The notes beneath the pieces were generated by a model. That model worked only from the letters and a program-made list of their open reading frames with translations, did no database searches and was not told the DNA's origin. Below, one piece after another: positions 1-64,000 of a stretch of DNA of 64,000 bases (positions are counted from its first letter, which is position 1; every line of letters begins with the position of its first letter). Position numbers and translations under genes: made by a program. The DNA comes from Moniliophthora roreri (taxonomy: Eukaryota; Basidiomycota; Agaricomycetes; Agaricales; Marasmiaceae): contig LATX02000215.1 of NCBI GenBank assembly GCA_001466705.2, positions 1 through 64,000 on the forward strand. Reading direction: 5' to 3'.

Positions 1-931
1 TTGCAGTAATTATGGGGGAGAAGGAAGAGGCTAAAAGCTGGTCAGTCGGTCATGTATGAAGAGACAGTTTGACATACATCAAACATGCACCATCTTGCCA
101 ACAAAGAGATAATGATATAATGAGCGTGCATCTGGAAGGGAATACGCCAGCAGTAAATTTTGTTGTTTGACGACAACACAAATTGATACACATACCACAA
201 GTCTCTGGTATGGCTACCATCGCTGACCACACTGACCACAGCTACCTAAGAAAGTCATCTTTTCTTCCTCCTCTTCCTCCTCTTCCTATCCAAGCTTCAA
301 TGCCTACGTCGTCAGCCCAAACTCAAAGCATGGATAATGGCCAAAACCTTGAAATACAAGAGTTCCGTCCATCTGGAAACAAAGGGATAGGAATATGATG
401 CAAGGGCAGGCGAAGTCGGACATGGGGGTTTGGTTGCGGACGGTCTCCGGCCAAATGAAAGTGATGAAAAAAAATTCTTCAGCTTTATATTGGTCGTCGT
501 AGGGTACAAGAGGACAGTAGTTAATGATGTTTCAAAAGCTAGACATAGATATTTAGTGATGGAGAAAGTATTGGAAAAAAAAACTGGGGCGCACCTGAAC
601 AAATTTTCCCTTGACGACGACTCCCGCAACGTTGAGGGCATTTGGGGCGATGACAAAGGTCGTGGGAGCGACGTTGACGTGGTGACGAGTCACAGCGGCG
701 GCAGGCAAAAGAACCACGAGGGATGATGAAAATTTTTGAATGGCGGTGATTTCCGAAAATGGGCCAGGAAGGACTTTGGCAGCGGTTGAGACTCGAGAGG
801 TGCGACTGGGGAGTTTATCTAGGAGCGACCGGGGTGCGCCCAAAAAACGCGGTTCTTGCAGCTGATCAGTCGCCATCTTTGACGTGATTGATGGCGGCTA
901 ATCAGCTGCATTGGGTGGGAACCAGAGGTGA
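1..931. repeat. 0.93 kb duplicated unit, copy 1
   Basis: This stretch matches 1094-2003 almost base for base, in the same orientation, with roughly 95 % identity by eye. Most differences are transitions at CpG, plus a few short indels. The right limit is sharp: both copies read through GGGAACCAGAGGTGA and then diverge. The left limit is beyond the window. I see no LTR or terminal inverted repeats, so it is probably a segmental duplication or two alleles placed in tandem, since a contig join (N at 966) lies between them. Confidence 0.8.
553..876 (-). CDS. hypothetical ORF in duplicated unit, copy 1
   Basis: An open frame of 107 codons starts at an ATG in good context. The first 40 or so residues (MATDQLQEPRFLGAPRSLLD and on) are shared with copy 2 at 1949. 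The two frames part at an 11 nt indel near position 712: copy 1 keeps a hydrophobic Ala/Val-rich stretch, copy 2 becomes Arg/Cys-rich. Possible donor sites follow but no exon structure is convincing. I recognise no family. A plus-strand frame also runs through the unit, so even the coding strand is uncertain. Confidence 0.25.
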   Translation of the reverse strand: MATDQLQEPRFLGAPRSLLDKLPSRTSRVSTAAKVLPGPFSEITAIQKFSSSLVVLLPAAAVTRHHVNVAPTTFVIAPNALNVAGVVVKGKFVQVRPSFFFQYFLHH

Positions 932-965
932 GTGGTCGCACTCCGTTTATCTATCAATTCTGAAG

Positions 966-966
966 N
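966..966. other. single-N contig join
   Basis: One N separates two pieces whose ends both carry the 0.93 kb unit. The true gap size is unknown. Confidence 0.9.
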
Positions 967-1093
967 CTGCATAAACTACATACATTCCTACTACATCTAC
1001 ATAGTTTCCTTCTTACCACTATGCCCTACCATATTATGATCATTTCCACTTGTACCCCTCTTCAGGTTACTTGATACTTCCTATCTAACAGGG

Positions 1094-2003
1094 TTGTGGT
1101 AATTATGGGGGAGAAGGAAGAGGCTAAAAGCTGGTCAGTCAGTCATGTACGAAGAGACAGTTTGACATACATCGAACATGCACCGTCTTGCCAACAAAGA
1201 GATAATGATACAATGAGCATGCATCTGGAAGGGAATACGCCAGCAGTAAATTTTGTTGTTTGACAACAACACGAATTGATACACATACCACAAGTCTCTT
1301 GTATGGCTACCATCCCTGACCACACTGACCACAGCTACCCAAGAAATTCATCTTTTCTTCCTCCTCTTCCTATCCAAGCTTCAATGCCTATGTCGTCAGC
1401 CCAAACTCAAAGCATGGATAATGGCCAAAACCTTGAAATACAAGTGTTCTGTCCATCTGGAAACAAAGGGATAGGAATATGATGCAAGGGTAGGCGAAGT
1501 CAGACATGGGGGTTTGGTTGTGGGCGGTCTCCGGCCAAATGAAAGTGATGAAAAAAAATTCTTCAGTTTTGTATTGGTCGTCATAGGGTACAAGAGGACA
1601 GTAGTTAATGATGTTTCAAAAGCTAGACATAGATATTTAGTGATGGAGAAAGTATTGGAAAAAAAAACTGGGGCGCACCTGAACAAATTTTCCCTCGACG
1701 ACGACTCCCGCAATGATGAGGGCATTTGGGACGATGACAAAGGCCGTGGGAGCGACGTTGACGTGGTGACGAGTCACAGCGGCGGCAGGCAAAAGACGAT
1801 GAAAATTTTTGAATGGCGGCGATTTCCGAAAATGGGCAAGGAAGGACTTTGGCAGCAGTCGAAACTCGAGAGGTGCGACTGGGGAGTTTATCTAGGAGCG
1901 ACCGGGGTGCGCCCAAAAAACGCGGTTCTTGCAGCTGATCAGTCGCCATCTTTGACGTGATTGATGGCGGCTAATCAGCTGCATTGGGTGGGAACCAGAG
2001 GTG
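1094..2003. repeat. 0.93 kb duplicated unit, copy 2
   Basis: Second copy of the unit at 1-931. Compared with copy 1 it lacks 11 nt near 1795 and one CTTCCTCCT repeat unit near 1368. The 160 bp between the N and this copy (967-1093) holds no feature I can name. Confidence 0.8.
1623..1949 (-). CDS. hypothetical ORF in duplicated unit, copy 2
   Basis: The frame opens with the same N-terminus as copy 1 at 876 and then changes frame because of the 11 nt difference. It ends after 108 codons in an Arg- and Cys-rich stretch that does not look like a conserved domain. At least one copy must therefore be broken, or the real gene lies on the other strand (an open plus-strand frame covers 1514-1960). 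No family recognised. Confidence 0.2.
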   Translation of the reverse strand: MATDQLQEPRFLGAPRSLLDKLPSRTSRVSTAAKVLPCPFSEIAAIQKFSSSFACRRCDSSPRQRRSHGLCHRPKCPHHCGSRRRGKICSGAPQFFFPILSPSLNIYV

Positions 2004-2004
2004 A

Positions 2005-2757
2005 TGACTCTTCCACAACGGATATCGGGTACGCCAGATGATCGATTCAACGCAAGCGGCATGATGTGTTACCGTGCGAGTACTAGGCGCAATAGCTCGG
2101 GGTCGGCATTGGTTCCAACCTCGTCTTCACTGCATGAGACCGACAAGTACCGGGTGCGGAAAGGGGAAACCTACCCGTCCCTGTCCTTCTAATCTTGTCT
2201 TTGGGCCGAGGGTTGGGATGAAGCTCCATCCCGCAAGATTGGTTCTCCGGACCGTAAACCACCTCGGAAGGTCAAGAAGCTGGAGTCGCTGGTGGCAGAG
2301 CGCAGAAGTCCCGGTCAGCTGCTTGGATGGCGTGAGAGGAGAAGTTCCTCTGTTCCGAGGTCCGTTCAAAGTTGTAAGTACAGGCGTCAGGGGTAGCAAT
2401 AGCCCCTTGACGAGGGCTTTCGCACTGGCAGGCGTGAAACTGCTGCCAGAATGCCTCACTAGCTGACCTCCCCCCAGCTGATGACAGGTCTCTATCTGGT
2501 CGACTGCAGCGGTGCGGAAGTCAGTGGTCTGTCCAACTACGCTTGGTTGGAACCTGGTATCGATCTCGTTCTTCGAACGGAGTCTGCTGTCAGATGCCGC
2601 ACCTTCCCGTAGTAGGCGGCGTGCCGAGCGCCGAGGCTCTTCGAAATTTCGTGGCGGCTACTTATTCCCAGTACAGACTCCGAGTACCAAGAGACAACTC
2701 ACAGCCCTCAAGATCAGGTCTTGAATTTGCGTCCATTGCTCCGTTTCGTGCGTAGCG
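2005..2757 (+). CDS. possible two-exon gene, basic protein, unknown
   Basis: The stretch near 2212-2372 reads as a Lys/Arg-rich exon (SPDRKPPRKVKKLESLVAER and on) and ends exactly at a GTAAGT donor at 2373. A CTAAT branch-like site and an AG precede it near 2190-2210. A second open stretch from about 2490 to 2755 follows an AG at 2487 and ends in TAG. The start codon is not clear. The protein would be small and basic, and I do not recognise it. The compositional bias alone could mislead, so confidence is low. Confidence 0.25.
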
Positions 2758-2759
2758 CG

Positions 2760-3539
2760 TGCCCGAGCTCATGTCAGCCACCGATATCCTACTCCGATTT
2801 CGATGGCGAGAGTTGGATGCTGTGTTATGATGATTGAATACAAGAATTTTCCTTGTAGTTCATCATTATCACGCTGTAAATGCGAATGTCTACACTTCAC
2901 AATAAAATCTAACGCCGTAGATGCTATACAGTACTCACAAAGTTGCTCTGCGCCCAAGCCTTCCCTCCTCCATCCAGGAAATACTAATAGCCGCTAATCA
3001 TTTTCTGAGTATCAAGTTCGTGCCTCCAGAGCGGTAAAAAATATGCGTACTGAGAACACTGAGCGTGTAGAGTATGCTTGACAAATTGAGCTCTTAGCAT
3101 GTCCGTGCAGGCCACCTTAACTTGGTATAGCCATCTTTAGGGCTCTGACTCGCTGAACGAAACAGTGATCAGCGCAGCTGAGACTGAGCGGGGTAATTCA
3201 CTCCAAAATACCCGTAAAAGTATTCTGCACCATTTTGGTCGCGAAAGAAGCGGTTGTCATGTGGCTGAGCACATTTATAATCGTTCGGGTTGTTCAAGCT
3301 GCTTATGCTTCCGGAAATCTAAATCAAAGACTGGTCTCCATGCTAATGATGATGAAATGCACCTGATGCTTCTGGAATGTTTATGCATCCTAATATTGAT
3401 CCACATATCGACCTCTTCTCGCATTCACGGACATCAACTGAGCCGCAAACTTGGTGATGAAGATTAACTCATCGGACGGAGCATCAGATTCAAAATGCCT
3501 CCATCATCCACGGCTTTGCTGTTCCATGGCTGGCGCAAG
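2760..3539. other. intergenic, splice-site-like fragments only
   Basis: No gene can be supported. On the minus strand a short stretch near 2940-2990 (GREGLGAEQL then GTGAGTA) resembles another at about 3970-4020 that is also followed by GTGAGTAC. This suggests degenerate duplicated exons. Nothing else stands out. Confidence 0.4.
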
Positions 3540-3904
3540 TTAGGTTTCAAAAGTATTCCTAAAGTAGGTCATTTCCGACACAATAAGCTGTCGCAGGCGA
3601 TAAAATATATCACGGTTTGCGACGAACTCGGTGCGGATACTGCGGAGGCGCTCAACGATGACGAGTGAGATCGACATATTGGCGATGAGGTTTCGCGCGT
3701 GCTGTGTCTGGCGAGGATGAGTGAAATGCACCTCAACTCGTGCACCGAATGTAGCTTCTATCCGACAACTAGCGCATGCCGAGGTACCGCAATTGTGCAT
3801 CAAGATTGATGGTGAGCCTCTAGGACCCCTTCCAGCCACCGGTAAAACGGGAACGTTTTTGTTGAATTCTTCATAGACGATGAAACTGTTCTCGATAAAA
3901 GAAT
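3540..3904 (-). CDS. terminal exon of an unidentified gene
   Basis: The minus strand is open for 121 codons from an AG acceptor at 3905-3906. That acceptor is preceded by a CTAAC branch site and a short pyrimidine run. The frame ends at the stop at 3540-3542. The protein sequence is balanced in composition and looks coding: it includes a Cys/Ala segment (CGTSACASCRIEAT) and a charged C-terminal part (LVIVERLRSIRTEFVANRD). I do not recognise a family. Upstream exons should lie at 3960-4200, where a GTGAGTAC donor is visible on this strand, but I could not assemble them. Confidence 0.4.
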
Positions 3905-4199
3905 CTTTCGGGTATAGGGTTTGTTAGATCCGAAGATTCTCGAGTTTATGATAGCGTTAGCTCAGGACATAGAGTACTCACGAAGCTGCTTTGAGGTCCA
4001 ATGCTCTCCTCCCTACTGAACCTAATCATGAGCTACTTCTGCTTTATTCACCTAATTCATCCCTCCGATTCTTTCTCGTTCCTGTTGTCTGCGGGGTGAG
4101 CTCAGTCTACCAAAGGATGCAGTAGGCTGGAGGTCTAAACATGCCAGCGAAGCATATCGAACTCACAAATGCCATCGCACTGAGATACCACCTCCACAG

Positions 4200-4945
4200 A
4201 CCAAACCTCCGATCGGAAACTTGAGATTTACTGTCCGTGAAACAGCCACAAAAGAGGAAAAAACAGTCGATGAAACGGGCTTAGTTGGATTCCTAGTAGG
4301 TTTGTCTTGGGAAAGATTGTATATTCTTTCCTGTGTTCCGCAATCAGGTCAATACTGACAATGATTATCTGTAACGTAACTCACTTGCGTTCAGTGTAAT
4401 TTCATGGCTTTTTTCTCGGACCAATAAACCAGCGTCTTAAGTAGAACTGAGAATGGAGGAGCATGGATCACGGTCTTGCCGCGTTAGCGTGGTGATGGCA
4501 GTGGCGACGGAATTAGAGTCCAGCAAATCAAGCTAATCAAATTACGTATTATCCACCTTTGTTGTTCCTTCGACCATTTCGATAGACCACGAAGAGTCGT
4601 TTTCTCGCTGTCAAAACTTGCTCAAAACATTGGGGCTATTGAAGGTAGAGAGTTCTATCATTGATATCGCAAGCTATTCTTTTTTGTCTGATTTTCCTTG
4701 TGGCTCTGCTGTGTCAATACCTATCAAAATTATGGAGGAGACGCTTGGACGCCGGAATAATTGAAACGGCCGACATTACTGCAATGATCGTGGACATCAC
4801 AAAGCCACTGATACAAGGCGCATAGCAGGCAGGTCCTGCTTAGTTTAAAAAGGCACACAAATCTCTCAGGACCTTCAGACATCGACCCTTTCAACTTTCC
4901 TTTCTTCAAATCCATCTTCTTTCAGCTTTTCATTGACACTACGTC
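4200..4945. promoter_or_regulatory. intergenic region and promoter of the 4946 gene
   Basis: No ORF worth calling. A TTTAAAA box at about 4842 and a CT-rich, A-poor leader at 4880-4945 immediately before the ATG are typical of fungal promoters. Confidence 0.35.
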
Positions 4946-5191
4946 ATGCTTTTCTCGACTCTCCTCGTTGCTGCTACCGCTGTCGGTCTTTCCGTACTCC
5001 CTGCATCTGGAAGGTCATTGAACCGGTATGATTCTGGACTTGTGGCATCTATACTGGCCCTTACTGATATTCATTGGGGCTATAGTTCCGTGGTAATTGA
5101 GCAACCTTCCAATGCCAACAATGCCAGTCTGTCTGGATTGTCTGGGATGCTACCTGATATTGGAATGGTCAGAGAGACTGCCGTCTTTTAG
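4946..5191 (+). CDS. small secreted protein, probably truncated by decay
   Basis: The first exon (4946-5025) encodes a clear secretion signal: a short polar N-terminus, a hydrophobic core (LLVAATAVGLSVL), then small residues PASG as the likely cleavage site. A 60 nt intron at 5026-5085 (GTATGA, CTTAC branch, TATAG) fits well. Its length is a multiple of three and it has no stop, so retention would still be in frame. The mature part is short and Asn/Ser-rich. A second strong acceptor (TTTTGATCCCCCAG, ending 5229) is followed by a Cys-rich exon (TCCSTGAPVCDPGCG near 5293-5338) that probably belonged to the same gene. The CpG-free block begins there, so the 3' part seems decayed. It resembles small secreted cysteine-rich proteins in general; no family is assigned. 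Confidence 0.5.
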   Translation: MLFSTLLVAATAVGLSVLPASGRSLNRYDSGLVASILALTDIHWGYSSVVIEQPSNANNASLSGLSGMLPDIGMVRETAVF

Positions 5192-5277
5192 GTCACATAG
5201 CTGACATCTTTCTTCTTTTGATCCCCCAGCATGGGCAAAGTCATGCCAATAAACAACCAGTAGTACTGAGCAGTGCC

Positions 5278-6787
5278 GTGTCAAATGGTCCACTCACCTG
5301 CTGCTCTACTGGTGCACCTGTTTGTGACCCTGGGTGTGGGTATTTATTCCTTTGTAATTCAACTGCTGGGGTTCAAGCTAACTCCTGTGATTTCCAGGCT
5401 AAATTATCACACTCTGGTCTCTTTTGGCTCATTCCCAAAGAGGCAAGAGAGCAAGGTCTCCATGTGACTGCTGAAATATGTGCTTCCAACTATTTTTTAT
5501 CCACTATAATATTTATTAGTGCCAAACTAATTTACTTAGTCATCTGGCTCAAGTCCTACTTGATTCCTACCATACTACCACACACCTAATACAGAATATT
5601 TTGTTGCTATATTGATATCAGTGTGAATTCCAGACTGTCTCTTCAGAGATGCCTCTGAACTTGTTCCAATAGTGTGAGAACTTACTTTTCTTGTGGTCAG
5701 AACTCAAGGAATGTGGTTGGTTGATGGTACTCACCTACTTGTTCACACTTGGGCAAGAGAATCATGCACCATATATAATAACCCTATAGCCTTGCTGGTT
5801 AACCAGGATCAACAAATATTGATGAGTACTCATCTTGGGTCAAAGATTGATATTTTTATAAGTACTTTCCACTTATCAGCAAGTTTATTGTCCTACTTTC
5901 ATAAGCATCCAACCTAATCCACATCATGTGCATCTGCAAAGAACCTTGAGTATCAAATGGGTTACAGACTGAAATACATTCCTATTTGAGCCATTGACAG
6001 CAGTTTTAAATGCTGCAAGGACCTGTAATGAGTTGGGTCATTTGGCCACTCACTGGCAGGATTGGAATGGGAGTTTTTGGAGGGTTGGAATGGAAACAGA
6101 GTGTGTAGAAATGATTAGACCCCCAGGATGTCCTAGCCCAACAGAGGATTCTGCAGACTATGAGGCACACCTAGAATAGATAGAAGGGACTCTGACAAGC
6201 AGAACACAAGTCTAGGAGTTGGTGAGTATTGTAGGGAACATAGCACAACTGGAAATGCAGAGAAACAGACATAGTAAGCAGTACTCAAGCTAGAGTCTTG
6301 AAACAGGGCCAGAAGGCAAACTTGATATATTAACAACTAGCTAAGAATCATTACAAAAACTGACAGGAAGTTATAACATTAATAGAACAGTAAGTAGCAC
6401 AATATACACCTAATGCAATGGTATATATTGGATAGTACTGGCATTGATATACTCTAGAGGTGTCCATGCATGTAATCTCAGAAGAATCACATTTTTACCA
6501 GTACAAAAGAGTACACTGAGATGAGTTTGATGCCATGTGCTGCTGATAGTTGAACTATCAAGTTGAAAAGATGCTTTGAGATAATGATAGACTATAAGAA
6601 ACTGCAGTGATATTATGCTAGTGCTTTAAGCTAGACCATATCCATTAGCAAAAACCATGTAGTGCTATAATGAGTTCTCTGGGGTTTATAATTGACCTGC
6701 AGGGTATTATGACCCTTAAAACCAGTCATAACCCCCACAAACCAGGCCACAACCAGGTTACAATCCCCCTGGAGCTAGGTTATAGCA
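5278..6787. other. CpG-free AT-rich relic block, left half
   Basis: Reading line by line I find no CG dinucleotide here, while TG and CA are common. No intact ORF is present. Its continuation is 13695-19850; element 1 was inserted between the two halves. Confidence 0.75.
6783..6787. repeat. target-site duplication TAGCA (left)
   Basis: Matches 13695-13699 directly outside the other LTR. Confidence 0.95.
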
Positions 6788-7419
6788 TGTTACGTTACTT
6801 GCACAGCAACGACAACAACTCAACAACCACTATGACATAGCAGCACTAAGTTGACAAAAGGAGCAAGTTCGAGTTCGAGTTCTCTAGCTTTCGCTAAAGT
6901 TCTGAGAGTTCGGTCAATGTGAGCAAGAGTTTCAAAGGATTAACCAGGTCAAGCTGAGGTAGCTTAGACCTGCAATCTATCTACTTATACAACGATTGTA
7001 GTCTACTAGTTGCATACAAACTGCTAGTGCGACATTGTTTGTTTAGTAAACAGAGTGTGCCTTTGACGACATGATAACTAGAAATATGACATCAGAACTG
7101 ATGTTGAGGAAGTAAAAATAAATATAATGATACAATAACCGATGTCAGCAGTGACATCAGATCATAAATAGAAAGAGAAAGAAACGAATAGAATAATGAT
7201 ATCATACTGATGTCATGTATGACATAGTGATGACATCTTAAATAGAGAGGAAGGCATGAAGTCGGAAAAGGGAACTGGGAAGGTGGATATGTCCAGATGT
7301 CAATGAGAAGCATAGGTGAAAAGGAGAAAACTAGCGCTCAAAGGCGCTAAAATGTCAAAGCAGGAAATAGAAAGAAAGAAAGAAGGAAAAAGATGGTCTG
7401 TCTGTGTCCAACTGTAACA
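6788..7419 (-). repeat. 3' LTR of element 1
   Basis: TG...CA limits, 632 bp. Compared with 13063-13694 it has CA where the other copy has CG at two sites, plus two further transitions. An 11 bp bulged stem at 6945-6972 and a TATA box on the minus strand at 6984-6989 are described with the 5' LTR. A GAAAGAAAGAAAG microsatellite lies near 7370. Confidence 0.95.
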
Positions 7420-7430
7420 TTACCCCCGTC
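7420..7430 (-). promoter_or_regulatory. polypurine tract of element 1
   Basis: On the minus strand GACGGGGGTAA directly abuts the 3' LTR. Elements 2 and 3 have GAGGGGGTAA in the same place. This is the expected primer for plus-strand DNA synthesis. Confidence 0.75.
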
Positions 7431-7442
7431 TTACCTTTGAAC

Positions 7443-8525
7443 TTACACGTTCAAAGCTATCGGCTGTCCTCCTATAAGCCATTCGCCCTGCCATTGAGGT
7501 TCTCTCAGTTCTCTTATCTCTGTCTCTCGATCTATTCTTCTGAATACTCTCGGTCCTTCTGGAGAACCCATGTCAACCACGATCCCATCTCCTAGCGGTG
7601 GATCTTGAGGTCGTTCATTGTTCCCTGTTTCCATAGTTGGCATCGTCCCACGTGGTATCATGTCTGCAATCGTCGTCAAGAGTCGATGTACCGCTGGTAT
7701 CGTTTCGTCCCACAGTTCTCGTAGACCTTCTTCTGTCCCTACAATATCCAGAGAGATAGCCAGCTTTATGAGTGTTGCAAACCGGGCAGACATAGTCCAT
7801 ACAGTCGACGGCGCAGTGGTCTCCCAGTTTGCACACAGGACACTCAATTCTTGGTGAACCTCGTCGAGCAACACCGTAGTATGCGTTATAGGATCGTTTG
7901 ATGTCGTTTCGATTAGTGAAGCCCTGTCATCCAGCTCCGCGTCCTCGTCGTCCCACACCGACACGATAGGGACGTTGGGTGTCTGGGTTGATGGGGATAA
8001 TGGGGGAGGGAAGGAGTACGGGGTTCGGGAGTTCTGGAGAAAGCCTTGCTGTCTTGAATGTTCTCCTGGAGGGTTCAGTCGAACTGGAAGAGGCGGCGGG
8101 GAGTTCATAGCTGGGAGACATTGCAGGTGGGGTAGTAGGTGGGGAGACATCAGGGAATTTTGCGGCTCTTCCGCTGGCGTTGGAGACATCTGAGTCGTCA
8201 CTTTGGGTGTCGTCTGTAATGGGGAATGGATCGGGGTAGAGAAGGGTTCACTGGTCGGCAGGTAAACTGCTGACGCCCGCGAGGGAAGTTGGGCTTCTTC
8301 TGCTGGTAGACGCATCCATGCGTCTGGTTGAGTGGGTCTGGGGGATAGAGGAGGAGGGGATTGGGGTCTGAACCACTCCAATACATCGCTGTCTAAGCTG
8401 GAGGAGGAACTGGCCCTTGGAGATCTCAGTTGCTCGTTTGAGACCTCTTTGATGGGCGATAACCTTTCGGAGGAAGGCTGGGTCGTTGGGGCTGACGTCC
8501 TCGTCTGTAGCGAAGCAATCTCCAT
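7443..8525 (-). CDS. element 1 ORF B, open frame overlapping ORF A
   Basis: A 360-codon frame without stops lies between pol and the 3' LTR, in the +1 frame relative to ORF A. The N-terminal two thirds are Pro/Ser-rich. The C-terminal third has a predicted helical region (SVLCANWETTAPSTVWTMSA then LAISLDIVGTEEGLRELWDE) that matches ORF B of elements 2 and 3 in order and spacing: LCA(N/D)W, LA(I/T), EGL, GTM. The part after the end of ORF A (7443-7614) is coded by this frame alone. It stays open although pol and ORF A of the same element carry many stops. No known domain recognised. Translation could start at its own ATG or by frameshift from ORF A. Confidence 0.55.
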   Translation of the reverse strand: MEIASLQTRTSAPTTQPSSERLSPIKEVSNEQLRSPRASSSSSLDSDVLEWFRPQSPPPLSPRPTQPDAWMRLPAEEAQLPSRASAVYLPTSEPFSTPIHSPLQTTPKVTTQMSPTPAEEPQNSLMSPHLLPHLQCLPAMNSPPPLPVRLNPPGEHSRQQGFLQNSRTPYSFPPPLSPSTQTPNVPIVSVWDDEDAELDDRASLIETTSNDPITHTTVLLDEVHQELSVLCANWETTAPSTVWTMSARFATLIKLAISLDIVGTEEGLRELWDETIPAVHRLLTTIADMIPRGTMPTMETGNNERPQDPPLGDGIVVDMGSPEGPRVFRRIDRETEIRELREPQWQGEWLIGGQPIALNV

Positions 8526-8928
8526 CAGGATCTGTATCGGGAAGGATCACATGAAGCGGTAAGTTTGCGATGTCAAGAGATGGATGTGGTACTGCAATAG
8601 CCCCTGTTACAGTGAAACTGTCGTCGTCTACAATGTGTTGGGCTAGCATGCCCATGTGTCAGTCTAATCTGGTCACGTTCTCTAGTAATTGTCGTCGTTG
8701 TCCTCGAAGAAAGAGAAGACAGCCATAGAGGGCTCAGTTCCTCTCACTGCTGGCGTCAGTCGCAGTCGTCATTTCTTCATTGTAATGTTCGCTGTTCAGC
8801 AGGTAGAGCAGTTCGAATGTGGAAGGGTGGAAGGGTTCAGTGTGGACAACGTCGTCTGGGAGGACTTGGACTGGGGGGTTGAAGGGAGGAAGGCCAGTTC
8901 GGACTGATGGGTTGGTATAGGAAGACAT
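7615..8928 (-). pseudogene. element 1 ORF A, zinc-knuckle protein with nonsense codons
   Basis: The frame begins with ATG at 8928, eight codons after the last pol stop and in the pol frame. Its N-terminal part (residues 30-60, ending FELLYLLNSEHYNEEM) aligns with ORF A of element 2, and FLRGQR recurs just beyond the first stop. TGA codons interrupt it at 8734-8736, 8659-8661, 8248-8250 and 7927-7929. Near 7850-7760 it encodes CPVCKLGDHCAVDC, a CX2CX4HX4C knuckle. A second, imperfect knuckle follows (CPVCNTHKAGYLSGYC), with Tyr where element 2 has His. The product would be a nucleic-acid-binding, Gag-like protein located after pol. Confidence 0.65.
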
Positions 8929-8949
8929 GTTTCGGTAGGGGAATGGGGA

Positions 8950-11774
8950 TCAACGCAGGTCGTGCATGATTTTATAGTCCAGATACAGTTCTATTGAATG
9001 TTTTAGGCCTGCCGGTTTCAGCCATTGGTTGTGTGAGGAGTCATACCCTTTCCAGGAGATAAGGTACTCCTTTGGTGGCTGGTTCTTCCTTTTCAGTCAA
9101 TGCCCAATGATGGCTTCGACTTCATATTCCTCTTGTCCTTCAACTATGTCTGGGGGTGGTTCCAGAAAGTTGGGTCCATGGACATCAGTTTCCTTGTATC
9201 GCGACAATAGACCAGCATGGAAAACGGGGTGAATTCTCCATTGAAATGGGAGTTTCAACCTGTATGTCATGGGTCCTAGGACTTCTGTGATTTCGAAAGG
9301 TCCTTCGCGTTTTGGGGACAGTTTCGGAGAGGGATATCCCAGAGACAGGTTCTTTCCTTCCAGCCAGACCTTCTGACCTTTTTCGAATTTGTCTAGATCT
9401 GATCGACCGTGTTCCATTGTCCTGGATGTCCGTGCGGTAACGCTTCATGAATTGTCTTCACAACAAGTCTTTGAAGTGCCAGATCATTCAGCACGTAGAA
9501 CCTATCTTTGTAAAACAATAGGTTTCCCTCTGTTCGCCAGTCTTGTAAGGATGATTTGATCGGTGGTGTCCCCTTCTTGATCAGACTTTCTATTGTCATT
9601 TGAAGGAATTCATTGCTTGGTAAAGCTTCCTCCAACATCGTTTTCAGCTCCATATTGATCACGTTAACAAATAACTTATCTGGTAACATGATTATGTCTT
9701 TGTTGTTGTTTTCTTCTTCATCCACTAGATCCAGTTGTCTTGAAAGAGCATCCAATTGAACCATCTTTGTTTCTGGAACATGCACTAATCGCAGGTCGAA
9801 TTGAGTTAGATATAGACTCAGCCTGGCCTGTTGTCTGTTCAATTTCTGGGCAGTTCAGAAGTAAGTGAGGTTCTTGTGATCTGATAGAACTATCACCAGG
9901 TGTGCTCCTCCAAGGAGGTAATGTTCCCAAGCTTTGAGGGCGTTCACGATCGCTAGGAGTTCTCGATCGTAAATTTTGTAATTTCGCTCAGTTGAGGTGA
10001 AAGCGTGTGAGATGTATCCACATGGGTGAAGTTCTCCATCAGACCCCTGTTGTTTCAACACTGCTCCTGTGGCCCATTTTGATGCATCTGCTTCAATAAC
10101 GAAAGGCTTTTCGTCGTCTGGCATTTGCAGAATTGGTCATTGTAGGAATTTTGCCTTGAGAACATTGAATGCAATGTCTCGAATTTTCGTCCATTTGAAT
10201 TTTGTGTCTTTTTTTGTCAACTCATGTAATGGTCGTGCCAGTTCCGCATATTTTCCTATGAACTTGCGGTAGAAATTTGCAAATCCAAGGAATGATTGCA
10301 CACCTTTGACCGTTTTCGGCACTTCCCAGTCCGTGATTCCGGCTAGTTTTGTTTCGTCCATCGATATATGTCCCAGCATGATAATCATGCCCAGGAATAG
10401 CGTCTTCGTGACTTCGAATTCACATTTCTCCGGTTTCAGGTAAAGGTCATTCTCCCGTAATCGTTCTAGGACATGTCTCATGTGAAGTCAATGGAGATTG
10501 ATCTCATCAGAGAAAATCAGGATATCATCCATGTAGACTACGCACCAACCCCCATCGATAAAATCTTTGAGGATATCGTTCATGAATGCTTGAAAGGTTG
10601 CCGGGGAATTCGTTAAACCGAAGAACATAACCGTGGGTTCGAACAATCCTTGAGGCGTTTTGAATGCGGCTTTCCATTGGTCACCGTCTTTGATCCGGAT
10701 ATTGTTGTATCCATTACATAGATCCAACTTTGTAAAAACTTTTGCTGTTTTCAACTTGTCCATGAGGTCCGTGACCAACAGTAGAGGATAGTGGTTTTTG
10801 ATAGTTCCGTTATTCAAATCCCTATAATCTTGACAAGGTCGTAGAGCTCCTGCTTCTTTCTTGGCTACAAAGAAAAAGGGGGATGCCATCGGGGATTTCG
10901 AGGGTCGGATGTATCCTTTCCATAAATTTTCGTCCAGAAAGTTGTCTTGTTCGATCCGCTCTTTTGGTGATAAAGAGTAGATCTTGCAATCTTGTGGTTT
11001 AAAATCCGGCTTAAGGTCTATCACGTGGTCGTATGGTCGAGAGGGTGGAAATCGTTTGGCTTTCTTCTTTTCGAATCAATCCAAATAATCGAAAAGATAA
11101 GGGGGAAGAAGTTCCTCTAATGATTTCGCCTTGACCTCGTGAGCTTGTGCCAATACCTGAGAAGTAGACAACTTAGCGTTGATTCGAATTTCATCGCTGT
11201 CTTCCTCTCCTCGAATGAAAGATCGAATCAGGACTTCATCGTCTTTGACCTTATCCAGTATTCCAGTATCGAGTTTCTTGGTTTCATCGAAGATTCCAAT
11301 AAATGGTTTCGTCAGTCATTTTACCATGATCTTTCGCCTAGGTCGGAAATGGACTACTCCGGTGACCCAATCAATGTCCGGGTTGTGATCTTGGAGCCAG
11401 GGTAGTCCCAAAATGATTTGTTCGGGTCCGAGTCCAGAGATCAATAAGGTTTCCTTCATTGATCTATCTCCGATTGTGATATCGACCGTAACGGAATGAG
11501 TGATCCATCCGATTTTGTTCCAGGTTCCATCAACGTTGAATACCTTGATGGGTTTTTCTAGTCTTGTCCAGGGTTTCTTTAATTTTCGTGCTTCTTCTTC
11601 ACAGATGAAGCGGCCTCCTGCGCCTGAATCGATCAGGGCTTTCGTTTCGACGATTTCTGTCCCGACGTTGTATTGAATAGGAATTTGCATAGAGTTTCGA
11701 TTTAACTTAGCTAGTACAACGTTCGAGATTGTAATTGCAGGTGGAAAGAGCGTCGGCCTCTTCCACCTCTTCAA
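8950..11774 (-). pseudogene. element 1 pol polyprotein, broken
   Basis: Reading in the minus direction: aspartic protease (ALIDSGAG active site near 11640; ILGLPWLQDHNPDIDW near 11360), reverse transcriptase ([22 protein letters not shown], catalytic YMDD near 10520), RNase H (FVIEADAS near 10095; [17 protein letters not shown]), start of the integrase zinc domain ([11 protein letters not shown] near 9410), then the C-terminal part ([16 protein letters not shown]) and the chromodomain ([11 protein letters not shown], ending near 8953). About 253 residues present in element 2, with the whole D,D-35-E core, are deleted at about 9412, and the frame shifts there. In-frame TGA stops are at 11316, 11076, 10488, 10137, 9855, 9097 and 8950. 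The enzyme set cannot be made from this copy. Confidence 0.9.
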
Positions 11775-11780
11775 AAACCC
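11739..11780 (-). promoter_or_regulatory. -1 ribosomal frameshift signal between gag and pol
   Basis: On the minus strand the last gag codons are GAG GGT TTT TGA. They contain the slippery heptamer G GGT TTT in the correct phase (11780-11774). A 5 nt spacer follows. Then comes a stem of 11 pairs with one bulged base (11768-11758 with 11750-11739) and a 7 nt loop. The pol frame is exactly -1 to gag. Heptamer, spacer and stem match the classic retroviral arrangement, so Gag-Pol is probably made by slippage. Confidence 0.8.
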
Positions 11781-13045
11781 TCTTTTCCCATGAGATCAAA
11801 GATCTCCTCTTGTTCTCCTTCTCCTTGTTCAGCAATCAGCGCTCGGATCTTGGTGAAAGCCTCTCGCAGTGAGAGCTTCTTGGGTTCGTACTTTGGTGGT
11901 GGGACTTGTTGTGGTTGTCCTTTGATGGGACAATCTCGTGAGACGTGACCGGTCTTTGCACAATGGAAACACTTCCCTGCAACCATGTAGTCTTTCCTGT
12001 CCGATTCGGACAATAATCTTCCAACCGTAACTTCTTTCTCCTTCCGAACGATCTTCGGTTTGATCGGTTCTCTCTTCTTCCTATTGGCCATGACCAATTT
12101 GTACTGGTTATCGTATTTGATCGCCAGTTTGTACCATTCTTCCAGAGTTTTGGGTTCTCTGTCCATTTGGAGCATGATCTTGTTCTGGAGAGATTCTGAG
12201 AGTCCTTCTCTAAAGAACCTCATAAGTGCTTCATCGTCATACTTGGTATCCATCACAATGAGGCGGAATCGATTGACGTATTCATTGGCTCTATCCGTCA
12301 TTTTGATCTGTTCGATCTTGGCCTGCGCTTCTCTGACAACGTTGACAGGTTGCCATTCATTTCGGAATCTCTGCTTGAAACTACTCCAAGTTTCTTCGGC
12401 AGCTTTCTTCTTCTCCTCGGGATCGTCATCTTCAGGGAATAACTTCATCGTCTCCCTCTGCTTCCACTCGCTGGTGTTTCCCTTTACCAGCAACAAGAGA
12501 AGCATCTTCTTCTTCTCGTCGGTGTTCGCCTTGACTGGATTCATTGCAAAGTAAAGTTTGAGGTCGAGGAGGAAGCGGCGGGTGTCTGATTGTTTACCTA
12601 AAAAGGGGTCCAGCATCGGTCCCTTACTGGCTTCGTCCTTCTTGTCGTCAATTGTCTGTAGTACGGCCGTGGAAATAGTTCGGGCCCATTGTTCGTCGGT
12701 GTCATCATGCTCTACTTTCGGTTTGACGTCCGAAGCAGCAGTGCTTCCAGCTGGAGTCATCATTTCTGGGGTCGGGGTATGGAATAAATTCCGATATTCT
12801 TCAAAGGGGCTTGGTTCGGAAGACTTAGCTTTGGGTTCTGTTCTTTCTTGTTGGAGACTTTCGACTGCTCCTTTCTGCTGACTACGAGTAATTCGGCGCA
12901 GGGTCTGTTTGGGATCGGGGTTCAGCAGCTGTTCAGCTACTTCGAGTTGATTGTCGAGATCAGCTTCTTCGGCTGCCGTAAAGGGAGCTCTCAGGGGAGT
13001 CGTGTTTCGATAAGCGGTGGTGCCTAAACCTGGGTAGGTCGGCAA
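11771..13045 (-). CDS. element 1 gag (capsid/nucleocapsid)
   Basis: A 424-codon open frame. Residues about 130-310 form the retrotransposon Gag region: charged helices with DPFLGKQSDTRRFLLDLKLY, a Trp-containing block around WSSFKQRFRNEW, and FREGLSESLQNKIM. A CCHC zinc knuckle, CFHCAKTGHVSRDC, is at residues 359-372, so RNA packaging is expected. The frame begins with TTG just inside the LTR, 18 nt after it, preceded by an in-frame TGA. The first ATG in frame comes only near residue 95, so the original start is lost or lies elsewhere. A short motif DVKPKVE in an acidic stretch is also found in ORF A of element 2. The frame itself is free of stops. Confidence 0.85.
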   Translation of the reverse strand: MPTYPGLGTTAYRNTTPLRAPFTAAEEADLDNQLEVAEQLLNPDPKQTLRRITRSQQKGAVESLQQERTEPKAKSSEPSPFEEYRNLFHTPTPEMMTPAGSTAASDVKPKVEHDDTDEQWARTISTAVLQTIDDKKDEASKGPMLDPFLGKQSDTRRFLLDLKLYFAMNPVKANTDEKKKMLLLLLVKGNTSEWKQRETMKLFPEDDDPEEKKKAAEETWSSFKQRFRNEWQPVNVVREAQAKIEQIKMTDRANEYVNRFRLIVMDTKYDDEALMRFFREGLSESLQNKIMLQMDREPKTLEEWYKLAIKYDNQYKLVMANRKKREPIKPKIVRKEKEVTVGRLLSESDRKDYMVAGKCFHCAKTGHVSRDCPIKGQPQQVPPPKYEPKKLSLREAFTKIRALIAEQGEGEQEEIFDLMGKEGF

Positions 13046-13048
13046 CGA

Positions 13049-13060
13049 TCAGCTTGACCT
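13049..13060 (-). promoter_or_regulatory. self-complementary primer-binding site
   Basis: Two bases inside the 5' LTR the minus strand reads AGGTCAAGCTGA. This is perfectly complementary to TCAGCTTGACCT inside the LTR (13232-13221), which lies about 32 nt after the LTR TATA box, where the RNA should begin. I see no tRNA-like complementarity. The arrangement equals the self-priming of Tf1/sushi elements. Confidence 0.75.
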
Positions 13061-13062
13061 TT

Positions 13063-13694
13063 TGTTACGTTACTTGCGCAGCAACGACAACAACTCAACA
13101 ACCACTATGACGTAGTGGCACTAAGTTGACAAAAGGAGCAAGTTCGAGTTCGAGTTCTCTAGCTTTCGCTAAAGTTCTGAGAGTTCGGTCAATGTGAGCA
13201 AGAGTTTCAAAGGATTAACCAGGTCAAGCTGAGGTAGCTTAGACCTGCAATCTATCTACTTATACAACGATTGTAGTCTACTAGTTGCATACAAACTGCT
13301 AGTGCGACATTGTTTGTTTAGTAAACAGAGTGTGCCTTTGACGACATGATAACTAGAAATATGACATCAGAACTGATGTTGAGGAAGTAAAAATAAATAT
13401 AATGATACAATAACCGATGTCAGCAGTGACATCAGATCATAAATAGAAAGAGAAAGAAACGAATAGAATAATGATATCATACTGATGTCATGTATGACAT
13501 AGTGATGACATCTTAAATAGAGAGGAAGGCATGAAGTCGGAAAAGGGAACTGGGAAGGTGGATATGTCCAGATGTCAATGAGAAGCATAGGTGAAAAGGA
13601 GAAAACTAGCGCTCAAAGGCGCTAAAATGTCAAAGCAGGAAATAGAAAGAAAGAAAGAAGGAAAAAGATGGTCTGTCTGTGTCCAACTGTAACA
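13063..13694 (-). repeat. 5' LTR of element 1
   Basis: 632 bp, TG...CA. It contains the promoter (TATAAG on the minus strand at 13264-13259), the predicted transcript start at about 13232, and an 11 bp stem with one bulged base at 13220-13247 that spans the start. Confidence 0.95.
13220..13264 (-). promoter_or_regulatory. LTR promoter: TATA box, start site and bulged hairpin
   Basis: Reading the minus strand: TATAAG at 13264-13259, then about 32 nt on, TCAGCTTGACCT. The arms CAGGTCAAGCT and AGCTT-A-GACCTG (plus-strand notation, 13220-13230 and 13236-13247) pair completely apart from one bulged base, with a 5 nt loop. The second RNA arm is the same sequence that pairs with the primer-binding site. 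The two pairings are therefore mutually exclusive. Confidence 0.6.
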
Positions 13695-13699
13695 TAGCA
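13695..13699. repeat. target-site duplication TAGCA (right)
   Basis: Matches 6783-6787; five bases is usual for Ty3/gypsy integration. Confidence 0.95.
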
Positions 13700-16600
13700 C
13701 TTCCCAGTTTTTGCTGATGTCAGCCTCTGAGCCCACCAGGACAGTGTAAAAGAACATTCAGGACAAGCCAAAACACAATACAGCTTTGACTGAGAAGAGA
13801 TTTGATGACAAATCACCCAGTCCTTGACTCCAAGAACCATTGAGACAAGAAATTACCTCCAAAAAGTATGTCTCAATAAGAATAAACATGATTGGGCACT
13901 CTTTAAGAATACTATAGAAGTAAAAGCAAGAAACAGAATACAACTCCCTCACCCTATGCTTGAGACATTTCACAGTGCTGTATAACCCCAATATCCTAGA
14001 AAGAAACATCTCCAATAAGACAATCCCTCAGCATCAGGATTTCCCCATGGCATCTTCCACTTACTTCCACCCACTTTCACTCTCAATTCTGGCAATTGTA
14101 TGGTCTTCAATACAATCATTTGGTCATATAATAAAGCCTCAACACACTAATTTTCAGTAGCTATCATGTGAGCTTGCACAATTTGCAATTTTCAGCAAGA
14201 AAGCCCAGAGAAGTGGAAAGTGGGGAGGAGGGTTCCAGACCCCTGAAAATGAGTCACTAAAAACTCCTCTACCAGCATCCTAATGCATGAAAAACACTGA
14301 TTTAGTCCAGTAAAAGGTTGAGAAAGTGGTGGAAAGTGGGGAGCAGTTTGGCAATTTCCTGATGCTCAGATCGTCATAGCAGAAAATAAACAGAAAGTAC
14401 TCTGGAAAGAACACCTAAGAAATAACAGTAACTCTTGTCAAGAAGGTCAATGGCTGCAAGCTAGTGCCTCTCACATGCACTTTAAAAATCAGGAAGTGTT
14501 TCAAGACTAGATCTGGTCCCAGCTCAGAGTCAAGACTCTTAAAACTATATGGTACCATATGCTATCTGTGTTCCAAATGAGTCTTAAACTCTATAATACC
14601 ATGCTTAATGCTATGAACAAAGGATCTAAGCCCTCTGAACAAGCACAAAGTGTCTTTCCAATAGAATCTATACTGAATGTACCTATACCCATATATACCA
14701 CCTCCTGTAACATAAACACCATGTATCACCACAGCAAGAAGAGGCCCACCTACTTGCCCACCTTGCTGCTACATTTAATACTAGTGCTATCATCTGTAAT
14801 CAGGACAGATCACCTGTGTCCTTTGTATAGTTCTAGTCAAGCTCAGAGTGTGCTTGTCTCTACTAGTATCTTAGAAAGAAGAGTTTTTCCCTTAGAGTAC
14901 TTGTGCTCTCAATGTTAATATCTGTGCAAGAGCCTGTAAGGAGTCAGGTTGCTAGTGTCCCTTGCGTATTTTAAGTATCTTGTATCTTGAAGGTATCTAT
15001 TCCAAAGAATGTATCCTCTTCACACCTAAGATTCCTCTTGAGGAAGTGTTCCTTTGAGTCTCATCTACTGGACATTTTCAATTTTCAAGTGTATCACCTT
15101 ACATGGTTCATATCTCAGTTTGAGGAGCTAGTCAGAAGGCTGTCCTCAAAGTCTTGTGTCATTGAGATGCCTTGCTGACAACCTTGCTCATTGCTTTGAT
15201 TAGTGCTGCACTGTATAGTATGTAGCCAGTACAGGAGAAGAGTTCTTGCTATATTCTGCACATAGTATCCTACCCCACCTCCAGTCTTTGTGTTAAGTCT
15301 CTTGTTTCACTCTTCAAGCAGAGTATTTACACCTGATTTCACCTTTCTGTCCTCAATTAGACTAGTACCCTGTGTCTTGTCTCTCTGTCAGTCTTCCTTC
15401 TATTCCTCTAGAGTCACATAACTCACTCATAAGGTTGTATGCTCCATCTCTGTTACCAAGAAGGAAGTGACAATGTGATAGTTAAGAAAGAAGCAGAGTT
15501 CAAAATTTGCTGTATGTCAGAATTTAAGGTCCACTTTGGAGGGGTCTTCACTTACATGACTACTGTCAATTTTTTCCTTGAAGTTCCAATTTCCTCAGAT
15601 GTCCTTCATAATAGTACTGCATTACTAATACAGCATCTTATATTTTGTCAGCACACTAGAGAACCAGATATAATACTCACAATCTAATATAACATCTACA
15701 ACATGTTGTAATGCTCTGCAACTGTCACAAGGTATTATGTCAGGTATGTAACTTTGTTATATTACTATGAAATACATACAAGTTATTCTAACTATGCTAC
15801 ATCTACCTACAAAAATTACAGGCTGCTGCATTTTGTAGTATCACTCTGTAATCTAACACAGCAGCCTGTCAATTTTTTGTGGTAGTACAGAAACTCTATC
15901 TAGGAGTTTATATAGCTTTTCTGTTATTTAGAAACTGAAGGGAGTGAGTCAGGAACTAAGGACAAACAGATATACAGAGATAAAAACCATATGTTTGAGA
16001 AGAATGTGCATATTGCAGAGATCCTAGGTGGAATTGGTGGAGTTCTGCCTAGTCATGGGGAGCCTAATGGAAGATTCTGAGAAGCTATGTTTCTGGGATT
16101 GAATAGGGATCATAGAGATCCCATGATGGCAAGAAGAGTGGAAAATAAAGGAAAATGACACAACTTGTTACAGGTGCCTTGAGAATAAGCACTGATGAAA
16201 CACTATATCCAAAAGGAGACTTAAGATAAGTATTCTGAAATACTTCTTCTATTGTGAGGCAACTAAAGAATTCATTTTGTTCAAGAGTTCCAGGCCAGCA
16301 TTGTGGAGCCTTTCTATATCTTTTATATGGCCACTGTTAGGACACAACTTAATATGTTGTAATAATATTTGTTAATAAGTAATCTTAGTTGTCATACTAT
16401 TTGATTATGCTTCTGTATGCAGAATATCTGCACTATGTAGCCATAATATGAAATAACAGAGTCAAATATAAGGAGCACAGTGTGCTATAAGATGGAAGTG
16501 CTGGGAGTAAGAGAAAGAACAGAATTGATTCAACAAGGAGTGTCTATACTACAGCTAAAACTAGGTATAATACAGATGAAATAAACTACCTGGAACTTGT

Positions 16601-18472
16601 AAGAACAGAAACACCTATAAGGCTAAGGTGAAACTACTGGATTGTAGACTGAATTCTCACATCATAACCTTGTATAAATATTAATTGGAGAGCTCAATTA
16701 AGCTCTAGTAGCTCACTTAAAGAGTCTTGAGTATAGCTGAAAGCTAAACCAAGTTACAATGAGACAAAACTCTAAAGCTAAGTATATAGAAGTTAACTAC
16801 AACATTTTTATAATTAAAATATATATATTAGATAGGTGCTTACTTAGCCTCCCACATGAACATCCAGTGTCTATCCTCCTTTTTGGAGTTGCCCTCATTG
16901 TGATAGAGCAAAGTTTTTTCCTTATTTTTCTTCTAAGTTTCCTTATCTTTCTTATCTTTTCATTTATATACTTATCTAATTGCTTACTATATCTGTACAC
17001 TACAGCCACAATCTATTGGAACATTCTATTCTACCTGGGTTTCCTTCCAGATTGTTCTTTTTACACAATGCAAATAATGTGCCATATTTCTAAAATACCT
17101 TGGATGTTTTTTGAATTATCAGAAACTTGAATTATTCTGGCCAGACAATCTAACAGCACAAATTATCAGACTGACTTTGGAGACTTAGAGAAAAAATATG
17201 GGAATTGGCCAAGCTTGTGATATGACTTATCACCTCTTGCTTCCTGCCATATCATTGTGTCAACAACTCAGCACACAGCTGGCTACTGTCTGCTGCTTTG
17301 TTGATGCTATTCTCCAATTTTTTTGCTCATGAAACAGATCTTCTACTTCATTCAAAGTTTAGAAGCATGACCTTGGTGCAAGATTCTCTCCCAAGACTTT
17401 GGTTTGTATTGCATTTAGAAGGGAATGAACTTGAGCAGTTGCATGGATACTGTAGATCCAGAGTGAGTTGTACACTGTCTATGATCTGCTTATAATGCTG
17501 ATTTTGATTTATCTTGCAGACTCTATTTCTCTTATCATCATTTTGCCAGTTCCACCTAAGATGCTCCTGCACTTCTGTTTTCAAGCTCTTGTCCTGCTTC
17601 TTGGACTCATATGGTACATATAATTGTGGCTTCTGCACTTCCCTTGTAGCATACATTTCTTCTTGGTCAGATGTAGTCTATATGTTATAGCCTTATCTGT
17701 ATGCACATTGGATCTTAGGGCTCAGGTTCTTTCTGTCTCTACATATAGTTGTAGCTCATCTTGTGTATATAGTTTTACAGTCATGCCCAATATAACTTCA
17801 TTTGACTTCTATATAAGTATTACAAGAACCAATAAAGTGAACTGAGGAGGGCCCTGCTGAGGCTGAAGCAGTGTGCTAGGCCCAGGCACATGCACAACAG
17901 TAATGTGAGGAAAATATACTGATATTCCTAGGTTATTCTACAGATAATGTCCAAGATAGCATACAGTTATAGTAGATTATCTGAGCCAGGTAATCTAATA
18001 GTATTGTTGAGATAATGTACTAAAAACCCATGATTTTCTGTAGATTTTCCACATTATGTAATCTGCAGTCTTGTGCTGTGTCAATTCTATCAGTTGTTCT
18101 TGCTGAGGTGTACTCATTGTATTTATACCAGACTCATGTAGCCTGGTTCTCCATCTTGATCATTTGGGCTAGGCATTGACTTTGTGTCTGTTGAGTTCAA
18201 CACCATATTGGCCTAGAGTCTACACCAGATTACCCCTTTCCTTATCTCTTTCTCTGACTTAAGTGCAGAGAGTATTACCTACTGTAATTAGAGTCATTGT
18301 GACACCACACTTATGTTCAATTCCTGACAACTGTAGTACTAAGTCCAGTATGACCTAAACTAACAATTTGTGTTTAATTATTCCTTCACTCCCATAGACT
18401 CTGATTGTAGTGATAGGCTCTTGCCTTCAGGCTGACACTTCCATAGATATTGCTTGATGTTAGTCAGCAGGA
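13700..18472. other. CpG-depleted AT-rich relic block, right half
   Basis: From 13695 to 14371 I find no CG at all, and only a handful up to about 19800. ORFs are short and hydrophobic or Cys/Ser-rich by base composition. No domain, LTR or tRNA is visible. It is probably old transposon sequence eroded by C-to-T change at CpG. Confidence 0.7.
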
Positions 18473-19867
18473 TAATAGATGTTGGGGCAATTCCCTGCAT
18501 ATAGAATCACAAAGGGCACTAGATGTGACTTTAATTATCCACTTACTGCAAAAAGGATGATGACAGGAGTAAAATTAACAGGAACACCAATTGCACTTGC
18601 ATTGTAGACAAGAGCAACATGGACAACCAGCACTGTTGGATACATTACTCCAGATTCAAGACTGTTAAACAAAAGCCAGGTCAGTCTAGCAGCTGACAGA
18701 TATCAAGAGCAAACTAAATGTACATCATAGCAATGATGGCCCTAAACTCTGGATGAATGTTGTTTCTTTGCAGACACCCAGAGCCTGTCACATGAGTGTC
18801 TTGAGCTGCCCACCAGATTTGGCCAGCTATCACCAGCTGTACTGAGCCAATATAAGAGATTGTATGAAGAGTGATTCATACCAAGCATCAGTGTAACCAT
18901 GCTATTAGTCACAGCATTTGCAATATCTAGAGGATTTTGATGAGTGCTTGTAGACCAGCATAAGGATACAATAGATACATACAGTATCCAAGTCGACAAT
19001 CAGCTACACTGGCCATAAATTCAACATTGTCAATGATGAATTGAACATTCTGCATGATCCCCACAGCCAAACCAAATGCTGAGGGCAGCATAGTTCAGCT
19101 ACAGATTTCAGAGAGGAGAATAACAAGTTAGTATACCATTTGAGAGTACTGATGCCATGATTGGGAATGCAATGACCAGCCTCTTGTTGGTACCCCAGAT
19201 AGTATACAGACGATGGATCTATAATGAGAGTGAGCATTCAACTTGACCAAAATCACAACACCCACTGACCAAAACAAAATCACCAATACAGCTAAAGACA
19301 AACAGTTTTGTAATGTGTTGCTGCAGGAAACAGAGTCTTACTTTGTTAAAGCATAGCCAACATATACAGTGCCTCTGTGGCAGCTGTTAGCATGAACAGA
19401 TCACTTATTGCTCAAGGAGACTCACGATAAACCCCTCTTTGTAGGGCTTCTTGCCAGATATGCTCTGAAAGACACCATATCCTGAGTTTGGACAGTATGG
19501 AAGAAGACCAGCGAGTCTGAAACATCATTGGCAGCAGCTACAAGGGAAATACCAGTTGCCATCACAAAGAGACACACAACTGATATAAGGTGTAGTCTCC
19601 TGTTGATTGCATTTTGGTGGGTCCACAGAAGGTAGAATGACAGTGTAAAGAGTAGAGCATAGAGTCCTGTCATGTAAACTCTCAATCACTGACTGACTAG
19701 GAGGATGATTTATTATCACGCACCAAACAGTAGTGAAGTTAACTGAAATGCAGGTAAATGACATTGATGTTAGGCAAGTGAGTTGGACATACCCCTACAG
19801 TGACAATAGGTCTAACCAGAACTGACTGGACACCCAGGAGAGATTGGACGTTAACAAGGTTACCCAT
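18473..19867 (-). pseudogene. membrane-protein family, copy a (decayed)
   Basis: Start codon at 19867 (MGNLVNVQSLLGVQSVLV), then an intron and the short exon LTSLLFG. Next comes the two-helix exon 19422-19685 (GLYALLFTLSFYLL...NRRLHLISVVCLFVMATG), followed by IHRLYTIWGTNKR near 19200 and MVTLMLGMN near 18900. The order and the splice positions match the intact copies at 25853 and 34888. The body lies in the CpG-depleted block and no longer gives a continuous message (frame changes near 18990 and 18750). The family has seven predicted helices; function unknown. Confidence 0.7.
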
Positions 19868-20055
19868 GTCTGCCGTGATTTCAAAGAAACCAAAGGTTGG
19901 ACAGTATAAATAGTATTGAGGTCTAGCTTGCTTCTAAGGTTGATGGACATCCGAGTCGGACGTAAAGTTTCAGATGATCAAGAGCTACAGCAAGAATCGG
20001 GATAGTTTATCCGTGTCCTCGGGAACAACGTCACTAGACACCTATCATTTCGATA
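19868..20055. other. promoter side of copy a; CpG-normal DNA begins
   Basis: A TATTTATA box for the minus-strand gene is near 19903-19910. CG dinucleotides become normal from about 19858 on, so the CpG-poor block ends inside the first exon of the pseudogene. Confidence 0.4.
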
Positions 20056-20345
20056 ATGAGGCTGTGGACAGGGTGTGAAAAGGCTCTATACGGGGCCTGT
20101 ATAAGCCCCAGATGAATGATAGATAGATGTAAGTGACTTTCTCTGACTGCTCATTCACCCTGTTATTCCCTCCCCTTCTGAGGCCACCCTAGGGCTTCCT
20201 GGGAGCTTTTTTGTGATATACGACTATATACAGCATGGGAGGGGAGGGAAAACCTGTGCTTTTACAAGGTCCAAAAGCTGCTCACATGGTACCCACACAA
20301 AATCTGCTGGGAGGATTTGAAAAGGCCCTGTACAGGGCCCCCATA
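20056..20345. repeat. MITE-like unit with direct repeats and a 16 bp palindrome
   Basis: GAAAAGGCTCTATACGGGGC near 20076 and GAAAAGGCCCTGTACAGGGC near 20319 are direct repeats about 240 bp apart. The second includes the perfect palindrome GGCCCTGTACAGGGCC (20324-20339). No ORF between them. Confidence 0.4.
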
Positions 20346-20891
20346 TGATACGTTAGGCGTCTAGTGGCGTAACATGGAAGATTATCGTTTGATATCTGAT
20401 AAATTTGACTCTACCGAATACGCGATATGGCATCGATAACGAGGTGCTGTGCTTCGACAGTTGATGAATTATCTGATACTCCCGAAATATGTCCCTCAAA
20501 ACTGGTGTACTTATTTTAATTCACATTAGCACTGGCGACGAGATATCGACAGATTCCTTGCATACTGTAATGCACTGAAGACTGGCAGGTATCGCAGATC
20601 GTTCACAGTCATTCATATCTTTGCTCTGCTAAGAATTGCCAAAGTACATGTGTCGGTAGTGGGGCAGTATCCATCTCTGCTAGGAAAGGAGTATTAGACA
20701 ATGACATCTGGTATGTGCAAACTACATACCTGCCACTGATATGTATATCAAAACAGCTTTCTCGTAGCATGTGGCTTCCTGAGACGTGTTCCTCGAATTC
20801 CATTCCAGGGCACGAGTATTATCGTATTTCGCATTCTCGTCATTTTCCACTTTACGCATAGCACCGGTAATGATATCTAGGAGCTTTAAAT
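20346..20891. other. intergenic, nothing recognised
   Basis: CpG-normal sequence without a supported ORF or repeat. Confidence 0.4.
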
Positions 20892-21451
20892 ATGTTCACA
20901 CAAACGTACCATTCAGTCACTATTACCCATGGCTATCGATTAGAATCTCCCAAGCTAACCCACATCGATCGGGAAAAATATCTGGTTATATTGCCGAAGA
21001 GAGCAGCTCACTATCAAGAGTGTATCCTGCTAGATGCGCTCAGATACGGAACGGAGCCATCTCCAGACGAAAACATTAATACTGCAACAATATCTCCGAG
21101 AACGATGATGACAATTAGCCTCGAGGAGACTAATGAGCGAACCGATAAGGCCTCCTTGGACTTCGAGCTGAGTGATAATAGTCCAAAGCGCCCACGCATG
21201 CTCAATATATGGAGCATGTGCTCGATTCCTGACTGCGGTAGAGGAAGATCCCAAAATTGATAGGATTGGAAGTAAGGTACGTGAATGTCAAGGGTCGGAA
21301 CTTGACGAGAAGCGGCAGGAGTTCGTGGCAAATGAAGTGCCAAAAGAACCGCATAACCTTCCTGGATGCTGTAGAAATCTCCAAATACGCATGCTGGGTA
21401 AATGGAAAGGAGGTATTAACGATCCCTATGATACCACGCGGACGCAATTAG
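20892..21451 (+). CDS. candidate gene of unknown function, two exons
   Basis: An open frame from ATG 20892 to 21260 has a coding-like composition in its first 60 residues (ITHGYRLESPKLTHIDREKY and on). It then becomes Ser/Glu-rich. A second stretch, 21275-21451 (QKNRITFLDAVEISKYACWV and on), also looks coding and could be joined by an intron near 21262. I recognise no domain and cannot fix the splice sites. Confidence 0.3.
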
Positions 21452-23479
21452 ACACGGCTGTTGACCAAACGAATGAAGCAGGACTTACTCAGGCTAGGCC
21501 CGTCGTCGAAGGACAAAGTGCGACACATCTCAAATTAGCATCAACACCTTATCGGCCATGTCACCGACGAATAGATGGAAGGATGGAGCGCAGAGTCGCC
21601 GTGTCGTGTCTAAGGCAAATAACATCCGAACTTATCAATACACTGAAAAGGAGTAACCCTTTGCACTCACTTCTGCATTCGAGTCGTAGCCTGAGGTCAC
21701 AGCCTATCATTAATCCCAATCCCACTCGCCTAGGTGCCTCGACCCCCCTGTCCTCTACCAATTGAGCCCCAATATCCAACGTTTCCCCTCTCGTCGTATC
21801 TTTCCGATCGAGCTTGGTCGACGGATTGGCTTGGATGTGCGCCTACGAACTAGCTTCCGAATTTGAACCAATAATACGAACTTGACGATCCCGAGGCTTC
21901 GTGTAAAACTGCCTTCACAATGCTTTTGACCAGCAAATGAGACAGTGCGGACCTTGGGGTTTGGAGGGCTAGCCCCAGCTCTCTACAGTGACAACGAGAA
22001 GTGGCCAGCGGGTTGAGAGTTGGAGCATGAAGACTTGAGCTGCGAATGAGTTTGCTTTATGGGGAAGGACTTTCCGAGCTGCTCATGTTACGTGTCGGTA
22101 GCTTTTGGGAACCTAGGACAGACGATAGCCAATGCTTGTGCTTTACTGATCTTCCGTAGGCTGTGTGATGCTCATAAATCTGCAGATGAAGAAAATTAGA
22201 TCGTGAAAACCTGCCATAGCACTGTATATGCCCTCACCTGGTGCTCTGAGCCCGTCATCCTGTCTCCCAGTGTCCAAACCCTGTTCCCCGATACAGCTCT
22301 TGATAGTGAATGAATGTAAGAGACCGAATAAATTGAACCGACTAGCGACCATAACGACGAGCCTGATGCGTAGGAGACGATGGTGGTAACGGCGAATGTT
22401 GTCGCGACAGTCAGCGCACTAAAGCTGAAGCGCTGAAAACTCAATATCGGGTAACGGCCCGCGGAAAACCGAATGCTAGAGCAATCACCAGTGTACTCAA
22501 AGTGTACTGGAGCACAAGCAACGTTAGGAGTCCACGCTCGGACTCGAATACGAGGCCTCGTCGATGTATATTTATCCAACACTACAAGTTACATGAGCAG
22601 ATCTCCTGAAATCAGCGGCCAGTTCGACCCATTCGGTTGATCTTCGCAGTTAGTATTGACCCGGGTGGAAACGCGGGAAAGTTTTCTTTAGAGCCTGTTC
22701 GGATAAGATGCCAAAAAATTTGATTCTGACGTTTCGCATGTCGGAAACTGCCGGCGGCCATTCCCGCCACTATATTTCCTTATCCTCCTTTGTTATCTAG
22801 CAAACGTCCTGGTAGTTCTTTCATATCTACCTACTTATAAGCTATCTATGACATGGTGAGAATCATAAGATGTCAATTTGCTGTCAACATGAGGATACAA
22901 GGTCATGCAAAGGTCCCAATCCACTATGAAAGTCATTGCCAAGTCACACAAGTTGCTGACAATAGCAAAATATAGCGGTATAGGTAGTTTTTACAGCCAA
23001 CTGCTCATGTTACGATGACTGAAGGGATTCAGTATACGTCGAAAGAGGTCTCAAGGCCACAAGCGCTCAATCAAGCGCTCTTCAGGCTGACGTCGTAAGT
23101 GGTGGGTCTTTGACTACTTTTAATGAGCGCTCACCCTTCCCAGGCTCTAATAACATGCTGGGGAACTTATTGTATGTGAGGTGCTGTGAACAGCATATAG
23201 AATGTGGTTGAAAGGGTATAAATATTGTCTTGGTCACTTCTACATGCAGTTTGGGATTGTAGGAGATATTATTTGGGATATTGAGGGTTTGAAGAGTCTA
23301 GAGCATATATATGTATATTCTCATTGTCATCCTGATAATTCTGAGTACAAGGGAATGTCAAAAATATGGCCAGGAACCGAATGTAAGTGGTGGGAACGGG
23401 CGCCGGCAGTTTCCGACATGCGAAACGCGAGAATCAAAAATTTTGGCTCTTAGGGCAGGACGCGGGAAAGCGGAACGGC
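21452..23479. other. intergenic or unresolved
   Basis: Several ORFs of 60-200 codons overlap on both strands without domain, splice or promoter support. A minus-strand frame at 22196-22582 has a hydrophobic middle (FSALTVATTFAVTTIVSYAS) but no convincing start. I call nothing here. Confidence 0.3.
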
Positions 23480-23963
23480 GCACGGGCCACCTACCTCAGG
23501 ATCGACTCCAACTTTGAACTCATTCCAGAGACCTTGCAAATGGATGAACGGAAATTGGATTTCATCGGATTCAAGACGCTGGATATCATTAATATGTCGG
23601 TGAGGGTTTTCATCCTTGGTAGCATCTGCGTTTCTCTCGTCAAAATTCTGAATATCAGCAGTCCTTTCGATCGAAGTGTGGTGAATACGGAGATATGGTG
23701 TTGAATGGCTTGGTAAGTCAGGTTACCTGTTGAAGAATTACGATGGCCTGCCGGAGTACCAACGTAACGCGCTTCTAGTTGGATAATCTTGCGATATCAG
23801 AATCTGGGCCTATCAAAGTGCAAATGGATGTTGTACCCCCGGGCCAAAACGACCGGTCAATCAGATTTACAGCAAGCCTGAAAACAGGATCCATTCACGC
23901 TCACAATCACCTTGAACTGCTACGTAGCTTTTTGAACTTGAAGGACGCGGGAAGAACCTTCTT
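23480..23963 (+). CDS. two internal exons of an unidentified gene
   Basis: Exon one ends at 23599 before GTGAGG. It reads RIDSNFELIPETLQMDERKL, then DFIGFKTLDIINMS. Exon two, 23779-23963, starts after CTTCTAG in the same phase and reads LDNLAISESGPIKVQMDVVP up to RSFLNLKDAGRTF. It ends at a GTGAGT donor. Next comes a short stretch LRDMRKIVDGRY near 24024-24061, again followed by GTATGT. The amino-acid composition is that of a soluble globular protein. No family recognised; the N-terminus is unclear. Confidence 0.4.
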
Positions 23964-24377
23964 GTGAGTATAAGCTACCACCGGCACAAAAAGTGTTGAT
24001 TCAATACTCTCGTCCAGGCAGTGAAGGTTACGGGACATGAGGAAGATAGTTGATGGTCGCTACTGTATGTGTAAAGGAATGGTTAGCCTTCCCGTGTGTG
24101 CAGTAATATCCCTGAAATACGCGTGATCGATTTTTACTGCGGAACAGGAACACCCGTTTCCCCTTTCCCTAAAGTGCCAAGTCACTGCGACCCGCACAAA
24201 TCGCACGTCCGGATACATACATAGCAGGCGCTTCGACGGCGACTAGACCTTCGAAATTCCTTCTAACTCTATTGACGCGTCTTCGCTCACTTCTCCATTA
24301 CTCCAGGTCAGTAAAATAAGGGCGAAGAAAGGAACTTAGCCACCTCTAATCCCTGCAGACTTCAAGCTCTTCAAACT

Positions 24378-25853
24378 TATTTCTCAGACATGAACCCAAG
24401 GTGCAGCGAAAAGCTTATAACTTCTGGTTGAACCTGCCGTACAAATCGATGCAGGCTGGACCGCACAATAACAAATGTTGGCGCGATTCCCTGCATATAT
24501 ATAAGTATGAACGACTTCAGATGAGGCTCGACTGGCTACCTACCGCAACGAGGATAACAGCGGGCGTGATATTAACAGGAACCGCCTTCACGACAAGTAC
24601 GACGTCGACCATCAGAATCGTCGTATACATAATTCCAGATTCAAGGCTATGAAAAATTCAGGTCGACAGTTCCAGGGCTCTATAGGATCATACCTACATT
24701 ATTGCAGTTATAGTCTTGAATTCTTTATCGAGAGTATTGCCCATTGACAGACGACCAGACATCCCGCGACGAGTTTCCCGAGCTATCCACCAGATTCGCC
24801 CAGCTGCGTTACATATTGAGTGCGAGTGGAGAATCGAACGAACTAGGAACAGTACCAATCATGAGAGTAATCATCCCATTGACTGAAGCAATTGCAGAAA
24901 CCGCAGCAATCATGAAATCTGAGAAAATTGGATGATGATAAGTCATAGACCTGAAAAAGAGACTGGACGTACAGTATGCAACTGGGCTCTCGATGACGTT
25001 TGTATACGAGTCGAAAAACATCAGCGAGCCGGTATCGGGCGAGGTGATGATTCTAATGATTGAAGCAGTCAGACCCATAGCTAAAGTAAACGCAACTCGG
25101 TCATCAAAAATTCAAAACAGACAAATTCATCCATACCGTTCGCTGATATTGAAGCAACAACAGGGAATCCAATGACTCGTTTGCTACCGCCCCAGATAGT
25201 ATACAACCGATAAATCTGCAACTAAAGGTAAGTATTCGAGACGACTGAAGCACGAGAGTGCTCACCAGAACATAATCCGCAATACAGCTGAAAACCGATC
25301 ACTTTAGCACACTGTATACCGTCTTCCAGCTAGTGGCACCTTACTTTGTTGTGACAAAGCCGATATAAGTAGCTGCCCTTTAGGAACAATTAATTAACAA
25401 GGTTTATTCCTCCGAGATCGAGAGAATTTACCGAACACCCTTCTTTCCTGGACTTCTGGGAGATGTCAGATTCTGAGTTTTTAAAGCTCGGAGGATTTCG
25501 ACAGAGTCCCAGACATCACCAGTGGCCGCAATGAACGACGCAGCAGTTGCCACCACAAAAAGAGTTGCAATCGAAATCAAGTGGAATCTTCTGTTGACGG
25601 CATTCTGACGGGTCGATAGAAAGTAGAACGACTGGCCAAAAAGTAAAACATAGAATCCTATCCGTAGGTTCTCGTCGGCCACTCAAATGAATAACGATGA
25701 TTCGAAGCCTACCAAATAATAGTAGTGTTAACTGAAGGACAAGTTAGTGAAAATGATTCTAGGCAAGAATATTACACGTACCCCAACAGTAGTGATAGGT
25801 TTGACGAGAACGAATCGGACATTGAAAACAGACTCTGGGACAGTCGTTGTCAT
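24378..25853 (-). CDS. seven-helix membrane protein, copy b (intact)
   Basis: About eleven exons with 50-60 nt introns give a continuous reading frame of roughly 315 residues. It starts at ATG 25853 (MTTTVPESVFNVRFVLVKPI) and ends at TAA 24378. Landmarks in order: FYVLLFGQSFYFL and NRRFHLISIATLFVVATAAS (exon 25428-25682), CIADYVL, IYRLYTIWGGSKRVIGFPVV, ITLMIAGRIWWIARE, LESGIMYTTILM, GIAPTFVIVRSSLHRF. The C-terminus is polar. Seven hydrophobic segments predict a multi-pass membrane protein, N-terminus outside and C-terminus in the cytosol being usual for such topology. The AGRIWWIAR and ILESG landmarks match a large family of uncharacterised integral membrane proteins of Agaricomycetes, as I recall it. 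A TATATAAAT box lies 32 nt before the ATG. Nearly identical to copy c, in inverted orientation. Confidence 0.8.
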
Positions 25854-25884
25854 TGCGGTTTGTAAGGAGACAGACGTAAATGTA

Positions 25885-25893
25885 ATTTATATA
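25885..25893 (-). promoter_or_regulatory. TATA box of copy b
   Basis: TATATAAAT on the minus strand, about 32 nt before the ATG; the same box precedes copy c. Confidence 0.6.
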
Positions 25894-25899
25894 CGTTGT

Positions 25900-27159
25900 G
25901 TATTCGAAAGCCGGCCTCGTTAGAGGTTTTTCTGGGCATGGACGGTGATGATCATGACACGTACGACGGGAAGGGATCAAGGAGCCAAGTAATCCTAGTA
26001 AAACACCCGTTTTCTTAGGGCGGGACGCCTTCCAATTATTGGGTCATTCAGTGCTATCGTGGCTGGCTGACCAAAGGCCGAGCTCGATTTAGGATCCAGC
26101 CGCGAGCATGCGAAATCGGAGAGACCCTCTCTCCAAAGTGGCGCTAGAAAAGCACCTTGTGTCCTTGAATGCCCACCTCGCTTTTCATGCGTTGTCGACG
26201 ACCTTCGCATTGATACAGGCAGATCTCTTCCGGCGACTAACGTCTCGTGGTCGTCACTCTGAACGATTTGATTTCACTCGGGAAGGGGTTGAGGGAATAT
26301 TGTCCCAACTCCCAAGAGCCTTCAAATCTTCCATCAATGTCACAAGGTGAAACCAGAGTCGGAATAGCATTGCTCACGGAGCTGTACTAGTACAATGTAC
26401 ACAAACTCGTCCTTTCTTGGCATACAGGAGAATTACGACTCCGAAATGCTCCTGAACTTCTCATTCATCTGTGAGCCAAACCTATGAGCTTCAAAGATGT
26501 GTATGAAACATCATAAAACTTATCCTCATTCAGCTCAAGGTCTAATTCATTTGACGAATAGCGCAATCAGAAGGTCGGTGATGATGGTCGTGAACGTTTT
26601 TCTTCGTGTACAATGAACCGTTGTGTGGAATGGGCTCTTGCTATGGGTAAAAGTTTTTGTATCCATGCTTGTCCATCTTCCGAAGATGCTTCGAAATAGG
26701 CCGTGCCAATCTGTAAAAGAACGACGTCAGTCTACAGTGAACATGCGAGCAAAATCAAACTCACGGATATCCCTCAACTTTTCAACCTAACGTGGAATGA
26801 CAAATCTCCCCATATACAACTCCGCCTACTATTGACCCATACCAGCAGTTCTTCACACATATCACCGCCATTCACCGCCATTCCGGCGTCCGCTAGTAGT
26901 TGGTTAATAGTTACTAACTAACAGAAGCCGAGTTCCAAAACAGTATCTCACCGCAACTGCTCCTAGTTTCAGCCAGATGAATATTGATGCTCTTGATGGG
27001 TATTCTGAACCATACTTGGAGTAGTGGGCTATCAGGGCCTGACGGCAAATATGAGTCCGTTGTAGTTTTGCGGAAGTGGATATTGGCTGGGTCTGGGTTG
27101 TAACGCGGTGCCTCCGTACAAGCCCTTATAAGTTTCAGTAACCGACTTACCGCAGACTG
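25900..27159. other. intergenic, partial repeat only
   Basis: A small ORF at 26108-26350 (plus) has no supporting signal. 27008-27110 holds a partial copy of the 0.2 kb repeat family. Otherwise nothing. Confidence 0.35.
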
Positions 27160-27395
27160 CAGTGGGCCATCAGGGTCCGATGGCAATTACGAATCCGTTT
27201 CTGGTGATGTAGTTTGGGGAAACTTTCTAGAGCCGACCAGTGCTAACGAGAATGGGAGCGAAGCGGAACGATGAGAAACCAAACAAGTGATCTATCAAAA
27301 TCTACCAGACCACAACTTTCCCACCTATACCTTCCGTATAGATGAAAAAAGGACGAATCCTCGTATCGGACTCGTAACGCAGCGCCTAGTCTCGC
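27160..27395 (-). repeat. 0.2 kb interspersed repeat, copy 1
   Basis: Contains CAGTGGGCCATCAGGGTC at one end, AGCGAAGCGGAAC in the middle and AAAGGACGAATCCTCGTATC at the other. Shared with copies at 32622, 32818, 34455 and 43548. Non-coding, no obvious terminal inverted repeats. Confidence 0.7.
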
Positions 27396-27399
27396 TTAC

Positions 27400-29039
27400 C
27401 TTCCAGGAAGGTCTGGGCTCTTCCCAGTCGGCTAAGGGGTATAACGCTTCTTATAGGGTAGGTTGTCCAGGAAAGGAAAGCATAGCGAGACACAGGAAGG
27501 AAGGCTAACTCGGCGATGATTATTAATATATTCACACGCCTCAAACGCGACCAGTACTCGGATGGGATCGGGACGCGTTGCTCTGGCCTTTTACTATAAC
27601 CTCCAAATCGCCTATGATATCGGGCATAAAGTCCACATATACTCGAGTACAACCCTCTGATAACTAAATACCATAAATCAACACTGTAACCCGCTACACA
27701 GAGGAAAAGCGCCCAGCCTAAATAAAGAGGCAGCTATTGAAGACGATGTAGTATGCCACAAATTAAACGTTGCTGGAAACGAACGCTCCTTCTATCCCAA
27801 AATGAATCCCTCCTGGTCCATACACTCGCAAGCTTGGAGAACATGAACTCGGTATCAATGATTCAATAGGTACTTGCCTCACGCACCTTTGCTATGACTC
27901 ACGAATCACCGCAGTGTCACCTCCCTATCTCTCTCTCTCTTTACTTGGCGGGGCAGCTATAGTATGTCATTTGATCAGGACTTTGAAAAGCAAGAGTAAG
28001 ATTAAACCTGAGCGCGATAGATTGCGGGACTTTGAACGTAATTCATCATAGAGTCCTTCTCATAAAAGCGAAAAAAAGGCGATGGGCGCCAACGTACGTA
28101 CATGCGGTATTGATATATATATATAGGCTCGGAAAGAATCGGTTTTTAGCGAGCTCCGATCCGCAACTTGATTCCATTCAACAGACAAGCGCTCAATTTT
28201 CGAATAGCACTAACCTAGGTGCGAGATGGATCGGCGCCAAGAATCCGTCAAAGTTAACGGGTGTAGGGCAGCACGGTAGTAAGCGCTCAAGCGTCCAAAA
28301 TTGACGTGCGATAGCGGCTTCTTTTTTCTTTCGAAAAACTCGAGCTGAGATACCTAATCACTAGGCGTCTTTCAAAATGAATTCACATTGTGATGCTCTA
28401 CATGCGTTCTCTCGGTCCACTAGGCAGAGAATCCCTCTGATAGCTACCCACTGGCGCGTCTCTACTCCTCCTAGCCCGGCCACTAAACGTAACACTCGTC
28501 CAGCTCCCAAAGAAAATGGAAGCAGCTGCCCCATAGAGGTTGAACGTGTTTGCACAAGTTTAATCGTGCAAATCACGGTGCGCCTTCCTAGTCAGTCGCA
28601 CTTGGTCTGAGCTGAAACGTATCAAAATTGCCTTGAATACGGACGCAAATACAACACGCTTCGTATTCATACGACGAGAGTGCATTTGTGCTCACTGTCA
28701 TCGTGCTGTGTGAGATTGGTAACAGCAGAACCGTGATCCCAAGTGCTGGTGCCTCCCCGAGTCCATGAACCCGAATACCCCGATCGCAAGGTCTTACGAC
28801 AACTATCAAAGAAAAAGGACCGTGAATGAGAGATATAGAATGATTGGCAACCTATACGTTCGGTGTTATTAGGTACCGGTATCTCCCCCTGCGTACTCTA
28901 CTTGTACGATTCACCGCAGCATTTGTGGAAAGGGATCCGAAAAAGTCAGAGTCTGGAGCGATTAACCTTTTGATGTGGGTGGCTCAGGAAGAAAAGGTAC
29001 TGTCCTACCCCCCACATTCAACCATGGACGTGGGTTAAA
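27400..29039. other. intergenic, nothing recognised
   Basis: Short ORFs only. A TC microsatellite lies at about 27930-27942. Confidence 0.35.
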
Positions 29040-29860
29040 GCCAGAATCTGTATCGGACATACCGGTTGTCTCGAAATGCAGAACCCCCAATGGCACCAAC
29101 CCCGCTTTGAAACCCGATAACAGTTGGCCTGGGAATAGTAAGTGGCAAGGGCCGTTCTGCTTTGAGATGGCTATTCGGGAGGTCCAAGGGTCGGTCGGGT
29201 CTTTGTGCAAAAAAAGCCTCCAGAACGGAATAGCCTCGAGTCCCGAGTTTTTGCCCATGGCCCTTCAAAGTCGCCCCCCCAAAAAAAAACAATACCAAAA
29301 AAAGCCCAAAACGCATCTTTCCTATGACTTTATCATCCACAATACCATTGTCCACCTCAGCCTAGGAGCGATTGTCCTCCCTCTGACAACGCCACAGATG
29401 GAGTACCCACCAATCCGAGTTAACAATGCCTGGCTTGGTGGCCTCGGAACGGCACTGCCACCTACTATCGAGGGTCCCTGGTATCGGTGTATACCCTATG
29501 GCACCGATAGTATCTACCCCCGCTTTGAATATCCGATACCGTGGCCTGGGGTGTCTCCGATGCGACAAACGCTCCTTCCGAGCAGTCAATCGCAGTAAGC
29601 CTGGTAACAGTAGTCATAAAGATTGCGAGACGTGGAAGAATGGTCCAATAGTAACCGCTTTGTGGTGAGCCATATTTGGAATAAAAACAGTCGCAACTAA
29701 ACGAGTACCTCCTAAACTGCGGGACGTGGAGAAACTGGCCGCTTCTCGTGTGAGTATCCCAGAATATTATCCGAGGGTTGCGGGATGTGAAAAAAAAAAA
29801 AAGAAGAGAAGAATGATTAACGTTCCCGTGTGAGCGTTATCTCCCCCCTGGAAAAAAAAA
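29040..29860. repeat. degenerate duplicated modules and poly-A runs
   Basis: 29040-29120 and 29460-29560 share a pattern (ATGGCACC followed by CCCGCTTTGAA and GATACCG or GATAACA). At 29619, 29717 and 29777 there are three copies of a short module reading LRDVE, each followed by a GTGAG-like donor. A related LRDMRK module is at 24024. Poly-A runs of 12-13 are at about 29790 and 29850. These look like duplicated exon fragments, not a gene. Confidence 0.35.
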
Positions 29861-30698
29861 AAACTATTGCAAATGAAATGAATTGAAAAGGGTTATCTTC
29901 GCTCGACTCCCACCTGCAGTCTTCTCCCGCCCGAAAGTCATGGTGAATGGAAGGGGTAGTCGTTATCAACGTGCCTATGAAAGAGTATCCGAGCTCGCTC
30001 GATTGAGATACGGATATACAGCACTTTTAAACGTGTCACTATTCTGCTCACCTTGATGCTAAAACGTGCTTCCCGCGTTCATCGTAAATACGATTTCCTC
30101 GTTGCGAGTAAACGCCGAATGGATAGTCAAAGATAGATCAAGGCTAAGATTGTCTGCCAGTATGTAGTAGTAGGAGTAGAATGTCGACGTCAGGGTACTG
30201 AACGCTTTCACTCGAACGTGCATTTGTAAAACGTCGAGGTTTTAAGATTCGGATAATGATAGGTGAAAAGCGTGTACTAATCGAGGCAATCTTGAGGCAT
30301 ATTGAGTGTTGATCGACTTGGATAGTGATGGATGAATGCTCCGGTTGGTGGCGTTGCAATGACATTGACACCTCCCCCAAGGCGCTGCGCTGTGTGGGGG
30401 AGCTGTTCGGGCCAATCGTGTTCCGCTCGTTCGTAACGATAGCGAAACCCTTCTTTCCTTCCGTTTATTCCCGACAAGGTCCTTTCTTTTTTAAATTTGG
30501 ATGTAGAGTAGAAGTTGTTCTTGATATTGTTAGAAGAATTAGGAACGGGAGTGGTGTGGAGTCGAAGTCGTCTAGAGCAGCAATCGACCATTTCCAGTGC
30601 CAGGTCCTTCGCAAGCTGTGTGCCCGATCGAACACGTGCCACCGGACCTTAGCAACCGAGGTCCCCTTTAGGCATTATTTTTACTTTTGTCTCCGACG

Positions 30699-30707
30699 TA
30701 TATATAG
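30699..30707 (+). promoter_or_regulatory. TATA box of the phosphatase gene
   Basis: TATATATAG lies 68 nt before the ATG at 30775, leaving a leader of about 40 nt. Confidence 0.65.
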
Positions 30708-30774
30708 GGCCCCCTTTATAGCCTCCCATCGACTCACACTCGTCCCATACTCTACTCGCTTGTTACGACTCATC

Positions 30775-31522
30775 ATGGCTTCAACCACTAACGCTTTCGC
30801 ATCCTCCTCTAAACTATCCTCTCCTACTCGTAAAACTACTCTGGTAGTCGTCTCCTCCAACTCACCCGTCGCCTCTCCTCCTGAATCGGTCACACGACCT
30901 CGTCCAATCCCCAACTCATACTGGGCTACCCCTTTCCTCCTTGCCTGCGAGTACCCTTGGACACCTAAAAACCCCTACAAACCCAAGCTCGACGCCCTCC
31001 TCGCCGCAGGTGTACGTACCTTTATCGACCTAACAGAAAGCGGTGAACTCCTCCCTTATTACACTCCCAACGCAATGGCATCCAACGTTCTCTTTCATCG
31101 AGCAACTCAATTGGGTATCAACCCCGAGGAGATTGAATATCACCGCTTTCCAATTCGGGATCGTAGCTTGCCCAACTCCGTAGAGGACATGTACGCCGTT
31201 TTGGATGTGTTGAGGGATAACGAAGCTAGGGGAAGGATTTCCGCTGTTCATTGTCGTGGTGGAATTGGTAGGACAGGTACGCACATATGTCTCTTTTGGG
31301 GGTCACACGACTAACAATTTCGTTACATAACATATAGGCATGGTCATTGGCTGTCACCTCATTCAATCCAAACGCTGCTCATCAGGCGAAGAAGCACTCG
31401 CGTTTATTGCTCGTGAATGGCGTGGTGTAGAAAAAGTCGTACGATACCCATGCAGTCCCGAAACGGGCGCGCAGTGTTTGTTTGTGAGGAGCTTTAGGCC
31501 GAGTTGTGATATTGTGGGCTAG
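30775..31522 (+). CDS. Cys-based tyrosine/dual-specificity protein phosphatase
   Basis: Two exons, 30775-31276 and 31338-31522, joined over a 61 nt intron (GTACGC, CTAAC branch, ATAG), give 228 residues. The signature HCRGGIGR is at residues 159-166, with nucleophile Cys160 and phosphate-binding Arg166, followed by TGM. An Asp at about 129 in the FPIRDRSLPN loop is the probable general acid. The N-terminal 45 residues are Ser/Thr/Pro-rich and probably disordered. WATPFLLACEYPW and VRTFIDLTESGEL are typical of compact fungal and bacterial phosphatases of this fold. The protein should be cytosolic, since no signal or membrane segment is present. The ORF is open further upstream to 30325, but the TATA box and the ATG context favour 30775. 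The gene lies between the arms of an inverted duplication. Substrate unknown. Confidence 0.85.
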
Positions 31523-32037
31523 CCGCTAATTACGACCAAGGGTGCGTGTGGCTATTTTTGAAGTTCGTACCAAGGTTACTTATCGATAAGGTTTTTTCAT
31601 TTAGTGGCTTCTTTTCGCTGCTGGCATCTGCGCTGGTATCTCAGCTCAACGGCATTGTATGTCGGCTGTCGCTTCAACTTGGGCTATGGCTCCTCAAACA
31701 CTCTTGGAGGTTATACCAAGAGTTTGGTGATCATTGTGGCGTGGTTACTTGCTTACTTTTTGTTGCGAGAATGAAGTTTCAGTCGACGGTGCGCGTGAGG
31801 GAGTCACTATCATGATAGTAGACGCCCATAGTATTTCAAGCTTGCTGTCCATGTCTATAGCTACAGCTTACCTCCTGGACGCTTGGGTGAATGATGACGG
31901 AATGGGGTACGCGAGGGAGATATATATTATACCAAAGAGAGAAGAAGGTTGAACTAACGAGCTCAACTATTCGTCATTCATTAATACTTGTTTATTGCTA
32001 TCCATCCATTCAACATGGTCGCGAAATCCACAGCTCG
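31523..32037. other. 3' flank of the phosphatase gene
   Basis: No supported ORF; convergent with the small gene at 32038. Confidence 0.4.
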
Positions 32038-32247
32038 TTACTCCTTGGTCTCAGCGAGCGCCGGAAGAACGATATCTCTCACGATCATCTCACCCGATCC
32101 TTTTACATCGAGGGTGACAGATTGAATTCTCGAAATACGGTACCAGGGTTGAACGTTGACTGCTGTTCTAAAAAGTTGACACTGGCGGCGGGGTGAATGA
32201 AACGCCGAGTCAGAGTCACCAATCCAAGCTTGGCCATAGACGCTCAT
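32038..32247 (-). CDS. small protein of unknown function (69 aa)
   Basis: ATG 32247 to TAA 32038. The sequence is coding-like and charged (SAFHSPRRQCQLFRTAVNVQ, then IQSVTLDVKGSGEMIVRDIV, ending LAETKE). A strong TATA box (CTTTATATATAA, 32315-32304 on this strand) lies about 60 nt before the ATG, which supports a real gene. No signal peptide or membrane segment. No family recognised. An unseen intron could change the N-terminus. Confidence 0.45.
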   Translation of the reverse strand: MSVYGQAWIGDSDSAFHSPRRQCQLFRTAVNVQPWYRISRIQSVTLDVKGSGEMIVRDIVLPALAETKE

Positions 32248-32303
32248 GTTTCAAGTATGTCTAGCCCCTTTTCCGGACGCTGCGGTGAATGAAGGGAGAT
32301 ATG

Positions 32304-32315
32304 TTATATATAAAG
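32304..32315 (-). promoter_or_regulatory. TATA box of the 69-aa gene
   Basis: CTTTATATATAA on the minus strand, about 60 nt before the ATG at 32247. Confidence 0.5.
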
Positions 32316-32621
32316 TACGTCGATCTGTGCCTGTCTGTCGAGTTGGGTAACTTTATGACCATTCGCGTTTGAGGCGTGTGAATCGATTATGTAATAATTA
32401 CTTGCCGAGTCTGCTGAGGTTCCACTCGCGCCAAATAACCTCGTCAAGGCCACAAATTGGGGGAGGGGGGCGTTTGCTCCTCACGGCGGTGAGTTATACT
32501 GTTTCAAGTTCAAACGCTTAGTAGAAGCTGACCTACTTAGTGTTAGCAGAACATGCCGTATCAGGAACTGAGCGATTTATCCACATTTTTGAAGACTTGG
32601 TATTCCTTCAATTATCAATTA

Positions 32622-32835
32622 CGAGTCCAAGTTTACGATGACTCGTCTGCGGAAGGTATAACTGGGTGGGAAAGTTGTGGTCTGATAGATATCAATAGAT
32701 TGTTTTGCTTGGTTCGTTTCGTCATTCGGCTTCGCTCTCATCGTCGGTTGGCCCCCAGAAAGTTATAACACCAGAAAACGGACTCGTACTCGCCATCTGA
32801 CCCCTGATGGCCCACTGCAGCAAGTTCGTCTTTAT
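32622..32835 (+). repeat. 0.2 kb interspersed repeat, copy 2
   Basis: Tandem with copy 3. Shares GGAAGGTATAACTGGGTGGG and the end CCCACTGCAGCAAGTTCGTC. Confidence 0.7.
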
Positions 32836-33035
32836 CTGCCAATTTTTCACTTACGCGGAAGGTATAACTGGGTGGGAAAGTCTGATAGATGTCGATAGAT
32901 TGTTTTGTTTGGCGCACCACGTTCAGCTTCGCTCTCTTATGATGCACAACTTTCCGCAAAACCACAACGTCAGAAACGGACTCGTGATCGTCATCAGACA
33001 CTGATGACCCACTGCGGCAAGTACCTGTGCTCAAT
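32818..33035 (+). repeat. 0.2 kb interspersed repeat, copy 3
   Basis: Directly follows copy 2, with the terminal CCCACTGC shared at the junction. Ends CCCACTGCGGCAAGTAC. Confidence 0.7.
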
Positions 33036-34140
33036 AAGTTCACTAAAGGATGCCATGGTTAGGTTGAGCGGATATCGGTGAGCTCCATTTTGCTCATATG
33101 CTGTAGACGTCAATCTGGAAGCATGATGGACACAAGCTACACGGAGCCTAGTTCACCGTATATGAAGGCTAACGCTCACGCCTTCACTGGAAACAGCCCA
33201 CGGATATTCATCTGGAGCCTCCTCGTGCGCTATTCGTCAAATGAATTAGATCTTTGCCCGAACAAGAGTAAGTCTGATCGTGTCGCATACACATGTTTGG
33301 AGCTCATGATGTTTCGTCGGTAGATGAATGAAAAACATTGGACGAGTCGTACTTGATGGACCACATGAGGTATTGTGTCATGGAAAGGACCTGGGCAAGC
33401 TCGTGTACGCTATACTGGGGACAAATTCGTACGCAATCCTATTCCGGTTCTACCTGTGACATAGACGGAACATCCCATGATCCCCGCCCTCACAAATCCG
33501 AATTGAAGAATCAAATTGCTTGGAAGATGAACATGACTGTTGGGAGACGTCAAGGTCCAACGGCGACGAACGCATCACGGAGTTTGGTGCATCAGGTGCA
33601 GAACAGAACATTTCGTCCAATGCCACTGCTTTCAGATGTTATACCCGCGACGGTGCATTCCAGAACAACATCATAGGAGGTTGCCTCTAACTGGTACGAC
33701 TGCGGTCACTGATAGAACTCCGTGGATGCTGTGCCGGGATCGCTATCATGCAACACATCTGGTCCCTTCCCGTCACGGTCGCGCGCATTATCAGGGCTGC
33801 TCAATTGACAAAATTACCGGTCCGTATCAAAACTAACCGTTCGCGCCATCAATGCCATTTTTTAACCCCGACGTGGACCAGGCGAGAATGTGATTCTTTC
33901 ACTGCCCTTTCACTCGTTTATGCTATTGACTTTTTGAATATCTGATTATAATATTTCAAATATAATTGGTACGGAGAGTTCTCTCACATCCTCATCATCA
34001 TGTGGCTGATCCTACTCCCTATCGTATCCAGAATCTTCTTCTATGATGCCCACCGCAATACATTCGCTGGATGTGTTTAGAAGGTGCCCGACTCAGTGGG
34101 TATGGTCAAGAATGGGAGATACGATCTTTTGACTCGGACT
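33036..34140 (+). other. unresolved coding-like sequence
   Basis: Open stretches at 33078-33270 (RQSGSMMDTSYTEPSSPYMK then GTAAGT) and 33338-33676 resemble exons but cannot be joined. The sequence at 33806-33858 is a degenerate match, in opposite orientation, to the end of the exon at 34141 (IDKIT then LTVRAI). This may be the remains of an inverted paralogue of that gene. Confidence 0.3.
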
Positions 34141-34389
34141 TCAGTCAATGGCGGTGATGGCGCGAACGGTCAGTTTGATATATCCACGGACGGTGATTTT
34201 GTCAATCAAGCTAGCCTTTTTAAAATCATAGCCAGCGAAAACGCACTTTGATGGCCGGTCAAACTTCTCCGCAATCCACTCGAACGCAGTACCCACCAGC
34301 CCGAGGAGGGTACGCTTGCTAGAGTGACCAAAACACCACTGTTGACGCTCTGCTGCATGCTCAAGGTCAGCTGTTCCTTGGATTGTCGA
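34141..34389 (-). CDS. terminal exon of an unidentified gene
   Basis: The minus strand is open for 82 codons and ends in TGA at 34141. The sequence is convincingly coding: EHAAERQQWCFGHSSKRTLL, then GTAFEWIAEKFDRPSKCVFA, then GYIKLTVRAITAID. Composition is that of a folded soluble domain. The upstream limit is uncertain, with AG acceptors near 34376 and 34370. The 0.2 kb repeat at 34455 may have cut the gene. No family recognised. Confidence 0.4.
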   Translation of the reverse strand, partial: STIQGTADLEHAAERQQWCFGHSSKRTLLGLVGTAFEWIAEKFDRPSKCVFAGYDFKKASLIDKITVRGYIKLTVRAITAID

Positions 34390-34454
34390 GAAAAAAAGTC
34401 TTTGAAAATACCTTTAGGATAGATATACAGTCAAATCTTGGAGGGGATAAATCA

Positions 34455-34690
34455 ATAGTGATTCATCAGCTTGCCGCACTGGGTCATCAGTGTCCAATGG
34501 CAACTACGAGTCCGTTTTCTGGGATGAGAGCGAAGTAGAGACGGAACGAACCAAACAAAACGATCTATCGACATCTCAGACCACGACTTTCTCACCCATT
34601 TATACATACCTTCTGTATAAGGAAAAAATTGGCAGAAGAAGACGAATCCTCGTAAATCCGGACTCGTACCGCCTTCGGGTAGCGCAAAAA
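34455..34690 (-). repeat. 0.2 kb interspersed repeat, copy 4
   Basis: Inverted relative to copies 2 and 3. Contains GCACTGGGTCATCAGTGTCC and GAGAGCGAAGTAGAGACGGA. Confidence 0.7.
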
Positions 34691-34834
34691 AGGGATCTAG
34701 GTTACTTGATATTTGAATCTTGATGGCTTCGGGTTGCACCACCCATCACCATCAAATTTTGCTTGCAGAAATGCTGATGGTCCATACGCGGGATGCCTGC
34801 AATTAGCAAGAGCATTTTTTTTGGATACGTAACA

Positions 34835-34843
34835 TATATAAAT
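34835..34843 (+). promoter_or_regulatory. TATA box of copy c
   Basis: TATATAAAT, about 45 nt before ATG 34888. Confidence 0.6.
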
Positions 34844-34887
34844 TTCATCCAGCTTTCCGTTACTTTTTTGTCTCCTTTCGAGCTCCA

Positions 34888-36376
34888 ATGACAACGACTG
34901 TCTCGGGCAGCGTCGAATCCGTTTTTAATGTCCGATTCGTTCTCGTCAAACCTATCACTACTGTTGGGGTACGTGTAATATTCTTGCCTAGAATCACTTT
35001 CACTAACCTGTCCTTTTCAGTTAACGCTACTATTATTTGGTAGGCTTCGAATCATCGTTATTCATTTGAGTGGCCGACGAGGACCTACGGATAGGATTCT
35101 ATGTTTTACTCTTCGGCCAGTCGTTCTACTTTCTATCGACCCGTCAGAATGCCGTCAACAGAAGATTACACTTGATCTCGATTACAACTCTCTTTGTGGT
35201 GGCGACTGCTGCGTCGTTCATTGCAGCCACTGGTGATGTCTGGGACTCTGTCGAGATCCTCCGAGCTTTAAAAACCCAGAATCTGACATCTCCCAGAAGT
35301 CCAGGAAAGAAGGGTGTCCGGTAAATTCTCTTGATCTCGGAGAAATTAACTTTGTTAGTTAATTGTTCCTAAAGGGCAGCTACTTATATCGGCTTTGTCG
35401 TAACAAAGTAAGGTGCCACTAGCTGGAAGACGGTATACAGTGTGCTAAAGTGATCGGTTTTCAGCTGTATTGCGGATTATGTTCTGGTGAGCACTCTCGT
35501 GCTTCAGTCGTCTCGAATACTTACCTTTAGTTGCAGATTTATCGGTTGTTTACTATCTGGGGCGGTAGCAAACGAGTCATTGGATTCCCTGTTGTTGCTT
35601 CAATATCAGCGAACGGTATGGATGAATTTGTCTGTTTTGAATTTTCGGTTGACTGAGTTGCGTTTACTTTAGCTGCGGGCCTGGCTTCTTCAATCATCAG
35701 GATCATTACCTCGCCCGATACCAGCTCGTTAACGTATTTCGACTCGTATACAGATGTCATCGAGAGCCCAGTTGCATACTGTACGTCCAGTCTCTTTTTC
35801 AGGTCTATGACTTATCATCATCCAATTTTCTCAGATTTTATGATTGCTGCGGTTTCTGCAATTGCTTCAGTCAATGGCATGATTACTCTCATGATTGGTA
35901 CTGTTCCTAGTTCGTTCGATTCTCCACTCGCGCTCAGCATGTGACGCAGCTGGCCGAATCTGGTGGATAGCTCGGGAAAATTGTCGCGGGATGACTGGTC
36001 GTCTGACAACGGGCAACACTATTGATAAAGAATACAAGACTATCACTGCAATAATGTAGGTACGATCCTCCAAAGCGCTGGAACTGTTGACTTGATGCGA
36101 TCACTTGTAGCCTTGAATCTGGAATTATGTATTCGACAATTCTGATGGTCGACGTCGCTCTTGTGGTGAAGGCGGTTCCTGTTAATATCACACCCGCTGT
36201 TATCCTCGTTGCAGTAAGTACTAGTCAGCCAAGCGTCCCCTAAAGTCGTTCATTCTTTTTTTATACAGGGAATTGCACCAACATTTGTTATCATGCGGTC
36301 CAGCCTGCATCGATTTGTACATGGGGGTCAGGCAGAAGTCATAAGCTTTTCGCTGCACCTTGAGTTTTACGACTGA
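34888..36376 (+). CDS. seven-helix membrane protein, copy c (intact)
   Basis: Exons 34888-34968, 35021-35039, 35095-35320, 35375-35407, 35465-35486, 35531-35615, 35673-35780, 35835-35897, 35950-36055, 36111-36213 and 36269-36376 join in phase to 954 nt, 317 residues. All introns are GT-AG and 44-60 nt long. Predicted helices lie at about residues 28-47, 61-77, 110-128, 143-165, 193-212, 245-268 and 275-292. Landmarks: FYVLLFGQSFYFL, CIADYVL, IWGGSKRVIGFPVVAS, AGRIWWIAREN, ILESGIMYSTILM, GIAPTFVIMRSS. The layout matches an uncharacterised multi-pass family abundant in Agaricomycetes; a transport or sensing role is only a guess. It is the inverted twin of copy b. Confidence 0.85.
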
Positions 36377-39372
36377 GAGATGAGTCTGAAAAGTTTGGAG
36401 TCTGCCGGTAGAGTGGCTGTTTCCCTTTTCGTCCTTATTCTTCACTGACTGAGAACGGAGAAGCGAGCGGAAACGCGTTGAAACTTAGTAGAAGAACTCT
36501 AAAGAAGATCCAATCACCGTCTAGATGTTTGCCATGTACGTATCAGGACATGATGTTCACAGTGACTCGGGCAGTCTAGAATAACTTATTTGTGCTCACT
36601 GCATTTATATCGCCACTATCGACTATCAATGATAAACGATCTTCTGTTCCGCGAAAATTGGAAGCGCGTTTGAGGCGTGGGAATGTCTGACGTCAACCAA
36701 CCAGCGTTGCCGCATGTCCGAGTTCTCTTCCAAGGTCCTCCATCACTGCACCTGGTACGTAGCGCGTGTGGTTGCACTTGGCAAAGGTATTGACGTGGCG
36801 AGTCACTTCATTTAACACTGAGGACCTACTGACTGTCCGTCTCAGATGACTTCGTGGGATCCGACTCGGTGAATTCAATATCTTTCGCTGGCATGCTTAG
36901 AGCTCACACGTCACTTAAGACTACTCAGTTTGTCAATATCGGTACCGATGCGGGAGAGCGGGAAAAATTGGAAGACAAGACGGACGCTGTTCTGTGGTGC
37001 ACAGGTTTCTGGATTGAATAGAGTGAAAGAGTGGGGCACAGCAGAATTCTGTGAGTGCAGCACAGTTCCTACGTTGTATTATAGGCTCAAATGCATGCGC
37101 GAATAAGCCCATACACAACTGAAAGCCCATCGTGCCTCAAACGGGCCAATACGAAGATGGCTGTTGGAACGATTCATTAGCAACATTTTCGAACCGTCCG
37201 CCAGCATGTTCGTCCGGGTTGTTGTTTCCTCATGTTTTCGGACGCTTCTGTGAGTATGGCGTGCCCTCGCTCCCCATTCTGTTGTATCTGACCATTGAGT
37301 TTTGCAGATATTATCCACCAGTAACCACCTGAATTCTGTTGGCATCAAACGGAAGATACTCGGTACACTCCAGACTATACGCAACCAACAAGTCTGGTTC
37401 GAGTGCAATCGTTGCTGGGTCCAATGCCTCAATCGCCGTCCTCGCGTTTCACCTCTATTATTTCTATTCCTCAAAACGCAGAAGGAATCATTCCGTAGCT
37501 TTCGGAACTTGAAGGGCAAGTTCCGCGTGGTGTGTTGGACAGGTCGTGGCCACCAGGATCGACGCGGGAAAAGCAAGTATACCATGAACATATAGAAAGA
37601 AAGCCCTCAACATTCGGGATATGGACCAGGCAGAAAGCTTTCTCGATCCGGCGTTTTGCTTGGAAATGAGGCAGGAGTTATGTGGGTGCGACATGCGTTA
37701 GCCCTATGAAAAGACTGGGCACTACTTGCAGGGGGGTTGAGGCTGGAGAGACAGCCGTTTTCTCCGGTTGAGCTTTGTGAGTGGCTACGCGGTTTTTACT
37801 AGGCGACAAGCTGAATTCGGACTTCATCACAGATGCAGGACTTCTCAAAAAACTCGATCCATCCCGGATACCCTGTAACCTATCCTTGTACCTCTGATCA
37901 AGGTCGAGCTACTGCTGTTAGAACCGGCGCGTTCATCTCTCCTGACACCCCTCTACATTTAAATCCTTGTCGGAGGTATGGACGCGCGTTCGCACCGATA
38001 TCCCGTCCCCAAAATTCCTTGGGGCATGTGATACTCTTGTGTTGTACCAGGATTGCGCTTGCTCATTCTACTTGGAGCACATTGTTTTCTTACTAGCTAC
38101 CATATTACGCCTGGCGTATGTCAAGGGGTTCATCTTTGAGCGTATCACCGATCTTCTCGAGGTTAGACGCATTCGGGTATCACAGTGGCGTCAATGGCTA
38201 TGCGATGCTAGTCTGTTGGGCGAACTAGGCGTTCGACGCGTTTAGCCCAGCGGAGATAGGATCTGGCCCAATTTCATCCGGCGAACCTCCTCTTCTCAAT
38301 GAACATGATGCGGAACATTCATTCAGCGTATATCATCGGGCTTCGCAGATCATTCCCTCGCAGTAAGTCGTACTCTTTGATGACACATAGCTGCTTTCTG
38401 ACCACAGTGGTTATCTAGCGGATTGACCAGTGTCTTGCCGACTGGTACTTGGAGGATCTTGGTTAACAGAGGTATCGACTTGATGATATCGGTGAGTTCC
38501 TGAGTCGACGCGTTGCGTGGACATAGTCAAACTCATGTGATCCTCTTTCGACAGATTGAGAACGGTCAGATACGCGGCCCCACACCGAGAACGGTTCACA
38601 CTATCACTAGGGGTGATCCACATGTTATCCCTGGCGGCTATTGCCAGTCCTGACGCGCACTGCAACTCGGATATTTGTACGCTACTAGTGGTTAACTCAG
38701 ACCGATATTCTGCGTATGTTTCTTAACGCGGAAATTCGAATTTTGATAGGATACAGGATACAGGGACAATGTTTTACAGAGCGTCGCGGGCAGGTGTGTT
38801 GGATCATTTTTGTTGAGGGACCTCTTACTTATTCGTCGCAAACAGTACCTCCCCAGCCATCTCTCCAATGGACTACGATTCCAATCCTGCTTACCAATAA
38901 TTCTCAATCACGGTCAGAGCGTCTCGGTGGACCAGATTGGCTGTCGGACCAAGCTCTATATGGACCACAAAACCTGTTATTGCTTACACTACAATGGCTC
39001 ACGGTGCGTTGGAAGCGTTTATTCATCTTGGGAATCGTTTTGACTCGAATACTACTAGCCTCGAAGACATGTTCCTAGCTAGGTATTGCATTGCGCCCTC
39101 TCGCAGAGCGTACAATGTCGCAACTCGGCAGCTGGTATCTGCTTCCTTAACATTTAGGGATGCAAAAGCTTACTATGACCCAGGAATACGAGAATCCATC
39201 AGTCTCTTCCTGTCAGGCTCCCGTGCTTTGTTATTAATCATCATCGTCCTCAATTCACGGCTGCTACCCCCTATCAATGGTGTTCCTCAGGAACAAGCGA
39301 CATTCAACGCTCAGTGTTTATATCTTTCTAACTGCCTCCTGTAATTTTCGTCTCCTAAATTTGGAACCGCAA
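36377..39372. other. unresolved region with exon-like fragments
   Basis: Open stretches on the plus strand at 37833-37980 and 38716-39078 have no clear splice structure. 37100-37300 is related to 40320-40540 (both contain TCCGGGTTGTTGT, then GATGCTTCTGTGAGTA or GACGCTTCTGTGAGTA), so another duplicated gene fragment is likely. No domain recognised. Confidence 0.3.
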
Positions 39373-40265
39373 ATGATGATGGTCCACTCGGTCCCCTTCG
39401 AAGAACTGTTCACGGTCCAGTCAGTCCTTGTCGAACCTATCACCACTGTTGGAGTACGTGCACTGCTCTTGCCTTGATGCCAGTCTCAGGATCATTGACC
39501 TTTTAGTTAACGCTATACTGCTTGGTACGTGGCAGCAAAACCATTCCCATCGACATCGAATGACCGATGAGGTATCAACAGGATTCTACTCTTCGGGCAG
39601 TCGTTCTACTGCCTGTCAACCCGCCAGAACTTCACCACTAGAAGTATGCTTTGCCCGGATCACATCGCTTCTCTTCGACAGTAAATGCCGTTAGTGATGT
39701 CTGGGGTTCTGTAGAGCGCTTTCGAGCTTTGCAAACTTAGAGTATCAAATCTTTCATCGCATACTCCCACAGCAATCCAGCGAAGACGGGATATACGTGA
39801 GTACACTCTCTTTGAGTCATTGATTGTACTAATGATTCTCCTAGAGCGGCTACCTGTGTTGGCCACGCTTTGATAAAGTAAGGCCTTCAGATCACCACAG
39901 CAGCGGAATTTACTGAGTCCGATCATGCAGCAATATCTCGAATTCCTTTCTTGTCAGCACCCTTGTCGTTATGGCAGTCTTCCGATTACTCGGTTTTGTC
40001 GCAGATCCATCGTCTCTACTTGGTATGGCTCTAGCTAGCAAGCGAATCATAGCATTCTCAGGTGCCGCCTCGGCGGTAACGAATGGTATCATTGTTCCTC
40101 AAACCGAGCTTCCGTTGACTGAGCCGTGCTATCTTCAGCCCCTGGCCTTGCTATGGGTCTCATCAAAGTCACTGCAAGCACTGATGCCAGCAATATGTCG
40201 AACTAAGTATGCGTTGTGCAAGCAGTCGACTACCAAATTGGAATTGTACGTCCCCGCCTTTGTCA
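39373..40265 (+). pseudogene. membrane-protein family, copy d (decayed)
   Basis: Starts MMMVHSVPFEELFTVQSVLV, then the LTLLL-type short exon. The next exon has a deletion and frame changes (39580-39700). An in-frame TAG follows LQT near 39738, at the same place as in copy e. The exon 39990-40090 (QIHRLYLVW-like, then ASAVTN) and GLAMGLIKVTASTD near 40145 are recognisable. After about 40265 similarity to the family is lost. Confidence 0.65.
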
Positions 40266-41935
40266 GTGTACGGCCACTCCAAGTACTTATTCATTCGGGT
40301 TGCCCTAGACTACTCCCCTGAACTCAAACGCGTGGAAACAAGCCTCCACACAAGCGAAATCTCATCTTGCTGCCAAAGGGCCAACATGGAGAACGGCTGT
40401 TCGAAAGACTCATTTTTGAACCGCTCGTCAACCAACGTCCTTGTCCGGGTTGTTGTCTTTCCCTCTTCTCAGATGCTTCTGTGAGTACAATGTGCCGCTT
40501 GTTCATTCTAGTGTATCTGATCATGAGTAGCAGCATTCGTGGTTCAAATGAACGCTCCAGGTCTTAGCCCTCCAAACCGTGTTCTATCTCAGGATCTTCT
40601 CCATCTCTCTGTTGCTTCTACTAGGCATGCTCAAGCTACGGACATTCATGTCATTAGCGGCGGGTATGTAGCCACTGAATTCGCTATTAACGCCTGCTGG
40701 GGGCCGATGCGATGTGCGATGTACCAGTATTAGGTGCAGTTCAACTCTTCATGTATCGTCTCGGGCAGGACTGTCCGCCCTGTTATGGAGACCTATCTGC
40801 GCGATACCCTGTGTTCTCCAGAGTTCCCTCAGAAAACCTGTGTTTTTACCCAGTAGCATTGCTCTCCATACGCTTCTACGTCCGGCTACTAGTTAAGTCA
40901 CCCCGCCGCCATTGCAAACCGCAAGTTTCGATGACAAGACTGTACTATTGTACACCTTTTCAGGATTGCGTCGACATTGTGGGTGGAAACGCTCGAAGAC
41001 CGGTGCTTTACTGTTGACGATTACCTCTGATGTGCAATCCAGTGGAACAGTAACCAGGAGAACTGGGCATTGTATTCGGCGTTTTCGGCGGTTGGAGCCC
41101 GAAGTGGGCTCACAGAGATACTAGGGTCAATTCAGAGACATGAATCAACGTATGGAGCCGAAGCAAGATTAGAACATCAGATTGCGGCATTGAGAAGAGA
41201 AAAGCTAGAAATGGACAGCGGAATGTCGTGAGTCATACCTGCTATCAAACCGTGCCGACATTTATCGCGGATACAGAATTCTTAGGAGATGCTCGTACGT
41301 CGAAAGGGTCTGCGTGAAGGTCTTGATTCATCGGCGGAATCCAAACAATCTGTCCGGGTATTTATAACTCTTTCCTCTCCTCACGGCTCGACGATTTACT
41401 TTGACGTAATAGCACCTTGTCTCCCCCGCGCGGGGCCTGTGTGGTTTCTGTCTTTTACCTATCTGGTGCCATTCAGAACACTAGTACCTGATTTGTCTCC
41501 ATTTTCATGAAGATGAACTAATCATGAAACGCTATTCAACAACAACGCCTTGTTCCCAAGTCGGGTTCAAATGCTACCGGGAACACTCTAGTGCCGCCTC
41601 CTTGCCACAACAGTATGATTGTTCATTTTTATGCTTTCTCTGCATGCAGAGTCACTGAAGGTTGTTTCTCTTGGTGAACAGAGCATCATCGCCCCGGCAT
41701 AAGCGTTTGTTCGGGTAATATAGTCGCCCTCCTACTGTATCGGCACGCACTAGGCTAGGCGCCTGTAAATGTGTGGAAATCCATCATTCCTCTCCCATCG
41801 CGCGCTTGTTGATCATCACCTGTAGTCATCAAGCATATTAATCTGAAGCGAGGGAACTTCCCGGATAAGCGCATACAAATACAACGCCAGCCGCGCTATT
41901 TGTCAATTTCGTCCCCTCCGGAACCACAACGACAA
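40266..41935. other. unresolved, one coiled-coil-like exon
   Basis: 41031-41231 is open and reads SGLTEILGSIQRHESTYGAE then LEHQIAALRREKLEMDSGMS, ending at TGA or at a GTGAGT donor. It has heptad-like spacing but no identified family. 40320-40540 repeats a fragment seen at 37100. Nothing else is supported. Confidence 0.3.
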
Positions 41936-43434
41936 TGGCCATCCCGGTTCCTATGCAAGAGTTATTCACGGTCCAGTCGGTCTTTGTCAAGCCCATCACC
42001 GCTGTTGGAGTGCGTGCACCGCTCTCGTCTTGGTGCCAGTCCTAAAGATTACTAATTTTCCTTCCAGTTAACGCTGTTACTGTCTGGTGGGTGGCGAATC
42101 ATCGATTCATCACCGTATTCATTAATTGGCGAGGATTCTATGCGGCAGGATTCTATATTCTACTCTTCGGACAGTCGCTTTACTTCCTCTCAACCCGTCG
42201 GGACGCCGACAATAGGCGACTACACTTGACTTGGATTACATCTCTTTTCTTTGTGGCGATAGCTGCCTCGTTTATAAACGCCGCTGGTGATGTCTGGGAC
42301 TCTGTAACGGTCTTCCAAGTTTTGCAAACTTAGGACATAATGTCTTTCGTGGCATACTCCCAAGGCAATAAAGATAAGACGGGCATTACGCGAGCCCTCC
42401 CTCACCTGAGTGGTTAAATCAAGTATACTAATGATTTTTTTTAGAGCGGCTGCTTATCTTGGTTATGTCTTAATGAAGTAAGGCCACAGGTCATCGCAAC
42501 AGCAGAACTGGCTGAATCCGACCATGCAGTTGTATCTCGGATTCCTTTCTTGTCAGCACCCTTATCATAATGGCAGTCATCCAATCACTCAGTTTTGCCG
42601 CAGATTCACCGCCTGTACGTGGTATGGGGCTCTAGTAGACGAGCTATAGCATTCCCAGTCGTGGCTTCAGTGGCAGTAAACGGTATGATCCTCGCCTGTC
42701 TGAGTTCACTGTGATCGAACCTTGTTGTCTCCAGCCGTTGGTCTCGCTACGGCAATCACGAAGATCATTGTATCTGTCGACACTTCGAACCCGGCGTTGT
42801 ACGAGTTGTACAAGAAGACGATCAATTATCAAATTGGCTACTGTACGTTCCCGCTGCGTCAGTGTGTGACTGACACTCCAAGTATTTATCCATTTGACTT
42901 CTCCTAGACTGTGCGAATCCCCCGGTCAATGTCATGATTACTTTGATGATTGGTACAACTCTCCCATCTTTCGTCCCCCAACTTTGTGCTCACGAGTTCC
43001 ATGCAGCTGGTCGGATTTGGTGGGTAGCTCGAGACATCCGACGGGCAATACCTGGCCCCCGACAGAGCAAGGCCATTCACCGAGACTACAAGACTGTCAT
43101 TGCAATGACGTGAGTAAAGTACCTTTCCTATCATCTAGCTGTTCTAATGATTTGAGCTTTGAGGCTCGAATCTGGACTCGTGTATTCGATGGTTAGAATC
43201 GTTCACGCCGGGAATGCCGGCGCAATCGGCGTCCCCATCAACCTTGCTCCAGCCAGCATCCTCGTAGCGGTAAGTGCATGGCCAAACGTCCTCGTCTTTG
43301 GTCTCTAAATATGCCTTTAGGGAATTGCTCCGACATTCGTTATTTTGCAGTCCAATCTCATTCGAAGTGTTCAAAGGGGTCAAACAGATAAAAGTATATC
43401 GCTACAGTTCGAGCTCACGTCGGTGAAGCAATGA
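41936..43434 (+). pseudogene. membrane-protein family, copy e (nearly intact)
   Basis: MAIPVPMQELFTVQSVFVKP, the short LTLLLSG exon, then FYILLFGQSLYFL...NRRLHLTWITSLFF. Later exons read IHRLYVVWGSSRRAIAFPVV, MITLMIAGRIWWVARDIRRA, LESGLVYSMVRIV and GIAPTFVILQSN, to TGA 43432-43434. Two defects: an in-frame TAG after QVLQT near 42331, and the following donor reads GCGAGC where copy d has GTGAGT. All other exons keep phase, so loss of function is recent or the exon is spliced differently. Confidence 0.65.
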
Positions 43435-43547
43435 ACAAGGCTACAGTACATGATAAGGGATAATTTGTTGGGCTTGATATTTAACACTAGTTCATTGTCC
43501 AGAATTGCATGCATTCATAGCCTTTTAAATTGTGTATCCAGTTACAA

Positions 43548-43765
43548 GCCCGAGTTTATGAGGATTCGTCTTTATCTGCCAACTTGAATTTTCTCCTCAT
43601 ACGGAAGGTATAAGTGGGTGGGAAAGTCATGGTATCGTTTTGTTTAGCTCGTTCAGTCTCATTACGGTGCCCAAAGTTCCGCGAAACCATAACGCCAGAA
43701 ACGGACTCGTAGTCACCATTGGACCCTGATGGCCCACTGCGGCAAGTACTTTTTGGTCTACCTTT
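43548..43765 (+). repeat. 0.2 kb interspersed repeat, copy 5
   Basis: Begins ATGAGGATTCGTCTTTATCT and ends CCCACTGCGGCAAGTAC, about 115 bp after the stop of copy e. Confidence 0.7.
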
Positions 43766-44118
43766 CAAGATTGAGCCTTTTTTACTAGAAACGTGTGACT
43801 ATTGGCGCGACCTGCCGCGATGCGGCTTTCACCAAGCTTTCGCTGTAACCACCATCGTCCTCAATGCACATCTTCAGGTACATCGTCATCTTCGACCCTC
43901 AGCTCAAGATTTTCGCGGGTGTTATGTCAGCTCACTGTCAGGTTATGGAGCTAGAATAGTGGTTGAATGGGGATACGGACAGGTTTAATGAACGCTCTCT
44001 GGGTGCGTCTGCGAGGCAGAGGTCGATGGGTATAACTCGATCCTTACAGCAGAGAAGCAAGCGGTGGACAGCTGTCAAGATGCTCCCAGAAAAGGTAAGC
44101 TGAGGCACGTTATGCAGC

Positions 44119-44450
44119 CCACCTGTGGTTCCCGCATAAATCCGTCAATCAACGGGCCAAAACACGTTATGACAGCCGCTTGATTAACGGCTTTTTTCAT
44201 GGTTTTTCCCCGCACGCGCTTACCACCCTCGTTTACCCTCAATACCTCAATATCTCCTGCTCTCGACTCACCAAGTTGCTCAAGTCGTCACATGGCCTCA
44301 ACGACTGGTGTTCACTCGGCGCCATCAGTGACTCGTCGCCAACACCGGTCCCGCAAAATCAACCACGACTCCCATGACTCTCGTCATCGTTCGGAACGGT
44401 CTCGACATCGCCTGGGGTGGTTGTCATCGTCTGCGCAGGTTAAAATTCTA
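44119..44450 (+). repeat. repeat with CpG intact; relative of 46735-47100
   Basis: Matches the reverse complement of 46735-47100 (and its duplicate 49064-49429). Almost all differences are CG here against TG or CA there. A frame MVFPRTRLPPSFTLNTSISP runs through it, but so it does in the decayed copy; I do not claim a gene. Confidence 0.7.
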
Positions 44451-45085
44451 GGTGCGTCTCAATACCTTGAGGTGCTTTTTAAGACTAATTCCCTTATCTA
44501 GGCCCACATTATACTTCTACGACTACAAAATTCAACCAGAAATTTTTTCTATGGAATATGCTCCAAGGAACCTACATCGGGTATAACATACAGCTTCCTC
44601 TAATCAGAACCCATAGATATGGCTCACTTCCTCTCCTCATGGCTTGACATGCACAGCTGCTTCCTGTGGGAAATCCATACGTCAGGTCACGACCCATGTA
44701 AAGTATTCCGTTCAAGCTGAAGCTCAGAAGCTGGGTATACTGGGTTCGTCGATGGCTGTACTGAAACCATTATCTGCTCCCTATTTTGGATGTGGTAATC
44801 CCGCCAATGGAGTTGTACGTGCCGTATTGAGGATGTCCCATTGGATCCTGCCTACTCTGGCCCAAAATCAAAAGGGCGTTGATTCGAAAGTCAAAAACGA
44901 GTCTGTTTCTGTCACCCGTCGAAAACTAGCTGTGAATAAGAGGAGTGACGGTGAGCATGCTATCGACAGACCCACACTACAGGTGCGTGAGGTGTTGATT
45001 TGGATTAACAAAGACCCTGATAGCATTCTACATAGTGGCTGCTTTCTTTCATGCAGCTGGTCCTTCTGCAGCTGGTGTTGACTGC
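44451..45085. other. ORF-bearing stretch of uncertain status
   Basis: A plus-strand frame 44644-45081 (145 codons) includes VVRAVLRMSHWILPTLAQNQ and VTRRKLAVNKRSDGEHAIDR. No splice or domain support; listed only as a possibility. Confidence 0.25.
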
Positions 45086-45089
45086 GTTT

Positions 45090-46495
45090 TTAATCTTTGG
45101 AGGCAAATGAACAAAACAAAGTATAGGAAGCTGTGCAAGTTTCTGGTGTGTCTATAATCATAGATGTACTCTACTATATTCATTAGGCAATCTATTAAAT
45201 TATATGATTTCTAGTCTAGTGAGCATGAATATTTGACTTCAGGATACTCTGAGACTCATGCAGGTCACAAGTGCCTGGCAAGTGCCTGTTCTTCCTGTCG
45301 ATGATTCATTGCTCCTCCATGGCTCAAAGTGATCCCTCTGCATGATGAACAAGTTTGTAACCCTATAGTAGTATCAAAGAATATATCTGTATAACTTTGT
45401 AGCAGTATCTATTTGAGGGCACTCGCAATGAGCATAAACCAATGCAAAATGATGAGAAACTCATCACATTCACTGAATTTCTGCTTGTGAGCTAGAAACA
45501 AGGGTTCTGCTGGCATTAAACCATCGAGAACATCCACAGGCAGTAATTGAAAGCTGAAGATAACGAAATCTTGAGTCCCTATTGAAGGGTTAATGTGGAT
45601 GTTGAGTTTGGGTTGAAGACCGCCTACGTCATTGTATGTTATAGTGCATGACCTTAGTCTCACATTGGTCCCACTAACTTCCTGACTTTCCTTTGCACCA
45701 AGAAGCACACTAAACCTTCAGAATGCCTTCTGAGACAGTAATCCACCTTTATTTTGGCTACAGAGTAACAGGAGCCTTCATGAGTTCCTAATATTTAAAA
45801 AGGTGGTGAGTTTCTCATAATTGAACAATGTTTGACAGCACTGACGTGTGCCCTCCAACCAATGATACCATGACATTCCCAAAATATCTTTGTTGATGTT
45901 ATTCCTATCGGGTTGCAGAAGAGTTGATAAAGAAGGAAGATGGAGAATGGGTGCCTGTCAGGTGCTTCACACATTGTTACTTTATGCCTTCTGAGTACAC
46001 TGAGCTCCAAACACAATTATGACATTCAATACTACACACAAAATAACTAGGCTGTGCAAGAAGTATGTTTCCCATGAAGCCCAGTACTCCATGCATCCTC
46101 CTCAACTATCCAGCACTACTGCCTACACACCATCACCCCTCTAAACAACATGGGTATGCCGACAGATTCATATCCCGTAAGTCCAGGTCCAGTAACCCAA
46201 TTCCAAAATCTGGTACAGTGTGCCACTCATGAAGTCAATACACAAAGCAAACTATCCAGGTCATCCCCCCAATGTCCTTCTCCAAACACTCTTTGTGACA
46301 TGCCCCACTACTCATTGGAGCCAACTAGGGCCAAAACATCTGGTTGATGTTTGACTGGCAAGCATGCCACCAAGCTTGAAGAATTACAGTTGTTAGTATC
46401 AGAAGAGTAGATAATTTGAACAGGAGAGACCCATGAGGTAGATGACAACTGGAAAAGGTAACGAAAAATATCAGATGAAACATCAAGAGAGCAAA
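45090..46495. other. CpG-poor AT-rich block
   Basis: No gene. A minus-strand frame at 45409-45708 contains LNIHINPSIGTQDFVIFSFQ, perhaps a relic of a captured exon. Confidence 0.4.
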
Positions 46496-48823
46496 GTATT
46501 CATGGGGTCTTGAATAAAACAACTAAGAGCGCTTGCACTCGAGAGGTACTTGCTGACTTGAATCAGAGCCATCAGTATCTAGCCTTCATGTGGAGTGTGT
46601 ATGTGGAAAGGGGGCTTTCATGATGGTTGTTGATGCAGCATGCAGGGAAAAATTGCATTCTTGAGTGACAGTAATGAGAAATAATATATTCTGGATATCT
46701 CTAATTGATTAACAGAAAAATTTCCAAAAGAATTGAGGCACACCTAGAACCTGAGCAGATGATGACAACCACCCCAGGCAATGTCGAGACTGTTCCAAAC
46801 AATGATGAGAGTCATGGGAGTCATGGTTGATTTTGTGGGACTGGTGTTGGTGACAAGTCACTGATGGCGCCGAGTGAACACCAGTCGTTGAGGCCATGTG
46901 ACGACTTGAGCAACTTGGTGAGTTGAGAGCAGGAGATATTGAGGTATTGAGGGTAAACGAGGGTGGTAAACATGTGCGAGGAAAAACCATGAAAAAAGCC
47001 ATTAATCAAGCAGCTGTCATAACATGTTTTGGCCCATTGATTGACAGATTTACATGGGAACCACAGGTGATGCAGCCAGGGTGCCACCAGAAGTCGAATG
47101 GATTGCATAGACAGAGTAGACCATCTGATCGTTAATTTGTCTAAGTTAGGACTAGTGGAAAACTACCCAAAAAGATAACCTCCAAAAGTCTAACTCAGTT
47201 GTTGTGCAAGTGTGGATCGACATGATCAGAGTTACCGCACTTAGAATGCCAACAAAACTCTTAGCTAGGTTGATTCTCTCTTATTGAAGTGTTCTACTTC
47301 ACAGTGTTCACCTCCAGAGGAGTATAGGTGGATTTAAAATGGGTTTATTGGGCAAACACACACACAAAACACAAAGAACGTGGTGCACAAAGCACAAACA
47401 CAAGAGCTACAGTTCCATACAAAGACTCAATAGCCGATATAGTCTGACCCTACAGAGTTCAAGACTTCTTCAAGATAACTACAGCACACAGTGTACTGGA
47501 AAAGGTCCTAGACCAATTTCTACAAAGAGCTCAGCACAGGCACACCCCTTGCTAAGACTCTAAGTGTGTCACAACCTGATACACACACAGGCCACACTCC
47601 AAGTGCCCAAGGCTCCTTCTTAGTGTAAAGTCTCTCTTAGAAAAGTGCTATAATGCACTCAAGATGTTACTCTTATCTCTTATGACGCAAGTTCATTATC
47701 AGATTTCTATCTCTCTGGAGTCACTCAGGACCAATCTCCAGGGCCTGTAGTGAGGAAGCAAAACTGGAATGGCACACAAATTTATACACCAAACAAACTT
47801 GTCATGTATTCACAATCGGAGGGGGCAGAGTTACTTGAGCATGTACAAATATCTAGCTGTCCTTATATATGGTCCAAGGAATATATCTGCAGAAAAATAT
47901 AAATAATGTCTGATAATTCAGGAAATGACAAATGAGTGACTGAGATACTAAAAGAGGGATTATTCGGATGTCATGGAGTCTGGCCATTAGGGTATCTACA
48001 TTTCCAGATGTTCTAGATTCTATAATTTGTATTTTCTCTTTTCTAAGTCAGGTATCTATGAGCGGATGATGGCTGTATCCATCCTGTCTTTTGACAGCAT
48101 TTCCCTTTTCTAGTATCTGCACATCAGCAGAGGCCTAGATGCCAAAGTTTCCAAGGTTGGGACACACTGTTATTGTTCCTATCTCCTTTGACAATGCACA
48201 CACAGTCTTATTTAGAATTTCTTGCATGTTAGATATTCTTCATATGTCTTATTGTATCTGTCTGTAGATAGTGGATGTCCTTCAGAAGTGATTTCTGTCT
48301 TTCCAAGCGGTCTTTGTACCTGGTTCACTTATCACATATTGTTTAGCCGCCAGTGAATTCTTTATTAAGAGATTGCCTGCTTTGACTCTGATCCATATAT
48401 TGACTTCAGAGGAGGATTGTTCTATGATTGTTCCTGTTCTAAGTCGTCTTTCTGTTTTGATGTCTCCTCTAAGTACCTCTGTACTGTTTGACTGCAGCTT
48501 GCACTTTGCAGATATCATAGAAAAGTAAAGTAGAAGTTAAAATCCCATTGATAGCACTTTTAAGAGCTTGGTTAACTAGCCAATGCGTTCATTGGGCCAT
48601 AGTTAGATTCCCTACAGGTTTCGGGAGTGATCCACTTTGGATCTGATACATAGATAGGTCAGAAAGTACAGCTTAGACACCTCTGTATAGCGTATCATAT
48701 AGCTCTTTGTACTTTCCCAGGTACCACAGCTTCTCTAAGGCAATGACTAGCAGACTGGGCTCACTCTAGTCCTTATTACCTGTTATCTCATGTCATATTA
48801 AAGTGTTCCAATTCAGAAATAGT
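46496..48823. repeat. contig-end duplicate, copy 1 of 2
   Basis: Identical to 48825-51152 over about 2.2 kb, with a few substitutions in the last 140 bp. It ends exactly at the N. Confidence 0.9.
47136..48560. repeat. 1.4 kb relic repeat family (second full copy 49465-50889)
   Basis: A diverged inverted copy occupies about 58859-59940. Shared landmarks: CTAAGTTAGGACTAGTGGAA, the GGTTGTGACACAC region and TGCCCCCTCTGATTGTGA on the inverted copy. No ORF or LTR ends identified. Confidence 0.6.
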
Positions 48824-48824
48824 N
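48824..48824. other. single-N contig join
   Basis: The 2.3 kb on its left repeats on its right. This is what two unmerged overlapping contigs look like. Confidence 0.9.
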
Positions 48825-51152
48825 GTATTCATGGGGTCTTGAATAAAACAACTAAGAGCGCTTGCACTCGAGAGGTACTTGCTGACTTGAATCAGAGCCA
48901 TCAGTATCTAGCCTTCATGTGGAGTGTGTATGTGGAAAGGGGGCTTTCATGATGGTTGTTGATGCAGCATGCAGGGAAAAATTGCATTCTTGAGTGACAG
49001 TAATGAGAAATAATATATTCTGGATATCTCTAATTGATTAACAGAAAAATTTCCAAAAGAATTGAGGCACACCTAGAACCTGAGCAGATGATGACAACCA
49101 CCCCAGGCAATGTCGAGACTGTTCCAAACAATGATGAGAGTCATGGGAGTCATGGTTGATTTTGTGGGACTGGTGTTGGTGACAAGTCACTGATGGCGCC
49201 GAGTGAACACCAGTCGTTGAGGCCATGTGACGACTTGAGCAACTTGGTGAGTTGAGAGCAGGAGATATTGAGGTATTGAGGGTAAACGAGGGTGGTAAAC
49301 ATGTGCGAGGAAAAACCATGAAAAAAGCCATTAATCAAGCAGCTGTCATAACATGTTTTGGCCCATTGATTGACAGATTTACATGGGAACCACAGGTGAT
49401 GCAGCCAGGGTGCCACCAGAAGTCGAATGGATTGCATAGACAGAGTAGACCATCTGATCGTTAATTTGTCTAAGTTAGGACTAGTGGAAAACTACCCAAA
49501 AAGATAACCTCCAAAAGTCTAACTCAGTTGTTGTGCAAGTGTGGATCGACATGATCAGAGTTACCGCACTTAGAATGCCAACAAAACTCTTAGCTAGGTT
49601 GATTCTCTCTTATTGAAGTGTTCTACTTCACAGTGTTCACCTCCAGAGGAGTATAGGTGGATTTAAAATGGGTTTATTGGGCAAACACACACACAAAACA
49701 CAAAGAACGTGGTGCACAAAGCACAAACACAAGAGCTACAGTTCCATACAAAGACTCAATAGCCGATATAGTCTGACCCTACAGAGTTCAAGACTTCTTC
49801 AAGATAACTACAGCACACAGTGTACTGGAAAAGGTCCTAGACCAATTTCTACAAAGAGCTCAGCACAGGCACACCCCTTGCTAAGACTCTAAGTGTGTCA
49901 CAACCTGATACACACACAGGCCACACTCCAAGTGCCCAAGGCTCCTTCTTAGTGTAAAGTCTCTCTTAGAAAAGTGCTATAATGCACTCAAGATGTTACT
50001 CTTATCTCTTATGACGCAAGTTCATTATCAGATTTCTATCTCTCTGGAGTCACTCAGGACCAATCTCCAGGGCCTGTAGTGAGGAAGCAAAACTGGAATG
50101 GCACACAAATTTATACACCAAACAAACTTGTCATGTATTCACAATCGGAGGGGGCAGAGTTACTTGAGCATGTACAAATATCTAGCTGTCCTTATATATG
50201 GTCCAAGGAATATATCTGCAGAAAAATATAAATAATGTCTGATAATTCAGGAAATGACAAATGAGTGACTGAGATACTAAAAGAGGGATTATTCGGATGT
50301 CATGGAGTCTGGCCATTAGGGTATCTACATTTCCAGATGTTCTAGATTCTATAATTTGTATTTTCTCTTTTCTAAGTCAGGTATCTATGAGCGGATGATG
50401 GCTGTATCCATCCTGTCTTTTGACAGCATTTCCCTTTTCTAGTATCTGCACATCAGCAGAGGCCTAGATGCCAAAGTTTCCAAGGTTGGGACACACTGTT
50501 ATTGTTCCTATCTCCTTTGACAATGCACACACAGTCTTATTTAGAATTTCTTGCATGTTAGATATTCTTCATATGTCTTATTGTATCTGTCTGTAGATAG
50601 TGGATGTCCTTCAGAAGTGATTTCTGTCTTTCCAAGCGGTCTTTGTACCTGGTTCACTTATCACATATTGTTTAGCCGCCAGTGAATTCTTTATTAAGAG
50701 ATTGCCTGCTTTGACTCTGATCCATATATTGACTTCAGAGGAGGATTGTTCTATGATTGTTCCTGTTCTAAGTCGTCTTTCTGTTTTGATGTCTCCTCTA
50801 AGTACCTCTGTACTGTTTGACTGCAGCTTGCACTTTGCAGATATCATAGAAAAGTAAAGTAGAAGTTAAAATCCCATTGATAGCACTTTTAAGAGCTTGG
50901 TTAACTAGCCAATGCGTTCATTGGGCCATAGTTAGATTCCCTACAGGTTTCGGGAGTGATCCACTTTGGATCTGATACATAGATAGGTCAGAAAGTACAG
51001 CTTAGACACCTCTGTATAGCATATCATATAGCTCTTCATACTTTCTAAAGTACCACAGCTTCTCTAAGGCAATAACTAGCAGACTGGGTTCACTCTAGTC
51101 CTTATTACCTGTTATCTCATGTCATATTAAAGTGTTCCAATTCAGAAATAGT
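48825..51152. repeat. contig-end duplicate, copy 2 of 2
   Basis: Same sequence as 46496-48823 and continuing beyond it. CpG-poor, no genes. Confidence 0.9.
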
Positions 51153-51978
51153 GTAAAATGAATAAAAGTGGGTCTTTTCTAGGTTCAACATATTATCGTG
51201 TTCCCTGGAACAGGTCGCGAATGGCATCTGAGGATGTACAAAGAAAATTGCACTGACACTGTTGCTGACTGTCACTTACATGTGTCACTTACAGGCTGAG
51301 TCGCTACCTACATAGTATCTAATTAGTACTGAAGCCAAATGATACCTGTAAGCATTGAACTTTGAACTTCAAAATGAACTATTCATATATGCATATTATA
51401 CTACAGTAACACTATATAGCACAGGACACAGGATGGTAAGATTTTCACCTCCATCGCTGACAGAGTCACTGACTGTCAGTGACAGTGTCGCCAACTGTCG
51501 CTGATAATGTACATGATGCACCCTGGCTCTAACCTGCACAAGACCCACCTCTCACCTCCAATTGCTTATCATTGCCTATGACGCCCCTGACAGCATGTCA
51601 CGTTGTGTCCTGTACCTCTCTCCTACACCTCTCACCCATGCCTCTCCCTCACATCTCACACCTGCACCTCTGACACTGCCATCCAGTGCATATGCCTGGA
51701 TAATAATTGTGCCAATAGCAATATGAATCTGGTCAAAAAATTTATCAGCATTACAAGGATGACAATGAGTGTAGACAAAGCATACCAAAGACTCTTCAGA
51801 GCCTAACCTGCTACTGCTAGCAACTCTAAAGTACAGAAGAATCAGTAAAATTCTTTGGAGTTTTCAGCAATCTTACCGATACTGGGCATTGTGTATGGAA
51901 AGAAAAAATATCAACAATAGTGGGCAGTACTGATGAGAGAAATTAGAGTTTCAGCTTCACCTGAGCAACTGTTAATAC

Positions 51979-52019
51979 GGTTGCCCATCAGGCTTAGGCA
52001 GGATTTTCGATGGGCAACC
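51979..52019. repeat. 11 bp inverted repeat (hairpin)
   Basis: GGTTGCCCATC and GATGGGCAACC with a 19 nt loop. Repeated at 53903-53943 in the duplicate. A third half-site is near 52218. Possibly a MITE end. Confidence 0.4.
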
Positions 52020-52498
52020 AAGTAATGTGTAATAATGTCATATGTAGATTATATTGGTCAGTCCTCTCGACTATTTTTTCCAAATATTGTCCTTATTCCC
52101 CCTTATGTTTCCAGATATTTTGGTTGGGCATTCATCAACATAGATGACAGTGGACTCCCAGAAGGCATGGAACTTGCCATTTGTCATAACAAACAGACTG
52201 TGCTGGCCACTTTCACAGTTGCCCATTAGGCTCAGGCCACCACCTGCTAGATATGACATTATTCCACATTTTGTCTCTGGAGCCAGCAGCGACCTAGGCC
52301 TGTGACAAGCCCCTACATGACGAGCAAACTGAGTACTAAGGGGCCTGTTGAGCTGGGTTTAAATTGGCTGGAGACATTTTAGGGATTTGCTGAACCTCAA
52401 ACATTCCTTTTTGGGATTCAGTGTGTCAAATGTGATGACACCATTGCAAGCCCAATTTCCTTTTGACAGTGAATTTTTCGAGCTCTTTGGACTATACA

Positions 52499-52520
52499 GC
52501 GACTAAAATACACAAATATG
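52499..52520. other. 22 nt block that is the direct complement of 54423-54444
   Basis: See findings. Flanking bases are identical in the two copies and the length is unchanged. Confidence 0.9.
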
Positions 52521-52579
52521 TTTAGGATTGATACATGCACTCTTCTATTAACCTGTAGATGTAGAATTCAGACCCCAAA

Positions 52580-52646
52580 TGTTACGTTACTTGCGCAGCA
52601 ACGTCAACTTCAACTAGCTTCAATGAAAAGTCTCTTCCGTTAAAGT
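52580..52646 (-). repeat. LTR fragment cut by contig join
   Basis: First 67 bp of an LTR (TGTTACGTTACTTGCGCAGC) that continues in the duplicate at 54504-54795. Confidence 0.85.
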
Positions 52647-52647
52647 N
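52647..52647. other. single-N contig join
   Basis: Left 1.9 kb repeats on the right from 52648. Confidence 0.9.
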
Positions 52648-54570
52648 ATATATTGACTTCAGAGGAGGATTGTTCTATGATTGTTCCTGTTCTAAGTCGT
52701 CTTTCTGTTTTGATGTCTCCTCTAAGTACCTCTGTACTGTTTGACTGCAGCTTGCACTTTGCAGATATCATAGAAAAGTAAAGTAGAAGTTAAAATCCCA
52801 TTGATAGCACTTTTAAGAGCTTGGTTAACTAGCCAATGCGTTCATTGGGCCATAGTTAGATTCCCTACAGGTTTCGGGAGTGATCCACTTTGGATCTGAT
52901 ACATAGATAGGTCAGAAAGTACAGCTTAGACACCTCTGTATAGCATATCATATAGCTCTTCATACTTTCTAAAGTACCACAGCTTCTCTAAGGCAATAAC
53001 TAGCAGACTGGGTTCACTCTAGTCCTTATTACCTGTTATCTCATGTCATATTAAAGTGTTCCAATTCAGAAATAGTGTAAAATGAATAAAAGTGGGTCTT
53101 TTCTAGGTTCAACATATTATCGTGTTCCCTGGAACAGGTCGCGAATGGCATCTGAGGATGTACAAAGAAAATTGCACTGACACTGTTGCTGACTGTCACT
53201 TACATGTGTCACTTACAGGCTGAGTCGCTACCTACATAGTATCTAATTAGTACTGAAGCCAAATGATACCTGTAAGCATTGAACTTTGAACTTCAAAATG
53301 AACTATTCATATATGCATATTATACTACAGTAACACTATATAGCACAGGACACAGGATGGTAAGATTTTCACCTCCATCGCTGACAGAGTCACTGACTGT
53401 CAGTGACAGTGTCGCCAACTGTCGCTGATAATGTACATGATGCACCCTGGCTCTAACCTGCACAAGACCCACCTCTCACCTCCAATTGCTTATCATTGCC
53501 TATGACGCCCCTGACAGCATGTCACGTTGTGTCCTGTACCTCTCTCCTACACCTCTCACCCATGCCTCTCCCTCACATCTCACACCTGCACCTCTGACAC
53601 TGCCATCCAGTGCATATGCCTGGATAATAATTGTGCCAATAGCAATATGAATCTGGTCAAAAAATTTATCAGCATTACAAGGATGACAATGAGTGTAGAC
53701 AAAGCATACCAAAGACTCTTCAGAGCCTAACCTGCTACTGCTAGCAACTCTAAAGTACAGAAGAATCAGTAAAATTCTTTGGAGTTTTCAGCAATCTTAC
53801 CGATACTGGGCATTGTGTATGGAAAGAAAAAATATCAACAATAGTGGGCAGTACTGATGAGAGAAATTAGAGTTTCAGCTTCACCTGAGCAACTGTTAAT
53901 ACGGTTGCCCATCAGGCTTAGGCAGGATTTTCGATGGGCAACCAAGTAATGTGTAATAATGTCATATGTAGATTATATTGGTCAGTCCTCTCGACTATTT
54001 TTTCCAAATATTGTCCTTATTCCCCCTTATGTTTCCAGATATTTTGGTTGGGCATTCATCAACATAGATGACAGTGGACTCCCAGAAGGCATGGAACTTG
54101 CCATTTGTCATAACAAACAGACTGTGCTGGCCACTTTCACAGTTGCCCATTAGGCTCAGGCCACCACCTGCTAGATATGACATTATTCCACATTTTGTCT
54201 CTGGAGCCAGCAGCGACCTAGGCCTGTGACAAGCCCCTACATGACGAGCAAACTGAGTACTAAGGGGCCTGTTGAGCTGGGTTTAAATTGGCTGGAGACA
54301 TTTTAGGGATTTGCTGAACCTCAAACATTCCTTTTTGGGATTCAGTGTGTCAAATGTGATGACACCATTGCAAGCCCAATTTCCTTTTGACAGTGAATTT
54401 TTCGAGCTCTTTGGACTATACACGCTGATTTTATGTGTTTATACTTTAGGATTGATACATGCACTCTTCTATTAACCTGTAGATGTAGAATTCAGACCCC
54501 AAATGTTACGTTACTTGCGCAGCAACGTCAACTTCAACTAGCTTCAATGAAAAGTCTCTTCCGTTAAAGT
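52648..54570. repeat. second contig-end duplicate, copy 2
   Basis: See 50724-52646. Continues into the LTR at 54504. Confidence 0.9.
54423..54444. other. 22 nt block that is the direct complement of 52499-52520
   Basis: See findings. Confidence 0.9.
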
Positions 54571-54795
54571 AGTTCTCAAGTTCAAGTTTAAGCTCGTTCA
54601 GCGGTTGCTGAAGTTCAGAGATCCTTCGATATTGGCGTTGACACAAGTATAAAATAAACCAGGTCAAGCTAGAGACTTAAGGTCTCTGCTTGAGCGCTTA
54701 AATACGTTACAACCGAGCTAAAGCTACTATATACGTATAGCCGACGAGTTCGGTAAATATCTAAGGTTTCCTGAAGCTATCGGGATATGAGTAAT
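54504..54795 (-). repeat. truncated LTR, variant of the element 2 LTR
   Basis: Starts TGTTACGTTACTTGCGCAGC and is cut at the N after ATGAGTAAT. Similar throughout to 54828-55115 but clearly diverged. Bulged hairpin at 54664-54693 (TCAAGC-T-AGAGAC with GTCTCTGCTTGA). Its internal element is not in the window. Confidence 0.85.
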
Positions 54796-54796
54796 N
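54796..54796. other. single-N contig join inside LTR sequence
   Basis: LTR on the left; on the right 31 bp of flank and then another LTR, as if joined through the repeat. Confidence 0.85.
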
Positions 54797-54827
54797 CATG
54801 AAAATCTGACATGCACCTGACATTTTC

Positions 54828-55280
54828 TGTTACGTTACTTGCGTAGCAACGTTAACTTCTACTAACTTCAACAGAGAATCCCCTCCGTCAAAGTAGTATT
54901 CAAGTTCAAGTTTGAGTTCGTTCAGCGGTTGCTGAAGTTCAGAGATCCTTCGATAGGCGTTGACACAAGTATAAGATAAACCAGGTCAAGCTGGAGACTC
55001 AGAGTCTCAGCTTGAGCGCTTAAATACGTTACAACCAGACTTGTACTAACTATATACGAATAGCCGACGAAGTCGGTAATTGTCTAAAGTCCCGAGGCAG
55101 TCGGGATATGAGTAATATCGTACAAAGGGATAGGTAAATGGGGAAGAGGAAGGGTGGAAGAGTCCGGAAGCAGTGAGAAGCATGGATGCGAGAAGGAAAA
55201 GGGGGCTGGGAAAGTGGATAAGTCCGAGGGTAATGAGAAGCATAGGTAGTACTACAGAAGAGAAAAGAAAGTTCGTAACA
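54828..55280 (-). repeat. 3' LTR of element 2 (453 bp)
   Basis: TGTTACG...GTAACA. Bulged hairpin at 54986-55015 (TCAAGCT-G-GAGACTC with GAGTCTCAGCTTGA). Minus-strand TATTTAAG at 55026-55019 lies about 33 nt before CCAGCTTGACC, the same spacing as in element 1. Confidence 0.9.
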
Positions 55281-55290
55281 TTACCCCCTC
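55281..55290 (-). promoter_or_regulatory. polypurine tract of element 2
   Basis: TGAGGGGGTAA-type tract abutting the 3' LTR. Confidence 0.7.
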
Positions 55291-55321
55291 AACAAGGGGT
55301 AAACTCCGCTTTAACCACCAC

Positions 55322-56371
55322 CTACGATTCTCTGTCTCCGTACAGTTCTGCATCGTAATCATACGATGTGTCAGGTCTGTAGTCGTCGTCCGGCATCTCG
55401 TCTACGGCTCCCAACCGCGGAGTTGCTGGTACTTCCGAGGGCGGTTGCCACCCCATAGCTAGCCGTTCCTCAACTGTCAACAACCTCACCTTTTTTGGAT
55501 CCGCTCCTACAAACAGCAGCTGAGCGTCCCGATCGTATTCCTCCATCAACGACTCAACATTCTCCGCCGAGGTTGTCGTAGGGCTCGTCATTGTACCACC
55601 GTTCATCGTCATAACGGCGACCATCCGACAAAGAGTCTGAGCTCGAATGAGGCCGTCGACGCGCAATGCGGCGAGACCTTCGTTGGTCAGGGCAGTTGCT
55701 AGACGTATGTCCAGGTTGAGTCGTGAAGCATCGACGACACATGTACTGCGGGCAATCTCGGGCGAAATGGCGCTCCAATCCGCACACAGGGCAGAGACGC
55801 GGTCGATGAGCTGCATCATCGGGGTCGGGGCCGGAGTCGGACTTCGCAAGCTGACCGTCGGTAGGTCGTCGTCTTTTTCGGGGGTTTGATTCTCCGTTTC
55901 GTCGTCCTCGGCCTCGCCCCCTGATTCCTCGGGAGCGACCTCCCCTCCCACCGCGGGGATGTGTTCCACTGTCAGGTGGAACTGAGGCTTCAGGTGTCTG
56001 AAGACTTCTGGGGTCAACGGCCGTTGAAGGCCCGGGCTGGGAATCTGGGAGGGAGTCGACGGACTCGACCTTAGGTTTGACGTCGGGATCGGGAGTGGAG
56101 TCAGGATAAACGAGGGTGTCGGGAAATTCGGGGGAGGCACTGGCAGCGGGGGAGATTCGGGGTTCGGAGGTGAGCCTGGAGATGAGGCTACGAGTGTCGT
56201 TGATGTCGGGACGGGGGTAGCCGTTGCCGTCGGTTCGTCTTCCGAGTCGGTCGAGGAGGCTGAAGGAGAGGGGATCAGGGTATTCCGACATCGCTCTGGG
56301 ATCTGCGGGAGGGGGCATGGACAAATGGGGGTGATAACGAAACGTGGACGGTACCGTAACGGGCCCTTCAA
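55322..56371 (-). CDS. element 2 ORF B, overlaps ORF A in the +1 frame
   Basis: 349 codons, no stops. N-terminal 130 residues Pro/Ser/Thr-rich, then EVFRHLKPQFHLTVEHIPAV, an acidic stretch (EAEDDETENQTPEKDDD), and a predicted helical region SALCADWSAISPEIARSTCV ... LATALTNEGLAALRVDGLI. The last 77 residues (55322-55553) lie beyond ORF A: DAQLLFVGADPKKVRLLTVE, then MGWQPPSEVP, and an acidic Asp/Tyr tail. 818 bp are shared with ORF A in another frame. Element 1 keeps the same register and the same helical region. Function unknown; it could be the C-terminal part of an ORF A frameshift product. Confidence 0.65.
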   Translation of the reverse strand: MKGPLRYRPRFVITPICPCPLPQIPERCRNTLIPSPSASSTDSEDEPTATATPVPTSTTLVASSPGSPPNPESPPLPVPPPNFPTPSFILTPLPIPTSNLRSSPSTPSQIPSPGLQRPLTPEVFRHLKPQFHLTVEHIPAVGGEVAPEESGGEAEDDETENQTPEKDDDLPTVSLRSPTPAPTPMMQLIDRVSALCADWSAISPEIARSTCVVDASRLNLDIRLATALTNEGLAALRVDGLIRAQTLCRMVAVMTMNGGTMTSPTTTSAENVESLMEEYDRDAQLLFVGADPKKVRLLTVEERLAMGWQPPSEVPATPRLGAVDEMPDDDYRPDTSYDYDAELYGDRES

Positions 56372-56717
56372 GCCCTATTTGGTAGTTACAGGCGTACATC
56401 ACCTGGTTCGCAATCTCGAGACTGCAGCTTTCAACGATTCTTTCGAATAGCTTTCGTTGACCCCTGAGGAAAAAGAGGCTTTTGACGCAGGGTTCCAATC
56501 GGTTGTGCTGATTAGCGGCGTTTCGGATTTGATCGTCATACTGCCCGGTATTGAAGAGATGAAGGAGTTGGTAGGGGTTGGGTCTGAGGCCGTTGGGGTA
56601 GGTGATATTTTCGCCATATCGTCCTTCTCCCGACACAGTAGGAACAGGGCTCGAGATTCGGGCTGGCTGGCTGCCAGTAAGAGAAGAGGAAGAGGCGGCG
56701 GAGGATGCATCGGACAT
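55554..56717 (-). CDS. element 2 ORF A, Arg/Gly-rich double zinc-knuckle protein
   Basis: 387 residues. ATG at 56717 follows the pol stop (TAA, 56723-56721) after one codon, in the pol frame. Residues about 45-140 hold a conserved region (NPYQLLHLFNTGQYDDQIRN, SLFFLRGQRKLFERIVESC). After a Ser/Pro linker containing DVKPKVE comes an RG-rich segment (RGGRGGRSRGIRGRGRGRR). Two knuckles follow: CPVCGLERHFARDC (CX2CX4HX4C) and CRRCFTTQPGHTSSNC (CX2CX6HX4C). RNA or single-stranded DNA binding is likely, making it Gag- or nucleocapsid-like although it sits after pol. It could be expressed by readthrough of the pol stop or by reinitiation. Confidence 0.75.
   Translation of the reverse strand: MSDASSAASSSSLTGSQPARISSPVPTVSGEGRYGENITYPNGLRPNPYQLLHLFNTGQYDDQIRNAANQHNRLEPCVKSLFFLRGQRKLFERIVESCSLEIANQVMYACNYQIGLEGPVTVPSTFRYHPHLSMPPPADPRAMSEYPDPLSFSLLDRLGRRTDGNGYPRPDINDTRSLISRLTSEPRISPAASASPEFPDTLVYPDSTPDPDVKPKVESVDSLPDSQPGPSTAVDPRSLQTPEASVPPDSGTHPRGGRGGRSRGIRGRGRGRRNGESNPRKRRRPTDGQLAKSDSGPDPDDAAHRPRLCPVCGLERHFARDCPQYMCRRCFTTQPGHTSSNCPDQRRSRRIARRRPHSSSDSLSDGRRYDDERWYNDEPYDNLGGEC
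56086..56114. other. 29 nt block whose direct complement is at 62921-62949
   Basis: In ORF A/B of element 2 this block keeps both frames open; the counterpart in element 3 is the anomalous one. See findings. Confidence 0.85.
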
Positions 56718-56720
56718 GTT

Positions 56721-58857
56721 TTACGAAGGTTGAGCTGGTATGGGGTCTTTGGGCTTCAACTTGTGTCTTTTTATATAATCCTTAAGAAGGTCTAGACAGT
56801 TCTCCATTCCCTCCATGCGGATCCATCGGTTATGGGATGAATCATAACCCGTGTACGACACAAGGAATTCTCGGGGTCTCTTCTTCGGTCTATGCCCGGT
56901 TATTGCGTCGACCTCGTATTCCTCGAACCCTTCTATAAGGTCCGGGGGTGGTTCCGTAAAACTGGGTCCGTGGGCCTCGGTCTGTTTGTATGGTGACAAT
57001 AGGGCCGCGTGGAACACAGGGTGGATTTTCCACTGATGGGGTAAATCTAGTCTGTACGTCACGGGTCCAAGTACCTCGAGGATTGCGAATGGTCCTTCCC
57101 TTTTCGGGGCTAGTTTCTTTGACGGGTACCCAATGGCTAGATTCTTGGCTTCTAACCAAACCTTTTGTCCCTTCTCGAATACATCAAGCTTCTGTTTTTC
57201 CCTCCTTATCATGTGTTGTCTTGCCAACTCCAGTAGGCTCGTGGTTTCTTCTCGTACTCTCTTTAGTTCCTGTAATCTTTCTTCTATTGACGGAATATTT
57301 GTTCTTTCGAACACCGTTGGAAGTGGTCGAGGGTGATATCCCATCATCATGAAGAATGGTGATTTCTTAAGGACTGAATGTGTTCGATTATTGTGAGCGA
57401 ATTCTGCCAACGAAAGATATTCCTTCCATCGGGTTTGCTCTTTTGCGCAGAACATCCTGAGGTAGACTTCGAGTTCTCTGTTTACTCGCTCGGTTTCTCC
57501 ATCAGTTTGCGGGTGGAATGCTGTGCTCATCGAGTGTTTGATGGAAAGTTGTTTCCCCATTTCCTGGAATACTTCCGCGGCGAATCTGGGGTCTCGATCG
57601 GATATGATTCGGTCAGGTAGTCCGAATCTTTTGTACAGATGTTGAATTAACATTTCCGCGATCTTCGTAGCATCCGTCGTTTTTGTGCATGGAGTAAAAA
57701 TTACCCCCTTCGTAGACGAGTGGTCCACCACGACTAAAATAGAATCCATGCCATCACATTCGGGAAGGTCGGTAATGAGGTCCATTGTGCAGACCTGAAA
57801 GGGGAAGGAATTCTGGGGTGCTTGTATTGGTTGTAATGGAGTTCGTGTCGGATGCGTAATAATTTTGGACTGCTGGCACGTGGCGCAGCCGTCAACGAAG
57901 CTCTTGATGAATTTGACCATTCCTGGCCACCAGAAGTCACGTTGTACTTGCTCAGTAGTATTCCACTGCCCTGGATGTCCTACTCCTGGTGTCTCGTGGA
58001 TTGACTGGACTATTCGTCGTCGGAGGTCTGTGTCATTCGGGACATATACGCGATTCTGGAAGAAGAGTAAATCGTTCTCAATCTTCCAATCCGATAGCGC
58101 GGATTTGATTGGCGGCACGCCTTGGTGTAGTAATTGTTCCAAAGCCGATTTATGAAAATCGTCCGGGCCCAACCGCTCCACTATATCGTCCTTCAATTCC
58201 AAGTTGATGCTTCTGACGAAGAATCGATCTGGCAGGACTATTACGTCCTCATTGTCGTTATCAATCTCGTCTGCTTCGTTACTTCGTCTTGACAAAGCGT
58301 CTGCTTGTGAAATGGACTTTCCCGGCACATGTACTAGTCCTAAGTCGAATTCGGATAGGAAGAGACTCCATCTTGCCTGTCGTCTGTTCAATTTTTGCGC
58401 CGTTCGGAAGTACGTTAGATTTTTGTGATCCGAAAGGATGACGACCTTAAACTTCCCTCCCATAAGGTAGTGGCGCCATTCCATGAGTGCTCTGTAAATA
58501 GCAAGGAGTTCTCGATCGTAGATTTCGTAATTCCGTTCGGCCGGGGAGAACGACTTTGACAAGTATCCACATGGGTGCCACTCGCCATCCACTCCTTTCT
58601 GCCTAAGGACGGCACCCGTAGCCCATTTCGAAGCATCGGCTTCTATAACAAAAGGTTTATCGACGTCCGGCATGACCAGTATGGGTTCTAATAGAAACTT
58701 TGCTTTTAAGAGATCAAATGCTATCTGGCACTGTGACGTCCATTCGAATTTTCGGTTCTTTTGTAGAAGGTCGTTCAGAGGTCTAGTGACGTGTGCATAT
58801 TTCCCTATGAACTTCCTGTAGAAATTCCCGAAGCCCAAGAACGCGCGAACTCCCTTT
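56721..58857 (-). CDS. element 2 pol (partial): RT thumb, RNase H, integrase, chromodomain
   Basis: Open for about 712 codons from the N at 58858 to TAA 56721. In order: connection of reverse transcriptase (RAFLGFGNFYRKFIGKYA), RNase H ([29 protein letters not shown]), DALSRR, integrase zinc domain (HETPGVGHPGQW...CATC), catalytic core with the Asp of CTMDLITDLP, the Asp of ISDRDPRF and the Glu of RVNRELEVYL. Then the GPFAILEVLGPVTYRLDLP module and a chromodomain (EEYEVDAITGHRPKKRPREF, SYTGYDSSHNRW). All catalytic residues visible here are present. The chromodomain is expected to guide integration to modified chromatin. The palm of reverse transcriptase, protease and gag are cut off by the contig end. 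Confidence 0.9.
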
Positions 58858-58858
58858 N
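58858..58858. other. single-N contig join inside pol
   Basis: Left: pol of element 2. Right: unrelated CpG-poor relic repeat. The join is a scaffold step, not a natural junction. Confidence 0.9.
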
Positions 58859-61631
58859 TAAAGAGTGCACCAGCAGCTAAACAATACAAGATCAACTAGC
58901 TAGGTACAAAGTCATCTCGGAAAGAAGGAAATCACTTCTGAAGGACATCTCCTACCTACGGACAGCTACAACAAGACCTAGAAGAATATCTAACGCATAA
59001 GCAGTTCTAAATAAGACTGAGTGTGCATTGTTGAAGGAGATAGAAACAGTAACAGTGTGTTCTGACCTTGGAAACTTTGGCATCTAGGCTTCTGCAGATG
59101 TGCAGATACTAGAAAGGGAAATGCTGTAAAGAGACAGAATGGATACAGCCATCCACTTGTAGATACCCAACTTAGAAAAAGAGAAAATACAAATTATAGA
59201 GTCCAGAATGCCTGGAGACATAGATACCCATGCAGATATGGTCAGATACCCTGGTGGCCAGACTCTGTGACATCTGAATATTCCCTCTTTTAGTATCTCA
59301 GTCACTCATTTATCATTTCCTGAATTATCAGACATTATTTATATTTTTCTGTAGATATATTCCTTGGATGGTATATAAGGACCACTAGATATTCATAGAT
59401 ATTCAAGTAACTCTGCCCCCTCTGATTGTGAAATACATGAAGAGTTTGTTTGGTGTATAAAGTTGTGTGCCATTCCAGTTTTGCTTCCTCACTTCAAGCC
59501 CTGGAGATGGAGTGTGGCCTGTGTTGGGTATCAGGTTGTGACACACTTAGTCTTAGCAAGGGGTGTGCCTGTGCTGAGCTCTTTGTAGAAATTGGTCTAG
59601 GACCTTTTCCAGTATACTGTGTGCTGTAGTTGTCTTAAGAAAGTCTTGAACTCCATAGGGTCAGGCTATATCAGCTATTGAGTCTTTGTATGGGACTGTA
59701 GCTCTTGTTTTTGTGCTTTGTGCACCATGTTCTTTGTGTTTTATATACTCCTCTGGAGGTGAACACCTTGAAGTAGATTGCTTCAATAAGAGAGAATCAA
59801 CCTAGCTAAGAGTTTTGTTGGCATTCTAAGTGCAGTAACTCTGATCATGCTGATCCACACTTGCACAACAACCTGAGTTAGACTTTTGGAGGTTATCTTT
59901 TGGGTAGTTTTCCACTAGTCCTATCTTAGACAAATTAACGCACCATTGGATCATAATCCTGCTTCACCATGAACAGTTCTTGTCATATGTGGCACAAATC
60001 TAAGTCAGACAAACTGGTTATCAGCATTCCAATGTCAATGAGAACATTACTACCATATACCATCTTTTTTCCCCCCTTATAAAGTGCGAACTCTATACCA
60101 CAACTGTGACCTTCAGACTCCAAATGAGACTTCTATATCCTGAGAACATTACTGTTAGTCTCTGCAACATCTTCATGGACTTAAGATACATACCTTTATT
60201 CTGAATTTAGACCATCTGGCATTCTTGAACTCAAAAGCAGAACTTTAGAAGAGAGACAAGCTGGAGGGGTGATAATGGTTAGGGAAAAGAATTTGCTCAG
60301 CCAGGCTTCTCAATATAACTTGAAAGCAGATAGCAGATAGCAGGTAACTCAACAATTGGTTGCTCAACCTGCCTACTGACTGCTGCCTACTAACTGCCAT
60401 CCACTTGACATCGTACATGTCCCTTGGCTCAGTAGTAGCCGACTCATCCAGGACTCATCTGAATCAAGAGATATCTGTTGATTACCAAATTTCCCATGAA
60501 TTCTGACTAGATTGTCTATGGCCACATTTTGATAGTGTTTTGGCTCACACTTAACATTCTACCCAAATCAGTTTGTTAACATAGAGAGAACACACTGAGT
60601 CCAACCAAGACTATAGCAGTTCTGAAAGCGAAGTCAATTTTATCCAAGTAAAATGTAAGAACTTACACATGGGCCTCAGCTAAAGCAGAAGGATATAAGT
60701 AAAAGCACCTAGAGTTAAGTCAAAGATCACAGATCTAGGTGAGAGCAGCTCAAAGTGAAGTTCGCTGTTTTGCTAATGCGCTTGCCTGGCACATAAGACT
60801 TGAGCATGCTTGACATACATTGAGATCAAGTGTTCACACTGAAGGACAAAGGTATGAGCCATATAATTGAATATATTACTTTACTAGTCAGCTAATTACA
60901 TATGTGCCCAAGGCTCTGACAAGTGTATGTACTCTGAATGCTTTCAGTGCACATCATTTTATTTCTATCCATCATTGTATTTCTGCATGTTGGTCTGTTT
61001 CTATGCTTCTGGGGGTACAGAGGTGGTCAAGGCAAGCCAAAGAGAAACTAGATATTAAGAAAGGGGCTGGGAAGAGAGTTGATGGGATGGTCTGTTATGT
61101 GAGATGAACATTTCCCAGATCATCATCATCCCTTGCTCAAAAAAGTATCAATTGCTACTGGAGCTTGAAGAGCCTTTTTTGAGAGGGTGCTGTCGAAAAA
61201 AGGAGGTTAATCATGACCATAGAGGGAAAAAGAGCCAGCTCAACAATCTGCTGGTACTGCACACTGGCAACCAGAAGCATGATCTTGGCATCAAGTCAAA
61301 ACAGAGGGCAACACTGGTTTTATTTAATGATGATTGCCCTATAAAATACACTTCAACTTCAACAGTATCACTAGAGTACTTCCAGCCATTGCCTCGAGAT
61401 ATCTGATGGCAACCAACAGTGTCACAGAAAACAGTGGTCACACCCTGATGCAGGTAAGTTCCATTATCATGCATCTCTGTGGGAACCTTATGAATCCAAA
61501 AGTCCAAACAGACTGACAATGGAAACAGAACCAGCACCCTCTCACATCTTTGACACTCTGCAATAGGCAATGATGCCCAATGAGATGTTACTGGACATTA
61601 TCAGACAGCATCAGATGTTATCAGACAAATA
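58859..61631. other. CpG-poor relic block with inverted copy of the 1.4 kb repeat
   Basis: 58859-59940 matches 47136-48530 in reverse complement with clear divergence. The rest has short ORFs without support. CG is rare. Confidence 0.6.
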
Positions 61632-61662
61632 CATGAAAATCTGACATGCACCTGACATTTTC

Positions 61663-62115
61663 TGTTACGTTACTTGCGTAGCAACGTTAACTTCTACTAA
61701 CTTCAACAGAGAATCCCCTCCGTCAAAGTAGTATTCAAGTTCAAGTTTGAGTTCGTTCAGCGGTTGCTGAAGTTCAGAGATCCTTCGATAGGCGTTGACA
61801 CAAGTATAAGATAAACCAGGTCAAGCTGGAGACTCAGAGTCTCAGCTTGAGCGCTTAAATACGTTACAACCAGACTTGTACTAACTATATACGAATAGCC
61901 GACGAAGTCGGTAATTGTCTAAAGTCCCGAGGCAGTCGGGATATGAGTAATATCGTACAAAGGGATAGGTAAATGGGGAAGAGGAAGGGTGGAAGAGTCC
62001 GGAAGCAGTGAGAAGCATGGATGCGAGAAGGAAAAGGGGGCTGGGAAAGTGGATAAGTCCGAGGGTAATGAGAAGCATAGGTAGTACTACAGAAGAGAAA
62101 AGAAAGTTCGTAACA
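61663..62115 (-). repeat. 3' LTR of element 3 (453 bp)
   Basis: No difference from 54828-55280 seen. Confidence 0.95.
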
Positions 62116-62156
62116 TTACCCCCTCAACAAGGGGTAAACTCCGCTTTAACCACCAC

Positions 62157-62852
62157 CTACGATTCTCTGTCTCCGTACAGTTCTGCATCGTAATCATACG
62201 ATGTGTCAGGTCTGTAGTCGTCGTCCGGCATCTCGTCTACGGCTCCCAACCGCGGAGTTGCTGGTACTTCCGAGGGCGGTTGCCACCCCATAGCTAGCCG
62301 TTCCTCAACTGTCAACAACCTCACCTTTTTTGGATCCGCTCCTACAAACAGCAGCTGAGCGTCCCGATCGTATTCCTCCATCAACGACTCAACATTCTCC
62401 GCCGAGGTTGTCGTAGGGCTCGTCATTGTACCACCGTTCATCGTCATAACGGCGACCATCCGACAAAGAGTCTGAGCTCGAATGAGGCCGTCGACGCGCA
62501 ATGCGGCGAGACCTTCGTTGGTCAGGGCAGTTGCTAGACGTATGTCCAGGTTGAGTTGTGAAGCATCGACGACACATGTACTGCGGGCAATTTCGGGCGA
62601 AATGGCGCTCCAGTCCGCACACAGGGCAGAGACGCGGTCGACGAGCTGCATCATCGGGGTCTGGGCCGGAGTCGGACTTCTCAAGCTGACCTTCGGTAGG
62701 TCGTCGTCGTTTTCGGGGGTTTGATTCTCCGTTTCGTCGTCCTCGGCCTCGTCCTCTGATGCCTCGGGAGCGACCTCCCCTCCCACCGCGGGGATGTGTT
62801 CCACTGTCAGGCGGAACTGAGGCTTCAGGTGTCTGAAGACTTCGGGGGTCAA
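62157..62852 (-). CDS. element 3 ORF B, C-terminal 231 codons
   Basis: Same frame and end as ORF B of element 2 (MQLVDRVSALCADWSAISPE, LTVEERLAMGWQPPSEV). It is cut upstream because the 29 nt anomalous block at 62921-62949 and a 50 bp deletion near 63137 change the frames. Still open across the region that overlaps the knuckles. Confidence 0.55.
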   Translation of the reverse strand: MTPEVFRHLKPQFRLTVEHIPAVGGEVAPEASEDEAEDDETENQTPENDDDLPKVSLRSPTPAQTPMMQLVDRVSALCADWSAISPEIARSTCVVDASQLNLDIRLATALTNEGLAALRVDGLIRAQTLCRMVAVMTMNGGTMTSPTTTSAENVESLMEEYDRDAQLLFVGADPKKVRLLTVEERLAMGWQPPSEVPATPRLGAVDEMPDDDYRPDTSYDYDAELYGDRES

Positions 62853-63500
62853 TGGCCGTTGAGGGCCCGGGCTGGGAATCTGTGAGGGAGTCGACGGACT
62901 CGACCTTAGGTTTGACGTCGCCTAGCCCTCACCCCAGTCCTATTTGCTCGGTGTCGGGAAATTCGGGGGAGGCACCGGCAGCGGGGAGGATTCGGGGTTC
63001 AGAGGTGAGTCTGGAGACGAGGCTACGAGTGTCGTTGATGTCGGGACGGGGGCAACCGTTGCCGTCGGTTCGTCTTCCGAGTCGGTCAAGGAGGCTGAAG
63101 GAGAGGGGATCAGGGTATTCTGACATCACTCTGGGATCGTGACAGGACCTTCCAGTCCTAACTGGTAGTTACAGGTGTACATCACCTGGTTTGCAATCTC
63201 GAGACTGCAGCTTTCAACGATTCTTTCGAATAATTTTCGTTGACCCCTGAGGAAAAACAGGCTTTTGACGCAGGGTTCCAGTCGGTTGTGTTGATCAGCG
63301 GCGTTCCGGATTTGATCGTCGTACTGCCCGGTATTGAAGAGATGAAGGAGTTGGTAGGGGTTGGGTTTGAGGCTGTTGGGGTAGGTGATGTTTTCGCCGT
63401 ATTGTCCTTCTCCCGACACAGTAGGAACAGGGCTCGCGACTCGGGCTGGCTGGCTGCCAGTAAGAGAAGAGGAAGAGGCGGCGGAGGATGCATTGGACAT
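62389..63500 (-). pseudogene. element 3 ORF A, disrupted
   Basis: N-terminal part 63126-63500 (RPARVASPVP-like start, NPYQLLHLFNTGQYDDQIRN, FLRGQRKLFERIVESC) and the knuckle part 62389-62622 (GLERHFARNC, CRRCFTTQPGHTSSNC) are clear. Between them about 50 bp are missing near 63137, and the block 62921-62949 introduces a TAG. ATG 63500 follows a TGA pol stop after one codon. Confidence 0.7.
62921..62949. other. 29 nt direct-complement block (28 of 29 positions)
   Basis: See findings; compare 56086-56114. Confidence 0.85.
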
Positions 63501-63503
63501 GTT

Positions 63504-64000
63504 TCACGAAGGTTGAACTGGTATGGGGTCCTTGGGCTTCAACTTGTGCTTCTTTATATAGTCTTTAAGAAGGTCTAGACAGTTCTCCATTCCCTCCATA
63601 TGGATCCATCGGTTATGGGATGAATCATAGCCCGTGTATGACACAAGGAATTCCCGGAGTCTCTTCTTCGGTCTATGCCCGGTTATTGCGTCAACTTCGT
63701 ATTCTTCAAACCCTTCTATGAGGTCCGGGGGTGGTTCCGTAAAACTGGGTCCGTGGGCATCGGTCTGTTTGTATGGTGACAATAGTGCTGCGTGGAATAC
63801 GGGGTGGATTTTCCACTGATGGGGTAGATCTAGTTTGTACGTTACGGGCCCAAGTACCTCGAGGATTGCAAACGGTCCTTCCCTTTTCGGGGCTAGTTTC
63901 TTTGACGGGTACCCAGTGGCTAGATTCTTGGCTTCTAACCAGACCTTTTGTCCTTTCTCGAATACATCCAACTTCTGTTTCTCCCTCCTTATCATGTGCT
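63504..64000 (-). CDS. element 3 pol, C-terminal part (partial)
   Basis: Integrase C-terminal module ([39 protein letters not shown]) and chromodomain (EEYEVDAITGHRPKKRLREF, SYTGYDSSHNRW), ending with a TGA stop at 63504-63506. Continues beyond the window. Confidence 0.85.
   Translation of the reverse strand, partial: HMIRREKQKLDVFEKGQKVWLEAKNLATGYPSKKLAPKREGPFAILEVLGPVTYKLDLPHQWKIHPVFHAALLSPYKQTDAHGPSFTEPPPDLIEGFEEYEVDAITGHRPKKRLREFLVSYTGYDSSHNRWIHMEGMENCLDLLKDYIKKHKLKPKDPIPVQPS

Follow-up and report, generated by a model that had tools for sequence, protein, structure and literature searches.

How does a short stretch of a genome come to be spelled in the complementary letters of a related copy, with the order of those letters kept? 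Such a stretch of 29 nt lies in an LTR retrotransposon of Moniliophthora roreri, and the question is whether it belongs to the organism or to the handling of its sequence. The window—the whole stretch of DNA analysed, 64,000 nucleotides long—covers positions 1–64,000 of contig LATX02000215.1 (C114:1-64000), in an assembly of 154 contigs and 59,427,881 bases in total. We call letters that are complemented with their order kept a same-order complement, and name five blocks of this kind: B1 (29 nt) and B2 (22 nt) in the window, B3 (55 nt) and B4 (21 nt) on C90, and B5 (55 nt) on C30.

Five short blocks are same-order complements of ordinary copies

The earlier note had described 62921–62949 (B1), in element 3, as the complement of 56086–56114, in element 2, at 28 of 29 positions. 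Direct comparison returned the same count, with identity at 0/29, reversal at 3/29 and the reverse complement at 7/29, while the flanks matched on the same diagonal at 39/40 and 37/40 positions. At least 28 matches out of 29 have a probability of 3e-16 by chance in a single comparison, in keeping with the note's dismissal of a chance match. The note had paired elements 2 and 3 as redundant contig copies. Redundancy there is, but with a different partner: elements 2 and 3 are separate copies (~97% identical), and the redundant counterpart of element 3 is C114:64304–65875. Here, just beyond the window, C114:64494–64522 (L009:4494–4522) complements B1 at 29/29 positions, with flanks matching at 40/40 on either side. 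B1 and this closer partner sit in a 1572-nt overlap, in which the end of the left contig (62731–64302) is repeated as the start of the next one across a single N at C114:64303, with 0 substitutions and 0 gaps outside the block. The lone mismatch between B1 and 56086–56114 reflects normal divergence of element 3 from element 2 and is separate from the change itself.

The claim that element 3 carries the altered version was borne out by counting: a search of the whole assembly with the B1 29-mer (up to three mismatches) found 159 ordinary occurrences (74 + 85) against one in complement form, at 62921. The host is an LTR retrotransposon, with RNase H, integrase and chromo domains (Pfam) in a neighbouring frame and an LTR-end sequence in about 790 places. 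As the note had it, two frames of element 2 run open across the block stretch (Table 1); its single TAG in element 3 has to be amended, as B1 holds two TAG codons in one frame and a TGA in the other. Both frames are open where element 3 is assembled a second time (64494).

The second case that had been pointed out in the window also stands: B2 equals the complement of 52499–52520 at 22/22 positions, and the 1923-nt overlap around it, at the single N 52647, contains 0 substitutions and 0 gaps outside the 22-nt block. Since a further copy in L033 exactly matches the form of 52499–52520, and one in L032 does so with one difference, 54423–54444 is the altered B2 copy.

Table 1 Features of the window around blocks B1 and B2.
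Feature	Position	Strand	Evidence
Left member of the 1923-nt end-to-start overlap of B2	50724..52646	+	0 substitutions, 0 gaps outside block
Ordinary B2 form	52499..52520	.	22/22; L033, L032
Single N, contig join between the two B2 copies	52647..52647	.	Letters
Right member of the 1923-nt overlap of B2	52648..54570	+	Overlap alignment
B2, altered block, 22-nt same-order complement	54423..54444	.	22/22 vs 52499-52520; L033, L032
Element 2 ORF A, 349 aa, open through the B1 stretch, no Pfam family	55322..56371	-	ORF + Pfam
Element 2 ORF B, 387 aa, open through the B1 stretch, no Pfam family	55554..56717	-	ORF + Pfam
Ordinary B1 form in element 2, one letter off most copies	56086..56114	.	Sequence comparison
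Element 2 partial pol frame: RNase H-like, integrase, chromo	56721..58856	-	RT_RNaseH 2.5e-37, Integrase_H2C2 9e-19, rve 2.5e-08, Chromo 2e-07
Single N opening the contig of B1 (58859-64302); next N at C114:64303	58858..58858	.	Letters
Left contig end repeated as next contig start (outside B1)	62731..64000 (overlap to 64302)	+	1572 nt, 0 substitutions, 0 gaps
B1, altered block, 29-nt same-order complement	62921..62949	.	28/29 vs 56086-56114, 29/29 vs C114:64494-64522, 1 vs 159 copies

Three of the five blocks lie outside the window. At the join at C90:51849, a 1935-nt overlap differs between its two sides by one transition and by two blocks, B3 and B4. In the case of B4, the right-hand version is the one shared by copies on C67 and C151 (C151 contributes two, from either side of a single identical overlap). 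For B3, alteration of the right-hand copy was considered and dropped after comparison with other LTRs and a count in the whole assembly: the LTR-end block that B3 and B5 represent is present in its complement form twice (C90 and C30), against 790 ordinary occurrences (371 + 419). We read this second figure off a search control, for which the pattern was run backwards and so spelled the opposite strand of the ordinary form; applied to B1, this way of counting gave a result in agreement with the direct search. The altered copies of B3 and B4 both belong to contig C90:47147–51848, the single case of joint alteration of blocks within one contig. B5 (C30:41391–41445, against C147:9202–9256) has identical flanks over 889 letters: to the left these extend for 47 nt, where the C147 contig starts, and to the right for 842 nt, after which C30 and C147 diverge.

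B3 (C90:50070–50124) and B5 share both borders, one of which falls exactly at the LTR terminus, at unlinked insertion sites. Each block complements its own local version, and the two differ at 2/55 positions. The common borders suggest that sequence content helps to set them; the cause is perhaps reads without unique placement in a piece of about 790 copies. Three further conserved sites of the element showed the complement form in 0/152, 0/284 and 0/35 copies (ordinary counts from the control).

Four of the five blocks lie in unmerged contig overlaps

We counted 34 runs of N, each of length one, in the non-repeated part of the fetched sequence (292,000 bases). An end-to-start overlap was present at 17 of these 34 joins, and at nine it was at least 99.7% identical outside the blocks; three of the nine overlaps contain B1–B4 and six are without a block. 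These frequencies describe regions picked around element copies, in part where paired matches hinted at overlaps, and are not genome-wide rates. Four of the five blocks lie inside end-to-start overlaps at single-N joins, B5 being outside any of them, and the ordinary and the altered version of one stretch coexist in the assembly (in the overlaps of 1572, 1923 and 1935 nt, and on C147 and C30). This supports the proposal of the earlier note that a systematic process is tied to redundant contig copies. Its further idea, a clustering near contig ends, is borne out in part: in the left copy of each overlap, the distance from block to contig end is between 126 and 1724 nt.

Repeated contig ends are a feature of the assembly in their own right. 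Ends of 987 to 2844 nt recur exactly or almost exactly across single Ns, at 46496–54570 of the window, at C114:62731–65875 and on C90, C151, C24, C5, C125 and C25 (L021, L029, L036, L037, L038, L030), and some sequence is counted twice. That the blocks had prevented the merging of overlaps was considered and rejected, as four letter-identical overlaps (L029, L036, L037, L038) are unmerged all the same. Across the N at 48824, an overlap of 2328 nt has eight differences (seven transitions and one transversion), all of them within 69 nt near the contig end, 48692–48760 of the window against 51021–51089. On C85, around 683225 (L028:6225), a 2999-nt end-to-start overlap at a single N is ~93% identical, and 141 of its 193 differences are transitions; this contrasts with the haploidy reported for isolates of the species in part of PMC10468315. 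We attributed a 5-nt 'block' in the same overlap to chance and did not count it among the five.

Complementation is the only base exchange found

We scanned 271,100 fetched bases for in-place blocks of at least 12 nt under all 23 base exchanges. For 22 of the 23 rules the result was zero; the complement rule alone gave blocks, in 54 pairs, in which the same few blocks are compared repeatedly. A scan of the fetched sequence for in-place reversals or reverse complements of at least 16 nt, in which seeds with more than 60 matches were skipped, returned none. When a 1350-nt query was searched for in complement form only, B3 and B5 were recovered and the 29-nt B1 was missed, which shows this search to be insensitive to short blocks.

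The blocks probably stem from a half-executed reverse complement

Some kind of data-processing origin is very probable for the blocks, which are real in the deposited record and likely not in the organism. The specific reading that we favour, and consider probable, is a reverse complement that was half executed when a contig was flipped: a stretch was reversed and left uncomplemented. The stretch would have been stored on the opposite strand, and the flip of its contig would then have reversed it without complementing, giving the deposited letters. It may have escaped complementing because something in the input set it off from its flanks, lower-case letters being the simplest such mark; these could be, for instance, bases that a polisher left without read evidence and that met a reverse-complement routine written for capitals only. 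The flip itself may be the work of the same scaffolder that inserted the single Ns. We put the lower-case route in particular at an even chance.

In agreement with such a half-executed flip, the altered letters are the ordinary letters of the opposite strand, reversed and uncomplemented, with length and flanks kept. We simulated a capitals-only flip by taking the ordinary stretch on the opposite strand, lower-casing the block, reversing the whole and complementing the capitals. This reproduced B1, B2, B3 and B4 exactly (in pieces of 1572, 1923, 447 and 1535 nt), a result that is one of sufficiency only: it follows arithmetically from the blocks being complements, and gives no preference to lower case over other causes. 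The fetched sequence is in capitals throughout and carries no case information. Further support comes from the overlaps, which are identical apart from the blocks, from the altered forms being near-singletons (1 vs 159 and 2 vs 790, with none at the three further conserved sites), and from the scans, in which the complement was the sole exchange recovered and in-place reversals and inversions were missing. Moreover, isolates of M. roreri are reported to be haploid in the part of PMC10468315 that concerns them, and two versions of one stretch are therefore unexpected as alleles.

Other observations speak against a flip error of this kind. The borders shared by B3 and B5, with the LTR terminus among them, are not expected from random marking and are not fully explained; B5 is outside a single-N end-to-start overlap, and the blocks are not confined to low-coverage tips. 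Low-complexity masking was tried as the marker and rejected, as a DUST-like score was not extreme in the four blocks scored (the share of window stretches scoring as high was 0.36 for B1, 0.22 for B2, 0.10 for B3 and 0.76 for B4). No second placement of an altered contig in reverse orientation, which would have put the flip to the test, appeared among the 40 candidates scored in each of three lists.

Tools with the relevant properties exist. As far as the passages on methods in PMC10468315 go, other M. roreri assemblies came from haploid isolates, were assembled with Falcon and polished with Arrow, and SSPACE-LongRead scaffolding was used for one isolate. An option of Arrow writes bases without evidence in lower case, according to a passage of PMC7756384, and lower-case bases left by PacBio polishing are mentioned in PMC4053942; SSPACE-LongRead is described in PMC4076250, in the portion concerned, as a scaffolder written in Perl whose gaps consist of one or more N. 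By analogy with those other assemblies, Arrow and SSPACE-LongRead may be candidate tools for the present one. Identical overlaps are left unmerged here, unlike what the corresponding description in PMC10468315 states, which counts against naming SSPACE-LongRead. Among the papers listed in a literature search, judged on titles, the openings of abstracts and a few passages, we recognised no published description of such an error.

Alternative origins of the blocks

Among the alternatives, a different software fault survives best, although we regard it as unlikely. A consensus, gap-filling or graph step might have spelled out a half-converted segment of the wrong strand, independently of letter case and of scaffolding. 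The same letters would be expected, and the flip simulation does not separate the two. A segment defined by its sequence, such as a graph node or a piece of a repeat, would fit the common borders of B3 and B5 at the LTR end, and B5 is not in a single-N overlap. The location of four of the five blocks at unmerged single-N overlaps points instead to contigs handled as units, with the proviso that the search was made mainly there.

Very improbable, by comparison, is a real molecular process, in which a polymerase or repair would write the same-order complement into transposon DNA ('swinger' replication, A<->T + C<->G). No polymerase known to us copies a strand in parallel. To judge from parts of PMC4942731, the published description does share the exchange rule and the abruptness of the borders, and two LTR ends carry the same block borders. 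Against this, every altered stretch is matched by an ordinary counterpart, identical apart from the block, that lies either beyond a join or on a separate contig, in a species reported as haploid in part of PMC10468315; one altered copy faces 159 ordinary ones in one case and two face 790 in the other; and the remaining 22 exchange rules are absent from 271,100 bases. We find it just as hard to credit a sequence-guided process that turns short pieces of LTR retrotransposons into same-order complements, to which the common borders at two unlinked insertions might point; if real, it would be a nuclear-genome case of strand identity swapped without reversal.

It is similarly improbable that the window alone was changed after deposition: the oddness of the blocks, and nothing more, speaks for this, and blocks of the same kind are found on C90 and C30. 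Ordinary mutation—a micro-inversion, a reversal, or divergence aligned by chance—has a negligible probability, for while small inversions are a known type of mutation and elements 2 and 3 diverge by ~3%, B1 matches as a reverse complement at 7/29 and as a reversal at 3/29 positions, chance stands at 3e-16, the scans for in-place inversions and reversals were without any match, and the 1572-nt overlap is otherwise identical.

Relation to known phenomena and consequences

Each of three known phenomena shares part of the pattern. Micro-inversions are likewise short and length-preserving and leave the flanks unchanged, but yield a reverse complement, whereas the M. roreri blocks keep the letter order (reverse complement at 7/29 for B1). 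Unmerged end-to-start overlaps in scaffolded assemblies also have single-N joins flanked by one and the same sequence, yet do not by themselves bring complement blocks, as 6/9 such overlaps have none. The closest likeness is to swinger DNA, for example the 16S rDNA in the Kamimuria wangi mitogenome record, described in passages of PMC4942731 and PMC7027195, which is also a same-order complement with abrupt borders in sequence that is ordinary elsewhere and is read by its author as the outcome of altered polymerisation. Swinger DNA is reported only under A<->T + C<->G, for a reason that is unknown according to the author, Seligmann, in the relevant part of PMC4942731; the sole rule in DNA there is thus the sole rule found here. 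Compared by description, the M. roreri blocks differ from the swinger reading offered in those passages: for each of them the assembly also contains the ordinary version in otherwise unchanged sequence, past a contig join or on a different contig. A partner of this kind points to software.

The preferred half-executed reverse complement would yield A<->T + C<->G and no other rule, this being the sole exchange that sequence software routinely carries out. If it is the true origin, it would give 'swinger DNA' a plain explanation open to testing. Some assemblies would then contain wrong letters over stretches of unaltered length, which a standard alignment takes for divergence; frame length would be kept, and predicted proteins would acquire short wrong patches or stops. 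The finding is probably of low importance as biology, and of moderate importance as a type of assembly error that bears on published claims.

Elsewhere on the same contig, C114:90001–150000 (L012, L016, L017) contains several long open frames that are alike by eye. An F-box protein encoded on C114 matches WG66_006684 of M. roreri with 100% identity across 94% of the query. The L017 frame that we searched has an F-box domain (PF12937 in the top match), and its relatives are mainly from Moniliophthora and other Marasmiaceae-like fungi.
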